Shown: piece after piece, positions 1 to 64,000 of the stretch
Layout: each line of letters begins with the position of its first letter
How positions within the stretch are numbered: the stretch's first letter is position 1
From: Arcticibacter pallidicorallinus
GTDB taxonomy: Bacteria; Bacteroidota; Bacteroidia; Sphingobacteriales; Sphingobacteriaceae
Assembly (NCBI RefSeq): GCF_003002875.1
Contig: NZ_PVTH01000001.1
Coordinates: forward strand, 496,001-560,000
Reading direction: 5' to 3'
DNA: 64,000 nucleotides
Position numbers and translations under genes: made by a program
Notes under the pieces: generated by a model
The model's input: only the letters and a program-made list of their open reading frames with translations
What the model was told of the DNA's origin: nothing
Databases searched by the model: none

Positions 1-136
1 CGATCATGCGGATTGGAACGATCTTTTGAAGTATATTGAGGCTGTAAGGCCTTCGGAAGTATGGACTCTTCATGGGGACGGTGAGCATCTGAGAAAGCAT
101 TTCGATGGTGTGATGCCGGTTAAATTATTAGTTTGA
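1..136 (+). CDS. C-terminal end of a metallo-beta-lactamase-fold nuclease (partial)
   Basis: The window opens inside a reading frame (codons from base 2) that ends at TGA 134-136. The 44 visible residues begin DHADWNDLLKYIEAV and continue with a THG-like LHGDGEHL segment. An SDHAD motif followed by an aromatic residue and a short (V/L)xxxHG strand is the C-terminal signature of metallo-beta-lactamase-fold nucleases, among them the ligase-associated DNA exonuclease and the RNA-processing beta-CASP-like enzymes. The catalytic HxHxDH motif lies outside the window, so the exact subfamily cannot be fixed. Confidence 0.55.
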   Translation, partial: DHADWNDLLKYIEAVRPSEVWTLHGDGEHLRKHFDGVMPVKLLV

Positions 137-270
137 TGTGGAAACATCATCATTAGTATTTTAATGAAGAAGGGTACATGGCTTTAACAGCTGGATGCCA
201 GTTTACATTACCCATGAAATTGCGGACAATCAGATAAGCTAGAAAAGATTAACCGTTAATTTGAAGACAA

Positions 271-720
271 ATGGAATTAGAGAAGGAAATCCATCAGGTA
301 AGATTTAAGAATGATTATCACAAGCTGGTGGTCAATATGATCTATTCTTATAGTTGGGTTACGGGGCTGGTAAAAGAACGCCTGAGCACTGAACAAGTAA
401 CATTGCAACAATATAACCTTTTACGGATACTGCGTGGCCAGTTTCCAAACCCTTCAACGATCAACCTGCTTAAGGAGCGGATGCTCGACAAAATGTCTGA
501 CGCTTCCCGTATTGTTGAAAGACTGGTACAGAAGGAGCTGGTGACACGTACGGTGAACGCTGCAGACAGAAGGGCTGTAGATATCCTGATCACCCAGAAA
601 GGGCTCGATGTGCTTGCTTACCTGGATCCGGTAGTGACACCTGTTGATATTCTTAAGAACAACCTTACGGAAGATGAAGCCAGGCAGCTTAACGTGTTGC
701 TGGATAAGCTGCGTGGGTAG
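271..720 (+). CDS. MarR family transcriptional regulator
   Basis: The 149-residue protein has the size and layout of MarR regulators: an N-terminal dimerisation helix (residues 10-40), a winged helix-turn-helix at about 45-110 and a C-terminal helix ending in LDKLRG. The helix-turn-helix part reads DKMSDASRIVERLVQKELV, followed by the wing with the DRR triplet (99-101) typical of MarR proteins. Such proteins are dimeric repressors released by small ligands or oxidants. No partner gene is adjacent in the same direction: the next gene is convergent only 5 bases away. The target is therefore unknown and may be elsewhere. Confidence 0.85.
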   Translation: MELEKEIHQVRFKNDYHKLVVNMIYSYSWVTGLVKERLSTEQVTLQQYNLLRILRGQFPNPSTINLLKERMLDKMSDASRIVERLVQKELVTRTVNAADRRAVDILITQKGLDVLAYLDPVVTPVDILKNNLTEDEARQLNVLLDKLRG

Positions 721-725
721 AGGTG

Positions 726-1445
726 CTAATGGCTATGCATGAAGAAGCCTAACAGGGCGATAGCGGTGCCTCCGAGTACAGCCAGCAGCTTCTTCTTGTT
801 GAAATGATGATCGACGCTTGACTCGAATAAAATGGTAGTAGAGATGTGCAGGAATATGCCGATAACTACAGCCATAATTCTATCGAAGTAGGCGTCGATA
901 TTGCCCATTGAACCGTTGCTGATCCCGTTGCTCAGGATGTATCCGAAGGGCGACATCAGCGAGAATAACACGATCATCGCAATAATCATGTTTTTGCTGA
1001 TTTTATTTTGCATTAACACGCTGGCGAGCGCGAAGGCAGCCGGGATATGGTGCAGGGCAATACCAAACAGCAGTTCGTTTTGATGTCCCTGTGTAAGCGG
1101 CATACCTTCCAGAAAGGCATGAAGGCAGAGGCTGACCATGATTCCGTAAGGAAAATGGGGGTGGCTATGGGCGGAAGTATGCACGTGACCGTGTTCTATG
1201 CCGTCTGAAAACTGTTCAAGCACGATCTGAAACAGAAATCCTCCGAGTATGAACAATCCGATATTATGATCGTGGGCTTCGTAAACCTCCGGGATGAGGT
1301 GCAATACCGTTATGGCAAAGAGATAGGCCCCGCTAAAAGATAGCAGTAGCTTAATGCTTTTGGTATTCTCTTTCTTAAAAAAGAAGATGCTCATCCCTCC
1401 CACGAAGCAGCTTGCAAAGAGGACTATCAGCTTCCAGTATTCCAT
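726..1445 (-). CDS. ZIP family divalent metal transporter
   Basis: The 239-residue membrane protein moves divalent metal such as zinc across the inner membrane. It shows about eight hydrophobic segments, a His-rich cytoplasmic loop (residues 85-97, HGHVHTSAHSHPH) between the third and fourth segments, and the two metal-site motifs of the ZIP family, HAFLEG (109-114) and HHIPAA (132-137). The open frame extends 46 codons upstream, but those residues are polar and Cys/Arg-rich and overlap the PAP2 gene. The ATG at 1443-1445 gives a normal ZIP N-terminus (MEYWKLIVLF). That start overlaps the end of the upstream PAP2 gene by 19 bases, which suggests translational coupling. Confidence 0.88.
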   Translation of the reverse strand: MEYWKLIVLFASCFVGGMSIFFFKKENTKSIKLLLSFSGAYLFAITVLHLIPEVYEAHDHNIGLFILGGFLFQIVLEQFSDGIEHGHVHTSAHSHPHFPYGIMVSLCLHAFLEGMPLTQGHQNELLFGIALHHIPAAFALASVLMQNKISKNMIIAMIVLFSLMSPFGYILSNGISNGSMGNIDAYFDRIMAVVIGIFLHISTTILFESSVDHHFNKKKLLAVLGGTAIALLGFFMHSH

Positions 1446-2008
1446 ATTTGTTTCATGTAAAGGGTAAGGAAGGTTGAGCCGACAACATAGCCGACCAGGG
1501 ATCCCAGAAGGGCGCCAACGGTTACGTCGACCGGAAAGTGTACACCTACATACACCTGAGCAAATGAGATGCTGAAGGCCCATCCCAGGGCCAGAATCGT
1601 GATGGGTTTCCAGCGGTGAGAAAAAACCACGATGAGAAATACCCCGATGGCGAAATGGTTGGTTGCATGGGATGAGGGAAAGCTAAACCCGCTTCCGCAA
1701 TGTACCAGAGACCGAATCTCTTCCCTGAAACCTATTTCATTGCAAGGTCGCAGCCTTTCGAAGATCGGCTTAATCATAGAAGCGCTTACGAAGTCGCTGA
1801 TGGCAAAGGTAATAAGCAGAAAAATGATGCATATCCAGCCGAACTTCTTGTAATGTCTTGCCAGAAAGACGATTAAAAAGAAGTAAAGCGGTATCCAGAA
1901 GAATCTGTTCCGGAGCAGGGGCATGATCCAATCGAAGAATGGATTGGCAAGCCCTTGGTTGATCCCAAGAAACGCCTGGTGGTCAAGTTGGTTTAGCTGC
2001 TCAATCAT
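1427..2008 (-). CDS. PAP2 family membrane phosphatase
   Basis: This 193-residue protein is a PAP2-superfamily lipid phosphatase with about five membrane segments. Its probable substrates are undecaprenyl pyrophosphate or phosphatidic-acid-type lipids in the inner membrane. Motif C1 is KPIFERLRP (80-88), C2 is PSSH (111-114) and C3 contains His157 and Asp161 in GVHFPVD. The C3 arginine of the usual SRx5H pattern is replaced by Gln151 (AQVYVGVH), while the catalytic histidines are kept. The gene is second in a three-gene minus-strand operon, overlapping the methyltransferase by 8 bases and the ZIP transporter by 19. Confidence 0.88.
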   Translation of the reverse strand: MIEQLNQLDHQAFLGINQGLANPFFDWIMPLLRNRFFWIPLYFFLIVFLARHYKKFGWICIIFLLITFAISDFVSASMIKPIFERLRPCNEIGFREEIRSLVHCGSGFSFPSSHATNHFAIGVFLIVVFSHRWKPITILALGWAFSISFAQVYVGVHFPVDVTVGALLGSLVGYVVGSTFLTLYMKQIWNTGS

Positions 2009-2738
2009 CTGCTTTTTTGCAAATAAATATTAGTCTGTCGGATGTGTTCTCTTCGTATTCTGACAATGAATAATCACCGTAATAATGAATTATTTCAAAG
2101 CCGCTGAGTTTGAATATTTTCTGGAAGTCGGTCAGTGAAAAAGCGACGACTTCTTCTTTGAACTCGTAATGATGGCCCTTGTCATCAAAGTTAATGGTTT
2201 TGATGACTTTGCCATTATCTACGTGCTTGGTTATATGAAAGCTGATGCCGTCGATTTTTTTGGTTGACTTGTTGGTGAGGTGGCTTAATATCTTGCTGCT
2301 GTTGAAATAGTCGAGTACAAGCAGGCCATCGGGTTTAAGTGATTTTCGGAATGCCTGAAGGGCCTTAACGTGATCGCTCTCTGATTCAAAGTAGCCAAAG
2401 CTGGTGAAGAGGTTCAGCGCTATGTCGAAATAGTTGATGTAGAGGAGGTGGCGCATATCATGCTCGTAAAAATGAAGCGTCTCATTTTCATAGCGTTTGG
2501 CGTAGGTAACGTTTGAGTGCGATAGGTCTATGCCTGTAACATCAAATCCTTTTTTGTTGAGGTAGATGGAATGTCTTCCTCTGCCGCTTGCAATGTCGAG
2601 GATCCGCGCATTGGGCTGGGGCGTCAGTCGCGAGCAAAGCTTATCGATAAAGAACTCGGCCTCAGAATCATTGTGCTGACTGTAAAGAATGTGATAGTAT
2701 GGTGAGTTAAACCAACTCTGATACCATTTGTCGGGCAT
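2001..2738 (-). CDS. Class I SAM-dependent methyltransferase
   Basis: The 245-residue protein carries the Rossmann methyltransferase core. Motif I is ARILDIASGRGRHSIYL (44-60), followed by the acidic end of strand 2 (TGIDLS, 68-73) and a motif-IV-like FDIALNLFTSFGYF. No membrane segments or extra domains are visible. Its substrate cannot be read from sequence; proteins of this group modify small molecules or lipids. It heads a tightly overlapping operon with the PAP2 phosphatase and ZIP transporter. A consensus -7 element lies just upstream at 2761-2768 on the same strand. Confidence 0.82.
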   Translation of the reverse strand: MPDKWYQSWFNSPYYHILYSQHNDSEAEFFIDKLCSRLTPQPNARILDIASGRGRHSIYLNKKGFDVTGIDLSHSNVTYAKRYENETLHFYEHDMRHLLYINYFDIALNLFTSFGYFESESDHVKALQAFRKSLKPDGLLVLDYFNSSKILSHLTNKSTKKIDGISFHITKHVDNGKVIKTINFDDKGHHYEFKEEVVAFSLTDFQKIFKLSGFEIIHYYGDYSLSEYEENTSDRLIFICKKADD

Positions 2739-2760
2739 ATCGTAGATATTTACAAAGTTG

Positions 2761-2768
2761 CAAACTTA
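2761..2768 (-). promoter_or_regulatory. Bacteroidota-type -7 element for the methyltransferase operon
   Basis: On the minus strand this reads TAAGTTTG, a perfect match to the TAnnTTTG consensus recognised by the Bacteroidota primary sigma factor. It is 22 bases upstream of the methyltransferase start. A -33 candidate (TTG at 2792-2794) sits 23 bases further upstream, slightly beyond the usual spacing. Confidence 0.45.
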
Positions 2769-2825
2769 CATAAATTTTTATCTCTCACTAACAACGGTGG
2801 TAAAAGACCGCTGAGATTTTATTCT

Positions 2826-2833
2826 TATTTTTG
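2826..2833 (+). promoter_or_regulatory. Bacteroidota-type -7 element for glmM
   Basis: TATTTTTG matches TAnnTTTG exactly and lies 22 bases before the GTG start of glmM. I see no clear TTTG at -33. It stands back to back with the minus-strand promoter at 2761-2768, so the 117-base gap holds two divergent promoters. Confidence 0.4.
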
Positions 2834-2855
2834 ACGCTCATTTAAAAATCTAAAC

Positions 2856-4244
2856 GTGACTCTTATAAAATCAATTTCAGGAATCAGAGGTACTATCGGC
2901 GGCAAGTCCGGAGATGGTCTTACCCCTGTAGATATATTAAAGTTTACGGCCGCTTATGGCAAATGGATAGCTGCGAAGACAGGTAAAAAGAAGATTGTTA
3001 TTGGCAGAGATGCCCGTATTTCCGGTGAAATGGTTCGTAACCTCATCGCGGGTACCCTGCAGAGTATAGGAATGGACGTTATTGATCTGGGCCTTTCTAC
3101 CACACCTACAGTGGAGGTAGCGGTTCCTTTAGAGCGTGCAGGTGGCGGTATCATCATTACAGCCAGCCATAATCCAAAACAGTGGAACGCACTGAAATTG
3201 CTTAATGCTTCGGGCGAATTTATCAATGATACCGAGGGTAAGGAAGTTCTGGAGTTGGCGGAAACCATGGATGATCTTGATTTTGCGGGAGTAGATCATC
3301 TGGGATCTATCAAGATGGACAATAGTTATATGCAAAAGCATATTGATATGATCCTTGCTTTGCCTCTGGTGAATGTGGAGCTGATCAGAAAAGCGAAGTT
3401 CAAGATTGCTATTGACTGTGTTAACTCTTCAGGGGGTATCTTCGTCCCGGCTTTATTGCGTGCTTTGGGAGTGCAAGCGATCCATGAGTTGTATTGTACC
3501 CCGGACGGGCATTTTCCTCATAATCCGGAGCCTTTGCCGGAGAATCTGGTAGCGCTTTCGCAGGAGGTAGTGGCTAAGAGGGCAGATCTGGGTATTGCGG
3601 TTGATCCGGATGTGGATCGTTTGTGCTTTATATGCGAGGATGGCTCTGTGTTTGGTGAGGAGTACACGCTGGTAGCGGTCTCGGATTATGTTTTGAAGAA
3701 GCAGGGAGGCAATACGGTATCGAACCTCTCTTCTACGAGAGCATTGAGGGACGTAACCGAAAAAGCCGGCTTTACTTACCAGGCTGCGGCAGTGGGAGAG
3801 GTGAACGTGGTGAACAAGATGAAGGAGACTAACGCGGTGATAGGTGGTGAGGGTAACGGTGGAGTGATCTTCCCTGAGCTGCATTACGGCCGGGATGCGC
3901 TCGTTGGAATCGCTTTGTTTTTGACTCACCTGGCTGAATCTGGTCAAAAAGTGTCTGCCATGCGGGCGTCTTATCCGAACTACTTCATCTCGAAAAACAA
4001 GATGACGTTGAGAGAGGGTATGGACATTGATGCGCTGTTAAAGCAGGTGCAGGATAAGTATATCAATCAGCCGCATTCGACTATAGATGGCTTGAAGATT
4101 GAGTTCGATAGCGAGTGGGTTCACTTGAGAAAGTCGAATACAGAACCGATCATCAGAATATACTCTGAATCTACTTCAGAAGAAAACGCAAATGCCCTGG
4201 CAACAAGGCTGATTGCGGATATGAATGCAATTTTAAGTGCTTAA
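2856..4244 (+). CDS. glmM: Phosphoglucosamine mutase (alpha-D-phosphohexomutase family)
   Basis: The enzyme converts glucosamine-6-phosphate to glucosamine-1-phosphate on the way to UDP-GlcNAc for peptidoglycan and LPS. The 462-residue protein has all four hexomutase regions: the N-terminal substrate loop (SGIRGTIGG), the phosphoserine loop TASHNP with Ser104, the magnesium loop DPDVDR (250-255) and the phosphate-binding RKSNTEPIIRIY near residue 425. The start is GTG at 2856. It ends 12 bases before the cysteine desulfurase gene, so the two are probably co-transcribed. A phosphomannomutase specificity cannot be excluded from motifs alone, but length and loops fit GlmM-like enzymes of this phylum. 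Confidence 0.85.
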   Translation: MTLIKSISGIRGTIGGKSGDGLTPVDILKFTAAYGKWIAAKTGKKKIVIGRDARISGEMVRNLIAGTLQSIGMDVIDLGLSTTPTVEVAVPLERAGGGIIITASHNPKQWNALKLLNASGEFINDTEGKEVLELAETMDDLDFAGVDHLGSIKMDNSYMQKHIDMILALPLVNVELIRKAKFKIAIDCVNSSGGIFVPALLRALGVQAIHELYCTPDGHFPHNPEPLPENLVALSQEVVAKRADLGIAVDPDVDRLCFICEDGSVFGEEYTLVAVSDYVLKKQGGNTVSNLSSTRALRDVTEKAGFTYQAAAVGEVNVVNKMKETNAVIGGEGNGGVIFPELHYGRDALVGIALFLTHLAESGQKVSAMRASYPNYFISKNKMTLREGMDIDALLKQVQDKYINQPHSTIDGLKIEFDSEWVHLRKSNTEPIIRIYSESTSEENANALATRLIADMNAILSA

Positions 4245-4256
4245 TTATACGATATA

Positions 4257-5381
4257 ATGCGGGTGTATTTAGATAATGCCGCGACCACTCCGCTTGACGC
4301 TGAGGTGTTGAGGGAGATGACTTTGGTGATGGAAAGTTGCTTCGGCAATCCTTCATCCATTCATGGTCACGGCAGAGAGGCGAGATCGCTTTTGGAGAAG
4401 TCGCGGAAAACAGTTGCAGGTTTGCTGCATGCTGCGCCTTCGGAGATTTTTTTTACTTCAGGTGGTACGGAAGCGGATAATACGGCTATCCGGTCGGGCA
4501 TTTCGAGCTATGGTATCAAACATGCTGTTACGGCAAAGACGGAGCATCATGCGGTATTGCACACCCTGGAGGACCTGGAGAAACAGGGACAGATCAGGCT
4601 GAGCTATGTAAACATTGATAGTAAGGGAAATGTTGACCTTGCCCATCTGGAGGAGCTCATAGCTCAGGAAAGGAGCTTTGTGTCGCTTATGCACGCGAAC
4701 AATGAGCTGGGTACCCTGACGGATATTGAGGCGGTAGGGGAGATCTGTGAAAGGCATGGAGCCCTGTTTCATTGCGATACGGTTCAAACGATGGGACATT
4801 ATCCTCACGATGTTGAGAAGCTGAAAGTGCATTTCCTGGTATGTGCGGCGCATAAACTGCATGGACCGAAGGGAACCGGGTTTTTATATATCAATCATCG
4901 GGTGAAGATTGCTCCAATGATCAGTGGTGGCGCCCAGGAGCGGAATATGCGCGGCGGTACGGAGAATATATACGGCATCGCCGGTATGGCGAAGGCTCTG
5001 GAGATTGCGTACCGGGATATGGATGAGCATCATCAGCACATCCAGGGTATCAAGTCTTACATGAAAGAACAGCTGGAGACCATACCGGGTGTTACCTTTA
5101 ATGGTGAAACCGATCCTTCGTCGAGCTTATATACGGTGTTGAATGCGTCTTTTCCGGAGATGGAAATGGCTGATATGCTGTTGTTTAATCTCGATATTTC
5201 GGGGATATCGGTATCGGGTGGCAGTGCCTGCAGTTCAGGTACGAGTATTGGCTCCCACGTATTGGAAGCGATCGGAGTAAGTGCCGACAGGCCAGCGATC
5301 CGGTTCTCGTTCAGTAAGTTCACGACAAGGGAAGAAATTGATTTCACGATCATCAAGCTTAAGGAGGCCCTGGGGGTGTAA
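4257..5381 (+). CDS. Cysteine desulfurase, NifS/IscS family
   Basis: This PLP enzyme takes sulfur from cysteine for iron-sulfur clusters and thiolated tRNA. The 374-residue protein begins with the family N-terminus (VYLDNAATTPLDAEV), carries PLP-contact residues in TSGGTEADN (68-75) and the PLP lysine in CAAHKLHGPKG (Lys200), and has the mobile active-site loop GGSACSSGTS with catalytic Cys325. The long loop before the Cys and the SSGTS sequence fit the IscS/NifS branch (group I) rather than SufS. It follows glmM closely on the same strand. Confidence 0.92.
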   Translation: MRVYLDNAATTPLDAEVLREMTLVMESCFGNPSSIHGHGREARSLLEKSRKTVAGLLHAAPSEIFFTSGGTEADNTAIRSGISSYGIKHAVTAKTEHHAVLHTLEDLEKQGQIRLSYVNIDSKGNVDLAHLEELIAQERSFVSLMHANNELGTLTDIEAVGEICERHGALFHCDTVQTMGHYPHDVEKLKVHFLVCAAHKLHGPKGTGFLYINHRVKIAPMISGGAQERNMRGGTENIYGIAGMAKALEIAYRDMDEHHQHIQGIKSYMKEQLETIPGVTFNGETDPSSSLYTVLNASFPEMEMADMLLFNLDISGISVSGGSACSSGTSIGSHVLEAIGVSADRPAIRFSFSKFTTREEIDFTIIKLKEALGV

Positions 5382-5476
5382 TCCCGGACGGCTTTTGTAA
5401 TATTTCTTGTTTCCTCAAACAATGTACCTGTATGCGATTGTTAGTAAGGGTGTTAAACCTTTAAACTCATTTACGT

Positions 5477-5911
5477 ATGGAACTATTTGAAGAAAAGTAT
5501 CAGGAAAGAGAGCGAATAGCAGAGACCTATTCCGGCCCTGAAGACGAAGATGATATAGCACCTCTTGACGATGAAGATGATAGCGACATTGATCTCGACG
5601 CTGATGAAATAGATGATGATGATGACATCGTTGCCCGTGATATTGATCCCGAAGATGACGATGATGATCTGATTGCAGATGATGACCTTATTGAGGATGA
5701 TGATTTTGCGGATGACGATGACATCATTCTTGACGACGATGATGATGAGGAAGACCTTGTATTGGATGATGACGATGAGTCGACCACGGAAACCAATGCA
5801 CCTCAGCACCTCAATTCGCCTAATACAGGATTTTCGTCGCGGGTAGAATCCCGCCGCTCCGGCCCTATAGTAGGGCATGAGCCAGGAACAGGACCAGGAG
5901 GCGATCTTTAA
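5477..5911 (+). CDS. Highly acidic Asp-rich protein of unknown function
   Basis: The 144-residue protein has an almost uninterrupted Asp/Glu tract from residue 21 to 103, made mostly of runs of two to five Asp broken by Ile, Leu or Ala. A short Pro/Gly/Ser-rich tail follows (GPIVGHEPGTGPGGDL). No signal peptide, membrane segment or catalytic motif is seen. It is probably disordered and could bind cations or basic proteins; this is inference only. The frame is supported by its strand (same as the upstream genes) and by the terminator 28 bases after its stop. Long antisense frames here are by-products of the GAT/GAC repeats. Confidence 0.7.
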   Translation: MELFEEKYQERERIAETYSGPEDEDDIAPLDDEDDSDIDLDADEIDDDDDIVARDIDPEDDDDDLIADDDLIEDDDFADDDDIILDDDDDEEDLVLDDDDESTTETNAPQHLNSPNTGFSSRVESRRSGPIVGHEPGTGPGGDL

Positions 5912-5939
5912 GGTTGTTCGCTAGAAAGATTTATTTACT

Positions 5940-5976
5940 AAAACGCCCCGTTTGCAAGCTGCAGACGGGGCGTTTT
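5940..5976. terminator. Bidirectional rho-independent terminator
   Basis: A perfect 12-bp inverted repeat, AAAACGCCCCGT (5940-5951) and ACGGGGCGTTTT (5965-5976), extends inward by about four more pairs. The A-tract on one side and T-tract on the other make it usable by both the Asp-rich gene (+) and accD (-), which converge here. Confidence 0.9.
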
Positions 5977-6010
5977 ATTTAGTGGGCAGGCATTCCTACC
6001 GGGTAAATCA

Positions 6011-6856
6011 TTAGTTATTCATCAGTGAGATGAAGTTTGAAATCTTGTTTTTCATTTCTCTCCTGTCTACGATGAAGTCGAGGAAGCCATGCTCGAGTAC
6101 AAACTCGGAGGTCTGGAATCCTTTAGGAAGATCTTTTTTAATGGTTTCCTTGATGACGCGGGGCCCGGCGAATCCGATAAGCGCTTCCGGTTCTGCGATA
6201 TTAATATCACCCAGCATGGCATAAGATGCCGTAACGCCTCCGGTAGTAGGATCTGTTAAGAGCGAAATGTAAGGGATCTTTGCTCTGCTCAACAATGCGA
6301 GTTTAGCAGAGGTTTTAGCCATCTGCATCAGCGAAAAGGCTGCTTCCATCATTCGCGCACCACCTGATTTGGAGATCATCAGAAAAGGGATCTTATTCTC
6401 GATGCAGTAGTCAATAGACCTTCCGATCTTCTCGCCTACAACTGAACCCATGGATCCGCCAATAAAGTTGAAATCCATACAGGCAATCACAAGTTCCTGT
6501 CCGTCTATCTTACCATGCGCGGCGCGGATAGCATCTTTAAGGCCTGTTTTGGCGTTGCTATCTTTTATCCTATCGGTATATTTTTTAGTATCTGTAAAGT
6601 TTAACGGGTCTCCTGACATCAGGTTAGGGGAAAGCTCCGTGAATTCGTTATCGTCAAACAGTACGGAAAAGTATTCTGCTGAACCGATCCGTAAATGGTA
6701 GTTACAGTAGTGACACACGTACTTATTTTCTACCTGTTCAGCATAATGAAGGGGTTTCTTGCACTGCGGACATTTATTCCAAATGCCATCGGGTGCCTCC
6801 TTCTTATCCTGAGTAGATGTTATAATTCCTTTTTTATCTCTTTTGAACCAAGCCAT
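6011..6856 (-). CDS. accD: Acetyl-CoA carboxylase carboxyltransferase subunit beta
   Basis: AccD pairs with AccA to transfer the carboxyl group from biotin to acetyl-CoA, giving malonyl-CoA for fatty acid synthesis. The 281-residue protein starts with the conserved MAWFKR, followed by a zinc ribbon with Cys29, Cys32, Cys48 and Cys51. The crotonase-like carboxyltransferase core contains [18 protein letters not shown] and [15 protein letters not shown]. Its length matches the family. It stands alone on this strand and is divergent from the aldolase gene. Confidence 0.95.
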
Positions 6857-7001
6857 GTCTTATGGAATAAGCTTGCAAAGAAACGAAATTTTAAGAAAAG
6901 AACTTCGATTATGACATCAAAGCGTTAAATTTTATGATCCAAATCATTTAGGATTTAGTTATAATTCTTAATTTCGGAAATCCAAAATAAATTAAATTAG
7001 T

Positions 7002-8081
7002 ATGAATCTGAAAAACTATAAAGGCGTATTGTATGGCGACGCTGTTCAGGAATTATTCGAGCAGGCAAAGAAACACCAGTTTGCTTTACCGGCGGTTAAT
7101 GTGATCGGAACGAACTCCATCAACGCGGTTATGGAAACGGCTAAAGCTGTGAATTCACCCGTTATTATCCAGCTTTCTAATGGTGGAGCGCAGTTTTTTG
7201 CAGGCAAGTCGCTTGATAATTCAAAGTTAGAAGCATGTATTCTTGGTGCTGTGTCGGCAGCAAAGCACGTACATTTGCTGGCTGAGCACTATGGTGTTGC
7301 CGTGATATTACACACAGATCATGCTGCGATGAAATTATTGCCATGGATCGACGGCATGCTGTCGCACGGCGAAAGATTCCATCAGCAAACAGGAAAACCA
7401 TTATTTTCTTCGCATATGATTGATCTTTCTGAAGAGCCTATCGAAGAGAATATCGCTATAAGCAAAAAGTATCTGGAGCGTATGAAAAACCTGGGCATGA
7501 CTCTCGAAATAGAGTTAGGTGTTACAGGCGGTGAAGAAGATGGTGTGGATAACACCGATGTGGATAGCTCACGCTTATACACGCAGCCGGAAGAGGTTTT
7601 TTACTCTTACAAAGAACTAAGCACAATTAGCCACAGATTCACCATCGCAGCAGCTTTCGGTAACGTTCATGGGGTTTATAAGCCAGGTAACGTTAAGCTT
7701 GAGCCGAAGATTCTTAAAAACTCTCAGGAGTATTTGAAGAAGGAATTGGGTCTTGAAGCTGAGAAACCTATTAACTTCGTGTTCCATGGTGGCTCGGGAT
7801 CTTCTCAGGAAGAAATCAGAGAAGCAATTTCTTACGGAGCGGTGAAGATGAATATCGATACAGACATGCAATGGGCATTCTGGGAAGGTATCAAAGACTT
7901 CTATCAGTCGAAAGAAGGCTACTTACAGTCTCAAATAGGTAGTCCGGATGGTCCTGATTCTCCGAATAAAAAATTCTATGACCCACGCGTATGGTTACGT
8001 AAAGGCGAGGAAACGTTTGTAAAGCGTCTTTCTCAGGCTTTTGAAGATCTGAATTGTTTAGACGTGAATAGCAAGTTATAA
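7002..8081 (+). CDS. fbaA: Class II fructose-bisphosphate aldolase
   Basis: This zinc enzyme splits fructose-1,6-bisphosphate into dihydroxyacetone phosphate and glyceraldehyde-3-phosphate in glycolysis, and runs in reverse in gluconeogenesis. The 359-residue length and insertions fit the class IIA (E. coli FbaA-like) type. Visible are the metal-ligand HTDHAA (104-109), the FGNVHGVYKPGNV segment, the FVFHGGSGSS phosphate-binding turn and the KMNIDTDMQWAFW helix. A strong terminator follows 21 bases after the stop, so the gene is probably monocistronic. Confidence 0.94.
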   Translation: MNLKNYKGVLYGDAVQELFEQAKKHQFALPAVNVIGTNSINAVMETAKAVNSPVIIQLSNGGAQFFAGKSLDNSKLEACILGAVSAAKHVHLLAEHYGVAVILHTDHAAMKLLPWIDGMLSHGERFHQQTGKPLFSSHMIDLSEEPIEENIAISKKYLERMKNLGMTLEIELGVTGGEEDGVDNTDVDSSRLYTQPEEVFYSYKELSTISHRFTIAAAFGNVHGVYKPGNVKLEPKILKNSQEYLKKELGLEAEKPINFVFHGGSGSSQEEIREAISYGAVKMNIDTDMQWAFWEGIKDFYQSKEGYLQSQIGSPDGPDSPNKKFYDPRVWLRKGEETFVKRLSQAFEDLNCLDVNSKL

Positions 8082-8102
8082 TTCTGCTGTTCTTCTAACT
8101 CA

Positions 8103-8140
8103 AAAAAGAGACTGGTATCATCATGATTCAGTCTCTTTTT
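8103..8140. terminator. Rho-independent terminator after the aldolase gene
   Basis: The inverted repeat AAAAAGAGACTG (8103-8114) and CAGTCTCTTTTT (8129-8140) has a 14-base loop and is followed by further T residues. The A/T tracts on both flanks let it serve the aldolase (+) and also stop transcripts of the convergent NADH dehydrogenase gene (-). Confidence 0.88.
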
Positions 8141-8187
8141 GTTTTTGATAGTTTGCTTTGATGTCTTTTTAAACAGGGAGTTGTCCT

Positions 8188-9516
8188 TTATTTGTTCGCC
8201 GTATCTTCCGTCATGGACTCCCTGTTGAAGGGCCTGATGATTAGCCGTGTCCCCCTGTCGTAGCTAAAATAGCTCCAAATCCAATTCACAAGTACCACTA
8301 GTCTGTTTCTGAAGCCTACGAGGCTCATCAGGTGCACAAACATCCACACGAACCATGCAAAGACTCCCTGAAAGCGTATTTTGCCCACATCTACAACGGC
8401 ACGATTACGACCTATAGTAGCCATCGATCCCTTGTCTTTGTATTTAAAAGGCTCTGGTTCTTCTTTGTTGATTATTTTGATCAGGTTATTGGCGAGATGC
8501 TGACCTTGCTGCATGGCCGCAGGCGCCACCCCCGGATGCCCGTTAGGATAATCCTCGGTAGACATAGCCGCGACATCGCCTATAGCGAAGATGTCGTCAT
8601 AACCATCTATTCGATTGAAATGATCTACTTTGATGCGGCCGCCTCTGACGATTCTATCCATCGGAATTCCTTCGGGCACTTCACCCTTAACACCAGCAGA
8701 CCATAAGACATTCTTTGTAGCTATCTCCTGATTATTTGAAAGGACGATTTTGTCGCCGTCATAGGAAGACACACGGGTATCCGTTAGAACGATTACGCCG
8801 AGTTCCTCAAGAAACTTTCGGGCATGCTCCTGTGATTGCTTAGACATGGGCCCCAGAAGCACAGGGGAGCCCTCCACGAGATAAATATTCATCTCGTTCA
8901 TATCTAGCTCAGGATAATCTTTTTTGAGCACGTGGCGCTTTAATTCAGCTATTGATCCTGCGAGTTCTACACCCGTAGGACCTCCGCCCGTAATAACGAA
9001 ATTAAGCAAGGCTGATTTTCTTATAGGATCTTTTTCAATTAACGACTCTTCCAGGTTCTGCAAGATCATGCTGCGGAGATTCAGCGACTCAGGAATTGTC
9101 TTCATCGGCATCGTGTAATGCTCCAGCTCTTTAGAACCGAAGAAGTTCGTGTCTGATCCGGTCGCCACTACCAGATAGTCGTAGGAGATTTCGCCTATGG
9201 AGGTGCTGATTACCTTTCGCTCGGGAATGATGGATTGTACTTCCGCATTTCTGAAGAGAAAGTTGCTCTGGCCTTTGAATATCTTGCGGAGGGGAAACGC
9301 AATAGAGTCAGCTTCCAGACCCCCGGTAGCTACCTGATAAAGCAGAGGCTGAAACGTATGATAATTATGTCTGTCGAGCATAAGAACCTGAACTTCTTTA
9401 TCTCTTAGTTTCTTACTGAGCTGAATGCCACCAAAGCCTCCGCCTATAATAACCACACGCGGGAAATTGGTAGTAGAATCTTGTGAGTTCATATAATGAG
9501 TAGATGGTATTTTCAA
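8188..9516 (-). CDS. Type II NADH dehydrogenase-like FAD-dependent oxidoreductase
   Basis: The 442-residue protein has two dinucleotide-binding folds: the FAD site VVIIGGGFGGIQLSKKL near residues 21-37 and the NADH site VITGGGPTGVELAGS around 165-180, followed by the FAD signature FAIGDVAAM. A hydrophobic C-terminal segment (FAWFVWMFVHLMSLVGF) is typical of the NDH-2 group, which sits peripherally on the inner membrane and passes electrons from NADH to quinone without pumping protons. Ferredoxin- or sulfide-quinone reductase activity is less likely because no extra Cys pair is visible. Confidence 0.85.
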   Translation of the reverse strand: MKIPSTHYMNSQDSTTNFPRVVIIGGGFGGIQLSKKLRDKEVQVLMLDRHNYHTFQPLLYQVATGGLEADSIAFPLRKIFKGQSNFLFRNAEVQSIIPERKVISTSIGEISYDYLVVATGSDTNFFGSKELEHYTMPMKTIPESLNLRSMILQNLEESLIEKDPIRKSALLNFVITGGGPTGVELAGSIAELKRHVLKKDYPELDMNEMNIYLVEGSPVLLGPMSKQSQEHARKFLEELGVIVLTDTRVSSYDGDKIVLSNNQEIATKNVLWSAGVKGEVPEGIPMDRIVRGGRIKVDHFNRIDGYDDIFAIGDVAAMSTEDYPNGHPGVAPAAMQQGQHLANNLIKIINKEEPEPFKYKDKGSMATIGRNRAVVDVGKIRFQGVFAWFVWMFVHLMSLVGFRNRLVVLVNWIWSYFSYDRGTRLIIRPFNRESMTEDTANK

Positions 9517-9556
9517 TTAACCTCATTTTGTTGAAAATGTTGGAATTAAAAAAAAA

Positions 9557-9580
9557 GGCCCCCACTTATGAGTGGGGGCC
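9557..9580 (-). terminator. Rho-independent terminator of secDF
   Basis: The 10-bp stem GGCCCCCACT (9557-9566) and AGTGGGGGCC (9571-9580) has a four-base loop and is followed on the minus strand by nine consecutive T residues. It lies 25 bases after the secDF stop. Confidence 0.93.
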
Positions 9581-9605
9581 GTTCTAAATCGTAAGACTAT
9601 TTATC

Positions 9606-12605
9606 TTATGGATGGTGAACTTCAGTCTTAGTTGCTTTTTTATCTTCAAATTCCTTCTCACGAATCAACTCCACAACAAACGGAGTTGCTACGAAAAGTG
9701 AAGAGTAAGTTCCGAAGATTACACCGATCAACATCGCAAAGGAGAATCCTCTTAGAATTTCTCCACCGAAGATGAAGATAATGATCAATACAGCAATTAC
9801 ACAGATACCCGTTACCACCGTACGGCTCAATGTGCTGTTAAGGGCGTTATTGATCACGGTTGATACACTCTGTCCTTTTCCTTTACCCTCATTGATATAT
9901 TCCCTGATTCTGTCAAAGATTACGACCGTGTCATTGATAGAGTAGCCCATCACTGTAAGAATCGCAGCAATGAATGCCTGATCGATATCTAAAGAGAACG
10001 GTAAAATACCGTTGAACAAGGTGAAAATGGACAGGAGAACCAACACGTCGTGGGCTAATGCTACGATTGCTGATACACCAAACTGCCATCTTCTGAAACG
10101 GATAAAGATATACAGGAAGATAACCAGAATAGAGAATAGTACGGCGTACACAGCGGAGATCTTGATGTCGTTCGCTATAGTAGGACCGACGGTCTGCGCA
10201 TCTTTGATCTCATAGTTAGGGCTGATCTGCGATAGACCGTCGCGAAGCTTCTTGCTCACGATAGCTTCAGTCTCCGGAGAGCTGTCATCGATCATGAAAG
10301 AAGTAGTGATTTTAACCTCGTTGCTTGATCCGTAAGTTTTAACCTCAGGCGCTACATCGAACTCAGTTAAGAGCACATCTCTTACATCATCTGTCTTAAC
10401 CGGTTTATCGAATTCTACGAAGTACGAACGCCCGCCTTTGAAATCAACACCAAGACTGAATCCTCTGGTGAACATCGAGACCAGACCAGCAATAATGATG
10501 ATACTGGAGATAGCATAGAATTTCTTTCTGCCTGAGATAAAGTCAAACTTGGAATCCTTAAACAGGTTTTCAGTCGCTTTGATAGAGAAGCTGATATTCT
10601 GCTTTCTGTCAAGCATCCATTCCAGGATCAGACGGGTAATGAAGATCGCAGAGAACAACGACGTCAGGATACCCAGCATCAAGGTAGTTGCGAATCCAAG
10701 GATCGGACCACTACCGAAGATGTATAGAATTACGCCTACAAGGAATGTGGTAATGTTGGAGTCAAGGATAGATGACATTGCCTTGCTGAAACCTTCAGAG
10801 ACTGCTACCTTCAGCGATTTGCCATTAGCGATCTCTTCTCTTATTCGTTCGTATATCAGTACGTTGGCATCAATAGCCATCGCAAGAGATAGCACGATAC
10901 CCGCGATACCTGGTAGTGTCAGTACTGCTCCCAAGGATGCCATTACACCCATCAGGAAGAATAAGTTCACTAACAGAGCAGCGTTAGCAACCCATCCGCC
11001 TTTGCTGTAATACATACCCATAAACAAGAGGATCACGATCACACCAATGATGGAAGAAGCAAGTCCCTTATTGATAGACTCAAGACCCAGTGACGGACCT
11101 ACAACATATTCACTAACAATTTTGGCTGGTGCAGGTAAGCGACCGGCTTTAAGTACGTTTGCAAGATCCTTTGTATCGTTAGATGTGAATTGTCCGGTTA
11201 TCGATGATACACCGCCTGAAATTTCATTCTGAACAGTAGGAGCAGAGTACACATAGTTATCGAGTACGATAGCGATGCTTTTTTTGTTGTTTGGATCAGC
11301 CGCGGCTGCAGCAGTTACCTGTCTCCATTTACGTGAGCCTTCAGCGTTCATAATCATGACCACTTCAGGGTTATTGTTCTGATCAACGTCTGAACGAGCA
11401 TCAGTGATCACATCACCGGCCATTGCAGCCTCACCATTGAATCCGGAGGATTTCAATGCATAAAGTTCCAGAACTTTGCTTTCAGCACTGATCGGTTTAA
11501 CACCCCAAAGAAGCTTTAAGTTACGCGGGATCAGGGCCTGAACTGCTGGAGAGCTCAGGTAGGCATTCACTTTAGCCGTATCTTTTTGTGCTGCGTAACC
11601 TACAACTGGTCCTGGACGAAGAGCCGGTTGTCCGTTTTCTGCCTGATAAGTAGCAGGAGCAAGAACAGCGAAAAGTGGGTTCTGACGAGCCTGATCTGCT
11701 TGTGTTCCGGCCAGGCCAGAAGTATCACCACCGGTTGAATCTTTTCTTGCACCAAGTTGTGCCAGCTTACCTGCTGCCGAATCAGGCTTTGCGGTAGTAA
11801 CTGGTTTAGCGGCTGTAGTATCTTTAGTCGTCTGCGTTGCTGCAATTGTCTTATTGATGTTTTCGATTAAGCCAAATATCTCCTGGTTATCATACGTTTC
11901 CCAGAATTCAAGCTGAGCAGATCCTTGAAGTAGTTTTCTTACACGCTGCGCATCAGAAACACCCGGAAGCTCAATAAGAATTCTGTTAGTACCCTGCTGC
12001 ATCTGAATGTTTGGCGAGGTTACACCAAATTTATCGATACGGGTACGCAGGATGTTAAATGATCTTTCAACAGCACTCGTTGCCTGCGCGCGGAGAAAAT
12101 TCAATACATCTTTATTGCTTGCGTCGATCTTTACCTGAGCTGCGTTTTCACGTGTAGCAAAGATAGGTGCCAGCTTTCCGCCGGGACTCAGCTTTTCAAA
12201 TTCTTCGCCAAACAGGGTGACGATATCTTTCTGGCTGGTCTTCAACCGTGCTTCTGCATTCTTTAATGCTGTAGCAAATGTCGCATCAGGATTGTGGTTC
12301 GCCAGGTTCTTGATCAAATCTACCATGGAAATCTCCATAGTAACGTTCATACCACCTGCAAGATCCAGTCCTAGTGGAATTTCGCGCTCTTTAACGTACT
12401 GGTAGGTAAACTTGGCGAAACCAAGGTTGTACACGGGCTCAGTAGCTACTGAGTCAAGATACGCTGTTTCCTTATCTGGATCTCCCTTGGCGTACTCGCG
12501 CGCGTCATTTTCCACCTTTTTAGCCATCCACGTAAACGATAAGGAGTATAAACATCCAATCGTCAATGCGATAGCGGCAAACTTAATCAAACCTTTACCT
12601 TGCAT
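9606..12605 (-). CDS. secDF: Fused protein-export membrane protein SecDF
   Basis: SecDF is an RND-type membrane protein that uses the proton gradient to pull proteins through SecYEG from the periplasmic side. The 999-residue protein is SecD and SecF joined in one chain, with about twelve membrane segments. It shows the SecD N-terminal motif (LGLDLAGGMNV), the P1 head domain with RIDKFGVTSPNIQMQ and RILIELPGV, the SecD motif GIAGIVLSLAMAIDANVLIYE, and the SecF counterpart YSINDTVVIFDRIREY. A Thr/Ala/Asp-rich low-complexity insert (about residues 255-330) interrupts the first head domain; inserts there are usual in this phylum. It appears monocistronic, with a -7 element at 12694-12701 and a strong terminator. 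Confidence 0.95.
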   Translation of the reverse strand: MQGKGLIKFAAIALTIGCLYSLSFTWMAKKVENDAREYAKGDPDKETAYLDSVATEPVYNLGFAKFTYQYVKEREIPLGLDLAGGMNVTMEISMVDLIKNLANHNPDATFATALKNAEARLKTSQKDIVTLFGEEFEKLSPGGKLAPIFATRENAAQVKIDASNKDVLNFLRAQATSAVERSFNILRTRIDKFGVTSPNIQMQQGTNRILIELPGVSDAQRVRKLLQGSAQLEFWETYDNQEIFGLIENINKTIAATQTTKDTTAAKPVTTAKPDSAAGKLAQLGARKDSTGGDTSGLAGTQADQARQNPLFAVLAPATYQAENGQPALRPGPVVGYAAQKDTAKVNAYLSSPAVQALIPRNLKLLWGVKPISAESKVLELYALKSSGFNGEAAMAGDVITDARSDVDQNNNPEVVMIMNAEGSRKWRQVTAAAAADPNNKKSIAIVLDNYVYSAPTVQNEISGGVSSITGQFTSNDTKDLANVLKAGRLPAPAKIVSEYVVGPSLGLESINKGLASSIIGVIVILLFMGMYYSKGGWVANAALLVNLFFLMGVMASLGAVLTLPGIAGIVLSLAMAIDANVLIYERIREEIANGKSLKVAVSEGFSKAMSSILDSNITTFLVGVILYIFGSGPILGFATTLMLGILTSLFSAIFITRLILEWMLDRKQNISFSIKATENLFKDSKFDFISGRKKFYAISSIIIIAGLVSMFTRGFSLGVDFKGGRSYFVEFDKPVKTDDVRDVLLTEFDVAPEVKTYGSSNEVKITTSFMIDDSSPETEAIVSKKLRDGLSQISPNYEIKDAQTVGPTIANDIKISAVYAVLFSILVIFLYIFIRFRRWQFGVSAIVALAHDVLVLLSIFTLFNGILPFSLDIDQAFIAAILTVMGYSINDTVVIFDRIREYINEGKGKGQSVSTVINNALNSTLSRTVVTGICVIAVLIIIFIFGGEILRGFSFAMLIGVIFGTYSSLFVATPFVVELIREKEFEDKKATKTEVHHP

Positions 12606-12693
12606 TTTTGTTATTGTATATAGTGTAAATTTTGTACTCTTCTACTTCCGACTGCTCAGAAGGGTTTATAATAAGCAATCCTGAATAAGACGG

Positions 12694-12701
12694 CAAATCT
12701 A
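12694..12701 (-). promoter_or_regulatory. Bacteroidota-type -7 element for secDF
   Basis: The minus-strand reading TAGATTTG matches TAnnTTTG and lies 88 bases upstream of the secDF start. No TTTG is seen at the -33 position, so this is a suggestion only. Confidence 0.35.
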
Positions 12702-12748
12702 AATAAATTTTTAATTTATAAAATTCTTTAATTCAGAAAACTCTGCGT

Positions 12749-13240
12749 TTAAGAAGCCTGTTTTTGGTACTTTAAAAAAGAATATGTATATAGGTTCTTT
12801 TCGTCCGGCTCGCAGTCTTCCCTTGATACTTCTTCCCAGTCGTTCCAGTCTATCCCGTTCAGGAATGTATCCGCATCGAAGTGATGCTTTATACGTGTAA
12901 TATACATGGCTGAAATCAGTGGCAAGGCTTGTTTGAAGATTTTTGCCCCTCCTATTATAAATACTTCTGCCTCCGAAGAGCATAAGGAAATCGCCTCTTC
13001 CAGAGAACGAACGAGCTCCGCGTCCTGCAGATGAAGGTTTTCCTGTCTGCTGATAACTATATTGCGACGATTAGGAAGGGCTTTGCCCATGCTGTCGTAC
13101 GTTTTCCTTCCCATGATCACGGTATGTCCGGTCGTGACGGACTTGAAGTATTTCAGATCAGCAGGCAGATGCCAGGGAAGCTGATTGTCCTTTCCAATAC
13201 CATAATTCTCGTCAACCGCGACGATTATGCTTAAATTCAT
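12749..13240 (-). CDS. folA: Dihydrofolate reductase
   Basis: This enzyme reduces dihydrofolate to tetrahydrofolate with NADPH. The 163-residue protein shows the family signature from residue 9 on (ENYGIGKDNQLPWHLPADL), including the catalytic acidic residue in LPADLKYFK, then VIMGRKTYDSMGKALPNR for cofactor binding, and VFIIGGAKIFKQAL. It lies 24 bases after thyA on the same strand. ThyA consumes methylene-tetrahydrofolate and makes dihydrofolate, so the pair recycles folate for dTMP synthesis. Confidence 0.95.
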   Translation of the reverse strand: MNLSIIVAVDENYGIGKDNQLPWHLPADLKYFKSVTTGHTVIMGRKTYDSMGKALPNRRNIVISRQENLHLQDAELVRSLEEAISLCSSEAEVFIIGGAKIFKQALPLISAMYITRIKHHFDADTFLNGIDWNDWEEVSREDCEPDEKNLYTYSFLKYQKQAS

Positions 13241-13264
13241 AAGGTTTATCGGTAATTAATGTGC

Positions 13265-14059
13265 TTATACGGCCACAGGCGCTTTAATATGCGGATGTGG
13301 GTCGTAGTTTTCAAGACTGAAATCTTCATACTTAAAATCGAAGATATCCTTTATTTCGGGATTAAGAACCATTTTCGGCAAAGGTTTCGGCGCTCTGCTC
13401 ATCTGAAGTCTTGTTTGTTCCAGATGATTATTATATAAGTGCGCGTCTCCAAGCGTGTGGATGAAGTCGCCCGGTTCCAGATCGCAAACCTGTGCAATCA
13501 TCATCGTCAACAAAGCATACGACGCAATATTAAACGGTACTCCCAGGAAAATATCCGCGCTCCGCTGATAAAGCTGGCAGCTAAGTTTGCCATCGGCAAC
13601 GTAAAACTGGAAGAAGCTATGGCAGGGTGGAAGCGCCATTTTCGAAATCTCGGCAACATTCCACGCTGAAACGATTAGACGCCGGGAGTCGGGATTATTC
13701 TTGATCTGGTTGATAACGTCTGTAATCTGGTCAATCTGTCCGCCGTCGGGAGTTGGCCATGACCGCCACTGCTGACCGTAAACCGGACCAAGTTCGCCGT
13801 TCTCATCTGCCCACTCATCCCAGATGCTGACGTTGTTTTCTTTCAGATACCTGATATTGGTGTCGCCCTTTAGAAACCAGATGAGCTCGTGAATGATCGA
13901 TCTCAGGTGTACTTTCTTAGTGCTGACCAAGGGGAAGCCCTCCTGCAGATCAAAACGCATCTGATGACCAAAGACGCTTAAAGTTCCAGTGCCGGTGCGA
14001 TCGTGTTTTTGCGTGCCATTCTCAAGCACATGCTTCATCAGCTCAATATATTGCTTCAT
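13265..14059 (-). CDS. thyA: Thymidylate synthase
   Basis: ThyA methylates dUMP to dTMP with methylene-tetrahydrofolate. The open frame extends upstream to 14152, but the ATG at 14057-14059 yields [15 protein letters not shown] and a 264-residue protein. That is the same length and numbering as E. coli ThyA, with the catalytic cysteine at Cys146 in [12 protein letters not shown]. Other landmarks are [11 protein letters not shown] (21-31), [11 protein letters not shown] and the C-terminal [10 protein letters not shown]. It is first in a thyA-folA operon. The 113 bases before this start separate it from the divergent ispE gene. Confidence 0.95.
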
Positions 14060-14172
14060 CTCAGAATCTCTGTCTAATGCTCCGTCGGCTTCATCGGGTG
14101 ATGGGTCGGGGCAGAGCCATGCGAATTTAGGAAATAAATGTATTTTTACCACTTTAACGATAAAGATATACT

Positions 14173-14973
14173 ATGATATTGTTTCCGAATGCCAAAATCA
14201 ATATCGGACTGAACGTGATCAGCCGACGGACTGACGGCTACCATAACCTGGAAACAGTTTTTTACCCCATTCCGCTTCACGACTCCATCGAAGTTGTAGA
14301 GGCAGAGCAGATGAGCTTTCAATCATCAGGGATCGAGATTCCCGGACATGCAAACGAAAACCTCTGTCTGAAAGCCTACGATCTGCTGATTAAAGATTTT
14401 GCGTTACCTCCCTTGAGTATCCATTTGCACAAGCACATCCCGATAGGAGCGGGACTTGGAGGAGGGTCGTCTGACGCCGCTTTCTTTGTTAAGCTGCTCA
14501 ATCAAAAGTTTAATCTTGGTTTAAGTACCGCGCAGATGGAAAACTATGTAAGACAACTTGGTGCGGATTGTGCTTTTTTTATAACCAACAAGCCGGTGTT
14601 CGCAAATGGAAAAGGCGATGAGTTTACCTCTATTGATCTTGATTTATCTGCCTACAGCATCGTACTGGTTAAGCCCCCGGTCCACGTCTCCACTGGCGAA
14701 GCTTATCGGGGTGTCATTCCCCATACTCCGGAGAACTCTCTTCTGGACTTAATCAAGCTGCCCGTCTCCGAATGGAAGAATAAGATCAAGAATGACTTTG
14801 AGGATTCGATATTTGAAACTCACTCGCTTATTCGAGAGGTTAAGGCCGACCTTTACGAGAAAGGGGCTTTATATGCCGCAATGAGTGGCAGCGGATCGGC
14901 TGTTTACGGAATATTCGAATCTAAACCTGATATCCCTGAGTTTGGTGATGGCTTAAAGGTCTATTGTTTTTAA
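14173..14973 (+). CDS. ispE: 4-diphosphocytidyl-2-C-methyl-D-erythritol kinase
   Basis: IspE phosphorylates CDP-methylerythritol in the MEP isoprenoid pathway. The 266-residue GHMP-family kinase shows the N-terminal FPNAKINIGLNV with Lys8, the GHMP ATP loop PIGAGLGGGSSDAAF (90-104), and motif 3 AMSGSGSAVYGIF near the C-terminus. Its length is slightly shorter than E. coli IspE, which is normal for this phylum. It is divergent from thyA and has no close downstream partner. Confidence 0.93.
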   Translation: MILFPNAKINIGLNVISRRTDGYHNLETVFYPIPLHDSIEVVEAEQMSFQSSGIEIPGHANENLCLKAYDLLIKDFALPPLSIHLHKHIPIGAGLGGGSSDAAFFVKLLNQKFNLGLSTAQMENYVRQLGADCAFFITNKPVFANGKGDEFTSIDLDLSAYSIVLVKPPVHVSTGEAYRGVIPHTPENSLLDLIKLPVSEWKNKIKNDFEDSIFETHSLIREVKADLYEKGALYAAMSGSGSAVYGIFESKPDIPEFGDGLKVYCF

Positions 14974-15313
14974 TTAACTTAACAATTTGTCTCTTAGCTA
15001 AATAGCGGATCGTGTTTGTTGAGTATCGTTATAGATACAGAAGATATTGATTAATGTTGTCTTTAGTTTAAGCTTTTTTGTAGATATGTGATACTTTGGT
15101 TGTTTCAGGTGTGAAAATGGAATTATTCAAGGTTAAAATGTCGGAGTCCAGACGCCTGATTAGCCCATAGTTAATCTGGATAGTCAACAGTTGACCTCGT
15201 AATTAGGCATGAGTAAAAATGTAACTAGATGTAACAATCGTTTGAGTCAATGAAACTATTTATCTTAAGTGCCGTTAAAAGCGTATTATATATAAAACTA
15301 AACGTACACAGCC
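14974..15313. other. Intergenic, A+T-rich, no gene seen
   Basis: This 340-base gap between ispE and the coiled-coil gene has no convincing reading frame or RNA gene. The only local structure noticed is a short palindrome, GTCAAC-A-GTTGAC (15183-15195), which could be an operator half-site pair but could also be chance. Confidence 0.5.
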
Positions 15314-15751
15314 ATGGCAAATGTGACCGAGCAGGATGTAGTCAACTTCCTGAAGCAAAAAATCACCAAACTTCAAAATGAACTAAAGAAAGCTCAATCA
15401 GCACTGGACTTATTCACCGGATCTACGGTTGAGGAAGGTGGCGAGCCTGTTACCGAAGCTATTATTAAGCAGGCGAAGCCAGGTCGGGGACCAAAGGCGG
15501 ATAAAGTCAAGGCTTTATTGGCTCCCGAAGAATATAATTCAGGTTTAAAGCTGGATGGTAAAATCGCTTATGTTCTTGCCACTAACGGTCCGTCATTTAA
15601 TACAGATATTATTAGCAAACTACAAGAACTGGAACCTGAGAAAAACGCAGATAAGCTGTTTAAGGCGGTAATGGTTAAACTATCGTCTTTGCACAAAGCC
15701 GGAAGGATTAGGGGCGCTAAGGAAGGGCGTAAGTTTAAATACCAACTCTGA
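15314..15751 (+). CDS. Conserved hypothetical protein, coiled coil plus winged-helix-like C-terminus
   Basis: I do not recognise a named family. The 145-residue protein begins with a short heptad-rich helix (FLKQKITKLQNELKKAQSAL, 13-32), then a linker (33-75). The C-terminal half has repeated helical segments and ends in a basic wing-like stretch (KAGRIRGAKEGRKFKYQL). The last part resembles small winged-helix DNA-binding proteins of Sphingobacteriales. It has its own terminator and is flanked by long non-coding gaps, so it is monocistronic. A nucleoid-associated or regulatory role is inference. Confidence 0.75.
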   Translation: MANVTEQDVVNFLKQKITKLQNELKKAQSALDLFTGSTVEEGGEPVTEAIIKQAKPGRGPKADKVKALLAPEEYNSGLKLDGKIAYVLATNGPSFNTDIISKLQELEPEKNADKLFKAVMVKLSSLHKAGRIRGAKEGRKFKYQL

Positions 15752-15823
15752 GTTTTAGGAAGACATTCCAGGCTTGACTTTGGTCAGGAGCTGAAGAATA
15801 ACTAATTCTCCCATTCGGGATGT

Positions 15824-15852
15824 AAGGGTGATCGTTAATCAGGATCACCCTT
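15824..15852 (+). terminator. Rho-independent terminator after the coiled-coil gene
   Basis: The 10-bp perfect stem AAGGGTGATC (15824-15833) and GATCACCCTT (15843-15852) has a nine-base loop and is followed by further T residues on the plus strand. Confidence 0.9.
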
Positions 15853-15856
15853 TTTT

Positions 15857-16040
15857 CGTTCGTAGGCAGCTTGTCGAGAACCAGTGGTCTGCCGGTGGTT
15901 ATACTGTGGCTGCACCCACTAGCAGTCCCTAAGCTAGCTACCAGCAGACAGACAACTGGGCATTCGCCAGCGACCAGCGTGTTGCCAGCAGCAGTCCAGT
16001 CAGCCACCACTGGCTAGTATGCCCTGGTGAAACAGGCGCT
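15857..16040. other. Intergenic segment rich in CAG/CTGG motifs
   Basis: Between two convergent genes lies a G+C-richer segment crowded with CAGC, CCAGT, CTGG and CTAGC words and short inverted repeats. Examples are GGGCAT with ATGCCC, and CCAGTGG with CCACTGG about 110 bases apart. Two short minus-strand frames cross it but read like noise. It follows directly after the last gene of the cobalamin operon and may be a folded 3' untranslated region. Confidence 0.3.
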
Positions 16041-17123
16041 TTACTTATAAATAAATACAGCCTGTTGAGGCGATTGGCCTGTTCTAAACTTGTACGCAAG
16101 TGTGCCGTCAGACTTAAAGCAATAGGCCATTCCTGTAGCGTCGCCAAATTTTCCGGAGTCCGTAATCAAAACGTCGCCGTTAAGTGAATTAACCGTTATC
16201 CCATAGGGCGTCGTGATCGAAGTCGTACCAGTAGCAAAATTACCAGCCATTTCTCCTGTCGATGTATTAAAAGTCATTACCTCTCGCTGTCCCCACTGCC
16301 CCACGGCAGCATATCCGGAGTTTCCCGCAACGGTAAAGATGTCAACCTCCATTTTGTGACTAGCTGTTACGACGTCAGTCTTCGTGTTGATTTTTTTAAA
16401 TGTGTAGTTGTTTCCTCCAATACCCGGGACGGTTACAAACAGGTTTCCGTCAGGAGCTACGTCAATATATTTGGGGTTAGAACCTACTTCGATTTCCTTT
16501 AACTTGGTAAAGCTGTTCAGGTCAACAATCGATATCGTAGATCCAGATCCCGTCCAGAACCGGTCTGAGTTGGCAGCGTAAAGCTTCCCGTTGGCGATGG
16601 CCAGGCCTTCCAATGTTCCCCCGGTCTGTACCTCTTTATCAATCGTCAGCGAGGCCGTATCAATCCTGCGGATGTATCCGTCAAATCCTGCCACGTATGC
16701 TTTAGTTCCTGCAAAAGCGATGGATCGGGGCAAATAAACCTCTGTTCCTTTGAAAAACGGGATCCTTTTTATAGACTTCAGACTAGACGGATCAAGGACT
16801 TCAAGAAACGATTCAGACGCCCCATCTGTACCCGAAACAATACAATAAATCTTGTTTCCATACTGTTTTAGTTGTACAGCGCTTTCTCCCAAGTTATAGC
16901 CATTAACCTTCTTGAAATAGTCGGCTATCACGGTATCCTTTTTAATATCATAAAAATCGATGCCGCTATTTTGCATGTTCCATGTGCCTTCATGCAATAG
17001 ATAAACCCCCGCTGTCTCCGGGTCTGACTTCGTTTGCAGGCTGTCTTTCTTGCAAGCTGATAGGCCAATCAGCAGGAATGCCATTGCAAAAGTTAAGTTT
17101 CTGATCAGGTAGTTGTGTTTCAT
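16041..17123 (-). CDS. YncE/BtuG-like beta-propeller lipoprotein of the cobalamin operon
   Basis: The 360-residue protein has a lipoprotein signal with lipobox LSAC (Cys24), then repeated blade-like segments of the YVTN/DUF5074 propeller type, for example LEGLAIANGKLYAANS, PKYIDVAPDGNLFVT and PYGITVNSLNGDVLITDS. The last blade ends in AYKFRTGQSPQQAVFIY. BtuG of Bacteroides thetaiotaomicron, a surface propeller lipoprotein that binds cobalamin and partners BtuB, has this architecture. The position as fourth gene behind a cobalamin riboswitch supports a role in B12 capture. It is a paralogue of the lipoprotein at 18062-19186. Confidence 0.78.
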   Translation of the reverse strand: MKHNYLIRNLTFAMAFLLIGLSACKKDSLQTKSDPETAGVYLLHEGTWNMQNSGIDFYDIKKDTVIADYFKKVNGYNLGESAVQLKQYGNKIYCIVSGTDGASESFLEVLDPSSLKSIKRIPFFKGTEVYLPRSIAFAGTKAYVAGFDGYIRRIDTASLTIDKEVQTGGTLEGLAIANGKLYAANSDRFWTGSGSTISIVDLNSFTKLKEIEVGSNPKYIDVAPDGNLFVTVPGIGGNNYTFKKINTKTDVVTASHKMEVDIFTVAGNSGYAAVGQWGQREVMTFNTSTGEMAGNFATGTTSITTPYGITVNSLNGDVLITDSGKFGDATGMAYCFKSDGTLAYKFRTGQSPQQAVFIYK

Positions 17124-17147
17124 ATTTTTGATATTATTTATTGCTGT

Positions 17148-18062
17148 TTAAGGTATTTGAAGGTCTATAATTCCGGATACGTCGGTCGAAACCTCGCCGA
17201 CCTGTCGTCCTTCGGTGGTATCATCTCCGGTACTTCCAGCGCTGTTTTGAGCGGTCATAACGCGCACGAAGTCGATATGCTGAAGATCCACTTTGTTGCC
17301 GCTCTTGTCCACCGCCCAGGAAATATCAAACGTGTTATATCCGCGCCCATATTCATATCGGAGCTGTATGAACTCTTCAGAACCGCTGTCTGCATAGCCC
17401 CAGGCAAACGAAGGATTCGTATTGAGTCCCTCCGAACGCGGTGCAGGAGGGAGGAGCGTTCCGCTGAAACTTATAGAATCCTGTTCTTTAAACCAAAGCG
17501 GATAGTACTCCTGACTATGAAAGATATTCCGCAGCACCTTTCCCCGTTTTCCCTGGTTATCTTCCCAGAGAACGTCATCGGTGCTATTTCGGGGATTGTA
17601 ATAGGTGATGCGGTAATTTTTAACGGTCGCGGGATTAAGATGCTCGCTTCCCGCCAGCTCATACCACTCCCCATCGTCGGCAAGGCCATTGCCGTTCTTA
17701 TCCTGCATAACGGAAACAATGCCGGGCTCTGACCATTCGGTTCCAACTCCGGTGTTCGGGTTTCCATATATGCCGATGTCTGCGCCCTCTCCATTCTGTA
17801 TCGTATGGTCGAACGCCACCACTACATAACCACCAAAGGCGCCGAGCGACAGCAGAGATGAGGTTCCGCCCACTAAGGTCTCTGCTGCTTCCGGAGTGCC
17901 GGTGTTCTTTTCGTTGATGAACTGTCCCGGTGCTGGCCGGTACTCCAGTACTCTGCTCACATACTTGCTGATAACAGCAGAGTCTTCGCTTTTTTTGCAC
18001 GAACCAACTGCCATCGCGGCCGCTATCAAAAATGCTAGATATCTTGAATTGATCATGTTCAT
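17148..18062 (-). CDS. Cell-surface lipoprotein of the cobalamin operon, function unassigned
   Basis: The chosen start (ATG 18060-18062) overlaps the TGA of the preceding gene as TGATG and gives a 304-residue protein. A second in-frame ATG six bases later is equally possible. The N-terminus is a lipoprotein signal with lipobox VGSC, followed by a mainly beta-rich secreted domain. A calcium-loop-like segment, DKNGNGLADDGEWYEL, falls near the middle, and the C-terminal part reads VDLQHIDFVRVMTAQN. Similar proteins sit in cobalamin-uptake loci of Bacteroidota, but I know no assigned activity. Translational coupling to the propeller lipoprotein suggests they form one surface complex. Confidence 0.72.
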   Translation of the reverse strand: MNMINSRYLAFLIAAAMAVGSCKKSEDSAVISKYVSRVLEYRPAPGQFINEKNTGTPEAAETLVGGTSSLLSLGAFGGYVVVAFDHTIQNGEGADIGIYGNPNTGVGTEWSEPGIVSVMQDKNGNGLADDGEWYELAGSEHLNPATVKNYRITYYNPRNSTDDVLWEDNQGKRGKVLRNIFHSQEYYPLWFKEQDSISFSGTLLPPAPRSEGLNTNPSFAWGYADSGSEEFIQLRYEYGRGYNTFDISWAVDKSGNKVDLQHIDFVRVMTAQNSAGSTGDDTTEGRQVGEVSTDVSGIIDLQIP

Positions 18063-19186
18063 CAGTTGTTTGGTATAAAGGCCAGGTGAGCAGGGATGTC
18101 GCCGGTTACCACCGACCATTTTTTTATGCCGTTTTTGTCGAAACAATAGAGGGTACCCGGACTGAGGTAATCCTTTGCATCAGTAACATATATATCCTTC
18201 GTTTCCGGATCTACTGCTATACCGAAGGGTTTAGTAATAATTTTATCCGTTCCGTCTTTAATGAAGTTACCCTCGATTACTGTCTCGTCGCGGACGTTGA
18301 TCAGCGAGTAATTCACTGTGTTACGCTGGCTGGCGTAGTCCCATTCCAGGCTGTAGACATAGGCCAGGTCATCATCTATCCAGATATTGCTAGTTGAAAT
18401 ATCGAAAACCTTTTTTACCTGTTCTGTGCGTGTATTGATGACGGAGAGTTTGGAAGGAGTGCCGTAATAGTCGCCCCTGGAGCTCACATAGATGTCGCCA
18501 TACTTATCGGCACGTACACGGTGCAGGTTTTCCGCCACGTCGATCCGCTTGAGTTCCTGAAAGCTGTCGAGATCAATTACCGAAACGCTTCTTTCATAAT
18601 TGGTGGGGTCATAGCCGCCCGAGTTTGCTACGTAGAGTTTTCTTCCTACAATGGCCATTTCTTCAGGTTGTCTGCCCACTTTGGTGCTTGCCTCAATACG
18701 CAGGCTTGCCGTATCGATCCGTACCACCGACCCTTCCGCTTTATTACTGTTGCCGGGAGTGCCTTCGTAAGAACTTACATAAGCTTTACCCGCATCAAAC
18801 GTGATATACCGGCAGTTCTGAATGTCGATCTTGTTTATTCTCCTGGCGGTGCGCAGGTCGAGCACTTCCACCTTGTTCGAGATGTTTACCACCACATACA
18901 ATTTAGAGCCGTAGACTTTGATGTCATTTCCAACATCTCCCAGTCCCCTGATCACCTCCGGGTTGGTCGCTTCGAAGATGTTCCGCCGATAGGTTCCAGA
19001 AGAGGCTTCGAATTTATCAAGAGAGGCTTTGTTCATGTTCATGTTCCCCTCGTTTAGCAGGAAAAAGCTCCTTGCTTTGGATGGACCCGTGACCTGTTCG
19101 GTTTCTTCGGGCACCACGGCTGCATCCTTCCGGCAGGCTGCCAGAACAAGCAGTAAAAAGCTTAAGCTATAGAGTATTCTTTTCAT
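18062..19186 (-). CDS. BtuG-like beta-propeller lipoprotein of the cobalamin operon
   Basis: The 374-residue protein has a lipoprotein signal with lipobox LAAC and a propeller built from repeats such as RYITFDAGKAYVSSY, PEEMAIVGRKLYVANS, LHRVRADKYGDIYVSS and PFGIAVDPETKDIYVTD. It begins one base after the stop of the TonB-dependent receptor, so it is tightly coupled to it. Receptor plus surface propeller behind a cobalamin riboswitch is the BtuB-BtuG arrangement of gut Bacteroides, in which BtuG grips cobalamin at the surface and hands it to BtuB. I infer the same job here. Confidence 0.82.
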   Translation of the reverse strand: MKRILYSLSFLLLVLAACRKDAAVVPEETEQVTGPSKARSFFLLNEGNMNMNKASLDKFEASSGTYRRNIFEATNPEVIRGLGDVGNDIKVYGSKLYVVVNISNKVEVLDLRTARRINKIDIQNCRYITFDAGKAYVSSYEGTPGNSNKAEGSVVRIDTASLRIEASTKVGRQPEEMAIVGRKLYVANSGGYDPTNYERSVSVIDLDSFQELKRIDVAENLHRVRADKYGDIYVSSRGDYYGTPSKLSVINTRTEQVKKVFDISTSNIWIDDDLAYVYSLEWDYASQRNTVNYSLINVRDETVIEGNFIKDGTDKIITKPFGIAVDPETKDIYVTDAKDYLSPGTLYCFDKNGIKKWSVVTGDIPAHLAFIPNN

Positions 19187-19187
19187 T

Positions 19188-21239
19188 TCAGATGTTGGTG
19201 CTAAGGGTAAATCTGAATGAACGTCCCGGCATCGGGAAGTTCAGCACAATGTCGCGATATTGGTTGAAGATGTTATTCAACTCACCGCTGAGTTTGTATT
19301 GGTGACCGGAGATTTTAACCGTCTGTATAAGCGATACGTCATGGGTGTACCAGGGCTGAATGTAGTTAGCAGGGATGTTCGTTTTCTGACTGTAGCGCTC
19401 GCCACAATAGGCGTAGCTGTAATTCAGCGACAGATCTTTATAGTCGGCCCCCAATGTTAGCGAACCGCTATGCACCGGGGTATAAGGAATCTGATGATTG
19501 AAGTTGGCGGCCCCGGGCGTTACGTCAATGGCTTTCTGGTAGGTATAGTTTAAACCGATTTGAAGTATGACCTCTGAGGAAGCTTGCAACTGAGACCGAA
19601 AAGTGCTTTCAATCCCCCGGATATCTACTTCGCCGAGATTGGTCATGGTCCAGCGGAAGAGGTTCTCAGCGGGTATCGCCACAATCTTGTCTTTTACTTT
19701 ATTATAGTAAGCATTTGCCTGGAAAGACAGGCTTTTCCAAACGCTGCCGTTCAAGTTCTTGTTGAATGAAGCTCCCAGGTTATGTTGTGCAACTTGTTCC
19801 GGTTGGAGCGCGGTGTTGCCAATCATACTATAATAAAGATCATTGAAGGTTGGCATCCTGAAGGTCTCCTTATAAAAGGCGTTAACAAGCAGCGGATGTC
19901 TGCTGAAGGGCTGCCAGGAGGCGCTTACCGCAGGGGTGTATTTATGGAAGTTGCTGGCTGACTGATACGTTTTCACTTTTTCCGACACATAGGTTCCCAA
20001 TAAACTTGCCTGAAGATGGAATGTTTTGAAATCTAAAGAAGATGCTGCGGCAACTAAGCCGCTGTTGCGGGTAGGGTAGGCGAAGAAGTCAAGATCAGCG
20101 TCCAGCTTATTGCTTATCCAGTCGCCCGAGAGCCCCACTGTCCAGAATGGTTTGATATGATATTTATTCGCGAGGGAGATGTACAGCTCCTTTTGCCGGT
20201 AATGGTTGTCGAGCGGCCCTTCCTGACGGTAATAATCCGGGTCAAGGTAGCGGGTGTAGTCATACGCATATTTGGCGTTAGCCATAGTCTGCAGCCTACG
20301 CCCGACAGGCGATTTCCAGGATGCCTGTACAAAGCTGTTCCTGTCCCATAGCCGCTCATCCGACTCGAAGTTATTGCTTACGATGGCCCGGGGCAGTCCG
20401 CGTGCCGACCGGTAGTGGTAGCTCTTTATTGTCCATTGGCTGCTGTCGCGCATCGTTCCATATAAACCAGCTTCTAATCGCATAGCGTCAATATCCCCGT
20501 TCTGCCGCGAGGCGGTGGTGTCGTACACACCATTGGTGTATCTGAATGGATAGTCACCATCCGACTTCTGCCATTCAGTGCTCAGACTGGCAAAAACGTT
20601 TTTAGAGATCTTTTGCTGCAACAGGCCAGAAGGGTTGATCAGTCCGAACGACCCGGCCTTTAACTTTAGCCCTGCATTCGTTCGGCGACCTTCTCTGAAT
20701 ACAGGCGCCTTCGACTCCAGATACAGGGAGTTCCCTGCTGCAAACGCCCGCGCAGGTTGGAAGATGTCGCTCTTTTGGAAAGTGTATAGATGGATTTCGC
20801 CGATATTATCGAGAGAAAATTTACCCAGGTCGGTCTGGCCGTTCATGGCATTGCCCAGCTGAACTCCGTCATAAAATACCGACGTGTGGTTTGTGCCCAT
20901 GCTTCTTACATCGACAGTCTTGAGGCCGCCCACGCCGCCATAGTCCTTGACCTGTAAACCCGAGAAGAACCGCAGCGCATCGGCAACGTTCAGACTGTTG
21001 AGGCGCTCCAGCTGTGTGCCTTTAAGGCTTTGGTGTGGTACCGGAGACTTTACGGGGGGTAGTAGATGACTTGCGTTTATTTGTACCTGGTGGAGGGTAT
21101 CGGTATGCAGCAATGCGGGTGCCGGCGAGCTTTTATCCTGACCATAGCAGTATCCTGAACCGGCCAATAAGACCAGCAAAGAAAGCAGGTAGTTAATAAA
21201 AGACTTTTGCGGAGCTTTTCCGGCTATTCCTGTCGCCAT
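19188..21239 (-). CDS. btuB: BtuB-like TonB-dependent cobalamin receptor
   Basis: The 683-residue outer-membrane protein has a signal segment (LLSLLVLLAGSGYCYGQ, about 18-34). A plug domain follows with SLNVADALRFFSGLQVKDYG and RSMGTNHTSVFYDGVQ, then a 22-strand-type barrel with many aromatic-ended strands and a C-terminus ending in RFTLSTNI. It imports corrinoids with energy from TonB. Assignment to cobalamin rests on the upstream riboswitch, as the barrel itself does not show substrate. The leader between riboswitch and start codon is about 100 bases. It heads a four-gene operon of receptor and lipoproteins. Confidence 0.9.
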   Translation of the reverse strand: MATGIAGKAPQKSFINYLLSLLVLLAGSGYCYGQDKSSPAPALLHTDTLHQVQINASHLLPPVKSPVPHQSLKGTQLERLNSLNVADALRFFSGLQVKDYGGVGGLKTVDVRSMGTNHTSVFYDGVQLGNAMNGQTDLGKFSLDNIGEIHLYTFQKSDIFQPARAFAAGNSLYLESKAPVFREGRRTNAGLKLKAGSFGLINPSGLLQQKISKNVFASLSTEWQKSDGDYPFRYTNGVYDTTASRQNGDIDAMRLEAGLYGTMRDSSQWTIKSYHYRSARGLPRAIVSNNFESDERLWDRNSFVQASWKSPVGRRLQTMANAKYAYDYTRYLDPDYYRQEGPLDNHYRQKELYISLANKYHIKPFWTVGLSGDWISNKLDADLDFFAYPTRNSGLVAAASSLDFKTFHLQASLLGTYVSEKVKTYQSASNFHKYTPAVSASWQPFSRHPLLVNAFYKETFRMPTFNDLYYSMIGNTALQPEQVAQHNLGASFNKNLNGSVWKSLSFQANAYYNKVKDKIVAIPAENLFRWTMTNLGEVDIRGIESTFRSQLQASSEVILQIGLNYTYQKAIDVTPGAANFNHQIPYTPVHSGSLTLGADYKDLSLNYSYAYCGERYSQKTNIPANYIQPWYTHDVSLIQTVKISGHQYKLSGELNNIFNQYRDIVLNFPMPGRSFRFTLSTNI

Positions 21240-21340
21240 TGCATATTGATATTACAATTGAGCACAGAATGAAATATAGCCCGACAGATAGATCTCATTC
21301 CAGCCTCAATCCACGAAAGCTATGAATCATACATGCTTAT

Positions 21341-21481
21341 GGCAGGTCTTCTGACTTGCTCCTCCTTTGCCTGTCTTCCCGTAAGCATGCGTGCTTACAG
21401 TGACATCGTGTGGCATCGGATTAAGGAGCTTACAGCTGCGGGACAGTTCCGGACTCGCACCGGATTCCCTTTTAATCCCCG
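21341..21481 (-). ncRNA. Cobalamin riboswitch
   Basis: Read on the minus strand, the segment contains the conserved pieces of the AdoCbl riboswitch in order: GGGAATCCGGTGCGAGTCCG, then ACTGTCCCGCAGCTGTAAG, a peripheral hairpin with arms GTAAGCA and TGCTTAC (21381-21398 on the plus strand), and the B12 box GCAAGTCAGAAGACCTGCC. It lies in the leader of the btuB-like operon. By analogy with known members it should shut expression when cobalamin is abundant. The exact ends are approximate. Confidence 0.95.
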
Positions 21482-21507
21482 TCGTGAGACAGAGAACCAA
21501 AGCGCAG

Positions 21508-21538
21508 CAAATGTAAGTCTTTAGGTTGTCAAATGCAA
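21508..21538 (-). promoter_or_regulatory. Promoter of the cobalamin-uptake operon
   Basis: The minus strand carries TACATTTG (21508-21515), an exact -7 match. A TTG triplet (21536-21538) lies 20 bases upstream of it, within the spacing of Bacteroidota promoters. Transcription would start about 20 bases before the riboswitch. Confidence 0.55.
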
Positions 21539-21548
21539 TATTGGGATA

Positions 21549-21848
21549 TCAGCTGATGTAATCGCGATCCTCGTCGCTCAACTTTGACTTGTAGGTGTTG
21601 ACAGGGGTATTTTGAGGATCTTCTTCGGGATAGATGTCTTCTTCTTCATCTATAAGTACCTTCTTTTTTCGCGGACGCATTATCAGCGCACCGACGATGA
21701 AGCCAAGCACAAATACAACGGCGAGAATAATAAGCTTTGATATCCTCGTCGTGCCGAATAGCCACATATCTATTTCTTCCGTATTGTTCATCAGAACAAT
21801 GGTCACCAGAACGGTGATCAGAATGATGAAGAAGGTTTTGATTCTCAT
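21549..21848 (-). CDS. Small membrane protein, LapA-like
   Basis: The 99-residue protein has two hydrophobic helices (residues 3-20 and about 37-57) separated by a short polar loop. A basic patch RPRKKK (58-63) and an acidic, Pro/Ser-rich cytoplasmic tail follow. This layout resembles the LapA/DUF1049 family, which works with LapB in LPS assembly control in proteobacteria, but similarity is only in architecture. It follows the large barrel protein gene by 2 bases on the same strand, so the two are probably co-expressed and may both concern the envelope. Confidence 0.65.
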   Translation of the reverse strand: MRIKTFFIILITVLVTIVLMNNTEEIDMWLFGTTRISKLIILAVVFVLGFIVGALIMRPRKKKVLIDEEEDIYPEEDPQNTPVNTYKSKLSDEDRDYIS

Positions 21849-21850
21849 AA

Positions 21851-24718
21851 TTAGAAGCTATAAGTTGCAATCGTTTCGAAGATCGGCTTCCGACCCGGTC
21901 TATCATTTAAAAATACGACTTTTCCGCCAATATCAAAGTTAGGAAGATAAAAACGGAGCAGGTTCATGTCGCCACGTAGCTCAGCGCCAAAGGAGCGTGG
22001 CGAAAATCTGTTGTTATGTCCCACGTTTTCGAAATCGGCGAAGAGTCCCACCTTGATTCGTTTGATATAAGCCAGCGGGCCCATTTCCAGGTCGGGATAG
22101 AAGAGCGGGAAGCGGTAGTTAAAAAACAGGGTGTTGTATGTGTTGCCTATTGGTGTCAGAAAGCTATAGCCGGCCACTCGTGGTACATCGACCGCATTCT
22201 GGTAGTTGCCGTCTCCTTCCTGGAAGTTGAAGCTGGCGGCGAAAGAATGGTTGCGCATGAGTCCGGGGAAGTACAGGGTGCTCCTGAAAACAAAGAGCTG
22301 TCCCTCTACTCTTGGCTCGAAAGGGAAGTGACGGTAGGTTAATGTGATGTTCTGACCCCAGCGCGGAACGAGGTCGCGGGCGCTTCGCCTGCTGTTATGC
22401 GAGGCCGACAATTGGTAGTGCATTGGGAAGTCCAGTCTCGTGACGAGCGAAGGCATGCGGTTCTCGATGTCGTATCGGTTGGTGAGGCTGGTGCCCGTCT
22501 TGAAGGTTAGACCGTAAGTATGGTTGAATCTATTGAATGTTAGAGGTACGCTCAGCTCCGCCTTGATCTCATTCTCCCGCCAGGTTACGGGGGTATAGGT
22601 CGTCACGTTATTACTCGTCGCCCGGCGATAGATCAGTCGAGGTCTGTTGAGGTAATTGACGTTCAGGATCGGGAAGAATCTCTTATAGGCGAAGCCGGCG
22701 TTGTACTCACTTTTTCGGAGGGCATTGTTGTACTGATAGCCCGTGTAAAAGCTCATGGTGTTAAGCAGATTGTCGGACTGAATCTCCAGCCCGATGTTGC
22801 TGTTATCGAAGTAAGGATTGTCTTCCACGATTGGAATCAGACTGTGAAAATTGAAGAGATTATTCCATTCGTTATACTTGGTGGAGGGATAGCTCTTGTG
22901 GATAACATCGTATAATATATTACTGCTTCCTTCCTGTTGATAAGCCGCGTTGCCGTAATCCACAAAATGATTCTTCACCTCTTCCAGAGGAGTGTTTTCT
23001 AGGGAATTCGCATTTAGAGTCGCTATATCGTATCCAAAGGGCGTATACGTGTTGAAGGTCATCTTTTTCGAGATCGTGTCGTAGAAGGGATTAAAAGCGC
23101 CCAATTTTGCGGAGCTTACCTGGAAGATTTTGCGGTCCGCCAGCTGTAGGCGGTAAATATTATCGGTTCCGTTATAATGCGCTTTAAAAAAAATGGATCC
23201 TTCAGCGTACACCGGGCGGAGGATCTCCTGTTTCTGATAGGGTAGGAGAGGGGCAAACTCAGCCAGATCGAGGTCAAGCTCCAGGAGTGTCTTTCCTGAA
23301 TCGCTGACCGCCACGACCACCGCCTTTTTTGCGTCGGGACTATACGACGGCATTTGCAGCATGTCGTTCTTTGGAGACCTGAATCGTCGGAGTTCTTTGC
23401 CGCTTGCGGCGTCAATTTCTGTGAGCGAGATTTCATTAGTATAGGATACTGAAACGGCAATGATTCTGGAGCCGTCAGGCGACAGGGAAGGAGCGAACAG
23501 GCGAGTCTTTTTGGTGATCTGTCTAGCCTTTTTTGAAAGGGTGTCATAGACGTTGATGACGTTGAAAGATCGTTGATGAAACCGGCCGTCGAAGCGGTGT
23601 TCATCCCACACGATTTTACCCCCGCCGTAGCCGAACCAGGGTAGCTCCTGGTGACCTATTTCGAGTACCTTTTTTTCTTTGCCTGAGGCGTTGATCCGGA
23701 CGATTCTGGGGGTGCTCGCCTTGCTCTGTTTTAGTGCCAGGATTTCGCCGCCCGGAAGGGTTTGTGGCATCAGGTAATTTTCAGGAACGCTGTCTCGTCT
23801 CCTGTTGATCGAAGGGTAGTCGCGGGTGTTGGAACGGTCTGCCTGTGCCTGCCAGAGACGGCGCAGTTCGCTAATGGTAGAGTCGTGGAGCTGGCGGGTG
23901 TTCATGCCCGTCAGATTCTTCATGGAGCGGCTCAAATTATATGGCCTGAAGGGTTGTTTAACCATTCGCGAGAACAGCTGTTCCATGATGTCCTCTCCAT
24001 AATCTTTTCTGAGTTTACTGGTCATGAAAAAGCCGAGTTGATAATAACCGGGACTGAAGTCTTTTACCGAGCCGAGGAAGTTCTTTGAGTAGGAGAAGTT
24101 TCGGCCGCTTAGTGTATTGGCGCGTAGTGCTATGCTCCACTCAGGGATCCGGCCTCTGCCTGCATCCGTTAAAGCTGTCTCCGTTACTACGGCATCTCCT
24201 TCGAAGAACCAGGGTGGGAGCGTTATCCCGAAAATAGCGAGGGCAAGTTGTTCGAAGAAGGGGGCGTTCAGTTTACCTGTCAACTTGTCAAACTGTATAA
24301 CGTGTCTCATCTCATGTATAGCCAGACTGTTCAGCCAGCTTTGGAAATCGAAGCTCTGAGAAGGGGTGGTGTAGAACTCTGATCGGCGGGGGGCCAGCTC
24401 AACAAATCCATTGGAGGTGACGCCTTGATTTTGGAGGATGATAGAAATCTTTTTAGGCCTTACCCGGATGCTCTGGCGTTCCTTCTCTATAATAGTTTCC
24501 AGCACTGCGGTGATCTTCTGAGCCTCTTCCGAAAGGGCGGATGGGAAGATTACCTGAAAGTTTGGAGTGTTGATTTGGCGCCATCGGAGGGAGGGAGGGT
24601 TCTGGTCAGAGCTGTAGACTTGGGCAGAAAGCTTATCTGAAAGTAAGGTTGAGCATAAAATAAACAATGTGCTGATAGTAATGCGTATATGTGAGATAAA
24701 ATGTTGGTTTTTTGGCAC
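21851..24718 (-). CDS. Large envelope protein: HExxH peptidase-like domain, propeller and outer-membrane barrel
   Basis: The 955-residue protein has a signal peptide (1-33, ending LSAQ). An N-terminal domain of the gluzincin/peptidase-MA type follows, with HEMRH at 135-139 and a downstream Glu in PPWFFEGDA (Glu173), so the zinc ligands H, H and E are all present. Residues about 300-560 contain TolB/WD40-like repeats (PGGEILALKQSKASTPRIV, LSPDGSRIIAVS, YSPDAKKAVVV). Residues about 600-955 look like an outer-membrane barrel with alternating strands and a terminal TYSF. Related long proteins are annotated only as hypothetical or TolB-like, as far as I know. Whether it is an active protease anchored in the outer membrane is inference. 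Confidence 0.75.
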   Translation of the reverse strand: MPKNQHFISHIRITISTLFILCSTLLSDKLSAQVYSSDQNPPSLRWRQINTPNFQVIFPSALSEEAQKITAVLETIIEKERQSIRVRPKKISIILQNQGVTSNGFVELAPRRSEFYTTPSQSFDFQSWLNSLAIHEMRHVIQFDKLTGKLNAPFFEQLALAIFGITLPPWFFEGDAVVTETALTDAGRGRIPEWSIALRANTLSGRNFSYSKNFLGSVKDFSPGYYQLGFFMTSKLRKDYGEDIMEQLFSRMVKQPFRPYNLSRSMKNLTGMNTRQLHDSTISELRRLWQAQADRSNTRDYPSINRRRDSVPENYLMPQTLPGGEILALKQSKASTPRIVRINASGKEKKVLEIGHQELPWFGYGGGKIVWDEHRFDGRFHQRSFNVINVYDTLSKKARQITKKTRLFAPSLSPDGSRIIAVSVSYTNEISLTEIDAASGKELRRFRSPKNDMLQMPSYSPDAKKAVVVAVSDSGKTLLELDLDLAEFAPLLPYQKQEILRPVYAEGSIFFKAHYNGTDNIYRLQLADRKIFQVSSAKLGAFNPFYDTISKKMTFNTYTPFGYDIATLNANSLENTPLEEVKNHFVDYGNAAYQQEGSSNILYDVIHKSYPSTKYNEWNNLFNFHSLIPIVEDNPYFDNSNIGLEIQSDNLLNTMSFYTGYQYNNALRKSEYNAGFAYKRFFPILNVNYLNRPRLIYRRATSNNVTTYTPVTWRENEIKAELSVPLTFNRFNHTYGLTFKTGTSLTNRYDIENRMPSLVTRLDFPMHYQLSASHNSRRSARDLVPRWGQNITLTYRHFPFEPRVEGQLFVFRSTLYFPGLMRNHSFAASFNFQEGDGNYQNAVDVPRVAGYSFLTPIGNTYNTLFFNYRFPLFYPDLEMGPLAYIKRIKVGLFADFENVGHNNRFSPRSFGAELRGDMNLLRFYLPNFDIGGKVVFLNDRPGRKPIFETIATYSF

Positions 24719-25392
24719 TTGCTAAATATATTAGTTAAAAATACATAGTGGTCAGAATATTACATAAATGAATACATGAAGATGTGGTAAAATTAATGCT
24801 GATTACCATCGGTTTATTCTATTTATACAATCTCTTCTTAATCGGGATAAAAACTGAATTTACGCATTTTTTGTAACAATACGGCCGATTGCTTTTCGAA
24901 TCTCTGTTTGAAAGAGAGGTCTCTCTCCTCCCCCTCTGTCCTGTGTGAGTTTAAGCAGTTTTTGGACGCTCGATCATCACACATACCTTACACTAAGAAG
25001 AGCAAATGCCGTGCCACCCAAGGCGAGGAAGTAGTCCCGATGCCGGGTCTCCGACAGGCTGAGGCAAGAGGCGAGAAACGCAAGAGACCACGTTTGCTGT
25101 CATATCTGTTCCTCTTAAATTCGGCTGCTTTTAGGTGTCTCCGGATCGGCTGGAAGGCTCCTTTTGGATGTGGATATAGTGCTCCCGCTTGCTGAAAGTC
25201 GATGTGTGAATTGTGTCGATATGGCAGTATGTCGTGATGTTGCTAAGGTCAGAAATTTCTGGATGATCTGCTTTCGGGGAGCTGAAGAAGGGGTCAGTAG
25301 TGATCCGAGGTACCGTGGTTGATTACCAAGGCGCTACTGATGTATGTGTTTTTATCCCTGGATATCTTCCATAATAAATGCCCGTAAACTAA
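24719..25392. other. Long intergenic region, possible structured RNA
   Basis: About 670 bases carry no convincing gene. One 95-codon plus-strand frame (24908-25195) has an unnatural composition and no family resemblance. The middle part (about 24900-25160) is more G+C-rich than its flanks and contains complementary segments, for example GGTCTC (25046-25051) with GAGACC (25084-25089), and GAGAGG/CTCTC pairs near 24915. I looked for RNase P, tmRNA and SRP RNA signatures and found none. Confidence 0.35.
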
Positions 25393-25417
25393 AAGGGCCC
25401 GTTTTAAACGGGCCCCT
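25393..25417 (-). terminator. Rho-independent terminator of the tgt-lptG-eamA operon
   Basis: Complementary arms GGGCCCG and CGGGCCC (25395-25401 and 25409-25415), with an A/T loop, lie 20 bases after the eamA stop. On the minus strand they are followed by TTTTAG. Confidence 0.8.
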
Positions 25418-25436
25418 TAGTGTATTTTTTGAATAT

Positions 25437-26345
25437 CTATACCAGCGGTAGAGTCTTCTCGAGCTTTCGCTTTTCAATCTTGTTTCGCAAGTAAGGGTAC
25501 ATGAAGATAGCCCCCATGATCATGGCCGCACCGCCATAGAAGCCTAGCGTCATATGCTCCCTGCTGCCATAGAAAATGAATGCCAGGAGTATGCCGTATA
25601 CGGGTTCCAGATTGGTGATCAGGGCAACCCTGAATGCTGATAATTCACGCATCACAGCTACCCCTGCAACGTAGGCCAGCGAGGTGCAGATCGTTCCCAG
25701 GATCATGAGGTAAACGAAGTCGGAAGTCTGTAATTTCATGCCCGAATCAAAGCCTCCGGTGAGCGACATGTACAGCGAAAGCCATATAAATGCACCAATC
25801 ATTTCATAGAAACTGATGAGGCTCGCAGGGTGCTTTTGCACCTGTTTGGAGTTAATGATGGAGAATAAACTGGCCAGGAAAGCACTGCCTAATCCCAGCG
25901 AAATTCCCAGTGAATACTGGCTCTCAAATTTGAAGATCATCACGATTCCGCAGATGATAAAAACGCCTGTGAAAATTTCCAGCGGAGAGATCTTTTTACG
26001 GCCAATCAGAGGCTCCAGAATAGCGGTAAAAAGAGTCAGCGAAGAGAGGCAAACGAGGCCCACAGAGATGGTTGAACTCTTGATGGACTGAAAGAATAAT
26101 ATCCAGTGTCCGCCTACCAGTGCACCTGTTAAAAACAGTTTCAATAGTGCCTTTCGGGGCAAAGAAAGAGAGGTCTTCGTCACCTTGAAATAGACATACA
26201 AAGTGATGAATGCGATGAGCACCCGGTACCATACCAGAGGTACGCTGGGGATGCTGATAACGGAGCCGAGGATGCCGGTAAAACCCCACACCAATACCGT
26301 TCCGTGAAGGATTAAAAGATTACGATTACGAGAAGAAAATGACAT
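25437..26345 (-). CDS. EamA/DMT family transporter
   Basis: The 302-residue inner-membrane protein has about ten hydrophobic helices in two five-helix EamA repeats. The second repeat begins near residue 150 (LGISLGLGSAFLASLFSIIN). A basic tail (RNKIEKRKLEK) faces the cytoplasm. Family members export amino acids or other small metabolites; the substrate cannot be told from sequence. It is last in the tgt-lptG-eamA operon, starting 4 bases after the preceding stop, and a terminator follows. Confidence 0.88.
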   Translation of the reverse strand: MSFSSRNRNLLILHGTVLVWGFTGILGSVISIPSVPLVWYRVLIAFITLYVYFKVTKTSLSLPRKALLKLFLTGALVGGHWILFFQSIKSSTISVGLVCLSSLTLFTAILEPLIGRKKISPLEIFTGVFIICGIVMIFKFESQYSLGISLGLGSAFLASLFSIINSKQVQKHPASLISFYEMIGAFIWLSLYMSLTGGFDSGMKLQTSDFVYLMILGTICTSLAYVAGVAVMRELSAFRVALITNLEPVYGILLAFIFYGSREHMTLGFYGGAAMIMGAIFMYPYLRNKIEKRKLEKTLPLV

Positions 26346-26349
26346 GTTT

Positions 26350-27438
26350 TTATTTCGGTGCCTTAATCATGAGATAAACACCCAGGGCACCAAAAAGGAT
26401 GTTCGGTATAAAGACGGCAACAAGAGGAGGGAGTCCTCCTTTAAGGGAGAACATGGTGGAAAATTGAATAAATAGGATATAGGTGAAGCTCAGGAAGATT
26501 CCGATACCAAGCGGCAATCCGATACCTCCACGTACCTTTCGCGACGACAGAGAGACTCCCATGAGGGTTAAAACGAATGCGGCAAGTGGGTTTACATACC
26601 GCTTATACAATTCCAGCTGCAGCAGCTGCATCACGCCCGTTCCCCGGATCTTCTCTTTCTCAATCCGTTCATTCAGTTCAGGGGTAGACATGGCCGAATA
26701 GATATTGTCGTAAACTACAAAGTCTACGGGTCTCATATCCAGCGTAGTATCCTTCTTTGTGCCCGAGGTCATCGTCTCTTTCAAGCCCTTGATGGTTCTG
26801 ACGGTATAGTTCTCTATGCTCCATTTCGACTTAACGGAATCCCAGACAATACGGTCGGCCATCATTTTCTCAACGAGCTGATCGCCGTTAAACTTCTCCA
26901 GAATGAAAGTATAGCCAACTTTCTGCACGTTATCAAAGTTCTTGATGAAGACCAGTGTATTCTTGTCGATCTGCATATGCGTCTCTGACTTGGATTCGTT
27001 ATTCGCCGGTTTGATATAAATATTCTCAAACCGGATCATCAGTTTATTCGTCTGAGGGATTACAAAAAGATTGGCAATCAGGCTAATAGAAAACAGAATG
27101 AAGGAAGATATGAAGTACGGCCAAAGAAAGCGTTTGAAGCTGACCCCTCCGCTCAGGATGGGGACGATCTCCGTTTGGTCGGCCATTTTAGCCGTAAAGA
27201 AGATCACTGCAATGAAGTTGATCAGTGGCCACAGGAAGTTCAGATAGAAAGGTACAAAGCCCGCATAGTACTCAAACAGGATCTTGGAGAGGGGAGCACT
27301 CCTTTTAAGGAAGTCGTCCAGCTTCTCTGACACGTCAAAGATCACAATCACTACGGTAAAAATAGCGCAGGTAAACAGGAACGTACCCAGGTACTTCCTG
27401 ATAATATACCAATCTATGATCTTGACGAATCTGTTCAT
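26350..27438 (-). CDS. LptF/LptG family permease
   Basis: The 362-residue protein has the family pattern of three N-terminal membrane helices (DWYIIRKYLGTFLFTCAIF first), a periplasmic beta-jellyroll-like domain (about 130-260) and three C-terminal helices. LptF and LptG are the membrane half of the LptB2FG transporter, which extracts LPS from the inner membrane. The first helix with IDWYI(I/L)RKYL is typical of the LptG/YjgQ type in Bacteroidota. It begins 5 bases after tgt and is cotranscribed with it. Confidence 0.9.
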   Translation of the reverse strand: MNRFVKIIDWYIIRKYLGTFLFTCAIFTVVIVIFDVSEKLDDFLKRSAPLSKILFEYYAGFVPFYLNFLWPLINFIAVIFFTAKMADQTEIVPILSGGVSFKRFLWPYFISSFILFSISLIANLFVIPQTNKLMIRFENIYIKPANNESKSETHMQIDKNTLVFIKNFDNVQKVGYTFILEKFNGDQLVEKMMADRIVWDSVKSKWSIENYTVRTIKGLKETMTSGTKKDTTLDMRPVDFVVYDNIYSAMSTPELNERIEKEKIRGTGVMQLLQLELYKRYVNPLAAFVLTLMGVSLSSRKVRGGIGLPLGIGIFLSFTYILFIQFSTMFSLKGGLPPLVAVFIPNILFGALGVYLMIKAPK

Positions 27439-27443
27439 TTGTA

Positions 27444-28574
27444 CTACAAACGTTGAGCTAACTGTACTACCATTTTCTTCTTCCAGTCGTAAAATTCACC
27501 GGAAATAATCTTCTCACGCGCCTCGCCCACCAGCCAGATATAGAAATGGAGGTTATGCAAGGTTGCTATCTGAGCGCCAAGGATTTCCTTTGAAGAAATC
27601 AGGTGACGAAGATAGGCTTTTGTGTATACCTGGTCAGCAAAAAGATCGCTGTCTGCCTCAATGGGCGAGAAATCGTTCTTCCACTTTTCGTTCCGCATGT
27701 TCAGGATACCGTTCTTGGTGAAAAGCATACCGTTACGTGCATTACGGGTCGGCATAACGCAGTCAAACATGTCCACGCCAAGGGCAATGTTCTCCAGGAT
27801 ATTCACCGGAGTACCAACACCCATCAGGTAACGAGGTTTGTCCTGAGGTAAAATATTACATACCAGCTCGGTCATTGCGTACATTTCTTCTGCGGGTTCT
27901 CCAACAGAAAGTCCGCCGATAGCGTTGCCTTCGCGGCCAAAGGAAGCGATCACTTCTGCCGATCTCACACGAAGATCTTTGTATACAGAGCCTTGAACGA
28001 TAGGGAATAAGGTTTGCGAATAGCCATATTTAGGCTCCGTAGAGTCGAACCGGTCGCAGCAGCGTTTTAGCCAGCGGTGCGTCATCTCAATAGAGCGCTT
28101 CGCATAGTTATAGTCGCATGGGTAAGGTGTACACTCATCAAAGGCCATAATGATGTCGCCACCAATCACCCGCTGGATGTCCATCGCCGCTTCCGGAGTA
28201 AACAGATGTTTTGAACCGTCGATATGCGAGCGGAAAGTTACCCCTTCCTCCTTGATCTTTCGTACATCTGACAATGAATACACCTGATAGCCACCGCTAT
28301 CCGTCAGGATGGGACCATCCCAGCCATTGAACTTATGCAAACCTCCTGCTCTTTCCAGCGTCTCCAGTCCGGGTCTGAGGTAAAGATGATAGGTGTTTCC
28401 CAGTATGATCTGGGCCTTGATATCGTTCTTTAACTCCCTCTGGTGTACGGCTTTAACCGTACCTGCGGTGCCCACAGGCATGAAAATGGGTGTCTTTATA
28501 TTACCGTGATCGGTCGTGATCTCACCGGCTCTTGCCTGTGATTGCTGATCTTTAGCCTCTAATTTGAATTTCAT
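27444..28574 (-). CDS. tgt: tRNA-guanine transglycosylase (queuine tRNA-ribosyltransferase)
   Basis: Tgt exchanges guanine-34 of certain tRNAs for the queuosine precursor. The 376-residue protein has the TIM-barrel landmarks: PIFMPVGTAGTVK, LTDSGGYQVYSL with Asp92, GGLSVGEP (220-227), and GVDMFDCVMPTRNARNG (266-282) containing the nucleophilic Asp. In the zinc-binding region, where most bacterial enzymes have CxCxxC, this protein reads SDLFADQVYTKAYLRHL (309-325), with no cysteine; only the RAYLRHL-like part is kept. It heads the operon with lptG and eamA. Its start is only 8 bases from a -7 element, so the mRNA may be nearly leaderless. Confidence 0.93.
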   Translation of the reverse strand: MKFKLEAKDQQSQARAGEITTDHGNIKTPIFMPVGTAGTVKAVHQRELKNDIKAQIILGNTYHLYLRPGLETLERAGGLHKFNGWDGPILTDSGGYQVYSLSDVRKIKEEGVTFRSHIDGSKHLFTPEAAMDIQRVIGGDIIMAFDECTPYPCDYNYAKRSIEMTHRWLKRCCDRFDSTEPKYGYSQTLFPIVQGSVYKDLRVRSAEVIASFGREGNAIGGLSVGEPAEEMYAMTELVCNILPQDKPRYLMGVGTPVNILENIALGVDMFDCVMPTRNARNGMLFTKNGILNMRNEKWKNDFSPIEADSDLFADQVYTKAYLRHLISSKEILGAQIATLHNLHFYIWLVGEAREKIISGEFYDWKKKMVVQLAQRL

Positions 28575-28582
28575 TTAACGTG

Positions 28583-28611
28583 CAAAGGTAAGAATTTGAT
28601 TGAGGTTCCAA
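28583..28611 (-). promoter_or_regulatory. Promoter of the tgt operon
   Basis: The minus strand reads TTG (28609-28611), an 18-base spacer, then TACCTTTG (28583-28590), an exact TAnnTTTG match. The tgt ATG begins 8 bases downstream, leaving almost no leader. Confidence 0.5.
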
Positions 28612-28628
28612 CTTTACTTTTAACTTTG
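28595..28628 (+). promoter_or_regulatory. Promoter of the glycosyltransferase-sigma-rsmG-dprA operon
   Basis: TTTG (28595-28598), a 22-base spacer and TAACTTTG (28621-28628) match the Bacteroidota promoter pattern. It overlaps the divergent tgt promoter by about 17 bases. Confidence 0.5.
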
Positions 28629-28651
28629 CGCTCTATAAACGAACGTACACC

Positions 28652-29770
28652 TTGGTAGATTATATCTTTGTATCTGTTTTTATTTTACTGCAGGTAGTCC
28701 TGATTATTCAATTATACTTTATTACCATTGTGCACGGCCGGCTTCGAGCTTATAAAATCACGGAACCGGCAGAGCAAACAACGCTCCCTGTATCCGTTAT
28801 CATCTGCGCCCGGAACGAGGAAAAGAATCTCGAAAAGAACCTCAGTCTGATCCTGGAGCAGGACTATCCTGACTTCGAAGTGGTCGTCGTGAATGACTGT
28901 TCATCCGACGATTCTGAAATGCTTTTACGCGGATTTTCTTCCAGATATCCGCATCTGAAAGTCGTCACGCTTACCGAACATGCCCGCTTCAAGCACGGAA
29001 AAAAGTTCGCCGTTACGATAGGGGTGAAGGCCGCTAAAAACGAACATCTGCTGTTTACTGATGCCGACTGCCGTCCCGCGTCACCCAACTGGATCCGCAG
29101 GATGCAGGCCCAATATACCCCCGGCATATCTATCGTACTGGGATATTCTCCCTACGAAAATCGTGGCGGCTTCCTCAATGCCTTTATCCGTTACGAGTCC
29201 TTCAGTACCGCATTGAATTACCTCTCTTTTGCCTTGGCCGGCAATCCATACATGGGAGTCGGACGTAACCTCAGCTATACCAAGTCGCTTTTCTTTAAGG
29301 CCAAGGGCTTCGCTTCGCACATGCATATTCTCTCAGGCGATGATGACCTTTTTGTGAATGAAAATGCCACATCAGCCAATACCGGGATCGAAGTTCATCC
29401 CGATAGTCATGTCTGGTCTGAACCCAAAACCAGCTGGTCGTCGCTATGGCGCCAAAAGGTTCGCCACATGGGTGCGGGTAAGGCTTATAAAGCAAGAGAT
29501 AAGCGGATCCTGTCCCTGCAAACAGGAAGTTCGGTGCTTTTTTACGTCCTGCTGGGCGCGATGGCTGCGCTGCAGGCACAATGGTGGATCGTTCCGGCAG
29601 TTTACCTGATCCGGCTGATCATCCAGATTGTTGTGTACTATCCTGCAATGAAGAAATTAAATTGCAAAAATGTGATATGGTGGTTCCCGCTATTGGATTT
29701 GTTTTTTAATACCTTTATAAGTATACTGGCATTAGTGGCATCATTCAGGAAAAAGGTACAATGGAAGTAA
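28652..29770 (+). CDS. Family 2 glycosyltransferase, membrane-bound
   Basis: The 372-residue protein begins with a membrane helix. A GT-A domain follows with VSVIICARNEEKNLEKNL, the VVVNDCSSDDS nucleotide-binding segment, the DxD motif in FTDADCRPAS, and an acceptor-site GDDDLFVNE. After a QxxRW-like SSLWRQKVRH it ends with two or three membrane helices. It probably makes or polymerises an envelope glycan at the inner membrane. The only plausible start is TTG at 28652, since no ATG or GTG precedes the first helix in frame. Its last 10 bases overlap the sigma-factor gene. Confidence 0.88.
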   Translation: MVDYIFVSVFILLQVVLIIQLYFITIVHGRLRAYKITEPAEQTTLPVSVIICARNEEKNLEKNLSLILEQDYPDFEVVVVNDCSSDDSEMLLRGFSSRYPHLKVVTLTEHARFKHGKKFAVTIGVKAAKNEHLLFTDADCRPASPNWIRRMQAQYTPGISIVLGYSPYENRGGFLNAFIRYESFSTALNYLSFALAGNPYMGVGRNLSYTKSLFFKAKGFASHMHILSGDDDLFVNENATSANTGIEVHPDSHVWSEPKTSWSSLWRQKVRHMGAGKAYKARDKRILSLQTGSSVLFYVLLGAMAALQAQWWIVPAVYLIRLIIQIVVYYPAMKKLNCKNVIWWFPLLDLFFNTFISILALVASFRKKVQWK

Positions 29771-30375
29771 ACCCGAATTTTTCAGTTAACGCAGTAAATG
29801 ATTTCAATCAGGTACAGCGTGCCAAGGGCGGCGATCAAAAGGCTTACGCCGAACTGATGCAGCGGTATCGGGATTCTATCTTTTTCATGACCCTGAAGAT
29901 GGTGAACAACCGCGATGATGCCAATGACCTCACCATCGAGACTTTCGGAAAAGCCTTCGAAAACCTCGAAAAGTACAAGCCCGACTTTGCATTCAGTACC
30001 TGGCTCTTCCGCATAGCCACCAATAACTGCATCGACTTTATTCGTAAGAAACGCCTTAACGTCGTTTCCATGAATGCGATGGAGGATAAAGATGGGGATG
30101 AACGAACATTCGATATCAGGTCAGACGTCCTGAATCCCGAAGAACGCTCCATCAAGAAACAGCAAAAAGAAACCCTGCAGCTTATCATCGATAAGCTTCC
30201 AAACCGATATAAAATTTTAATCAACCTTCGGTATTTTGAAGAGATGTCTTACGAAGAGATCTCTACACAGCTCGATCTTCCCCTCGGCACTGTCAAAGCA
30301 CAGCTGTTCAGAGCAAGAGATCTGCTGGCAAACGTTTTAAACCGCAGGAAAAAAAATCCCTCAAGTGACTTCTGA
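29761..30375 (+). CDS. ECF-type RNA polymerase sigma factor
   Basis: The 204-residue protein has sigma region 2 (about residues 30-100, with DDANDLTIETFGKAFENLEKY and FSTWLFRIATNNCID) and region 4 (about 135-195, with LPNRYKILINLRYFEEMSYEEI and LDLPLGTVKAQLFRARDLL). No region 1.1 or 3 is seen, so it is group IV (ECF). It is unusual that no anti-sigma factor gene follows: the gene sits in an overlapping operon between a glycosyltransferase and rsmG. The link to the glycosyltransferase may point to envelope control, but this is only positional. Confidence 0.92.
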   Translation: MEVNPNFSVNAVNDFNQVQRAKGGDQKAYAELMQRYRDSIFFMTLKMVNNRDDANDLTIETFGKAFENLEKYKPDFAFSTWLFRIATNNCIDFIRKKRLNVVSMNAMEDKDGDERTFDIRSDVLNPEERSIKKQQKETLQLIIDKLPNRYKILINLRYFEEMSYEEISTQLDLPLGTVKAQLFRARDLLANVLNRRKKNPSSDF

Positions 30376-30997
30376 ATTAATTACACATTACTTTCCCAAC
30401 CTCAGCGAAGAGCAAAAGCAGCAGTTCGCACAATTAGAGGAGCTGTATGCCACGTGGAACGCGCAGATCAACGTGATCTCCCGCAAAGACATTGAGAGCC
30501 TTTACCTGCGTCATATCCTGCATTCCCTGGGTATTGCCAAGGTGATATCCTTCCTGCCCGGAGAGAAAGTCCTCGATGTAGGTACTGGAGGAGGTTTTCC
30601 GGGAGTTCCCCTGGCAATTCTTTTCCCTGAAACATCCTTCCATCTTGTCGATTCCATCGGAAAGAAGATCAAGGTGGTGAAAGAAGTATCCAAAGCTATC
30701 GGACTGAAAAATCTCGAAGCTACCCATGCCCGTGCTGAACAGATCGATGACAAGTTTCACTTCGTGGTGTCCCGTGCAGTTACGCAACTTAAAGACTTCT
30801 ACCCGTGGGTGAAAGGCAAGTTCGAGAAGACCTCAGGCAATACCCTGCCCAACGGTGTATTGTACCTGAAAGGCGGAGATTTGCAGCAGGAGATTGCAGA
30901 ATCAGGACTGAAAGACGTAACGCTTACACCCCTGTCAAAATACTTCGCAGAGGATTTTTTTGACACAAAATTTGTGCTATCTTTCAAGGCCCAATAA
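30365..30997 (+). CDS. rsmG: 16S rRNA (guanine-527-N7)-methyltransferase
   Basis: RsmG methylates G527 of 16S rRNA. The 210-residue protein shows FLPGEKVLDVGTGGGFPGVPLAILFP (SAM motif I, about residues 58-83), then HLVDSIGKKIKVVKEV and the catalytic-face VVSRAVTQL. The start is GTG at 30365, overlapping the sigma-factor stop by 11 bases, which favours coupled translation. Length and motifs fit the family. Confidence 0.94.
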   Translation: MTSELITHYFPNLSEEQKQQFAQLEELYATWNAQINVISRKDIESLYLRHILHSLGIAKVISFLPGEKVLDVGTGGGFPGVPLAILFPETSFHLVDSIGKKIKVVKEVSKAIGLKNLEATHARAEQIDDKFHFVVSRAVTQLKDFYPWVKGKFEKTSGNTLPNGVLYLKGGDLQQEIAESGLKDVTLTPLSKYFAEDFFDTKFVLSFKAQ

Positions 30998-31003
30998 AGC
31001 CTT

Positions 31004-32101
31004 ATGTCCTCTTTACATGAAATAGCCTTAACGTTCATTCCGGGCGTTGGAGTCGTAACTGCCAAAGTCCTTTTAGACTATCTTGGCGATGCCCGGTCCA
31101 TTTTCGATGCAAGCCGCAAAGACCTTATCAGCGTACCTGGCATAGGCCCCAAAACCGCAGAAGCTATCCTCTCGCAGTCGTTCATGCAGCGCGCGGAAGA
31201 GGAGCTGAAGTTTCTCGAGCGTTACAAGATCAAGCCACTTTTTATCAGTTCACATGACTACCCCTGGAGGCTGCGCAACTGCTATGATGCGCCTGTGATG
31301 CTTTACTACAAGGGCAATGCGGAGCTGAATGCCGATAAAATCGTAAGCATTGTCGGTACGCGAAACGCAACAGAATACGGCAGGGATCTCACTCAGCAGC
31401 TCGTAGAAGGCCTGAAAGCGCAGAATGTACTGGTGGTAAGCGGACTTGCCTATGGTATCGATGTAGCGGCGCATAAGGCCTGCCTGAAATCAGGCGTCCC
31501 CACGGTAGGGGTGGTAGGTCATGGTCTCGACCGGATATATCCCGCACAGCATCGCGCAGTAGCAGAAAGTATGCTTAGCACAGGAGGGCTCCTTACCGAA
31601 TTTGCCTCTCAAACGAAACCCGACAAAGAAAATTTCCCCAAACGCAATCGTATTGTCGCCGGACTGGCAGATGCCACTATCGTTGTCGAAGCAGGGCTTA
31701 AAGGAGGGGCGCTCATCACCGCAGAGCTGGCTAATTCATATGACCGCGATGTAATGGCGTTTCCGGGGCGGGTAAATGACACCTATTCAGCCGGCTGCAA
31801 CTTCCTGATCAAATCAAACAGGGCCCACCTCGTTACAGGTGTGAAAGATGTGGAATATCTGATGGATTGGATCCCCTCACAGAATCCCAAGCAAGCAGAT
31901 CCCCAACTAAGTCTGCCTCTAAACCTCTACGGCGAAGAAAAAACGATCGCAGAGTGCCTACACGAGTACGGCTCGTTATCGTTCGACCAGTTGCAGGCAG
32001 CTGTGGAAATACCACAAACCAAGCTTACCATGGTACTCCTGAATATGGAAATGCAGGATCTGGTGATCGCACTGCCGGGTAAAAGATATCGACTGCGTTA
32101 A
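31004..32101 (+). CDS. dprA: DNA-processing protein DprA
   Basis: DprA protects incoming single-stranded DNA and loads RecA in natural transformation. The 365-residue protein has an N-terminal helix-hairpin-helix pair (ALTFIPGVGVVTAKVLLDYL, VPGIGPKTAEAIL). The Rossmann core follows with VSIVGTRNATEYG, VVSGLAYGIDVAAHKACL, FPKRNRIVAGLADATIVVEA and GGALITAELA. A C-terminal winged-helix part (LSFDQLQAAVEIPQTKLTMVL) closes it. It is fourth in the operon begun by the glycosyltransferase. Its TAA stop shares bases with the convergent SixA-like gene. Confidence 0.95.
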   Translation: MSSLHEIALTFIPGVGVVTAKVLLDYLGDARSIFDASRKDLISVPGIGPKTAEAILSQSFMQRAEEELKFLERYKIKPLFISSHDYPWRLRNCYDAPVMLYYKGNAELNADKIVSIVGTRNATEYGRDLTQQLVEGLKAQNVLVVSGLAYGIDVAAHKACLKSGVPTVGVVGHGLDRIYPAQHRAVAESMLSTGGLLTEFASQTKPDKENFPKRNRIVAGLADATIVVEAGLKGGALITAELANSYDRDVMAFPGRVNDTYSAGCNFLIKSNRAHLVTGVKDVEYLMDWIPSQNPKQADPQLSLPLNLYGEEKTIAECLHEYGSLSFDQLQAAVEIPQTKLTMVLLNMEMQDLVIALPGKRYRLR

Positions 32102-32604
32102 TCAGCTTCCCCCTCCTCATTCTTGGGGTAGTCAAACAGCAGCTGATCTCCCGTCTGGCGGCTCAGCAGTTGCCAGCTCGCAAAGGGGAAGCTGATCAGT
32201 ACCACACCGCAAGTCGGCAGATTATACAGATCGCTATTACAAAGCTGGTTAACGATCTCCGTCAAGCCCGGATTATGACCAAAGAGTGCAACAGAGTCAT
32301 AACGGTCATCCAAACCGTTGATCACCTTCAGCAGGGTAGAAGGGGAGGCCTCATAAATCTCTTCCTTAAACAGGATATCCGTAGCCGGATAGCCCCACTC
32401 CCGGCAAAAGATCTCCGCCGTAGTTTTCGCGCGAACGGCCGGACTCGATACCACAGCCTGCGGAACCTCATTTCGCTCCGCCAGGCGCCGCGCCATCTCC
32501 GGTGCATTCCTTAGTCCCCGTTCATTTAACGTACGGTCAAAATCTCCAAGACCCCGATTGCTCCAGTCAGATTTGCCGTGTCGAATCATCAGCAGTTTTT
32601 TCAT
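32098..32604 (-). CDS. SixA-like histidine phosphatase
   Basis: The 168-residue protein belongs to the histidine phosphatase (phosphoglycerate-mutase-like) fold. It has the catalytic RHG in LLMIRHGKSDWSNRG at the N-terminus and the second His in VALFGHNPGLTEIV (about residue 115). SixA removes phosphate from histidine of Hpt domains, and an Hpt protein is encoded 6 kb away (38805-39170). That makes a functional link possible but unproven. Its ATG overlaps the stop of the GT9 gene by 4 bases, so it is the last gene of the polX-GT9-sixA operon. Confidence 0.88.
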   Translation of the reverse strand: MKKLLMIRHGKSDWSNRGLGDFDRTLNERGLRNAPEMARRLAERNEVPQAVVSSPAVRAKTTAEIFCREWGYPATDILFKEEIYEASPSTLLKVINGLDDRYDSVALFGHNPGLTEIVNQLCNSDLYNLPTCGVVLISFPFASWQLLSRQTGDQLLFDYPKNEEGEAD

Positions 32605-33566
32605 AACTCATTCAAAATTGAAGCGATCATCTTGTCATCCTGGTGGTTCATGCACTTGAAATGACCCCGCGGACACTTCTCATGACCTATTTTAGAACAA
32701 GGCCTGCAAGGCAAACCTTTCACCTCAGCAGTATAATGCCTGTCCGTTTTGTAAGGGTACATCCCGAATTCAGGAACCGTATTTCCCCAAACCGAAACGA
32801 TCTTTTTGTTGAAAGCGGCGGCGATATGCATCAGTCCCGTATCATGACTCACCATTTGACGGGACATCTTCACCAGAAAGGCCGATTCATTCAGCGAAAA
32901 GCTCCCACAGCTGTTTAAAACCCGTTCGCCTACCGCCCGTACCACCGCATCGCCGACAGCTTTATCCTCTTTGCCCCCCAGCAGCACAATAGCACCCTCC
33001 GTCTGTTCGCAGATCCGGATGATTTTCTCCAGCGGAAGCCTCTTCGTCGCATGCTGGGCACCGATAGCGAAGCCGGTATATTCCAGGTGGCTCGAAGGAA
33101 GCATCTGATCCAGAGCGTAATCATCACCCAGGAAGTAATCCAGACCCTTGCCGTCGTTCTTCACACCCAGCGAAGCAACCGTTTCCAGGTAGCGGTCAAC
33201 GATATGTACATCCGGCAGCCTGTTGATCATTAAGTTCACCAGCAGGAACTTTTCAATGTTCAGCTTATTAAAAGAGGCCGACTTAGCACCCAGTGCCCGC
33301 TTCATCCGCAGCGTCCGCAGATTATGATGCAGGTCCACCACAAAGTCAAACTTCTCCTCCTTAAGCCTGCGGATCTGATCAGAAAGAGAACCTTCCAGCA
33401 GGTGCAGCTTATCGATATAAGGGTTGAATTTCAGAACACTTTCGTATGCCTTTTTCGTAATATAATGAACTTCGACACCCGGAAGCTGCTGCTTTACGCA
33501 GCGGATCACCGGCGTCGTCAGCACGATGTCCCCTATGGAACTAAATCGTATGATGAGTATTTTCAT
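32601..33566 (-). CDS. Family 9 glycosyltransferase (heptosyltransferase-like)
   Basis: The 321-residue protein shows the GT9 N-terminus MKILIIRFSSIGDIVLTTPV and the GT-B donor-site pattern (SHDTGLMHIAAAFNKKIVSVWG, about residues 240-262). It ends in a Cys-containing tail (CRPCSKIGHEKCPRGHFKC). It probably adds a heptose or related sugar to the LPS core. The frame is open 9 codons further upstream, but the ATG at 33566 puts the family N-terminus first. It overlaps the end of polX by 26 bases. Confidence 0.9.
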   Translation of the reverse strand: MKILIIRFSSIGDIVLTTPVIRCVKQQLPGVEVHYITKKAYESVLKFNPYIDKLHLLEGSLSDQIRRLKEEKFDFVVDLHHNLRTLRMKRALGAKSASFNKLNIEKFLLVNLMINRLPDVHIVDRYLETVASLGVKNDGKGLDYFLGDDYALDQMLPSSHLEYTGFAIGAQHATKRLPLEKIIRICEQTEGAIVLLGGKEDKAVGDAVVRAVGERVLNSCGSFSLNESAFLVKMSRQMVSHDTGLMHIAAAFNKKIVSVWGNTVPEFGMYPYKTDRHYTAEVKGLPCRPCSKIGHEKCPRGHFKCMNHQDDKMIASILNEL

Positions 33567-35238
33567 GGGCACGTCTGCTTTCAAAGAAAGCACTTATCTC
33601 CGTTAAATTTAAAGCATTCAGGCAGTTTTCCGCTGCCACACCGCCCTTGCGGGCGGCGATAATGCCATAGTGAATATCATTGAAACCCCTCACGCTGTGC
33701 GCATCCGGGTTAACCGACAGCATCACGCCCTTTTCAATAGCGTACTGATGCCAGCGCCAGTCAATATCCAGTCGCAGCGGATTCGCGTTGATCTCGATCA
33801 CCACGCCGTTCGCCGCACAGGCGTCGATTACCTTGGGTATGTCCACCGGATAACCGCTTCTGCTCAACAGCAGGCGTCCCGTAGGGTGCCCTAAAATCGT
33901 CGTATAGGGGTTTTCAATCGCCTTGATTAAACGACTCGTCGCTTTCTCTTCCGACATCTTGAATACCGAGTGGATCGAAGCCACTATAAAGTCAAACTGC
34001 GACAAGATCTCCACCGGGTAATCCAGCGATCCATCAAAAAGGATATCCGATTCAATACCCTTAAAGATCTTAAACGGAGACAACTTTGCATTCAGCGCGT
34101 CGATCTCCGCATGCTGCGCCAGCACCCGTTCCTCACTAAGCCCCTTCGCATAAAAAGCCGATTTCGAATGATCGCAGATTCCCAGGTACTCAATCTTCAT
34201 CTCGTCCCTGCAGAACCTGGCCATCTCTTCCAAAGAACTGGCCCCATCACTCCAGGTGCTGTGGTTATGCAGCGTCCCTTTCAGGTCCTCATAGCAGATC
34301 AGCTGAGGCAGGGCATTCTTCTCCGCAAGACTAAACTCAAACACCCCTTCACGAAGCTCAGGCTCAATAAAAGGCAGACCGGCAGCACGGTAATACTCTT
34401 CTTCTGAGGCAATAACAGAGGGAACTTCTTTTACACGCGAAGACAACTCCTCCAGATGCTCCGCAGATCCCGTCTGCAACACCAGCTCCTTAAAGTACGC
34501 TTCAGCCGTACAAAAACGGATATAAACCTTCACTCCCGAACCACTCTCCGCAGTCAACACATCGTCCTTCCGCTCAACAAGCTGCAAATCTTCAGACGAT
34601 TCAATCCAGGAAACCACCTCCTCCAGAACCGGGGCACCTATTAAGATGTCCAGACCATCAACGATCTCCGCCTTCCGCCGAAACGCTCCCGTAAAGGATA
34701 TCAGCTCAGTCCCCGCAATCTCTCTCAACCCCGAAAGCAGTCCCTTGGCAAAACCATGAACATGCGCATACAAGAAACGCCCGCTGTTCGCCATCTTGAA
34801 CTCAATCGACTTCCTGATGTCTTCCTGCGTCTTCAGTCCGAAGCCCTTCGCCTCCATAAGCCGGTTCTCATTGCAGGCATAAAAAAGCTCACCAATATTC
34901 TCAATACCCAGCTCTTTCCAGATCACCAGGACCTTTTTCGGACCAAGGCCTTTGATACTCATGATCTCCACCACTCCCGGCGGCGTCTCTGCAAGCAGCG
35001 CCTCCAGCTCTTTCATCGTACCGGTTTCCACAATCTCGCGGACCTTTGCGGCTACGCTTTTACCGATAACCTTAACAGCAGCAAGTTCCTCAAGGCTCTT
35101 TGTCGCCACGTCAAAAGGAAGCTTGCCGATTGCAAGAGCCGCATTGGCAATGGTCTTGGTCTTAAATGATTTCTCTCCCTGAAGCTCCATAAGCTGACTT
35201 AACAGCCGCAGGAGTCGCGATATGGGCTTGTTTTCCAT
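33541..35238 (-). CDS. polX: PolX-type DNA polymerase/3'-5' exonuclease with PHP domain
   Basis: The 565-residue protein has an N-terminal helix-hairpin-helix and polymerase-X-like region (residues 1-310, including VMSIKGLGPKKVLVIWKELG-type hairpins) and a C-terminal PHP phosphoesterase domain from about 325 (LKGTLHNHSTWSDGASSLEEM, GICDHSKSA, GIESDILFDGSLDY, NPDAHS). Such enzymes fill short gaps and excise in base-excision repair. The palm region has DGLDILIGAPV in place of the two-Asp GDxD loop of active Pol X. Polymerase activity may therefore be weak or lost, as described for some Bacteroidota members; the PHP metal ligands look complete. Confidence 0.9.
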   Translation of the reverse strand: MENKPISRLLRLLSQLMELQGEKSFKTKTIANAALAIGKLPFDVATKSLEELAAVKVIGKSVAAKVREIVETGTMKELEALLAETPPGVVEIMSIKGLGPKKVLVIWKELGIENIGELFYACNENRLMEAKGFGLKTQEDIRKSIEFKMANSGRFLYAHVHGFAKGLLSGLREIAGTELISFTGAFRRKAEIVDGLDILIGAPVLEEVVSWIESSEDLQLVERKDDVLTAESGSGVKVYIRFCTAEAYFKELVLQTGSAEHLEELSSRVKEVPSVIASEEEYYRAAGLPFIEPELREGVFEFSLAEKNALPQLICYEDLKGTLHNHSTWSDGASSLEEMARFCRDEMKIEYLGICDHSKSAFYAKGLSEERVLAQHAEIDALNAKLSPFKIFKGIESDILFDGSLDYPVEILSQFDFIVASIHSVFKMSEEKATSRLIKAIENPYTTILGHPTGRLLLSRSGYPVDIPKVIDACAANGVVIEINANPLRLDIDWRWHQYAIEKGVMLSVNPDAHSVRGFNDIHYGIIAARKGGVAAENCLNALNLTEISAFFESRRAHENTHHTI

Positions 35239-35329
35239 CAGTCAAAAATAGGAAAATATGTTCGCAAAGACTATTCAAAACCCTAGCCCGGCTTTTCTGT
35301 TCTACAAACACACCATCCAGATTTCGCCC

Positions 35330-36421
35330 ATGGCTCAAGTTTCCCTTACCGATTCCATCAAAGTTCTCGTCTTTCTATTCCTCCTGTTCGGAGGGCTTTA
35401 TTTTGCCGCCGAATTTCTGATTCCCCTCAGCTTCGGAGGAATCATCGCTACTCTCATTTTACCTTTTTGCCGACGCATAGAATCGAAAGGTGTGCACCGC
35501 GGAGTGTCTGCGGCATTATGCATCTTGATACTGCTGACGATTATCGGGGGGCTTGTGCTCATCTTTGCCTGGCAATTGTCGGATCTCGCGAAAGACTTTT
35601 CCCAGATGCAGCACCATCTCGGCGGCCTGCGCGATAAGATCGAAAGCTATATCAGTAATACCGTTGGCATATCCAGGGAAAAGCAGACGGAGATTATTGA
35701 TAAGCAGCAGGATGCTACTACTAATCAGATGGCAGGGGTTATTACCGCTTTAATGGGTATAGGTGTGGACTTTATTCTGGTTACGGTGTACACCTTCCTG
35801 TTTGTCCTGTACCGCAGCCGGCTGAAAAAGTTTATCCTGATGCTGGTGCCTGTAGAACAAATGCAACGCACGGAGAAAGTGATTAATGAGTCGGCAAAAG
35901 TTGCCTTCCAGTACCTGTCGGGACTCTCCATGATGATCGTTATGCTCTGGGTGATGTACGGAATCGGCTTTTCCATTGTGGGAATTGAGGGCGCCATCTT
36001 TTTCGCGGTGCTGTGCGGACTGCTGGAAATCGTACCCTTTGTAGGAAACCTGACCGGTACCGGCTTTACTGTGCTGATGGCCATTTCCCAGGGTGGGGGA
36101 GGCAGCATGGTACTCGGTGTTCTGGCTACCTACTTCGTGGTTCAATTTGTACAGTCCTATATTATCGAGCCACTGGTAGTCGGTGCTGAAGTCAACATCA
36201 ATCCTCTTTTTACCATTCTTGTTCTGGTCCTTGGTGAAATGCTATGGGGAATACCCGGAATGGTTCTCGCCATCCCCCTTCTAGGGATAGCGAAGATCAT
36301 CTGCGATAACGTGGAACCCCTGAGACCTTATGCTTACCTGATAGGAGGAGAGCGAAGAGAAAAGAAAGACAGCGGTTTCATCAGCAAAATCAAAAACGCC
36401 TTCAATAAAAAAGCGGAGTAG
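35330..36421 (+). CDS. AI-2E family transporter
   Basis: The 363-residue inner-membrane protein has about eight hydrophobic helices, with a soluble segment between the second and third (about residues 80-140). It ends with the family pattern NINPLFTILVLVLGEMLWGIPGMVLAIPLLGI. The family includes TqsA-like exporters and Na+/H+ antiporters, so the substrate is open. The frame extends 24 codons further upstream, but MAQVSLTDSIKVLVF at 35330 gives the usual short polar start before the first helix. Its last codons contain the T-run of the sppA terminator in antisense. Confidence 0.88.
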   Translation: MAQVSLTDSIKVLVFLFLLFGGLYFAAEFLIPLSFGGIIATLILPFCRRIESKGVHRGVSAALCILILLTIIGGLVLIFAWQLSDLAKDFSQMQHHLGGLRDKIESYISNTVGISREKQTEIIDKQQDATTNQMAGVITALMGIGVDFILVTVYTFLFVLYRSRLKKFILMLVPVEQMQRTEKVINESAKVAFQYLSGLSMMIVMLWVMYGIGFSIVGIEGAIFFAVLCGLLEIVPFVGNLTGTGFTVLMAISQGGGGSMVLGVLATYFVVQFVQSYIIEPLVVGAEVNINPLFTILVLVLGEMLWGIPGMVLAIPLLGIAKIICDNVEPLRPYAYLIGGERREKKDSGFISKIKNAFNKKAE

Positions 36422-36439
36422 GCCAGGCCTGCTCCGCTT
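36411..36439 (-). terminator. Rho-independent terminator of sppA
   Basis: The arms AAGCGGAG (36411-36418) and CTCCGCTT (36432-36439) with an inner AGGCC/GGCCT pair form a hairpin that on the minus strand is followed by TTTTTTATT. The T-run lies inside the last codons of the convergent transporter gene. Confidence 0.8.
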
Positions 36440-36458
36440 CAAAGATCTTTAGAATAGC

Positions 36459-38225
36459 TTACCTGATCTCCAGATTAAACATCATTCTAGCCTGTACACC
36501 CGTACCCTCCAGGATGGTCTTCAGCTGCTTATAATAATTATAGCTCTCACCAAACTGAAGCCTGGCATAATGTTCCTTCAGCTTATCCTCACCACTGCTG
36601 AAGATCGATTCAAACGGATCCTTCTGCGTCGGATATTCCACTAATTTATAGTTCTTCAGCTTAGCCATTTTTACAGCCGAGTTCACAGCATCCTGAACGT
36701 TACCCAAACGGTCGACAAGACCGATCTTCAACGCTTCCGTTCCGCTCCAGACACGTCCCTGACCAACGCCGTCTACATAATCCTGCGTCTTCTTGCGGCC
36801 ATCAGCCACCCGCTTGGTAAAGGTACCATAGATCCGGTTAACCTCATTCTGGACGATCAGTCGCTCGCCAACCGTAAGCGGACGCGTGGTCGAACCCAGA
36901 TCCGCATATTCAGCGGTCTTGACCTGATCAAAGGTAATTCCCAGCTTATCATTAAAGAAGTTTTGCATGTTCGGAATGATGCCAAACACACCTATAGAAC
37001 CCGTTATCGTATTCGGCTGAGCAAAGATAGAGTCGGCAGCACAAGCAATATAATAACCACCCGAAGCAGCAACATCACCCATAGAAACAATCACCGGCTT
37101 TACCTTGCGGGTAAGAGCCACCTCGCGCCAGATCACGTCCGATGCAAGCGCACTGCCACCCGGAGAATTTATCCGAAATACAACCGCTTTGACCTTCTCA
37201 TCGGTGCGCACTTTACGCAAAGTTCTCGAGATACGTTCAGAGCCGATCGTCTCGTCATCACCCTCACCACTCATGATATCACCGGATGCGTACACCATCG
37301 CCACACGCGAATCCAGGTCTCCCTCAGCAGGGCGGTTACCTTTAATATAGCCGCTCAGCGTCACAGACTTTATATCCTTTTTCTTATCAACACCCGTCTT
37401 TTGTTTCAGCTCATCAATGACTTGATCCTTATAACGAAGCGCATCTGCCAGCTTATACGTTACCGCATCCTTCGCCTGCTGCACCTTCAACTGGTTGGCG
37501 ATAACAAACAACGAATCCTTCGGAATCTTTCTCGACGCGGAAACATTAATCAGCAAATGATCATAGATAGAACCCAGAAACGAAGTAACCTGCTTCCTGT
37601 TCGCATCACTCATCTTGTCGAGAATAAAAGGCTCCACCGCACTCTTAAACGTTCCTACCTTGATGATCTGAGGCTCGATGCCCAGCTTGTCCAACGCGCC
37701 CTTGAAGAAAACAGACTGAGAGCTCATACCTGCAAACTCCAGAATTCCCTCCGGATTCAGGTACACTTTATCGGCTACAGAAGCCAGGTAATAGGCTTTT
37801 TGCGAATAAACCTCACTATATGCGATGATGAATTTCTTGGATTTCTTGAAGTCGAGCAGTCCGTTACGGATCTCCTCCACTGTTGCCATTCCTGCCTGCA
37901 CACCCGAAAAGTCCAGGTAGATCCCCTTGATATTGTCGTCTGTTTTCGCCCTTTTCAGCGCTGCCAGAATATCATTCAGGCCCATGTTTTTGCTCACACC
38001 AACACCCGCGAAGCTGATATCGTCGAGCGGATTCTTAACGGATCGTTCCGTAATCGGTGCGTTAAGCGAAACATGCAGGAGCGAACCCGGTTCCACTTTA
38101 ACCTCCTGGTCACCTGCCGAAGAAGCAATGCCGACAATGAGCATCACCATCAGGAAGCCTATGACTATAAACGAGAGGAAAAACCCCAGCATAGAGGCAA
38201 AAACAAACTTAAAAAAACCCTTCAT
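36459..38225 (-). CDS. sppA: Signal peptide peptidase SppA, long form
   Basis: SppA degrades cleaved signal peptides at the periplasmic face of the inner membrane. The 588-residue protein has an N-terminal membrane anchor (about 7-35) and two tandem peptidase-S49 domains. The N-terminal half supplies the general-base Lys (in VGTFKSAVEPF, about residue 192). The C-terminal half holds the nucleophile Ser in GDVAASGGYYIACAAD and the RINSPGGSALASD segment. Length fits the 67-kDa tandem type of E. coli. A terminator follows and the gene is divergent from folK. Confidence 0.95.
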   Translation of the reverse strand: MKGFFKFVFASMLGFFLSFIVIGFLMVMLIVGIASSAGDQEVKVEPGSLLHVSLNAPITERSVKNPLDDISFAGVGVSKNMGLNDILAALKRAKTDDNIKGIYLDFSGVQAGMATVEEIRNGLLDFKKSKKFIIAYSEVYSQKAYYLASVADKVYLNPEGILEFAGMSSQSVFFKGALDKLGIEPQIIKVGTFKSAVEPFILDKMSDANRKQVTSFLGSIYDHLLINVSASRKIPKDSLFVIANQLKVQQAKDAVTYKLADALRYKDQVIDELKQKTGVDKKKDIKSVTLSGYIKGNRPAEGDLDSRVAMVYASGDIMSGEGDDETIGSERISRTLRKVRTDEKVKAVVFRINSPGGSALASDVIWREVALTRKVKPVIVSMGDVAASGGYYIACAADSIFAQPNTITGSIGVFGIIPNMQNFFNDKLGITFDQVKTAEYADLGSTTRPLTVGERLIVQNEVNRIYGTFTKRVADGRKKTQDYVDGVGQGRVWSGTEALKIGLVDRLGNVQDAVNSAVKMAKLKNYKLVEYPTQKDPFESIFSSGEDKLKEHYARLQFGESYNYYKQLKTILEGTGVQARMMFNLEIR

Positions 38226-38273
38226 GGATATTAAAACTTAATGGTTATACAAGTATATGCAATTAGATATGAA

Positions 38274-38281
38274 TATATTTG
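38274..38281 (+). promoter_or_regulatory. Bacteroidota-type -7 element for folK-hpt
   Basis: TATATTTG matches TAnnTTTG and lies 25 bases before the folK start. A clear -33 TTTG is not seen. Confidence 0.4.
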
Positions 38282-38306
38282 AAACGTTACAGCCAAAAAA
38301 AGTTTT

Positions 38307-38786
38307 ATGCATTCAGTCATTATATTACTTGGCAGCAATCTGGGAGACAGGTTAACGTATCTCCATAAAGCTACCGCAAGCATAGAAATAGAGGCTGGAA
38401 AAGTAGTACAAAAGTCGGCTGTCTATCGAACAGCATCATGGGGGAAAACAGAGCTCCCGGAGTATCTCAATCAGGTGCTTCAGATCGAGTCTGCACTCCC
38501 GCCCCAGAAACTACTCAGCACGCTTCAGCAAATAGAAACCAGCCTGGAGCGAACCCGGGAGGAGAAGTGGGGATCGCGAACGATAGATATAGACATACTT
38601 TTTTACGACGCACAGCAGATAAATGAAGCCAACCTCATCATACCGCACCCCCTGTTGCAGGAACGGCGGTTTGTTCTGGAGCCCTTAATGGAAATTGCAC
38701 CTGCACTGGAGCATCCCGTTTTTGGCAAAACGATTGAACAGCTTTACGCACAACTAAAAGACACACTGATTGTTGAAAAGATCTAG
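38307..38786 (+). CDS. folK: 2-amino-4-hydroxy-6-hydroxymethyldihydropteridine diphosphokinase
   Basis: FolK transfers pyrophosphate from ATP to hydroxymethyl-dihydropterin in folate synthesis. The 159-residue protein shows the N-terminal LLGSNLGDRLTYLHKA, the LLSTLQQIETSLERTREEKWGSR substrate loop and the metal motif TIDIDILFYD, then IIPHPLLQERRFVLEPL. All are in canonical order. It precedes the Hpt gene by 18 bases on the same strand. Confidence 0.95.
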   Translation: MHSVIILLGSNLGDRLTYLHKATASIEIEAGKVVQKSAVYRTASWGKTELPEYLNQVLQIESALPPQKLLSTLQQIETSLERTREEKWGSRTIDIDILFYDAQQINEANLIIPHPLLQERRFVLEPLMEIAPALEHPVFGKTIEQLYAQLKDTLIVEKI

Positions 38787-38804
38787 AAACCTAAATTATA
38801 CATC

Positions 38805-39170
38805 ATGAGCAATGCATACCAAGTCGATCTCTCTTATCTCAATGATATAGCAGGAGGGAATGTAGAATTCGTAATCGATATGATCGATATCTTTCTGGAG
38901 CAGACGCCGGGATATTTCGAGGAGCTGGGTGCAGCGATACAGCTGCAGGACTGGAAAGTTACCGGCGACATCGCTCATAAGATCAAGCCCACACTGGCGT
39001 TTATAGGCGCAGAGGATCTCCGGGTGAAAATGCAGCAAATGGAATCAAACGCAAGAGCACAGCAGAATTTAGATACTATTCCTGAAAGTTTCCGTGAGAT
39101 TAATGGTACTGCCGAGCAGATCTATGAAAGTTTGCAGCAGGCAAGGGCAGAGCTGTCTGCCAAACTATAA
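38805..39170 (+). CDS. Hpt domain phosphotransfer protein
   Basis: The 121-residue protein is a single four-helix Hpt domain with the phosphorylatable His58 in DIAHKIKPTLAFIGAEDL. It has no other domain, so it must shuttle phosphate between a separate hybrid kinase and a response regulator. No kinase gene lies in the window. A SixA-like phosphatase that could dephosphorylate it is encoded at 32098-32604. A bidirectional terminator starts 3 bases after its stop. Confidence 0.9.
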   Translation: MSNAYQVDLSYLNDIAGGNVEFVIDMIDIFLEQTPGYFEELGAAIQLQDWKVTGDIAHKIKPTLAFIGAEDLRVKMQQMESNARAQQNLDTIPESFREINGTAEQIYESLQQARAELSAKL

Positions 39171-39173
39171 AAA

Positions 39174-39202
39174 AAGGGATCCATTGTAACAATGGATCCC
39201 TT
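39174..39202. terminator. Bidirectional terminator between hpt and pssA
   Basis: A perfect 13-bp stem, AAGGGATCCATTG (39174-39186) and CAATGGATCCCTT (39190-39202), has a three-base loop. The A-tract before it serves pssA on the minus strand, and the short T-tracts after it serve hpt. Confidence 0.85.
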
Positions 39203-39208
39203 CCTGTT

Positions 39209-39910
39209 TTATCTCAGTCTGGTAAACTGAATGATCGATAAAACGATATAAATAAATATGATGATCGGGATAGCTACAAATTGCAGCAGCAAAATCAGCA
39301 GGACCGAAGAGCCCAGTAAGATATACCGGAAGAGGTTCTCCTCCAGCCCGAAATTCTTAAACTTCAGCGAAATCAGTGGAACTTCCATCACCAGGAGGAA
39401 TCCCGTGCCGATACTGAATACAAACAAGAAGAATGGATTCAGTATATAAGCATCCAGCGCCCCGCTTCCCGCGGCAATAATCATCGGCAGTGAACCTACC
39501 AGCAAGGCATTCGCCGGAGTCGGCAAACCGATGAAATGATCACCCTGGCGCGGGTCAATATTGAACTTTGCCAGGCGAAGAGCCGAAAACATCGCAATAA
39601 AGAAGGCCGAGAACTTCAGGTATTCACTCATCTCCCCAACCTGCGGGGCCTGCAAAAACAACTGGTAAACAATTGCAGCAGGCAACAGACCAAAGCTGAT
39701 CATATCAGCCAGCGAATCCAGTTCTTTCCCCATAGGAGAATAAACGTGAAGCGCCCTTGCGATCAGTCCGTCAACAAAGTCGAACAATGCAGCAATAACA
39801 ATAAAATAAGCAGCTAAGGTCAGATCATTACTGAAAGCAAACGTAACGCCTATACACCCGCTGAACAAGTTCAGGCACGTGATGGCGTTAGGTATATGTT
39901 TTTTCATCAA
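39209..39910 (-). CDS. pssA: CDP-diacylglycerol-serine O-phosphatidyltransferase
   Basis: PssA makes phosphatidylserine, the precursor of phosphatidylethanolamine. The 233-residue membrane protein has the CDP-alcohol phosphotransferase motif DGLIARALHVYSPMGKELDS, which supplies the D-G-x2-A-R-x8-G-x3-D pattern, with the last Asp following in LADMISFG. About seven hydrophobic helices are visible. The first residues (HIPNAITCLNLFSGC) are typical of the gram-positive/Bacteroidota type II enzyme. It starts 12 bases after the rho stop on the same strand. Confidence 0.93.
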   Translation of the reverse strand: MMKKHIPNAITCLNLFSGCIGVTFAFSNDLTLAAYFIVIAALFDFVDGLIARALHVYSPMGKELDSLADMISFGLLPAAIVYQLFLQAPQVGEMSEYLKFSAFFIAMFSALRLAKFNIDPRQGDHFIGLPTPANALLVGSLPMIIAAGSGALDAYILNPFFLFVFSIGTGFLLVMEVPLISLKFKNFGLEENLFRYILLGSSVLLILLLQFVAIPIIIFIYIVLSIIQFTRLR

Positions 39911-39922
39911 TATCTATTTGAA

Positions 39923-41761
39923 TTAGCTATTCATCGAAATTAAAAATTCCTCATTTGATTTAGTACCTCTCATCTGGCTCAGCAAGAATTCCATTGATTC
40001 CTGAGAATTCATATCCGCCAGGTGGTTACGCAGGATCCAGATCCTTTGCAAGTTCTCCCTGTCATGAAGAAGATCGTCACGACGGGTGCTCGATGCAGTA
40101 AGATCGATAGCCGGATAGATTCGTTTGTTCGCCAGTTTACGGTCAAGCTGAAGCTCCATGTTACCCGTACCCTTGAACTCTTCGAAAATTACCTCGTCCA
40201 TTTTAGAACCCGTATCGATCAGCGCAGTAGCCAGGATCGTCAGTGAACCGCCATCCTCGATATTACGTGCCGCACCGAAGAAACGCTTAGGTTTGTGTAG
40301 CGCATTCGCATCCACACCACCCGAAAGGATCTTTCCTGATGCAGGCGCAACAGTATTATAAGCACGTGCCAAACGCGTGATTGAATCCAGCAGGATCACC
40401 ACATCATGTCCGCATTCCACCATTCTCTTCGCCTTTTCCAGAACGATATTGGCAATCTTCACGTGACGCTCAGCAGGCTCATCAAAGGTAGATGAAACCA
40501 CTTCCGCACGTACACTTCTCGCCATATCCGTTACCTCTTCCGGACGCTCATCGATCAACAGGATGATCAGATAAACCTCAGGGTGGTTCTTTGCAATCGC
40601 GTTAGCAACATCCTTCAACAAGATCGTCTTACCGGTCTTAGGCTGTGCCACGATCAAACCACGCTGACCCTTACCAATAGGAGTGAACATATCGATGATA
40701 CGCGTCGAGTTGTGACTGGTATCCATGAACAGGTTCAGTTTCTCAGAAGGGAAAAGAGGAGTCAGGAAGTCAAACGGTACACGATCCCTTACCTCAGCAG
40801 GCAGGCGTCCGTTAATCGCTTCAACCCGAACCAGCGGGAAATATTTTTCGCCTTCTTTCGGAGGACGGATGCTTCCACGTACCGTATCGCCCGTCTTCAA
40901 ACCGAAAAGTTTGATCTGCGACTGCGATACATAGATATCATCAGGAGAAGTCAGGTAGTTATAGTCAGAAGAGCGCAGGAATCCGTAGCCATCAGGCATG
41001 ATTTCCAGAACACCTTCGTTCACAATCACGTTGTCAAAATCCAGGTTCACCGCAGCATTCTGATCAGAAAGCCTTTGTTCCTGCGGTCTTTCAGGTGATC
41101 TCTCAGCCGATCTCTCTACCGGACGCGCTTCTACCGTTCTACCGGTAGGCGTGCTAAAACGCTTTTCAAACTTGGGAGCCCTTTCGCCTGCAGGAGCTTC
41201 AGCATTTGCCGAAGGTTCTTCACGTCTTCTGGGTTGCTCCGAAGGAGGAACGATAGTCCTGTCATGCTTAATGGTGATCTGTCTTCTCGGGCGCTGGGTA
41301 GGCTGTGCCGGAGCAGCAGCAGGTTCAGCACCTTCAGCCGGTTTGTTTTCAACCGCAGCAGGAGCAGCTTCCGCCGGAGTGTTCGCACTCTCAGCAGGAG
41401 CAGGTGTATTTTGATCAGCTTCCGCTTGTTTTTCTGTAGTAGCCGGTGATTCCGGAGCAGGGGCAGAGAAAAGTGTCTCCTGCGCAGCACTTGCCGCCGC
41501 AGCTTTTACCGCATCTGTATTGGTTTTTATAGATCTGCTGCGTTTCTTTGGTTTTTCACCTTCAACACTTGCGCCATTGGCAGCACCGGTATCAATTGAT
41601 GAGGAACCCTCGCCGGAAGTAGCAGCGTTTTGTGATTGATGAGCCTTTATTTTAGTGATAAGTTCTTGTTTTCTTAAGGCATCTGAGCCCTCCACACCAA
41701 AGGATTTGGCAATCTCACGAAGCTCGGACACAAGCTTGTCGTTCAATTCAGTAATTTCCAT
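39923..41761 (-). CDS. rho: Transcription termination factor Rho with long N-terminal insert
   Basis: Rho is the hexameric RNA helicase that ends transcription. The 612-residue protein has the Rho-N helix bundle (1-42). A roughly 190-residue Ala/Pro/Glu- and Arg-rich disordered insert follows. Next come the cold-shock RNA-binding domain ([16 protein letters not shown]), the Walker A loop AQPKTGKT near residue 370, the Walker B region ([16 protein letters not shown]) and the Q/R-loop part. E. coli Rho has 419 residues; the excess is all in the insert, as is common in this phylum. A consensus -7 element lies at 41830-41837. Confidence 0.96.
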
Positions 41762-41829
41762 TCAATTGAAATATTATATAGGATTCTTTTTGTAAGACTT
41801 AGTCCACACCCGTAAAAGAAAATCATGTG

Positions 41830-41837
41830 CAAAAATA
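41830..41837 (-). promoter_or_regulatory. Bacteroidota-type -7 element for rho
   Basis: The minus strand reads TATTTTTG, an exact TAnnTTTG match, 68 bases upstream of the rho start. The long leader could carry the autoregulation known for rho genes, but no specific element is recognised. Confidence 0.4.
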
Positions 41838-41985
41838 AGGCTGATGAGTTTTCTTTTGAGAAAGAGGGGACTGCTTTTTTGAGATAAAGCACAATTCTAA
41901 GTGAATAAATCGTAAAAAACAAAAAATATGAAAAAAAATTTTAAAGCCCTTTAATGTTTTGGTTACTTTGAAGCTTATTATTACT

Positions 41986-42810
41986 ATGAATCGTAAAGAG
42001 CTAATTGAGCAGATCCGGACCAAAAAATCCTTCCTTTGTATCGGACTCGACACAGACATTACCAAAATCCCAAAATACCTTCTTGATACCGAAGATCCTG
42101 TTTATGAGTTTAATAAGCAGATTATTGAGGCAACCAAAGAATACTGCGTTTCCTATAAGATCAATACCGCGTTTTATGAAAGCCGCGGCCTGGCCGGATG
42201 GCAAAGTCTGATCCGCACCTGGAATGAGCTGCCGAAAGACACCTTTAGTATTGCCGATGCCAAGCGCGGCGACATAGGCAACACTTCTGAAATGTATGCA
42301 AAAGCCTTCTTTCAGGCCGAATCATCCGGAATGAGCTTTGATTCAGTCACCGTCGCACCTTATATGGGAGCCGACTCGGTTAAGCCCTTTCTCAAGTTTG
42401 AAAACAAATGGGCCATCGTACTCGGCCTGACTTCCAACGAAGGCAGTAAAGACTTCCAGTTTCTGCCCGTAGCAGAAGAAACCATGCTTTTCGAGCGCGT
42501 AATTCAAACGGTAAGCGGCTGGGGAACGAACGATAATATCATGTTCGTTGTAGGTGCTACACGGGGCGAGTCCTTCCTGACGATACGTAAACATGCACCA
42601 GACCACTTCCTGCTCGTTCCGGGCGTAGGCGCACAAGGCGGCAACCTGCAGGACGTTTGTAAATATGGAATGAACAAAGATTGCGGATTACTCATCAACT
42701 CATCACGTGCGGTGATATATGCATCATCCGGAGAGGATTTTGCAGAAGCAGCAGCGGCAGAAGCACGGAAAGTTCAAAACGAAATGAAGCTGATACTTGA
42801 ATCGATGTAA
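41986..42810 (+). CDS. pyrF: Orotidine 5'-phosphate decarboxylase (type 2)
   Basis: PyrF makes UMP from OMP. The 274-residue protein fits the longer type-2 group. It shows FLCIGLDTDITKIP near the N-terminus, the catalytic FSIADAKRGDIGNTSEMYAKAFF with Lys in DAKRGD, and VGATRGE and VPGVGAQGG phosphate-binding turns. The frame opens 9 codons earlier, but MNRKELIEQI at 41986 gives the usual N-terminus. It begins a long plus-strand run of genes. Confidence 0.93.
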   Translation: MNRKELIEQIRTKKSFLCIGLDTDITKIPKYLLDTEDPVYEFNKQIIEATKEYCVSYKINTAFYESRGLAGWQSLIRTWNELPKDTFSIADAKRGDIGNTSEMYAKAFFQAESSGMSFDSVTVAPYMGADSVKPFLKFENKWAIVLGLTSNEGSKDFQFLPVAEETMLFERVIQTVSGWGTNDNIMFVVGATRGESFLTIRKHAPDHFLLVPGVGAQGGNLQDVCKYGMNKDCGLLINSSRAVIYASSGEDFAEAAAAEARKVQNEMKLILESM

Positions 42811-42847
42811 GTTGTGCGTATTCTGCTAATAACTAGCTGAATGCACA

Positions 42848-44125
42848 ATGAATGAAGACCTTATCAATTTTATCTGGAGGTTCAGGCTGTTTAGACAAAA
42901 AACACTGCTGACCTCCAGAAATGAGCCCATCGAAATTATTTCCCCGGGTTTTTACAATAGTCATGCGGGTCCGGACTTTACCGATGTTAAAGTCCGCATC
43001 GGCAGCACTACCTGGATCGGCAGTGCCGAGATCCACATCAGGGCCTCCGACTGGGAGCGCCATGGCCATTCCGGCGACAAGGCTTATAATAACGTCATCC
43101 TGCATGTGGTCTATGAGAACGATCTCCGCATGCTGCGTGCGGACGGAACAGAGCCATCCGTATTCGTCATCAAACCCTATATCCCCGAAAACATCCAGGA
43201 GCACTATCTGCAGCTCATCCGGAACATGAACTGGATCCCCTGCGAAAAGCAGCTGTCGCGGGTCGACCCCATCTACGTGGAAGATTGCCTCCAGCGCATG
43301 CTGATCGAAAGGATGGAAGAAAAATCCGAACAAGTCGCCGAGCTCCTGAACCGCAATCAGGGCGACTGGTCCGAAACCTTCTATATCCTGTTGTGCCGGA
43401 CATTCGGCTTCAAGCTCAACGTCCTGCCCTTCGAGCTGCTCGCCAGGTCATTGCCCATGCGCATTCTGGAAAGGCACCGGGACAGCCTGTTCCAGCTCGA
43501 AGCGTTGTTATTCGGACAGGCAGGCTTCCTCGAAGAGCCCGCTTCAGACGAATACATTCTTAGTTTGCAGGAAGAGTACCGCTACCTGCGTCATAAATAC
43601 AGCCTTACACCCATCGAATCGTACCTCTGGAAATACCTGCGACTGCGACCACAGAATTTCCCCGCAGTACGCCTGGCACAGTTCGCATCGCTGATCCACC
43701 GCTCCCCGCACCTCTTCTCCCGGATCCTCGAAACCAGGGAGCCTGTAGCGTTGCGCAAGCTCTTCGAAGGAATCAGTATGAGCAGCTACTGGCAGAACCA
43801 CAACAAGCCCGGAAAAGAAAGCGCGAAGATCGCCGCCGGGCTAGGCAGGGAGTCCGTCAATAACATCCTCATCAACACCGTTTCTGTCGCCTTATACAGC
43901 TATGGTAAATACACAGATAACAGTCATTTTTTTTCACGCTCCATCTGTCTCCTCGAAAGCATCCCAGCAGAAACGAATCGCATCGTGTTGAAATATAGAG
44001 AAATAGGTGTGAAATCTATGAGTGCCGACAGCTCCCAGGCGCTGCTGCAATTGAAAAAAAAATACTGCGATCAGAAAAAATGCGTAAATTGTGCTGTCGG
44101 AGCAAGAATTATAAATTCCGCTTAA
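42848..44125 (+). CDS. DUF2851 family protein
   Basis: The 425-residue protein starts MNEDLINFIWRFRLF and contains GFYNSHAGPDFTDVKVRIG and AEIHIRASDWERHGHSGD. The conserved GPDF, H and W-x-x-H residues resemble a nuclease-like fold, but no activity has been assigned to DUF2851 as far as I know. It ends in a Cys-rich segment (CDQKKCVNCAVG). It lies one base before the PspC gene; the pairing DUF2851-PspC recurs in Bacteroidota. The nuclease idea is inference. Confidence 0.88.
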   Translation: MNEDLINFIWRFRLFRQKTLLTSRNEPIEIISPGFYNSHAGPDFTDVKVRIGSTTWIGSAEIHIRASDWERHGHSGDKAYNNVILHVVYENDLRMLRADGTEPSVFVIKPYIPENIQEHYLQLIRNMNWIPCEKQLSRVDPIYVEDCLQRMLIERMEEKSEQVAELLNRNQGDWSETFYILLCRTFGFKLNVLPFELLARSLPMRILERHRDSLFQLEALLFGQAGFLEEPASDEYILSLQEEYRYLRHKYSLTPIESYLWKYLRLRPQNFPAVRLAQFASLIHRSPHLFSRILETREPVALRKLFEGISMSSYWQNHNKPGKESAKIAAGLGRESVNNILINTVSVALYSYGKYTDNSHFFSRSICLLESIPAETNRIVLKYREIGVKSMSADSSQALLQLKKKYCDQKKCVNCAVGARIINSA

Positions 44126-44126
44126 A

Positions 44127-44348
44127 ATGATACAACGTGTCTTAGCCTTTTTTGAGCGCTATTCTTTCGGAGTTTCCACATATCTGGGCGAGAGGTTCGA
44201 TATGTCCATCTCCAAAATCCGCTTATTCTTTATCTATTCCTCCTTTTTAGCAGTAGGCTTTCCATTGATCTTTTATTTTTTGGCAGCTTTTGTCCTTGGA
44301 ATCAGAACCTATATGAAGAGGATCCGCACCCGCATCTGGGATTTTTAA
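44127..44348 (+). CDS. PspC domain small membrane protein
   Basis: The 73-residue protein resembles the PspC domain: an amphipathic N-terminal part (GVSTYLGERFDMSISKIRLFF) followed by one hydrophobic helix (about 39-58) and a basic end. PspC proteins sense envelope stress in other bacteria, but isolated versions like this one are uncharacterised. It starts one base after the DUF2851 stop and is probably translationally coupled. Confidence 0.8.
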   Translation: MIQRVLAFFERYSFGVSTYLGERFDMSISKIRLFFIYSSFLAVGFPLIFYFLAAFVLGIRTYMKRIRTRIWDF

Positions 44349-44369
44349 TCCCGAAAAAAATATCTTTCA

Positions 44370-44377
44370 TATATTTG
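44370..44377 (+). promoter_or_regulatory. Bacteroidota-type -7 element before ftsK
   Basis: TATATTTG matches TAnnTTTG and lies 22 bases before the ftsK start, so ftsK may have its own promoter in addition to read-through from pyrF. Confidence 0.35.
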
Positions 44378-44399
44378 AACGGTACAAAACCGCTTACAG

Positions 44400-47039
44400 A
44401 TGCCGGTAAAAGGAAATCAGTTCAGATCAAATTCATTCAGAGGGGAAGATGCGCCTAAAACAGCGGGGAAAGGACGCCTGATTAGGGAGAAAGCAGAAGC
44501 ATTACCAACCTTTACATTCAATAACGGGAGAGCAATCAAGATAGCAGGACTATTCTTCCTGATCCTGTCTATATTCTTCATGATTGCCTTCACATCCTAC
44601 CTCTTTACCTGGCAGGATGACCAGAGTTACGTATCCGGACCAAACGGCGGCTGGAGCAACTTTTTTAGTCCGCCCGAAGAAATTGCACCCGAAGGACCAC
44701 AGGAACTGCCCGTAGAAAACTGGCTTGGCCGCTTAGGCGCGCTGTTATCTCACCAGTTCATCTATCAATGGTTCGGTGTAGCCTCCTTTATATTCATCGG
44801 CATCCTGTTCATCATCGGGTATCGTCTGTTGTTTAAGGTCAAAATCCTTCCGCTGGGCAAATCATTAGCTTATTCTTTCTTCCTGCTGATATTCACATCT
44901 GTCGCCCTGGGTTTCTTCCATAGCTTCGGCTCCGACTATCCGCATTTTCTTGAAGGAGAATTCGGGTTCTGGACCAACCGCCTGTTACAGGGACAGATCG
45001 GAAATGCCGGAATAGCAGGACTGCTCGGCTTTTCAGCGCTTACCGCATTGATCATCGCTTATAATATAGACTTCAAAATACCCGAAAGGAAAAAGAAAAT
45101 CTCCCTGGCCGTTCCGCCTATACCCGACGATCTCGAGTCGGAAGACGATTACCGCAGCGAACCCGTCGAATTTCCATTAGAAAACAAGCGCAGCAGGTTC
45201 AACAGAGAACAGCAGAAAGCAGAAGACGAAAAGCCCTTTCCTCCGCTGAAGCAGGAGCGGGTTACAGCACCTTTGGAATACCAGGAGCCAAGCCGTCCCG
45301 AACCAATCGTTCCCAAGACCGTCATTCCATTCGAATCCGTAACCCCGATAGCAGACGCGACCCCGGCAGTCGTTGCCGCCGCTGCCGCATCCGCAGCCAG
45401 TTCCATTCCGCTGAATATCGAGCGTAACGAAGAACCGAAGCCGGCAGAAGAAAAAGCACAGCCAGCCTTCACCGTTACCAAGACCGCAGAAGAGAAGACC
45501 GCAGATCACCTGGTGGAGCAGTTCGGACAATATGACCCGAAGCTCGATCTTTCCTCATACCAGTACCCTCCAATCGAGTTACTGGAGAACTACAAGTCCA
45601 ACAAGATCCAGGTAGATCCAAATGAGCTTGAGGCCAACAAGAACAAGATCGTTGAGACCCTCAACCATTACAATATTGAGATCGACAAGATCAAAGCGAC
45701 GATCGGTCCCACTGTTACCCTCTACGAGATTATTCCCGCACCCGGAGTGCGTATTTCCAAGATCAAGAACCTGGAAGACGATATCGCGCTCAGCTTAGCC
45801 GCACTCGGCATCCGTATCATCGCCCCGATGCCCGGAAAGGGAACCATCGGTATCGAGGTACCTAACAGGAACCCCGAGATGGTCGCCATGCGTTCCATCA
45901 TGAACACCGAGAAGTTCCAGAACAATACCATGGACCTTCCGATCGCATTAGGGAAGACCATTTCCAACGAGGTTTACATCGCCGACCTGGCCAAAATGCC
46001 CCACTTGCTGGTAGCAGGAGCCACCGGTCAGGGTAAATCCGTCGGTATCAACGCCATTCTCGTATCGCTGCTGTACAAGCTGCACCCATCACAGCTGAAG
46101 TTTGTACTCGTCGACCCGAAGAAGGTTGAGCTTACCCTGTTCCGCAAGATCGAAAGACACTTCCTGGCCAAGCTGCCCGGAGAAGAAGACGCCATCATCA
46201 CCGATACCAAGAAAGTAATCAATACACTGAACTCCCTTTGTATCGAGATGGACCTGCGTTATGACCTGCTGAAAAACGCACAGGTGCGTAACCTCAAAGA
46301 ATACAACCAGAAGTTTGTCAACCGCAAGCTGAACCCCGAAGAAGGACACCGCTTCCTGCCATTCATCGTACTGATCATTGACGAGTTCGCCGATCTGATG
46401 ATGACCGCAGGAAAAGAAGTAGAGACCCCGATAGCGCGACTCGCACAGCTGGCCCGTGCCGTAGGGATTCACCTCGTGATCGCTACCCAGCGTCCGTCCG
46501 TCAACATCATCACCGGTACCATCAAAGCCAACTTCCCTGCCCGTTTAGCATTCAGGGTACTGTCGAAGATCGACTCCCGCACCATTCTCGATTCAGGAGG
46601 CGCAGACCAGCTGATCGGAAGAGGGGATATGCTGCTGGCGACAGGAAGTGAGCTGATCAGGTTGCAGTGCGCATTCGTAGATACCCCAGAAGTAGAGCGG
46701 ATATCCGACTTTATTGGCGAGCAGCGCGGTTATGCCTCTGCCTGGATGCTTCCCGAGTACGTGGATGAGAACGGAGAAGCAGGCGGTATGAAAGACTTCG
46801 ACGCCAGCAACCGCGACCCACTGTTCGAAGACGCAGCCAGACTCATCGTGATGCACCAGCAAGGATCCACATCCCTGATCCAGCGCAAGCTGAAACTCGG
46901 CTACAACCGTGCAGGAAGAATCATCGACCAGCTCGAAGCCGCAGGAGTAGTAGGACCGTTTGAAGGAAGCAAGGCCCGGGAAGTATTACTGCCCGACGAC
47001 TACGCCCTGGAGCATTTCCTCGAAAACCTCGATAAATAG
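44400..47039 (+). CDS. ftsK: DNA translocase FtsK/SpoIIIE
   Basis: FtsK pumps DNA at the division septum and assists chromosome dimer resolution. The 879-residue protein has four N-terminal membrane helices (about 48-230) and a linker rich in Glu/Pro/Ala (230-370). The RecA-like motor follows with Walker A in LLVAGATGQGKSVG and Walker B in VLIIDEFADLMM, then a C-terminal gamma winged helix (LIQRKLKLGYNRAGRIIDQLE) that reads polar sequences. All landmarks are intact. It is followed 53 bases later by lolA on the same strand. Confidence 0.95.
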   Translation: MPVKGNQFRSNSFRGEDAPKTAGKGRLIREKAEALPTFTFNNGRAIKIAGLFFLILSIFFMIAFTSYLFTWQDDQSYVSGPNGGWSNFFSPPEEIAPEGPQELPVENWLGRLGALLSHQFIYQWFGVASFIFIGILFIIGYRLLFKVKILPLGKSLAYSFFLLIFTSVALGFFHSFGSDYPHFLEGEFGFWTNRLLQGQIGNAGIAGLLGFSALTALIIAYNIDFKIPERKKKISLAVPPIPDDLESEDDYRSEPVEFPLENKRSRFNREQQKAEDEKPFPPLKQERVTAPLEYQEPSRPEPIVPKTVIPFESVTPIADATPAVVAAAAASAASSIPLNIERNEEPKPAEEKAQPAFTVTKTAEEKTADHLVEQFGQYDPKLDLSSYQYPPIELLENYKSNKIQVDPNELEANKNKIVETLNHYNIEIDKIKATIGPTVTLYEIIPAPGVRISKIKNLEDDIALSLAALGIRIIAPMPGKGTIGIEVPNRNPEMVAMRSIMNTEKFQNNTMDLPIALGKTISNEVYIADLAKMPHLLVAGATGQGKSVGINAILVSLLYKLHPSQLKFVLVDPKKVELTLFRKIERHFLAKLPGEEDAIITDTKKVINTLNSLCIEMDLRYDLLKNAQVRNLKEYNQKFVNRKLNPEEGHRFLPFIVLIIDEFADLMMTAGKEVETPIARLAQLARAVGIHLVIATQRPSVNIITGTIKANFPARLAFRVLSKIDSRTILDSGGADQLIGRGDMLLATGSELIRLQCAFVDTPEVERISDFIGEQRGYASAWMLPEYVDENGEAGGMKDFDASNRDPLFEDAARLIVMHQQGSTSLIQRKLKLGYNRAGRIIDQLEAAGVVGPFEGSKAREVLLPDDYALEHFLENLDK

Positions 47040-47092
47040 ATAAACCATTTTTCGTTACAGGAGTCTATACAAGGTATAAACACACATACCAG

Positions 47093-47740
47093 ATGAAAAG
47101 AACATTTTTAACCAGCTTTATATTATTTGTATTCGTCAGTCTGAGCATGGCGCAGACCGACCCGAAAGCCAAGAGCATCCTTGCAGCCGTAAGTAAGAAA
47201 TACGCGTCTATGCCGGTTATTAAAGCCGACTTCAGCTATACGATCGAGAATCCCAAGAGTAAAACGAAGCATTCCGAGTCCGGCACCCTGTACACCCGGT
47301 CAAAAGCCAACAAATACAAGATCATCACCCCAACCCAGGATCTGATGAGCGACGGCAAGACCCAGTGGACCTATTTGAAGCAGGACAATGAAGTAAACGT
47401 GAGCGATGTCGACAACAGCTCCAACTCCATTAACCCCGCAAAGATCTTCAGCATCCACGAGAAAGGATACAAATACGTAGCCCTCCCCGATATCAGGCAG
47501 AGCGGCAAAGTGTTCCACGTGATCGACCTGACACCAACAACCGAGGGAAACAATTTTTTCAAGATCAGGCTGACAATCGACAAAGCCAGCAGTCAGATCG
47601 CCAAAACGATGGTCTTCGACAAAAATGGCAACCGCTATAGCTATGTAATTAAATCACTTACGCCTGCAAAAGTATCCGACTCCATTTTTGCCTTCCAGGC
47701 AGCCAGCTATCCAGGCGTAGAAGTCGTAGATTTGCGATAA
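47093..47740 (+). CDS. lolA: Outer-membrane lipoprotein carrier protein LolA
   Basis: LolA carries lipoproteins through the periplasm from LolCDE. The 215-residue protein has a signal peptide (FLTSFILFVFVSLSMAQ), then the LolA half-barrel pattern with VSKKYASMPVIKADFSYTIE, SGTLYTRSKANKYKIITP and SDGKTQWTYLKQDNEVNV. The ftsK-lolA order also occurs in proteobacteria, which supports the assignment. Confidence 0.92.
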   Translation: MKRTFLTSFILFVFVSLSMAQTDPKAKSILAAVSKKYASMPVIKADFSYTIENPKSKTKHSESGTLYTRSKANKYKIITPTQDLMSDGKTQWTYLKQDNEVNVSDVDNSSNSINPAKIFSIHEKGYKYVALPDIRQSGKVFHVIDLTPTTEGNNFFKIRLTIDKASSQIAKTMVFDKNGNRYSYVIKSLTPAKVSDSIFAFQAASYPGVEVVDLR

Positions 47741-47752
47741 ATTTATGTCTTA

Positions 47753-48028
47753 ATGGCCATTACGTACACACAGCACACCCTTGAAAAACTGGAAGTCTTG
47801 TTAAAGGACCTGCAGTACAAGCTGCGCTATGAAAAAGGAAATTTCAAGACGGCGGCCTGCATTCTCGACAAGAATAAAGTCGTCGTCGTAAACCGATTTT
47901 CCACACTCGAAAGCAAAATAAACGTGCTCGCAGGACTCATCCAGGAAATTGAAGTTGATGAAGATTCGTTGAATGAGAAACAAAAACAGTTTCTTTATAC
48001 TTTGAAAAAATCAACACTGCAGCTGTGA
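47753..48028 (+). CDS. Conserved hypothetical protein
   Basis: The 91-residue protein is not recognised. It is soluble and predicted mostly helical at both ends, with a short central strand pattern (KTAACILDKNKVVVVNRF). There are no catalytic motifs or signal peptide. It lies 12 bases after lolA, and its TGA overlaps the GTG start of the next gene (GTGA), so translation is probably coupled to the metallo-hydrolase. Confidence 0.78.
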   Translation: MAITYTQHTLEKLEVLLKDLQYKLRYEKGNFKTAACILDKNKVVVVNRFSTLESKINVLAGLIQEIEVDEDSLNEKQKQFLYTLKKSTLQL

Positions 48029-48789
48029 CCGTTACATTTTTAGGAACAGGAACCTCCCAGGGCGTGCCGGTAATCGGTTGCGAATGTCCCGTTTGTACCT
48101 CTGAAGACCCAAGAGACAAGCGCCTTCGCAGCTCAATCCTGGTGGAGCGTGAGGGGAAACACCTGGTAGTTGATACTGGTCCCGATTTCCGTTACCAAAT
48201 GTTGCGCGAAAAAGTCAAGACCCTCGACGCAGTGATCTTCAGTCACGAACACAAAGACCATATAGCCGGTCTGGACGACGTCAGAGCCTTTAATTACCGG
48301 CAGGGTAGGGCAATGGACATCTACGCCCATCCGAGAGTTCAGGAAGCCCTGAAACGCGATTTTCATTACGCCTTCGCAGAAATGAAGCATTACGGCATTC
48401 CGCTGCTGGAACTGCACGACATCAGCAAAGACTCAAGCTTTACCGCCGCCGGCCTGGAAGTGCAACCCATCGAAGTTTTACACTACAAGCTGCCGGTTCT
48501 GGGCTTCCGTTTCGGCGACTTCAGTTACATTACCGATGGCAAAACGATATCCCCTACGGAAAAAGCCAAGCTAAAAGGCTCAAAGGTTTTGGTGTTGAAT
48601 GCGTTACAAAAAACTTCACACATTTCACACTTTACACTGGAAGAAGCGATCAGTCTGGCTGAAGAAATAAACGCTGAACAGACCTATTTAACCCACATCA
48701 GCCACCTTTTAGGCAAGCATGCCGACGTTAACACCGAGCTCCCCGATGGTGTAGCGTTAGCTTATGATGGATTAAAGATTAATTTTTAG
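48025..48789 (+). CDS. Metallo-beta-lactamase fold hydrolase
   Basis: The 254-residue protein shows the metal site FSHEHKDHIAGLDDVRAF (HxHxDH), preceded by LVVDTGPDFRYQML and followed by a downstream FGDFSYITDG and a distal HISH. An N-terminal pair of cysteines (CECPVCTS) recalls PhnP/YcbZ-like phosphodiesterases, which open cyclic phosphates. The start is GTG, coupled to the previous gene. The substrate is not known; nucleotide or phosphonate metabolism are the likeliest by family. Confidence 0.88.
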   Translation: MTVTFLGTGTSQGVPVIGCECPVCTSEDPRDKRLRSSILVEREGKHLVVDTGPDFRYQMLREKVKTLDAVIFSHEHKDHIAGLDDVRAFNYRQGRAMDIYAHPRVQEALKRDFHYAFAEMKHYGIPLLELHDISKDSSFTAAGLEVQPIEVLHYKLPVLGFRFGDFSYITDGKTISPTEKAKLKGSKVLVLNALQKTSHISHFTLEEAISLAEEINAEQTYLTHISHLLGKHADVNTELPDGVALAYDGLKINF

Positions 48790-48842
48790 TGATTTATTGT
48801 AAACCAAGAAGGGCAAGCGATGTTGTATAAGAAAATACACAT

Positions 48843-49148
48843 ATGAGCACAAGACCAAGTTTCTCAGACATCATTCATTCAGAAAAGCCAACGCTGGTTG
48901 ACTTCTTCGCTGAGTGGTGCGGTCCCTGCAAAATGATGTCGCCCATATTAACTGAGTTGAAAGGCACGCTGGATGATTCGGTAACCATAATTAAAATTGA
49001 TGTTGACAAGAACCCTGCGGCCGCGCAGGCGTATAACGTGCAGGGAGTACCTACACTTATTTTGTTCAAAAGCGGAGAGATTAAGTGGAGGCAGTCGGGT
49101 GTATTGACCAGCTCGCAATTGCAGCAGGTGATACAGCAATATTCCTGA
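48843..49148 (+). CDS. trxA: Thioredoxin
   Basis: The 101-residue cytoplasmic protein is a single thioredoxin domain with the active site EWCGPCK (Cys26 and Cys29) and the cis-Pro loop [14 protein letters not shown]. It reduces disulfides such as those of ribonucleotide reductase. The length is normal and no signal peptide is present. It lies 53 bases after the metallo-hydrolase. Confidence 0.95.
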
Positions 49149-49190
49149 TTAATTTTAAAACATACACAGTATTTTCCTCATTAATATAAC

Positions 49191-49499
49191 ATGGATCAGA
49201 CAGTTTTTCTATTGGTAAAAGACCCTAATAATGCTTGTCAGGATATTATCAGGCACCGGGACGGATCGCTGAGGATCAGGGTTTACTGCCTTGGAAAGGA
49301 CAAGTTTGAGCCTCATGAAGATGAGCTGCAGTTCTTCGCGAATGACGCCGGCGATCTGATGGCTTTCGAAACCTCGGATTATGACGGCGATGATCCCTTG
49401 CTGGTGATTGAAGCGATCCGGTGGTATGCCGAGTATATCGGAAATCCGAAAATGGAGATCCTCGCTGAGGATCCCCGGTTATTTGATCAGGAGCATTAG
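49191..49499 (+). CDS. Hypothetical protein
   Basis: This 102-residue acidic protein is not recognised. It shows alternating strands and a single helix near the C-terminus (LLVIEAIRWYAEYIG). There is no signal peptide or membrane segment. It lies 42 bases after trxA on the same strand, and its TAG stop shares bases with the stop of the convergent DUF6266 gene. Confidence 0.75.
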   Translation: MDQTVFLLVKDPNNACQDIIRHRDGSLRIRVYCLGKDKFEPHEDELQFFANDAGDLMAFETSDYDGDDPLLVIEAIRWYAEYIGNPKMEILAEDPRLFDQEH

Positions 49500-50125
49500 G
49501 GGGTTGGGTACCTGATGATGTTTAGGTAAAGGCTGTTGGAGGCGTTTTTCCGGTCTCTGCTAATGGTTCCTATGTAGACGTGGAAGTTGAAGTCGACGTC
49601 TGTATTGCTGAGGTCGAAGGTGTATTCTCCGGCTTGTCTGTTTATTTCTGCGACACTTTCCATCACGAGTTCTCGTTGCGTGTCAACAAGCGCGATAATC
49701 ATCTGTTGACTTTTAGCTGCTTTCTTATCCCAATTTATGGTGATGCCCGTTGGAGTCGACATGACTCTGGCATCTTGCACCGGCTCGAGCTTTCCGAAGC
49801 TGATCAGGACATTGGGGTAGTCTATCTCCCCGCCCTCAGGGCTTTCCTTCCAGGCTTTCGTTAAAATATGCGATTGAGCTGCATTCCTGCCCGTCATTCT
49901 CTCCGGGTTTTGAATAAAGGCCAGTTGAACGCATTCATTCACCAAGCTTAAAAAATTGTTGGCGGCCCTGAATTTTGCACGAGACTGCAGCTGTTTCTCT
50001 GTTGGTTCTTTAGTTGATTTTTTGTTGTGACCTTTAAAGTAATTGATATCGCGCCAGCTGCTTGCGATCACGCTTCCGACTTTTCCGGAGGCAGGGCCAT
50101 TGAGGCCTTTTTTGTACGTTGCCAT
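49496..50125 (-). CDS. DUF6266 family protein
   Basis: The 209-residue protein opens with MATYKKGLNGPASGKVGSVI and continues with a KSTKEPTEKQLQSRAKFRAANNFL helix. This is the characteristic N-terminus of DUF6266 proteins, which occur in many copies in Pedobacter-like genomes and have no assigned function. The rest is beta-rich, with a fibronectin-like segment near residues 115-205. No signal peptide is seen. An array of 11-bp repeats lies 80-155 bases upstream of its start (50205-50280) and may control it. Confidence 0.82.
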   Translation of the reverse strand: MATYKKGLNGPASGKVGSVIASSWRDINYFKGHNKKSTKEPTEKQLQSRAKFRAANNFLSLVNECVQLAFIQNPERMTGRNAAQSHILTKAWKESPEGGEIDYPNVLISFGKLEPVQDARVMSTPTGITINWDKKAAKSQQMIIALVDTQRELVMESVAEINRQAGEYTFDLSNTDVDFNFHVYIGTISRDRKNASNSLYLNIIRYPTP

Positions 50126-50495
50126 TTTGATAAGATTAGGTTAAAAATTCAATTTTTATTGGTTTTCATTGAGGGTTAAAAAGGGTCTTTTTTAGCGCGT
50201 ATCTGGGACGGGTCGGGTACGTGTTTTCGACGGGTTTTATCGAAGCAGGTACGACGCTGGTACGTCTTTGGTACGGGGCTGAGAAGGCCTTGATTAACGG
50301 TGTTATAAAGATGAGGAGAGAAGTTGGGAATATGAAATTATTTCGGGGGATTTGGCTTTGTACCCTTTGTTAACCAGAGTTTTGTGCCATTTTGGTTAAC
50401 AAGGAGGAGGTGATTTGATGGAATTTTCTTGGAATTTTGAAAGGAGATTGTATTTTTGCTCTTGTAAAGAAAGCAGGTGGGGTAACTGCCTGTTT
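50126..50495. other. Intergenic region holding an 11-bp repeat array
   Basis: The 370 bases between the DUF6266 gene and tRNA-Pro contain no credible gene. Apart from the repeat array at 50205-50280, described separately, the only noted structure is A+T-rich spacer DNA. Confidence 0.6.
50205..50280. repeat. Tandem 11-bp repeat array, GGTACG type
   Basis: Units start at 50205, 50216, 50227, 50238, 50248, 50259 and 50270. Four of them read GGTACG plus five variable bases (at 50216, 50248, 50259 and 50270), one reads GGGACG and two are degenerate. The spacing is 11 bases except for one 10-base unit, so each copy is on the same face of the helix. It resembles an array of binding sites. Confidence 0.75.
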
Positions 50496-50569
50496 CGGGA
50501 TGTAGCGTAGCCCGGTATCGCGCCAGCATGGGGTGCTGGAGGTCGTGGGTTCGAATCCCGCCATCCCGA
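50496..50569 (+). tRNA. tRNA-Pro (anticodon GGG)
   Basis: The 74-base cloverleaf has acceptor arms CGGGATG (50496-50502) and CATCCCG (50562-50568) with discriminator A. The D-arm reads TAGCGTAGCCCGGTATCGCG. The anticodon stem CCAGC/GCTGG encloses the loop ATGGGGT with anticodon GGG, and the T-arm reads GTGGGTTCGAATCCCGC. CCA is not encoded. A terminator hairpin follows at 50580-50610. Confidence 0.96.
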
Positions 50570-50579
50570 CGGAGAGAAG

Positions 50580-50610
50580 AAGGACTTCGGATTTCAGAAT
50601 CGAAGTCCTT
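50580..50610 (+). terminator. Terminator after tRNA-Pro
   Basis: The arms AAGGACTTCG (50580-50589) and CGAAGTCCTT (50601-50610) form a 10-bp stem with an 11-base loop, followed by TATT. Confidence 0.8.
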
Positions 50611-50709
50611 TATTACAACTTTTAAGCGGGAATTTTTACAAAGGTCTTCAAGATCAAGGGCTCTTAATCCTTGCAGGGCGCTTCCTGATGTTTGTCGAAG
50701 CCAATCCGA

Positions 50710-50949
50710 TTAAGATACAGTATTCTCTTCGATTTGTCTCAGCATGATTTCAGTAGCTTCTTCTTTTGTAATCCTGTTTCCCAATTCCTTCAACGATTGT
50801 TCGTCCGAGTAAATTCCGTTGGGATCATTCCAATTAAGCCACTCAACCATATCCTCTCTTGAAAGGGCGTTAATTTGTAAAATAACTTTCTCCAAACTCA
50901 GCTCGGCGAATTGCTGATATGTATAACGTGAATCTTGCCAAAAGCCCAT
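50710..50949 (-). CDS. Small hypothetical protein
   Basis: The 79-residue acidic, helical protein is not recognised. It contains two clear helices (about 14-32 and 52-75) and a WLNWNDPNGIYSDEQSL middle part. It stands alone on the minus strand between tRNA-Pro and the restriction-modification genes. Coding is supported by natural composition and a complete frame, but there is no homology cue. Confidence 0.6.
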   Translation of the reverse strand: MGFWQDSRYTYQQFAELSLEKVILQINALSREDMVEWLNWNDPNGIYSDEQSLKELGNRITKEEATEIMLRQIEENTVS

Positions 50950-51073
50950 ATATAAATATCTGAAAAATACGTGTAAATTAGATAAAGAAAGTTACAAATA
51001 ATCGGTTTTTAGATGGTAATGGAATATTCAAATTTTGGAGTCGCTTAAACTGAATACTTGATATAATTGTGCG

Positions 51074-51517
51074 ATGGCGGATGTACATACAGAGGCGATT
51101 CGGAGCTACAACATGTCCCGAATTCGCAGTAAGAATACAAAACCAGAAGTTCTGGTTCGGAAACAGCTACACAGAAGAGGATTCAGATTTCGAATTAATG
51201 TCAAAAATATGCTTGGCAAGCCGGATATTGTATTGCCTAAGTATAAAACTGTAATCTTCGTCAATGGTTGCTTTTGGCACGGGCATAAGGGTTGCAGATA
51301 CTTCGTAATTCCGAAGACCCGAACGGAATGGTGGCTGAATAAGATTAGTAGAAATAGTTTGAATGATGAAAAAGTTATCCAGATATTGGCAAATCAAGGA
51401 TGGTTTTCTATTGTCTTGTGGGAATGTGAACTAAAGAACGAACATCTGGAATCGACTATCGAAAGGTGCGTAACCGCTCTCGGCAGTTACACCAAACCAG
51501 TTATCCAAAATCCTTGA
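51074..51517 (+). CDS. vsr: Very short patch repair endonuclease Vsr
   Basis: Vsr nicks beside T:G mismatches that arise when 5-methylcytosine deaminates. The 147-residue protein has MSRIRSKNTKPEVLVRK, then GKPDIVLPKYKTVIFVNGCF with the catalytic Asp51, then WHGH (His69 and His71). Cys66, Cys74 and Cys118 lie at or next to the zinc-ligand positions of the E. coli enzyme. It is the first gene of the island and fits the m5C methyltransferase three genes downstream. Confidence 0.93.
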   Translation: MADVHTEAIRSYNMSRIRSKNTKPEVLVRKQLHRRGFRFRINVKNMLGKPDIVLPKYKTVIFVNGCFWHGHKGCRYFVIPKTRTEWWLNKISRNSLNDEKVIQILANQGWFSIVLWECELKNEHLESTIERCVTALGSYTKPVIQNP

Positions 51518-51633
51518 TAGTCCCTGTTTGGTTAGATGCTATTTTTGCTGATTCAAATGCTACCGAAGTAAGTATGATACACGCTTTTTCGCTATCTTTT
51601 AGAACGCGCGGCGAATCCCGGTAATAGTTAAAA

Positions 51634-52245
51634 ATGGTTGACAACGTCATTTCATTAGATCGTTGGACAATAGAAACTCTGAGTCCACAGATCTTAAGGG
51701 TTAATGATACTTGCAAAATTCCTAGTTCGTCAGACGAGTGCCTGATTAGGATAAGTCAAAATTTATTTACCTTGAAATTAACAGTAAAGCCTTGTATTAT
51801 TCCAATGAAGGTTATTATCTTAGAGGCTAACATTCGTAAAGACAGAAATATGCCTAAAGCAGGAGATAGTTTTATTGCTATTTTAAAACGACCCCATGTT
51901 GGATGGGGTACCCATCGACATACAGGAACCAGAAAATTAATAAATGGAGAAGGTTATTTGCATATTCCTGCATATATAGCAAGGAAGTTCGATATCACGA
52001 ATATTCATGGTATAGGAAATAGAGACTATACTTGTAATTCAGCAGACGGATATTTAAAGAACAGTGCTCTCATAGCCTCGGGTGGAACTGACAGATTAAG
52101 TAAATACGCTAAGAATCTTCAAGGAAAGGGGGATCTTAAAATATTAGGAGGCTGGTTTAACCATATAAATGCACAAGTTGGAGATAGAATCGAAGTGAAA
52201 TTTGTAACTCCAACGGAAATATTGCTTTCGAAAATCTCTCGATAA
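51634..52245 (+). CDS. Stand-alone protein resembling the NgoFVII/B3-like DNA-recognition domain
   Basis: The 203-residue protein has no nuclease motif. Its C-terminal part (about 75-203) reads GYLHIPAYIARKFDI, then a long loop, then KGDLKILGGWFNHINAQVGD and a final strand pair. The order and the YLxIP helix motif resemble the C-terminal domain of the PLD nuclease encoded at 54979-55947 (AYLNIPSDICRSGFF). In BfiI/NgoFVII enzymes that region is a B3-like DNA-binding fold. I infer that this gene encodes a free recognition subunit. The start is uncertain: an in-frame ATG at 51805 would drop the first 57 residues. Confidence 0.55.
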   Translation: MVDNVISLDRWTIETLSPQILRVNDTCKIPSSSDECLIRISQNLFTLKLTVKPCIIPMKVIILEANIRKDRNMPKAGDSFIAILKRPHVGWGTHRHTGTRKLINGEGYLHIPAYIARKFDITNIHGIGNRDYTCNSADGYLKNSALIASGGTDRLSKYAKNLQGKGDLKILGGWFNHINAQVGDRIEVKFVTPTEILLSKISR

Positions 52246-52297
52246 GAGAAAGCTATTGCAGTTTCATAAACGAGAATTTATGCAGTTAAAAGTCTAG

Positions 52298-53884
52298 ATG
52301 CTAGTAGAATTTAATTCAAATTTCAGGCGTAGCTGGATGTTGCCAAGAGCGATTAGGAAGATTTATCCCTGGAAGTTAGCTCAAATCTGCCAAATCTTGA
52401 ATCAAATGGCATTGAACAATTGGAGTCAGGAGATACAAAACGAATTCAGCGGATTGTTAACAGCAGGGAACCTTAAAGGCCGAAATGAGATACGAGACCC
52501 TAAAAGTGGTGGTGCAAGAACATACATTTCACAACTTGAAAGTATTGGCCTACTTTATAGAAGGCAAAAAGAATTGTTTTTTACCCTTGCGGGCAGGAGT
52601 TTGATTGATTTTGAAACCCCTCTAAAAGTTTTACAATCCCAAATATTAAATTATCAATATCCCAGTACATATAGCAACGGAAGAAATGTACGCATACATC
52701 CAGATATAAAGGTTAAACCCTTCGTGTTTGCATTAAGGCTATTAAGAAACAATAAGATTAAATATCTTACAGTAGATGAGATTGTTTTTTGTGTGGTATA
52801 TGGTCATAATTCTAAGTGTGAAGATTTTGTAGTTAGCAAGATATTAAGCTTTCGAAGCCAAAATTTGCAGAGAAATGATCTCCTAAAACTTATCGATAGG
52901 CCATTAGAAGATTTATCAACTCCAAAAGCGACGCAAAAAGACAATGCTCATAAATTATTATTGGAAGCTATAAATGTCGCAAATACATTTAAAAATTATC
53001 TCATCAGCTCTAGTCTAGCGTATGAGGATGCGACAACAAAAAACATCATTATAAGTGAAGAGTTTGCAGATATAATCGATGAAGCAATATCGAAAATGCA
53101 CAACTTTATCTCTTACTCGCCAGGCTTTGAAGAAAAATATACAAGAACGTACGGAGCTTGGAACAAGAAGAAGGATACGACAACTAACTCGGAGCGTAAG
53201 AAATTAAACAAGGGGGAATCGATCATCTCTGCACAGTTTTTTGAATATATAGGCAATGTTTTAATAACCGAACATCCGGAAGATTTTATATCAAAAATGG
53301 TAAAGGATTTTGGCTTTGACCGTGATCTTGTTCTTGATGTAATCACCCCCCTAATCCCTAAGTCTCTAACGTATTTTGAAAGCAAGTATTTAGAATTATC
53401 TAAAGGCGGGGTAACAACTGCCCGAGATTTTGAACTTGCAACTGCAGAGCTATTCAAAACACGATTAGGAATAAATGCTAAACACACAGGAAGCGCTTAC
53501 AAAAAGGGAGTTGGAGGATATTCAGATATAATACTAATTAATGAATCTGTTGGAGAATGTGCAATCGCCGACACAAAAGCAAGTAGCCATTACACACTAC
53601 CATCAATGGATTATGCTAAAATGATTAGTAATTATATACCTAATTATCAGGAACTTGAATTAGCTAAGGGGCATAGATTGGGTTTTATATTGTATGTAGC
53701 GGGAGGCGTCGGTGGGGAAATACAAACTAAATTACTTACTTTGTATCGAGAAAGCGGTTTGCCAGCGTCAGCAATAAATGCACGAACCCTTATCGAAGTA
53801 GCCCAGATAAAAGGTCTTGAAAGGGACTACCTCTGGAAAAAGCTAAAAGCAAATAAAGTACTTAAAATATCAGATTTTCATTAG
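52298..53884 (+). CDS. AlwI/PleI-like type II restriction endonuclease
   Basis: The 528-residue protein has an N-terminal recognition part that opens with WMLPRAIRKIYPWKLAQIC (13-31) and has FETPLKVLQSQIL at 105-117. A C-terminal PD-(D/E)XK nuclease contains GGYSDIILINES (Asp410) and CAIADTKASS (Asp425 and Lys427). This order is typical of the AlwI-type family of enzymes that cut or nick beside an asymmetric site. Active-site residues look complete. It ends immediately before the methyltransferase ATG, with no spacer, so expression is coupled. Confidence 0.8.
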   Translation: MLVEFNSNFRRSWMLPRAIRKIYPWKLAQICQILNQMALNNWSQEIQNEFSGLLTAGNLKGRNEIRDPKSGGARTYISQLESIGLLYRRQKELFFTLAGRSLIDFETPLKVLQSQILNYQYPSTYSNGRNVRIHPDIKVKPFVFALRLLRNNKIKYLTVDEIVFCVVYGHNSKCEDFVVSKILSFRSQNLQRNDLLKLIDRPLEDLSTPKATQKDNAHKLLLEAINVANTFKNYLISSSLAYEDATTKNIIISEEFADIIDEAISKMHNFISYSPGFEEKYTRTYGAWNKKKDTTTNSERKKLNKGESIISAQFFEYIGNVLITEHPEDFISKMVKDFGFDRDLVLDVITPLIPKSLTYFESKYLELSKGGVTTARDFELATAELFKTRLGINAKHTGSAYKKGVGGYSDIILINESVGECAIADTKASSHYTLPSMDYAKMISNYIPNYQELELAKGHRLGFILYVAGGVGGEIQTKLLTLYRESGLPASAINARTLIEVAQIKGLERDYLWKKLKANKVLKISDFH

Positions 53885-54982
53885 ATGGCAGTGTTTAGGT
53901 TAGGGGAATTATTTTCGGGACCGGGAGGTATAGCTCTTGGTGCGATTAATTCTGTGGTAAATAATGGAAGAGAAGAATATAGTATCGCTCATGAATGGGC
54001 GAATGATTACGACAAAGATACATGCGAAACATATCGACACAATATCTGCCCTGAATCTAGAACTTCAGTAATTTGTAGAGATGTAAGAAAGTTGGATATA
54101 GAAAAGTTGTCTGATATTGATGCATTAGCGTTTGGCTTCCCATGCAATGATTTTAGTATTGTAGGGGAGCAAAAGGGAATAGATGGTGTTTTTGGTCCCT
54201 TGTATTCTTATGGAGTAAGTATATTAAAGAGGTTTCAGCCAAAATGGTTCTTGGCGGAGAATGTCGGAGGCTTGAAAAATTCGAATGACGGACAGGCTTT
54301 CAAAACTATTATTAGCGAATTGGAATCAGCAGGCTATAGGGTTGTTCCACACCTTTATAAGTTCGAAAACTATGGGATTCCGCAGGCAAGACATAGGATT
54401 ATAATAATAGGCATAAGGAATGATCTAGAAATAACATTTAAAGTTCCTTTTATCCCCAACAATAAAATAGTTACGTCCCGAGAAGCAATTTTAAGTCCTC
54501 CAATAGATCCAGGTACGCCAAATAACGAGCTGACCAAGCAATCAGAAACAGTAGTTGAACGCTTGAAATTCATTAAGCCGGGCGAAAATGCCTTTACGGC
54601 AAATATGCCAGATTATTTAAGATTAAATGTAAAAGGTGCCAAAATCAGTCAAATATATAAGCGATTAGATCCTAATAAGCCAGCATATACGGTAACTGGA
54701 AGCGGTGGAGGCGGGACTCATATTTATCACTGGGAGGAAAATCGTGCTTTAACGAATCGGGAGCGTGCACGCTTACAAACTTTCCCGGATAGTTTTGAAT
54801 TCTTAGGTTCAAAAGAAAGCGTAAGAAAGCAAATTGGAATGGCTGTTCCTCCACAGGGAGCGAAGATCATAATTGAAGCAGTTCTTAAGTGTTTTGCTGG
54901 TATTGAGTATCCTTTTATAGAACCTAATATTAAATTAAGCGCAAAAACTTTAAAGACGCCAGAAGTCTTAGTGGAAGTATGA
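53885..54982 (+). CDS. DNA (cytosine-5-)-methyltransferase
   Basis: The 365-residue protein has the m5C methyltransferase motifs in order: I, LGELFSGPGGIALGA (6-20); IV, GFPCNDFS with the catalytic Cys87; VI, AENVGG (124-129); VIII, QARHR (167-171); IX, RERARLQTFPDSF; and X, GMAVPPQGAKII. The usual motif X is GNAVP; here the Asn is Met. The target-recognition stretch between VIII and IX is short. It should protect the site cut by one or both neighbouring nucleases and creates the substrate of Vsr. Its stop overlaps the next start as ATGA. Confidence 0.93.
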   Translation: MAVFRLGELFSGPGGIALGAINSVVNNGREEYSIAHEWANDYDKDTCETYRHNICPESRTSVICRDVRKLDIEKLSDIDALAFGFPCNDFSIVGEQKGIDGVFGPLYSYGVSILKRFQPKWFLAENVGGLKNSNDGQAFKTIISELESAGYRVVPHLYKFENYGIPQARHRIIIIGIRNDLEITFKVPFIPNNKIVTSREAILSPPIDPGTPNNELTKQSETVVERLKFIKPGENAFTANMPDYLRLNVKGAKISQIYKRLDPNKPAYTVTGSGGGGTHIYHWEENRALTNRERARLQTFPDSFEFLGSKESVRKQIGMAVPPQGAKIIIEAVLKCFAGIEYPFIEPNIKLSAKTLKTPEVLVEV

Positions 54983-55947
54983 TAACGGGCCAAGGAGAGC
55001 TATTTGACGAAATTTTGGCTAACCCAGTCATTGAAGGAGCGGATAAGCTACTTATTGTGACCGGATACGCCTCAGCAAATATGGTAGCCAGACATGTAGA
55101 TTATGTAAGAAAAATACTTAAAAGGAGCTTCCGTCTTGAGCTTATTATCGGAATGGCGGTCAAGGATGGAATTGAGTTGAAAAACCATAAATCTTTCATT
55201 CAACTTCAAGAAAGCAAGGATTTAGATTTCGAGTGTAACTACATTATCAATCCTCCTGCTATCCATTCAAAGGTTTACACCTGGCTAAAAAAAGAAGAGC
55301 CTTATAAAAGCTTTACAGGATCTGCTAATTATACTCAAAATGCATTTAGTACTTCGCAGAGAGAGGCCGTTGCTCCGAGTTGTCCCAAGTTGGCGAGTGA
55401 TTATTTTCAAAATCTTTTGCGCGAGAGTATTAACTGCAATGACGACTTCGACATTATCAGTTCCCACATTGATTTTTATGAGTCTAAACGAATAATTAAA
55501 GAGGTACATAAGTATGATGATACTAACTTGTTAAGTTATGAACTTGAAAAGGTTACACTCACACTTTTAGATAGATCTACTGGTGAAGTTCCTAATCGTT
55601 CAGGTTTAAATTGGGGACAACGTCCTGAATATAATAGGGATCCCAATCAAGCATATTTAAACATTCCATCAGATATTTGTAGATCGGGATTTTTTCCAGA
55701 CTTAAGAAACGTATTTACAATATTAACAGATGACGACAAACAGTTAATATGTGTCAGGGCACAACAAAATGGGAAGGGACTACATACAACTCTTAACAAT
55801 GCACTAATGGGTCAATATTTCAGGTTTAGGCTATGCCTTGGGAACGGTAAAAAGATAACATTGAAGGACCTACTCAAATATGGGCGGACCGATGTAGATA
55901 TATATAAAATTGATGAGGAAACTTACCATTTGGATTTCTCCGTATAA
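54979..55947 (+). CDS. NgoFVII-type PLD-family restriction endonuclease
   Basis: The 322-residue protein has a phospholipase-D nuclease domain with IHSKVYTWL (His96 and Lys98) and GSANYTQ (114-120). A C-terminal DNA-recognition domain follows (about 205-322), containing AYLNIPSDICRSGFFPDLRN, NGKGLHTTLNNALMGQYFR and YGRTDVDIYKIDEETYHLDF. This is the NgoFVII/BfiI architecture: a dimeric, metal-independent nuclease with B3-like DNA binding. It is the second nuclease of the locus and overlaps the methyltransferase by 4 bases. Confidence 0.9.
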   Translation: MITGQGELFDEILANPVIEGADKLLIVTGYASANMVARHVDYVRKILKRSFRLELIIGMAVKDGIELKNHKSFIQLQESKDLDFECNYIINPPAIHSKVYTWLKKEEPYKSFTGSANYTQNAFSTSQREAVAPSCPKLASDYFQNLLRESINCNDDFDIISSHIDFYESKRIIKEVHKYDDTNLLSYELEKVTLTLLDRSTGEVPNRSGLNWGQRPEYNRDPNQAYLNIPSDICRSGFFPDLRNVFTILTDDDKQLICVRAQQNGKGLHTTLNNALMGQYFRFRLCLGNGKKITLKDLLKYGRTDVDIYKIDEETYHLDFSV

Positions 55948-55953
55948 GGAGTC

Positions 55954-56463
55954 CTAGTCTCTAATTAAAGTTAAAAAATCAAAATTTTTCAGATGTCCGA
56001 AATATAGTGCCTCAAACATTGGCGAGATACTAGAAGAATCTATATTAGCAATAAGAGTCTCTTGGGGGGCAAATCCAAGGATCTGAACGTCTCTACTATC
56101 GACATTAATAAAGGCAACAATACCAATATCATAATTGCCTCTCGGAACAGTTGGGTAAGAATCTAAGCTTGCAGTAATTAATTCCACAGAACGTCCGTTG
56201 TAGGTAAATTGTGGTTTATAATTCTTACTGTCAACTTTCAGCGTCCAATCAATGGTGGCCTGATTCAAAAGTTTTTCCAGGGCTACTTCTGCATAAGACC
56301 GAATCAAAAAAGAGTGGTAAAATTTTTGGCCCTCGAAACGATCTCTTAACTTATTCATGTCAGTAACATTTAGATGCTTCAAGGCAATGTGCTGTAGTTT
56401 CTGATAGATCTTATATTCGACTTTAAACCTAATAGCCGGTTTACCAATTAATTCTTTTATCAT
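55954..56463 (-). CDS. Unknown protein beside the restriction-modification genes
   Basis: I do not recognise this 169-residue protein. Its middle part reads like a degenerate PD-(D/E)XK core: a helix with Glu (SYAEVALEKLLNQ), then FTYNGRSVELITASLD and YDIGIVAFINVDSRDVQILGF. It lacks a visible DxK pair (VELIT instead of VEVKT). It converges on the PLD nuclease gene with 6 bases between stops. It may be a nuclease-like domain or a specificity factor; both are guesses. Confidence 0.6.
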   Translation of the reverse strand: MIKELIGKPAIRFKVEYKIYQKLQHIALKHLNVTDMNKLRDRFEGQKFYHSFLIRSYAEVALEKLLNQATIDWTLKVDSKNYKPQFTYNGRSVELITASLDSYPTVPRGNYDIGIVAFINVDSRDVQILGFAPQETLIANIDSSSISPMFEALYFGHLKNFDFLTLIRD

Positions 56464-56558
56464 GCTATATATTTGGCAAAAATAGCTTTATAAATTTAGA
56501 ATAAACTGTTATTGTCGCTGAATTTACTGACGACAATGAGTTGATCTTGGCAATAATA

Positions 56559-57401
56559 CTAAAAGTGCCCCTTATATTGCACAGCCTCTATCGAGCAAAA
56601 TTTGTCATAGCGACCTCGAACTCGAAACATTTTAGGACTATCTGAAAAGTTGAATATACGATACAAGTGAAAATTTTCGCTGTTAATTATCGAGAATTTA
56701 TATTCATTAGAGGAAAAGAAAAAAGGCGAATATATTCCGAGTTTTGTTGTTTTTACTTCTATATACTTATCAGTTCCGTCGAGATTCGATGAAAGTATAT
56801 CGAAACCTGCGCCATCTCCGAATTTATCTGATACCCACTCGACCTTTTTTGCTAGGGCCTCCTTTCCAGCCATAATTAATAGATTTCTTTCGAATTCCAA
56901 TGCCAGTTCCTCTCCTTTTTTCCCTAGCGTAATGTTGTGTTGCTCTTTTTCCAAATAATTTATTTTGCCAGAAATTTTGAAGGAAGGGGAAGGTTCCATA
57001 AGTACGCTTTTATTCTTTTCGGGAGGGTTTACTAATAATTCGTCAAATTGTACAACGGAGGGCGAGACTAAATCGGCATTGTTACAGAATGAGTCGAGGA
57101 CTTTCTGGATTTCTGGATTTAGTAAGATATATCGTTGAATGGAAGGGATCAGCTTGCTTCTCTGAGCCTTACTCAAAGGTTTATACCCCTTGATATAAGG
57201 AAGGCCGAGTTCTATATTGACTGCACTAATATTTTGGTGTTTTCGTTCTATAGATAAATCGGGGCGATCGTTTAACAGAGGCTTTAAGTGTCGTCGATGT
57301 TCCGATTTATTGTAAGAATTCCCATTTAGTTCCTCAATCAGCATGGAGAAATAATCGTTGACAATCAAGTCAACCTCGTTATCAGACCAATTTTCTCTCA
57401 T
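56559..57401 (-). CDS. DUF3883 (NOV-C) domain protein
   Basis: The 280-residue protein has an unknown N-terminal half and a C-terminal DUF3883 domain (about 158-280) with GEELALEFERNLL, GAGFDILSSNLDGTDKYIEV, KTTKLGIYSPFFFSSNEY and FHLYRIFNF. The Asp201...Glu215-x-Lys217 arrangement is that of a PD-(D/E)XK nuclease. DUF3883 proteins are common in defence islands next to restriction systems. It is on the strand opposite the R-M genes and follows the same A+T-rich composition. Confidence 0.85.
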   Translation of the reverse strand: MRENWSDNEVDLIVNDYFSMLIEELNGNSYNKSEHRRHLKPLLNDRPDLSIERKHQNISAVNIELGLPYIKGYKPLSKAQRSKLIPSIQRYILLNPEIQKVLDSFCNNADLVSPSVVQFDELLVNPPEKNKSVLMEPSPSFKISGKINYLEKEQHNITLGKKGEELALEFERNLLIMAGKEALAKKVEWVSDKFGDGAGFDILSSNLDGTDKYIEVKTTKLGIYSPFFFSSNEYKFSIINSENFHLYRIFNFSDSPKMFRVRGRYDKFCSIEAVQYKGHF

Positions 57402-57775
57402 GGTGAGCTAAGTTAGTGAATGTTTTCTAATTCTATTTGCAAAGAGAACGATTCGATGTATTCTGCTTAATTGGAACGGAGCGTGTGTTTCAAGGGCGAA
57501 CGTAAGCATACAGTTACATATCAAAGCTGTTCCAATAGGTTTTCGAGTACGCATGGATTCAAGCTCATCTGAAGGTCGGTAAGCTGGTCGCCAAAGATAA
57601 CCATGGCCCGTCGAAAAAACATTGCAATGATAAGGTGTAGGAGAAATAGGAACCCGGTAGGGGAGCGAGAACGCCAGGGGCTGGATCTTTATGGAAATGC
57701 TCTTTCGAGAACCTGAAAGGGGTATTTAACTGGGCTTTAGACGATTGAATAAGGAGTAATGCGACTTCTCATACA
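57402..57775. other. Intergenic region, probable gene debris
   Basis: These 374 bases between the DUF3883 gene and the SBD-type fragment hold no gene I can support. Short minus-strand stretches look coding-like but are stopped within about 30 codons. It may be eroded coding DNA. Confidence 0.4.
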
Positions 57776-58112
57776 GTGCCTTTTTCTTATCTTAGAACCT
57801 ACATGGGGATTCCTGAAACACTACGTAAATACCTTCACAAACTAACCCGTCTCAACCGTGCTCCAACCGTCTATGGTAAAGCTCCTCATAAACCGGTTCT
57901 CTTGATATCGATTATAGATTTATTCGAAAAAGGAATGATTACCGCAAATCGGATATTCGTGAACACAGAATTGGTTGCTACATTCCGGGAGAACTGGGAC
58001 CTCCTGGTGAATACTGCTCACCAGTCCGACTTTACTCAGCCTTTCTATTATCTGCAGAGCGAGAGAGTTGAAGGAGAGCAGATATGGTTCTTGCAGCCAA
58101 GAATAGGATGGA
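57776..58112 (+). pseudogene. N-terminal fragment of an SBD/HNH-type restriction endonuclease
   Basis: The frame begins with IPETLRKYLHKLTRLNRAPT followed by YGKAPHKPVLLISIIDLFEK and FYYLQSERVEGEQIWFLQP. This is the N-terminal sulfur-binding-like domain found in restriction enzymes annotated as phosphorothioated-DNA-binding HNH endonucleases. The domain is cut off after about 112 residues; the remaining codons to 58174 read out of frame into another gene. The HNH nuclease half is missing, so it is not functional as such. Confidence 0.65.
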
Positions 58113-58292
58113 ATGGGAAAAAACATCGGGCATTGGGGAGGACGGTTGATTTGGCAGCTTGGAGATGTTGGTGATTTGATCATCTGTTGGAAATCACTAC
58201 CAAATGAGGATCCGCGCCTGGTAGAGAAATCTTTGATAAGAAGTTTCACCTCCCAGTTTGTTAAGCGCCCCTTTGCAAAGTCGGAGACTTAG
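58113..58292 (+). pseudogene. C-terminal fragment of a GIY-YIG family protein
   Basis: In another frame the sequence reads HWGGRLIWQLGDVGDLIICW, then KSLPNEDPRLVEKSLIRSF and a VKRPFA end, closing at TAG 58290-58292. The pattern HWGG...IW.L.D...L...WK.LP..DPR.VEK.LI..F...KRPFAN is the C-terminus of GIY-YIG proteins as found in this phylum. The GIY-YIG active site is not present; only this tail survives, fused behind the SBD fragment. Confidence 0.6.
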
Positions 58293-58315
58293 AATCCTAT
58301 CGTCGATTTTGGTGA

Positions 58316-58590
58316 GGCCGTTATGCTGATCAGCGTTGGCTTATCTATGATGCCAAACGAAAATACGGCTTATACTATGACCTAGAAACCGTTAGTACAG
58401 TAGAGTTGCAGTTCCACTCAGGAAAAGTGCCATCTTCTGCTGGCGCAGAAATATTTGATGAAAGGGAGGGATTTTATCAGCAGCTATGGAAGCGTTATTT
58501 TGGCGCTGTAAATATAAAAGCCAGGAAAACATGAAGCTGCATTTACAGCACATACCAAAACGTTACTGGAAACATTTAACGATGCCCAAT
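58316..58590 (+). pseudogene. Frameshifted C-terminal remnant of a DUF4130 (TIGR03915-like) protein
   Basis: The frame ending at TGA 58532-58534 reads RYADQRWLIYDAKRKYGLYY, then DEREGFYQQLWKRYFGAVNI, and the continuation KLHLQHIPKRYWKHL appears one base out of frame after 58531. This is the conserved C-terminal end of the DUF4130 putative DNA-repair family. The N-terminal half is absent and the tail is frameshifted, so the gene is dead. Confidence 0.65.
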
Positions 58591-58659
58591 TCTCTCAAAG
58601 CAAGTAACCAGCTTGATCTGATTTTTCTGGTAATTGATATTTTAGGTGTGCTGCCGCAT

Positions 58660-59169
58660 TTATTTTTTAGCTGACAAATGATCGATATATTTATTGATCA
58701 TTTTTTCTTGTTTGCTTTCATCATGCGCTGCTAGAATATCTTTAATCATAGCTTCCTGCTCATCGTCCGGCAAAGTTTTAAATTTTTGATAAACATCAGC
58801 ATCCTTAAAGCAATCTTTTACATCATCTTCCTGGGTTAGATGATTATCAGTGGTTTTATATAAGGTCACTATCACTTCGTCACCACCTTTTTTGCCAATA
58901 GCTTTCCTGATCTTACTATTAATGGAGATGCGTTTATCCTTTCCAGTTAATGGGGCAAGATTAAGATCTTTAATTTCATGGCCGTCGATGGTTCCGGAAA
59001 CTTTCATAACACCCCACTTTCCCCGGATGTCTTTAGTATCTGGAATGACCAGATGATACGTCCATGCACCTTTGCCAGGAACGTGCTGCAGGACTAGCTT
59101 TTTATTTTTTAAGAGTTCTTTCACAGTTGTACTTAAATGGAATTTACGAAAATATTCAAATTCGGACAA
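58660..59169 (-). CDS. DUF1905/YdeI-OmdA family protein
   Basis: The 169-residue protein has a DUF1905 domain (about 25-105), with KLVLQHVPGKGAWTYHLVIP and GEVIVTLY-like GGDEVIVTLYKTTDN. A C-terminal OmdA-like helical tail follows (PDDEQEAMIKDILAAHDESK). These proteins are grouped with YdeI/OmdA, linked in some bacteria to bacteriocin resistance, but the biochemical role is not known. It overlaps the DUF2461 remnant by 14 bases and is intact, unlike its neighbours. Confidence 0.8.
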   Translation of the reverse strand: MSEFEYFRKFHLSTTVKELLKNKKLVLQHVPGKGAWTYHLVIPDTKDIRGKWGVMKVSGTIDGHEIKDLNLAPLTGKDKRISINSKIRKAIGKKGGDEVIVTLYKTTDNHLTQEDDVKDCFKDADVYQKFKTLPDDEQEAMIKDILAAHDESKQEKMINKYIDHLSAKK

Positions 59170-59659
59170 GCTTTAAAACATTCCACGATGGTTTCAAAGT
59201 TATCCTTTCCATGAAAAAAGTATCAGGGTAATAGTTTCTGACGAAGTATCCTTTCATTTTTAAAAAATCACCCGCAGGGCTGTCTGAATCAAAGTCTTTA
59301 GGCACTTTTCGTAAACTTTCCTGGGCAACGATCCCATCAGAAAATGCGTTGAGCAACTTAGCATTTTCAGTAATTTTCTTCCAATCCTGGAAATTGTAAT
59401 TAATTACCTGACGGATTTTTTTCAACCTCTGGGGTTCTGGCTGAAAAGCACCAGCTCCTAAATAGCATTCGCCAAATTTAATGACGATAAAGTAACCAGC
59501 GTTACCACTTTTGCGATCACCCTCATTAATGATCGAATATAAATAGGTTTTATAAGGTGATTTATCTTTAGCAAATCGTAAATCACGGTTTAACCTGGGA
59601 ATACAATCTTTCCCTCGCAGATCTGATTTCGCAAAATTTTGGAAACAACGTGGACTTAT
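59156..59659 (-). pseudogene. Truncated DUF2461 protein gene
   Basis: An open frame without a start codon runs from a stop at 59660-59662. It reads KDCIPRLNRDLRFAKDKSPY, then INEGDRKSGNAGYFIVIKFG and GAGAFQPEPQRLKKIRQVIN, then continues to the C-terminus at 59156. These are the core motifs of DUF2461. The N-terminal quarter is missing. A TTG near 59425 could act as a start only for an incomplete domain. Confidence 0.7.
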
Positions 59660-59802
59660 TTAAGGTCATGTAGTGATCGATGTATTGTTGCTGCTCACAG
59701 GCCATTTTCTCGAAAGCAATGGCCTGGTCATCCGATCCTAAATTTTCCGCGCTGATCAGTGAAACACTTTTAGTCGATCCGTAGATCTATTAACACTTAG
59801 TC
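59660..59802. other. Gene debris upstream of the DUF2461 remnant
   Basis: A minus-strand frame of about 60 codons (IYGSTKSVSLISAENLGSDD and on) looks like a piece of real protein but has no start. It runs into the DUF2461 remnant out of frame. I do not recognise the parent. Confidence 0.35.
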
Positions 59803-60165
59803 CTATGTATGGCTTTTTTCTTTCTGAAATATTTCTTGTTTATGATTTAATCCCCAATTTTTTAACGCCTCAATTATCGGTGTTAACGTATCGGCATAAG
59901 GTGTCCATTTATAAGTGATTTTAACTGGATAATCATTAGTGATAATTCGCTGAATAAGCTTGTGCTGTTCCAGTTCCTTTAATTCCTTTGCCATAGCCTT
60001 CGGGGAGATACCCGGTATGCTGTCCTGAATATCCGTAAACCGCTCGTTACCTACACCAACAGAAATGATAATAGGTAGTTTCCATTTTCCATTTATTACG
60101 TCCAGTGCATCCCGCACTGGTTTTACTGAATCCAAACAAGATAGATACGGTTTTTTAGTAGCCAT
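59803..60165 (-). CDS. HxlR family transcriptional regulator
   Basis: The 120-residue protein is a typical HxlR winged helix: an N-terminal Cys (LSCLDSVKPVRDALDVINGK), W-K-L-P-I core, GNERFTDIQDSIPGISPKAM, AKELKELEQHKLIQRII, and the wing YPVKITYKWT. HxlR proteins sense aldehydes or oxidants, often through the N-terminal Cys, and control a divergent oxidoreductase. That is the arrangement here: a 100-base gap with an 11-bp inverted repeat separates it from an F420-reductase-like gene. Confidence 0.92.
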   Translation of the reverse strand: MATKKPYLSCLDSVKPVRDALDVINGKWKLPIIISVGVGNERFTDIQDSIPGISPKAMAKELKELEQHKLIQRIITNDYPVKITYKWTPYADTLTPIIEALKNWGLNHKQEIFQKEKSHT

Positions 60166-60185
60166 AAGTGTATAATGATAAATTG

Positions 60186-60222
60186 TACTTTACTTTAGGT
60201 AAGTACTATACAAAGTAAAGTA
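60186..60222. promoter_or_regulatory. Probable HxlR operator (11-bp inverted repeat)
   Basis: TACTTTACTTT (60186-60196) and AAAGTAAAGTA (60212-60222) are perfect inverted repeats with a 15-base spacer. They lie 21 bases upstream of the HxlR start and 43 bases before the divergent reductase. The size and symmetry suit a dimeric winged-helix regulator. Confidence 0.65.
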
Positions 60223-60231
60223 TTATTTAAC

Positions 60232-60239
60232 TAATTTTG
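60232..60239 (+). promoter_or_regulatory. Bacteroidota-type -7 element for the reductase gene
   Basis: TAATTTTG matches TAnnTTTG and lies 26 bases before the reductase ATG, just downstream of the inverted repeat. A regulator bound there would overlap the -33 region. Confidence 0.45.
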
Positions 60240-60265
60240 TTGCACAACTCTAAAAAAATGTAATT

Positions 60266-61012
60266 ATGAAAATAGGAATTATAGGTGTTGGTCATATAGG
60301 AAAGACATTAGCGTTAAGATTAGCACAAGCAGGTCATGATGTGGTGGTAGCTAATTCTCGCGGCCCAGAAAATATAGATTTAAATGTACTCTCTACTGGT
60401 GCTCGCGCCGTTACTATTGAGTATGCAATTGAAGGGAAAGATGTAATTATCCTGTCTATCCCCTTGAATAGAATCCCTGATATTAAAAACCTATTCTCAG
60501 CGGTTTCAGATTCTACAACCATCATTGATACTTCTAATTATTATCCTGCTCGTGACAGCAAAATTGATAGCATTGAAGCAGGGCAAGTTGAAAGTTTATG
60601 GGTAACGGAACAATTGGGACGTCCTATAGCTAAAGCCTGGAATGCCATTGGTTCAGATTCTTTGGTAAAAAATGATAAACCAGCTGGAAGCTCAGGGCGT
60701 ATTGCAATTCCTGTAGCCTCGGATCGTGAGGTTGACAAAACAATTGCTATGCAATTAATAGACGACACCGGCTTTGAGGCTTACTATACTGGATCCCTGG
60801 CAGACTCATGGAGACAACAACCTGGAGCACCGATCTATTGTACGGATCTGACAATAGATGAAATGGCAACGTTAATTAATACCGCAGAAAAGGAACGATT
60901 ACCTGCACGCCGTGATATAGCAGTATCAGCTATTATGGAGCGCATGAGCAATCCTACTACAAATCCTGATGCAGAATTCGGCTTACGGTTAAGTCGTGCC
61001 CTGTATATCTAA
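60266..61012 (+). CDS. NADPH-dependent F420 reductase-like protein
   Basis: The 248-residue protein has a Rossmann fold starting MKIGIIGVGHIGKTLALRLA and QAGHDVVVANSRGPENID. Next come VIILSIPLNRIPDI and DTSNYYPARDSKID, which mark the F420-reductase-like/ProC-related NAD(P) family. True coenzyme F420 is not expected in Bacteroidota, so the actual electron partner may be a flavin or another small molecule. It is divergent from the HxlR regulator and related to the gene at 61741-62421. Confidence 0.85.
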   Translation: MKIGIIGVGHIGKTLALRLAQAGHDVVVANSRGPENIDLNVLSTGARAVTIEYAIEGKDVIILSIPLNRIPDIKNLFSAVSDSTTIIDTSNYYPARDSKIDSIEAGQVESLWVTEQLGRPIAKAWNAIGSDSLVKNDKPAGSSGRIAIPVASDREVDKTIAMQLIDDTGFEAYYTGSLADSWRQQPGAPIYCTDLTIDEMATLINTAEKERLPARRDIAVSAIMERMSNPTTNPDAEFGLRLSRALYI

Positions 61013-61029
61013 TACATCTAAGGTAATAC

Positions 61030-61706
61030 ATGAAAGAGAAACTTGATACTGTTTCGGCTACCGATAGAAAAATGTTAATTGGCCTCCACTTAGGTAATGG
61101 GTATGGTTCCCAATCTGGAGCATGGCGTATGCCATGGGTCGACCGTCAGCAGAGCGTTACGGTCGTGATCCCGATGAGATCAAGTACATTCCAGGATTAA
61201 TGACAACCATAGCCAAAGACAGACGCTCGGCACTTGACCGCCGAATTCGACTAGGGGGTGATCAATTCCCACAAAGGATTGGTTATCTTCAACAGATGAT
61301 AGGTATTCAACTTGATCCTTTAAGAATGAACGAACCGCTATCGAAGGCCCAATTGAATACTGCCAGACCTTCACGTTACGATCCCCGATCCGACAATGCT
61401 CTAAAGATTGCTAAAGAAGGATGGACCCTGCGCGATATTCTAGCACATGGAGTGATCGATTATCATCCAGTCATTGTAGGTCCAGGTATTGAGGCAGCAG
61501 ATCATATGCAAGAATGGTTTGAAGCAGGCGCAGCTGACGGCTTTTGGATTTCAGCGGATGTTAATTCAGATGGAATTGATGCTTTTGTCGATGAGGTGAT
61601 CCCTGTCTTGCAGGAACGTGGTTTGTTTCACAAAGATTATGAAGGAAAAACTTTACGCGAACATTTGGGTGTGCCCGATCAGTATGGACTTGATCCCCGG
61701 GTTTAA
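61030..61706 (+). pseudogene. Internally deleted NtaA/SnaA-type flavin monooxygenase
   Basis: From ATG 61030 the frame reads RKMLIGLHLGNGYGSQSGAW, then RMPWVD, and is then out of frame. The remainder of the protein continues in another frame from about 61122: SAERYGRDPDEIKYIPGLMT, then GVIDYHPVIVGPGIEAADHM and EWFEAGAADGFWISADVNSD. These are the N-terminus and the C-terminal third of LLM-class nitrilotriacetate-type monooxygenases of about 440 residues. Roughly 250 residues in the middle are missing at a junction near 61135-61150. It lies between two reductase paralogues. Confidence 0.75.
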
Positions 61707-61740
61707 CAAAATCATTTAGTACACATAAATTTAACTTAAT

Positions 61741-62421
61741 ATGGAAATAGGAATAATCGGATCTGGTAACATTGGTAGTACCCTTGCTGGATATTTAATA
61801 AAACTTGGTCACCAGGTTACTATTGCAAATTCACGAGGACCAGAATCCTTAACTGATGTAGCAGAGAACACTGGCGCGAAGCCTGTTACAGCAGAAGAAG
61901 CTGCTCGAGCAAAAGATCTTGTCATTATCGCAATTCCTGCCAAGGCGATTAGGAAACTCCCTGTTGATATTCTATCCGCTTCGAAAGCTATTGTTTTAGA
62001 TGCTGGTAATTACTATCCTTCGCGTGACGGGCAAATCGCAGAGATTGAAGATGGATTAACGGATAGTGAATGGGTAGCAAAAGTTATTGGTCACCCGGTA
62101 ATAAAGGCTTTTAATAATATAGTTGCCGGAAGCTTAGCTTCTAAGGCCAGGCCAGGTGGAGGAACTGATCGAATCGCCTTATCAGTTGCCGGTGATAACA
62201 AGGAGCAGACAAAAGATATTATGAAACTGATTGAAGAAATTGGTTTCGATGCTATTGATGGAGGCACGTTATCAGAATCTTGGAAACAACAGCCGGGTGA
62301 ACCAGCTTATTGCCAGGATTTAGAAAAAGATGCTTTGGAAGCAGCGCTACAAGAGGCAGACCCTAGCACGCATCGAGAAAACCTTGCGAAGGCCGATGAG
62401 ATGGCACGGCCATATTTCTAA
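61741..62421 (+). CDS. NADPH-dependent F420 reductase-like protein, second copy
   Basis: The 226-residue protein begins MEIGIIGSGNIGSTLAGYLI, KLGHQVTIANSRGPESLTD, and keeps DLVIIAIPAKAIRKLP and DAGNYYPSRDGQIAEIED. It parallels the protein at 60266-61012 along its whole length, so the two are paralogues. Flavin monooxygenases of the NtaA type need a separate flavin reductase. The remnant monooxygenase between the two copies suggests these reductases once served it. Confidence 0.85.
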   Translation: MEIGIIGSGNIGSTLAGYLIKLGHQVTIANSRGPESLTDVAENTGAKPVTAEEAARAKDLVIIAIPAKAIRKLPVDILSASKAIVLDAGNYYPSRDGQIAEIEDGLTDSEWVAKVIGHPVIKAFNNIVAGSLASKARPGGGTDRIALSVAGDNKEQTKDIMKLIEEIGFDAIDGGTLSESWKQQPGEPAYCQDLEKDALEAALQEADPSTHRENLAKADEMARPYF

Positions 62422-62943
62422 GAACGGATAAGACTGATTTAAGACTTAGTTAGATGGGAAGATTTGTGAATGAAACCATTGCCTTCCTTAAGTTGCGCGA
62501 CTTTACCGGATACACAAAAATTATTGTCCTATGCCTGACAAATTAGGTATCGTAAAAAGCTACTTACCTTCTGATCTCTCACGATCTGACGTACTGAAGG
62601 AACCTTGTCACCCGCCTTTAATTTTAGGAGTTTTAAGTTTCTTCTACTTTATCCGCAATCTGTTCCTAACGGAGGCTTTTTCCTGTCATCACCTGTATCA
62701 AAACACCTAACTATCAGTTGAATCGGCTATTTCTTACGATAGACAACAAAGACATCAAAGACTATCGCGAACTATGGGGCGTGAATCTGTTCGCCATTGA
62801 TGTTAACGACTTTTTCAAGAAAGGGAATCTGATCATGACGTTAGATGATGCAAATGGAAATGTTGTATATTATAGGTTACTTAGGCGAGTAGATTAGGTG
62901 AAGCTGCGCTTATTTTCAAAAGACGGAATTTAATATATGTAGT
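62422..62943. other. Intergenic region with a possible coding remnant
   Basis: No complete gene is seen. One plus-strand frame without a start (62670-62897) has natural protein composition (LFLTIDNKDIKDYRELWG, FFKKGNLIMTLDDANGN) and may be the C-terminal tail of a lost gene. Confidence 0.4.
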
Positions 62944-63981
62944 TTATTTTGTGAGCACTTCTTCCAATTTTTGAGAGACCATACCTCCGGTTTCCCTTAA
63001 TTCAACCGCTATGATCTTCCCCTCAGGATCAATTAAAAAGTTTTCGGGCACAGCCCAAACGCCGTACATATGTGCAACGGGACTATCATATAAGCTCTCA
63101 TCGACAAGGGTTGTCCACTTTACTCCATCCTTTTGGATGGCCTTCTCTAGCGCTGTTTTTGTATCCAAACCAACACCGAGAATGTCGAAGCCTCGGTTTT
63201 TATATTTTTCATATACCTTCCTTAAGACAATATTCTCTCCGCGGCAGGGGCTACACCAACTTCCCCAAAAGTCGAGCAATACATACTTTCCTCTGTAAGA
63301 AGATAATTGCACTGATTTTCCACTAACAGACGTCATCGTGAAGTCTGGAGCGTTATCACCCACCTTAAGCTGTCTGTATTGTTCAATAAAACCCAGGAGT
63401 AAGGTGCCAAATGAATGGGCTTTTACTCTGTCTGTAAACGCGCTATAGAAGCTCTTTACCTTGCCTATCGGAATAACCTGTCTGTAGAGGTATAGTTCCA
63501 TTACGCTCTTGTAAGCATCAGGATGACTTTCGATATACCTTGTCGTTAGAGCTGTCTTAAGCGAGTCGGAATAGTTGTCTACAGTTACTTTGCCTTTGAT
63601 GTAAAATTCGTTAAAATAAAAGTCATAGTCAATGTTGGAAGCTGAACCTGACACGACAGCTGCAGGCAGGTTTCCACTGGTTCCGCTAATTCTAATTTCG
63701 CTATTCTCCAGCCAGAAGATCTTTCTCTTTTCCCTTTCAACAGCATTACTCAAAGAGGAAAAAACGATGGCAGCTTCCACGGGTTCTTTTACTTCTCCTT
63801 GAAAGCTGAATCTGTTTGCTTCAACAATTGTGGAATCAATTTGATCAGAGAGGAACTTCAAAAGATAAACCTTTGCGCCATTCTCAACCCCACTAATATT
63901 TCCAGCAATTGAGTAGGAGTGCTGTCCTAACAATGAAAGGCTACATTGTAGCAGGATGAATAAAGGCAATAAATGTTTCAT
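62944..63981 (-). CDS. TlpA-like thiol-disulfide oxidoreductase with DUF4369
   Basis: The 345-residue secreted protein has a signal peptide (LLPLFILLQCSLSLLGQ). An N-terminal DUF4369 domain follows (about 20-120; YSIAGNISGVENGAKVYLLK), then a helical linker. A C-terminal TlpA/AhpC-type thioredoxin domain begins near 206 (VGDNAPDFTMTSVSGKSVQL) with the active site FWGSWCSPCR and VPENFLIDPEGKI. It acts in the periplasm or on the surface as a disulfide reductase. The start is 19 bases from the right end of the window, and upstream regulation cannot be seen. Confidence 0.92.
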   Translation of the reverse strand: MKHLLPLFILLQCSLSLLGQHSYSIAGNISGVENGAKVYLLKFLSDQIDSTIVEANRFSFQGEVKEPVEAAIVFSSLSNAVEREKRKIFWLENSEIRISGTSGNLPAAVVSGSASNIDYDFYFNEFYIKGKVTVDNYSDSLKTALTTRYIESHPDAYKSVMELYLYRQVIPIGKVKSFYSAFTDRVKAHSFGTLLLGFIEQYRQLKVGDNAPDFTMTSVSGKSVQLSSYRGKYVLLDFWGSWCSPCRGENIVLRKVYEKYKNRGFDILGVGLDTKTALEKAIQKDGVKWTTLVDESLYDSPVAHMYGVWAVPENFLIDPEGKIIAVELRETGGMVSQKLEEVLTK

Positions 63982-64000
63982 CTATTAATATAAAAATTCC

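Follow-up and report, generated by a model that had tools for sequence, protein, structure and literature searches.

A probably mobile m5C restriction-modification island in Arcticibacter pallidicorallinus with two unrelated nucleases beside one methyltransferase

The genome of Arcticibacter pallidicorallinus carries a two-nuclease variant of the known m5C restriction-modification systems, in which an AlwI-like nuclease, a single C5-cytosine DNA methyltransferase and an NgoFVII-type nuclease of the phospholipase D (PLD) type are encoded side by side on a probably mobile island. According to the reading favoured here, to which a probability of roughly 0.6 is assigned, the one methyltransferase would protect the host, at one quasi-palindromic site, from two nucleases unrelated both in fold and in chemistry, with methylation blocking both of them. 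No paper on an AlwI-type and a PLD nuclease sharing one methyltransferase was found in the literature searched, which was limited in its collection and its search terms.

Table 1. Features of the island and its right-hand neighbourhood (positions refer to the window, i.e. the whole stretch of 64,000 nt that was analysed)
Feature	Position	Strand	Basis
Vsr mismatch endonuclease, 147 aa	51074..51517	+	TIGR00632 137.9 bits (cut-off 97.85); Pfam Vsr 109.7 bits
Solo B3 DNA-binding domain protein, 131 aa (probable start)	51850..52245	+	homologue starts; profile-profile match
AlwI/N.BspD6I-type nuclease, 528 aa, C-terminal FokI-like PD-(D/E)XK domain	52298..53884	+	sequence and model
C5-cytosine DNA methyltransferase, 365 aa	53885..54982	+	PF00145 (DNA_methylase) 253.1 bits, above cut-off
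Methyltransferase recognition-region core, residues 245-300	54617..54784	+	compared across systems
NgoFVII-type nuclease, PLD and B3 domains, 322 aa	54979..55947	+	PF09565 129.9 bits, PF20731 121.7 bits
orf6, 169 aa, conserved companion of C5 methyltransferases	55954..56463	-	homologues beside same genes
NOV_C-domain protein	56559..57401	-	PF13020 68.2 bits; PADLOC PDC-S36 E 1.5e-93

The five open reading frames which the original prediction had placed between 51074 and 55947 were recovered there, all in the same direction, with a gap of 0 between the AlwI-like and the methyltransferase gene and an overlap of 4 bases between the methyltransferase and the PLD gene, and the family assignments agree with a restriction-modification island containing Vsr, one m5C methyltransferase and two unrelated nucleases. 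The island had also been described as A+T-rich, which was taken to point to transfer; its G + C content of 0.373 is indeed low, since 100 overlapping segments of the same length from the rest of the window average 0.467 (s.d. 0.026) and none falls below 0.388, and it appears to be mobile. A clean empty site was sought and rejected: the matches to the left flank end near 49480, well short of the tRNA-Pro gene, in 5/5 sister genomes, the two sister genomes fetched past the left flank have a different gene order there with no match to an island gene, and a search for direct repeats of at least 18 bp linking tRNA-Pro to a downstream copy found none.

The label AlwI-like held in part. The protein matches N.BspD6I by sequence (phmmer E 2.6e-6, residues 74-274) and by predicted fold (Foldseek with the AlphaFold model, E 1.1e-14 for N.BspD6I and 3.8e-10 for FokI), whereas the curated AlwI profile of Pfam is not passed (20 bits, cut-off 23.1). 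A homologue from Priestia passes the latter with 41.1 bits, and the relative in genome G316 lies above the cut-off for the FokI domain PF09254 (25.3 bits). The TM-scores of the model are low (0.42 for N.BspD6I and 0.27 for FokI), which we put down to the placement of its domains. By both sequence and model, an N.BspD6I-like recognition domain and a FokI-like cleavage domain are present; residues D425 and K427 are invariant in 12/12 aligned rows, and D410, D425 and K427 are retained in 5/5. With a dN/dS of about 0.05 in comparison with Pedobacter for the AlwI-like and PLD nucleases alike, both are under purifying selection.

In the second nuclease, for which both RE_NgoFVII (PF09565) and RE_NgoFVII_C (PF20731) score above their cut-offs, the residues H96-x-K98, N117 and E129 are invariant in 7/7 rows and correspond to the H-x-K, N, E set of BfiI. 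Despite its PLD and B3 domains, membership of the CglI/NgoAVII systems was rejected for this enzyme, because no Z1 ATPase (PF10593) was found in its genome, nor in any of the eight genomes searched including A. pallidicorallinus; amongst 14 control genomes the same search detected C. glutamicum alone. Z1 is likewise missing from G218, where the PLD protein is nearer to R.NgoAVII (34%), so that its absence alone does not define the PLD branch of the island. The island PLD protein is at most 24% identical to those Z1-linked PLD proteins that BLAST aligned. From the absence of Z1, and from this observation only, we infer that the enzyme may act independently of ATP.

The Vsr protein passes the curated profile, and the stand-alone protein that had been called recognition-like turned out to be a solo B3 domain. 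It matches the B3 domain of the PLD nucleases in profile-profile comparison at 94.6% (two unrelated controls gave 0.1 and 0.3%), while PF20731 recognises it with E 0.001, under the cut-off. Its open reading frame, nominally drawn from 51634 (51634-52245), is probably over-long, because the Pedobacter and Priestia homologues start at the residue encoded at 51850. In a first, hand-tallied set the solo B3 protein was present in 5/8 loci with two nuclease modules versus 0/21 others. Restriction to two-module loci was nevertheless rejected, since a scan of viral contigs revealed solo B3 genes beside one module (L133, L134, L143) or without any recognised nuclease (L142, L151, L152). A small protein next to the AlwI genes of Bacillota might have corresponded to orf6 or to B3, but was dismissed for lack of similarity to them (profile-profile 0.1 and 0.3%).

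Whether both nucleases share one site had been left as a question in the original prediction, and an affirmative answer is supported indirectly by the methyltransferase, whose recognition core is independent of the nuclease partner. Between systems with the AlwI-like nuclease only and those with the PLD nuclease only, identity within this core, the last ~15 residues of which are the conserved motif IX, amounts to 0.81 (160 pairs), as compared to 0.82 inside each class, and in the same comparison the catalytic part reaches 0.57-0.61. The island-type core is 0.58 identical to that of the NgoAVII clade. In the 68 non-NgoAVII rows, the same methyltransferase subfamily is accompanied by the AlwI-like enzyme only in 16 and by the island PLD type only in 10, where "only" denotes the sole recognised nuclease beside the methyltransferase, and it also adjoins other nuclease modules. 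Most likely, to judge from these sequences, both nucleases would cut a single site while it is unmethylated. The suggestion that one of them needs the methylated base is not supported, because each type occurs as sole recognised nuclease beside the same methyltransferase, and because an enzyme of this kind at the methyltransferase's own site would cut its own host. Nor is the assumption supported that such nucleases usually need two methyltransferases, although BfiI and, according to PMC4081073, AlwI itself conform to it: CglI and NgoAVII are described with one C5 methyltransferase each (PMC4267653), for BbvI and MlyI a single methyltransferase guarding a quasi-palindromic site is reported (PMC4081073), and the relatives of the island have one as well. 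For a quasi-palindromic site, a single methyltransferase is enough.

The closest solved fold of the AlwI-like model is that of a nickase, N.BspD6I, which according to PMC4081073 requires a second subunit for cutting both strands. The two nucleases could divide the labour, with the AlwI-like enzyme nicking one specific strand, the PLD enzyme cutting the other and both being needed for a double-strand break at a single site, and the tight joining of the genes, in an order that is the same in Pedobacter and Sphingobacterium, is in line with this. It is nevertheless unlikely, as either nuclease is found alone beside the same methyltransferase in the rows counted above, as the genes lie on different strands in G316, and as PLD enzymes like BfiI are reported to cut both strands as dimers (PMC4081073). 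Quite unlikely, too, is a scenario in which the nucleases differ in the sequence they read and the methyltransferase protects both sites, e.g. by being relaxed or because the sites are nested. Their recognition domains are unrelated (B3 versus BpuJI/N.BspD6I-like), and methyltransferase residues 206-244, which possibly also contact the target, vary more than the core (0.31-0.79 identity to the island methyltransferase in other rows), but the core itself is equally alike within and between the nuclease classes.

The best guess for the single site is GCWGC. In the 600 bp upstream of related methyltransferases this motif shows the strongest enrichment among the 32 quasi-palindromic pentamers (64 versus 41.3, z 3.9), and within the final 250 bp upstream of the methyltransferase it comes second with z 1.9, behind TAWTA. 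A spaced triple of GCWGC is located upstream of the methyltransferase in 15 loci, 13 of them distinct. This element may serve as operator for an HTH protein, which in those loci either precedes the methyltransferase or is fused to it. The motif is absent from the A. pallidicorallinus island, so that the promoter evidence derives from its relatives. Also counted toward this candidate, by analogy, is BceSIV from B. cereus ATCC 10987, a PLD nuclease with an ATPase for which GCWGC is the site given (PMC4267653). Depletion of GCWGC in gene bodies was rejected as proof: for the genes of the system z is -3.4, yet control open reading frames also give -2.3, and other motifs are more depleted.

An AlwI-like nuclease, the methyltransferase and the island PLD type occur together in four loci, the others being those of Pedobacter petrophilus and Sphingobacterium shayense, where the island gene order is retained, and of G316, where the locus is rearranged and its genes are 30-54% identical. 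Matches to the AlwI-like protein were obtained in 8/395 genomes, in four of which (G000, G316, G187, G128) the methyltransferase adjoins; of the other four, regions were retrieved from three (G175, G153 and G362, but not G436), and no methyltransferase of the island kind was matched in them. Viral scans with the AlwI-like protein alone, the PLD protein alone and the B3 alignment yielded no relative. On a tree of 29, the nuclease modules beside the methyltransferase have been exchanged with 10 label changes, the least possible being 6, and some nucleases are broken, since the AlwI gene of Bacillus carboniphilus is in pieces and, in L139 and L144-L146, some of the PLD matches consist of short open frames. 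Such observations would fit a pair that transfer brought together and that has no function as a pair, one of the nucleases being redundant or silent. This explanation is improbable, however: the inactivating changes in relatives that the original prediction had proposed to look for are absent from the three relatives that also hold both nucleases, L046, L047 and L036, the frames being open, the AlwI-like D410, D425 and K427 conserved and the PLD H-x-K motif retained (by alignment in L036, by eye in L046 and L047), the low dN/dS points the same way, and the pair persists in four loci down to the low identity seen in G316.

The unit extends past 55947 and includes orf6, as judged from its homologues in Pedobacter and Sphingobacterium (72.8% and 50%), which likewise adjoin these genes. 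In 7/7 loci read, orf6 is near a C5 methyltransferase, and no Pfam family matches it. That it is the small subunit of BspD6I was rejected, as the latter is absent among the best 50 of 344 fold matches and orf6 has no match to PDB sequences up to E 10; a BspD6I-like small subunit was not recognised at the island. The best Foldseek match of its model is NhoI (E 8.1e-3, probability 0.95), followed by HincII, with Eco15I lower down, and BisI-family enzymes are reported to cut GCNGC with several m5C (PMC11347163, PMC4926085). An enzyme needing three or four m5C could spare a host with one per strand, and orf6 or one of the nucleases might hence form a second line that cuts methylated sites, the island then attacking unmethylated as well as over-methylated DNA. 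This is very improbable, given the pLDDT of 69, the TM-score of 0.41 and no fold match at E 0.001 or better, the lack of a conserved (D/E)XK or QXK lysine, and thus of the BisI-family active site, in four orf6 sequences inspected by eye, the presence of orf6 beside C5 methyltransferases just 27-42% identical to that of the island, and the self-toxicity of a nuclease needing methylation at the methyltransferase's own site. Membership of the NOV_C-domain protein in the unit is doubtful; a 37% homologue lies beside the G316 system, and no match was found in L046 or L047.

In the preferred reading of one site and two nucleases, the methyltransferase would methylate both strands of the quasi-palindrome. 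The N.BspD6I-like domain of the AlwI-like enzyme would read the unmethylated site and its metal-dependent FokI-like domain would cut nearby, the B3 domain of the PLD enzyme would read the same site and its H-x-K site would likewise cut nearby without an ATPase partner of the CglI/NgoAVII type, and methylation would block both. Vsr would repair the T:G mismatches arising from deaminated m5C, and the solo B3 protein would probably bind the same site as a regulator or competitor.

BfiI is associated with two N4-cytosine methyltransferases, and the methyltransferases of AlwI are of the adenine type. The PLD enzyme resembles BfiI in its catalytic H-x-K, N and E, the residues that PMC4081073 lists for BfiI, in its B3 domain and in having no ATPase, the site of BfiI being a different one, ACTGGG (PMC4267653). 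A PLD and B3 nuclease beside one C5 methyltransferase is also found in CglI, NgoAVII and BceSIV, where the latter guards quasi-palindromic GCSGC or GCWGC (PMC4267653), but those systems need a Z1/DEAD ATPase, and the island adds a solo B3 protein as well as another nuclease, unrelated to the first. With AlwI, N.BspD6I and BstNBI the island shares the combination of a recognition domain and a FokI-like cleavage domain; AlwI, however, is described as guarded by two fused methyltransferases (PMC4081073), in contrast to the C5 enzyme here. A C5 methyltransferase, Vsr and varied nucleases also characterise LlaJI and the helicase/GHKL-ATPase systems, some of which carry VP1/RAV (plant B3-type) domains (Iyer et al. 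2008; PMC2292703), whereas no helicase or GHKL ATPase was recognised in the island, and LlaJI is reported to consist of two C5 methyltransferases and two jointly working R subunits (PMC11779793).

Tentatively, the one methyl mark, probably at GCWGC, might be regarded as a password that an open-ended set of nucleases has in common, its members being swapped or stacked next to one C5 methyltransferase whose recognition core is frozen, and the solo B3 protein might read the unmethylated site, sense full marking and license the nucleases. The set would then comprise AlwI-like, ATP-free PLD, ATP-dependent PLD plus Z1, Z1 plus DUF4420 plus paraMORC, and McrBC-like modules, and it would range over Bacteroidota, Bacillota and viral contigs.

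In the usual picture each nuclease has its own methyltransferase, whereas here the methyltransferase core is constant and nucleases of unrelated fold are exchanged or doubled. If both cut the same site, a single mark would be backed by two chemistries, of which one depends on metal and the other probably does not, and a phage that inhibits one nuclease would therefore not disarm the host. The relatives offer a natural set for comparing PLD enzymes with and without ATP dependence, which may have their site in common, and they allow the role of a solo recognition domain in a restriction system to be asked in a simple way.

All five genes of the original prediction are present where it had placed them (see table). 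Vsr and the C5 methyltransferase (MTase) clearly belong to their families by profile match, and both NgoFVII domains of the PLD nuclease score above the Pfam cut-off, its residues H96-x-K98, N117 and E129 being invariant in 7/7 aligned rows (the window's own counted) and corresponding to the H-x-K, N and E that a passage of PMC4081073 lists for BfiI. The Pfam match of the 528-aa protein to AlwI is weak (20 bits versus a cut-off of 23.1); it matches N.BspD6I in sequence across residues 74-274, its AlphaFold model (pLDDT 75.5) matches N.BspD6I (E 1.1e-14; overall TM-score low, 0.42), FokI (E 3.8e-10; likewise low, 0.27) and the BpuJI recognition domain (E 3.3e-5), and D425 and K427 are invariant in 12/12 rows. 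The protein described as recognition-like proved to be a solo B3 domain of the same kind as that fused to the PLD nuclease; since its homologues start at the equivalent of position 51850, translation probably begins there, leaving out the first 72 codons of the ORF as drawn.

Coordinates of the features discussed
Feature	Sequence	Position	Strand
tRNA-Pro (GGG)	window	50496-50570	+
Vsr	window	51074-51517	+
Solo B3	window	51850 (probable start)-52245	+
AlwI-like nuclease	window	52298-53884	+
C5 MTase	window	53885-54982	+
PLD nuclease	window	54979-55947	+
orf6 (169 aa)	window	55954-56463	-
NOV_C-domain protein	window	56559-57401	-
132-aa ORF	window	57776-58174	+
NOV_C-domain ORF within MTase	L035	10645-11412	
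MTase, McrBC-like pair, Vsr	L096	3849-9332	
392-aa B3 protein	L103	2185-3363	
Triple GCWGC element (and 10 further loci)	L073; L114; L115; L126; L162	89; 6567; 2006; 6566; 6563	

With respect to the nucleases accompanying this MTase subfamily, loci were drawn from plasmids and phages, genomes and 50 viral contigs. The comparison comprised 78 MTases (28 hand-chosen, 50 from viral contigs), excluding L038, L045, L051, L056, L058, L074, L095-L097 and L035, in which a NOV_C-domain ORF interrupts the MTase between residues 237 and 265. Removal of near-duplicates left 73, and setting aside the five of the NgoAVII clade left 68. Here the partner was AlwI-like only in 16, the window's PLD type only in 10, the ATP-dependent (CglI/NgoAVII-like) PLD type in 11 and both PLD types in five, some PLD matches (L139, L144) being short open frames; AlwI-like plus PLD occurred in four, AlwI-like plus Z1/DUF4420 in two, Z1/DUF4420 in two and an McrB-like gene in one. 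For the other 17 no nuclease was recognised within at most 7 kb, which is no evidence of solitary MTases because several contigs stop near the MTase. On a tree of 29 MTases, with several long branches, the partner labels need 10 changes, compared with a minimum of six and a mean of 17.4 for shuffled labels, against which they are more clustered; partners have therefore been exchanged, though not freely. In addition, six viral or faecal contigs (L073, L074, L114, L116, L118, L157) carry two PLD branches and a Z1 ATPase beside one MTase, another two-nuclease layout, and in L096 the MTase adjoins an McrBC-like pair (AAA_5; DUF2357 + PDDEXK_7) and Vsr.

C5 MTases owe their specificity to the segment that separates motifs VIII and IX. 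In its core (window MTase residues 245-300, taking in part of motif IX), identity between AlwI-only and PLD-only systems is 0.81 (160 pairs), compared with 0.82 within either class and 0.58 to the NgoAVII clade; for the catalytic part it is 0.57 between the classes, 0.61 within AlwI-only and 0.60 within PLD-only systems. On balance, these comparisons suggest that specificity is independent of the nuclease partner; a difference may hide in residues 206-244, as these are more variable (0.31-0.79 identity to the window). Because either nuclease can be the sole one recognised beside the MTase, its mark should block both, and a nuclease needing the methylated form of the MTase's site would be suicidal. 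Of the two possibilities raised originally, a shared site or one methyl-requiring nuclease, we thus infer the shared mark and not the methyl requirement.

A single MTase can guard an asymmetric nuclease if the site is quasi-palindromic, as for BbvI with GCWGC (passage in PMC4081073). According to an extract of PMC4267653, M.CglI and M.NgoAVII recognise GCSGC and BceSIV of B. cereus ATCC 10987 GCWGC; BCE_0365 of that strain, listed in part of PMC3459991 as an m5C MTase for GCWGC, could be M.BceSIV, and its membership of the window's subfamily is likewise putative. In the 600 bp preceding the MTases (50 dissimilar regions), GCWGC shows the strongest enrichment of 32 quasi-palindromic pentamers (64 versus 41.3, z 3.9), with a z of 0.6 for GCSGC. 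When just the final 250 bp are considered, GCWGC ranks second (z 1.9) after TAWTA, and within the MTase gene it is outside the four most enriched. Pairs no more than 60 bp apart occur in 23 of 70 upstream regions (near-duplicates included), compared with 6.0 expected by shuffling. The triple GCWGC-N6-GCWGC-N26/27-GCWGC, discovered in the same data in which it was counted, occurs at 15 loci (13 distinct) and in every case precedes the MTase or an HTH-MTase fusion, its last copy lying by eye in most loci between TTGACA-like and TATACT-like boxes. The element may serve as an operator for the HTH protein, confirmed by Pfam in the three such loci checked (L073, L126, L129), or possibly confers methylation-sensitive control of the MTase through its own site. 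The window's island holds no GCWGC, with merely about two expected in its genes. Taken together, we put the probability that GCWGC is the site of the window's MTase slightly above one half (about 0.55).

Cleavage by R.CglI and R.NgoAVII requires their Z1/DEAD ATPase (extract of PMC4267653). Their branch is distinct from the window's, with at most 24% identity where BLAST aligns them (E 1e-3), and the two adjoin each other in several viral contigs. A search that detected the C. glutamicum control found no Z1 protein in the window's genome or in seven others with PF09565 matches; a point of caution is that one genome (G218), whose PLD protein is closer to R.NgoAVII (34%), lacks Z1 as well. By inference, the window's branch most likely acts in an ATP-free, BfiI-like mode.

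Twelve loci (window, L043, L046, L047, L074, L133, L134, L142, L143, L151, L152, L162) have a solo B3 protein beside this MTase, regardless of the nuclease present; the simplest idea is that it may regulate or compete by reading the site of the MTase. All seven loci read for the adjacent orf6 (window, L046, L047, L059, L102, L103, L104) have a C5 MTase nearby, and four of the seven enzymes share only 27-42% identity with the window's. A weak match occurs elsewhere, in viral contig L064, and orf6 is present in 4/151 genomes of the family to which the window belongs. It has no Pfam family and no intact PD-(D/E)XK motif, and its predicted fold points weakly towards PD-(D/E)XK enzymes such as NhoI. 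In L103, orf6 and a C5 MTase adjoin a 392-aa protein with a C-terminal NgoFVII-type B3 domain (38.5 bits) and no PLD match, perhaps another B3-guided nuclease. Further downstream in the window, a NOV_C-domain protein matches PADLOC candidate PDC-S36 (E 1.5e-93) and has a 37% homologue adjoining the system of genome G316. A 132-aa ORF, perhaps left over from a once longer gene, matches weakly and below threshold (E 0.061) the first part of a phosphorothioate-dependent nuclease model of 284 positions.

In line with the proposed transfer, the operon has a G+C content of 0.373, compared with 0.467 +/- 0.026 elsewhere in the window, and low values continue to about 60.5 kb. The AlwI-like gene is absent from 5/5 same-genus genomes searched, and the Pedobacter and Sphingobacterium copies by eye adjoin ParA-, mobilisation- and conjugation-like genes. 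A tRNA-Pro (GGG) gene just ahead of the island is a possible integration point; no direct repeat of at least 18 bp matching its region was found up to 64000.

The AlwI-like, MTase and PLD genes form a unit. Among 395 genomes of the phylum to which the window belongs (probably Bacteroidota), eight match the AlwI-like alignment and 13 have a close MTase. All three genes occur together in the window, Pedobacter petrophilus (82%, 89% and 82% identity for AlwI-like, MTase and PLD, respectively), Sphingobacterium shayense (66%, 83% and 61%) and G316 (about 30%, 54% and 36%), in the last on both strands and in a different order. Between the window and Pedobacter, dN is only 0.106, 0.059 and 0.101, respectively, with synonymous sites near saturation, and therefore neither nuclease is decaying.
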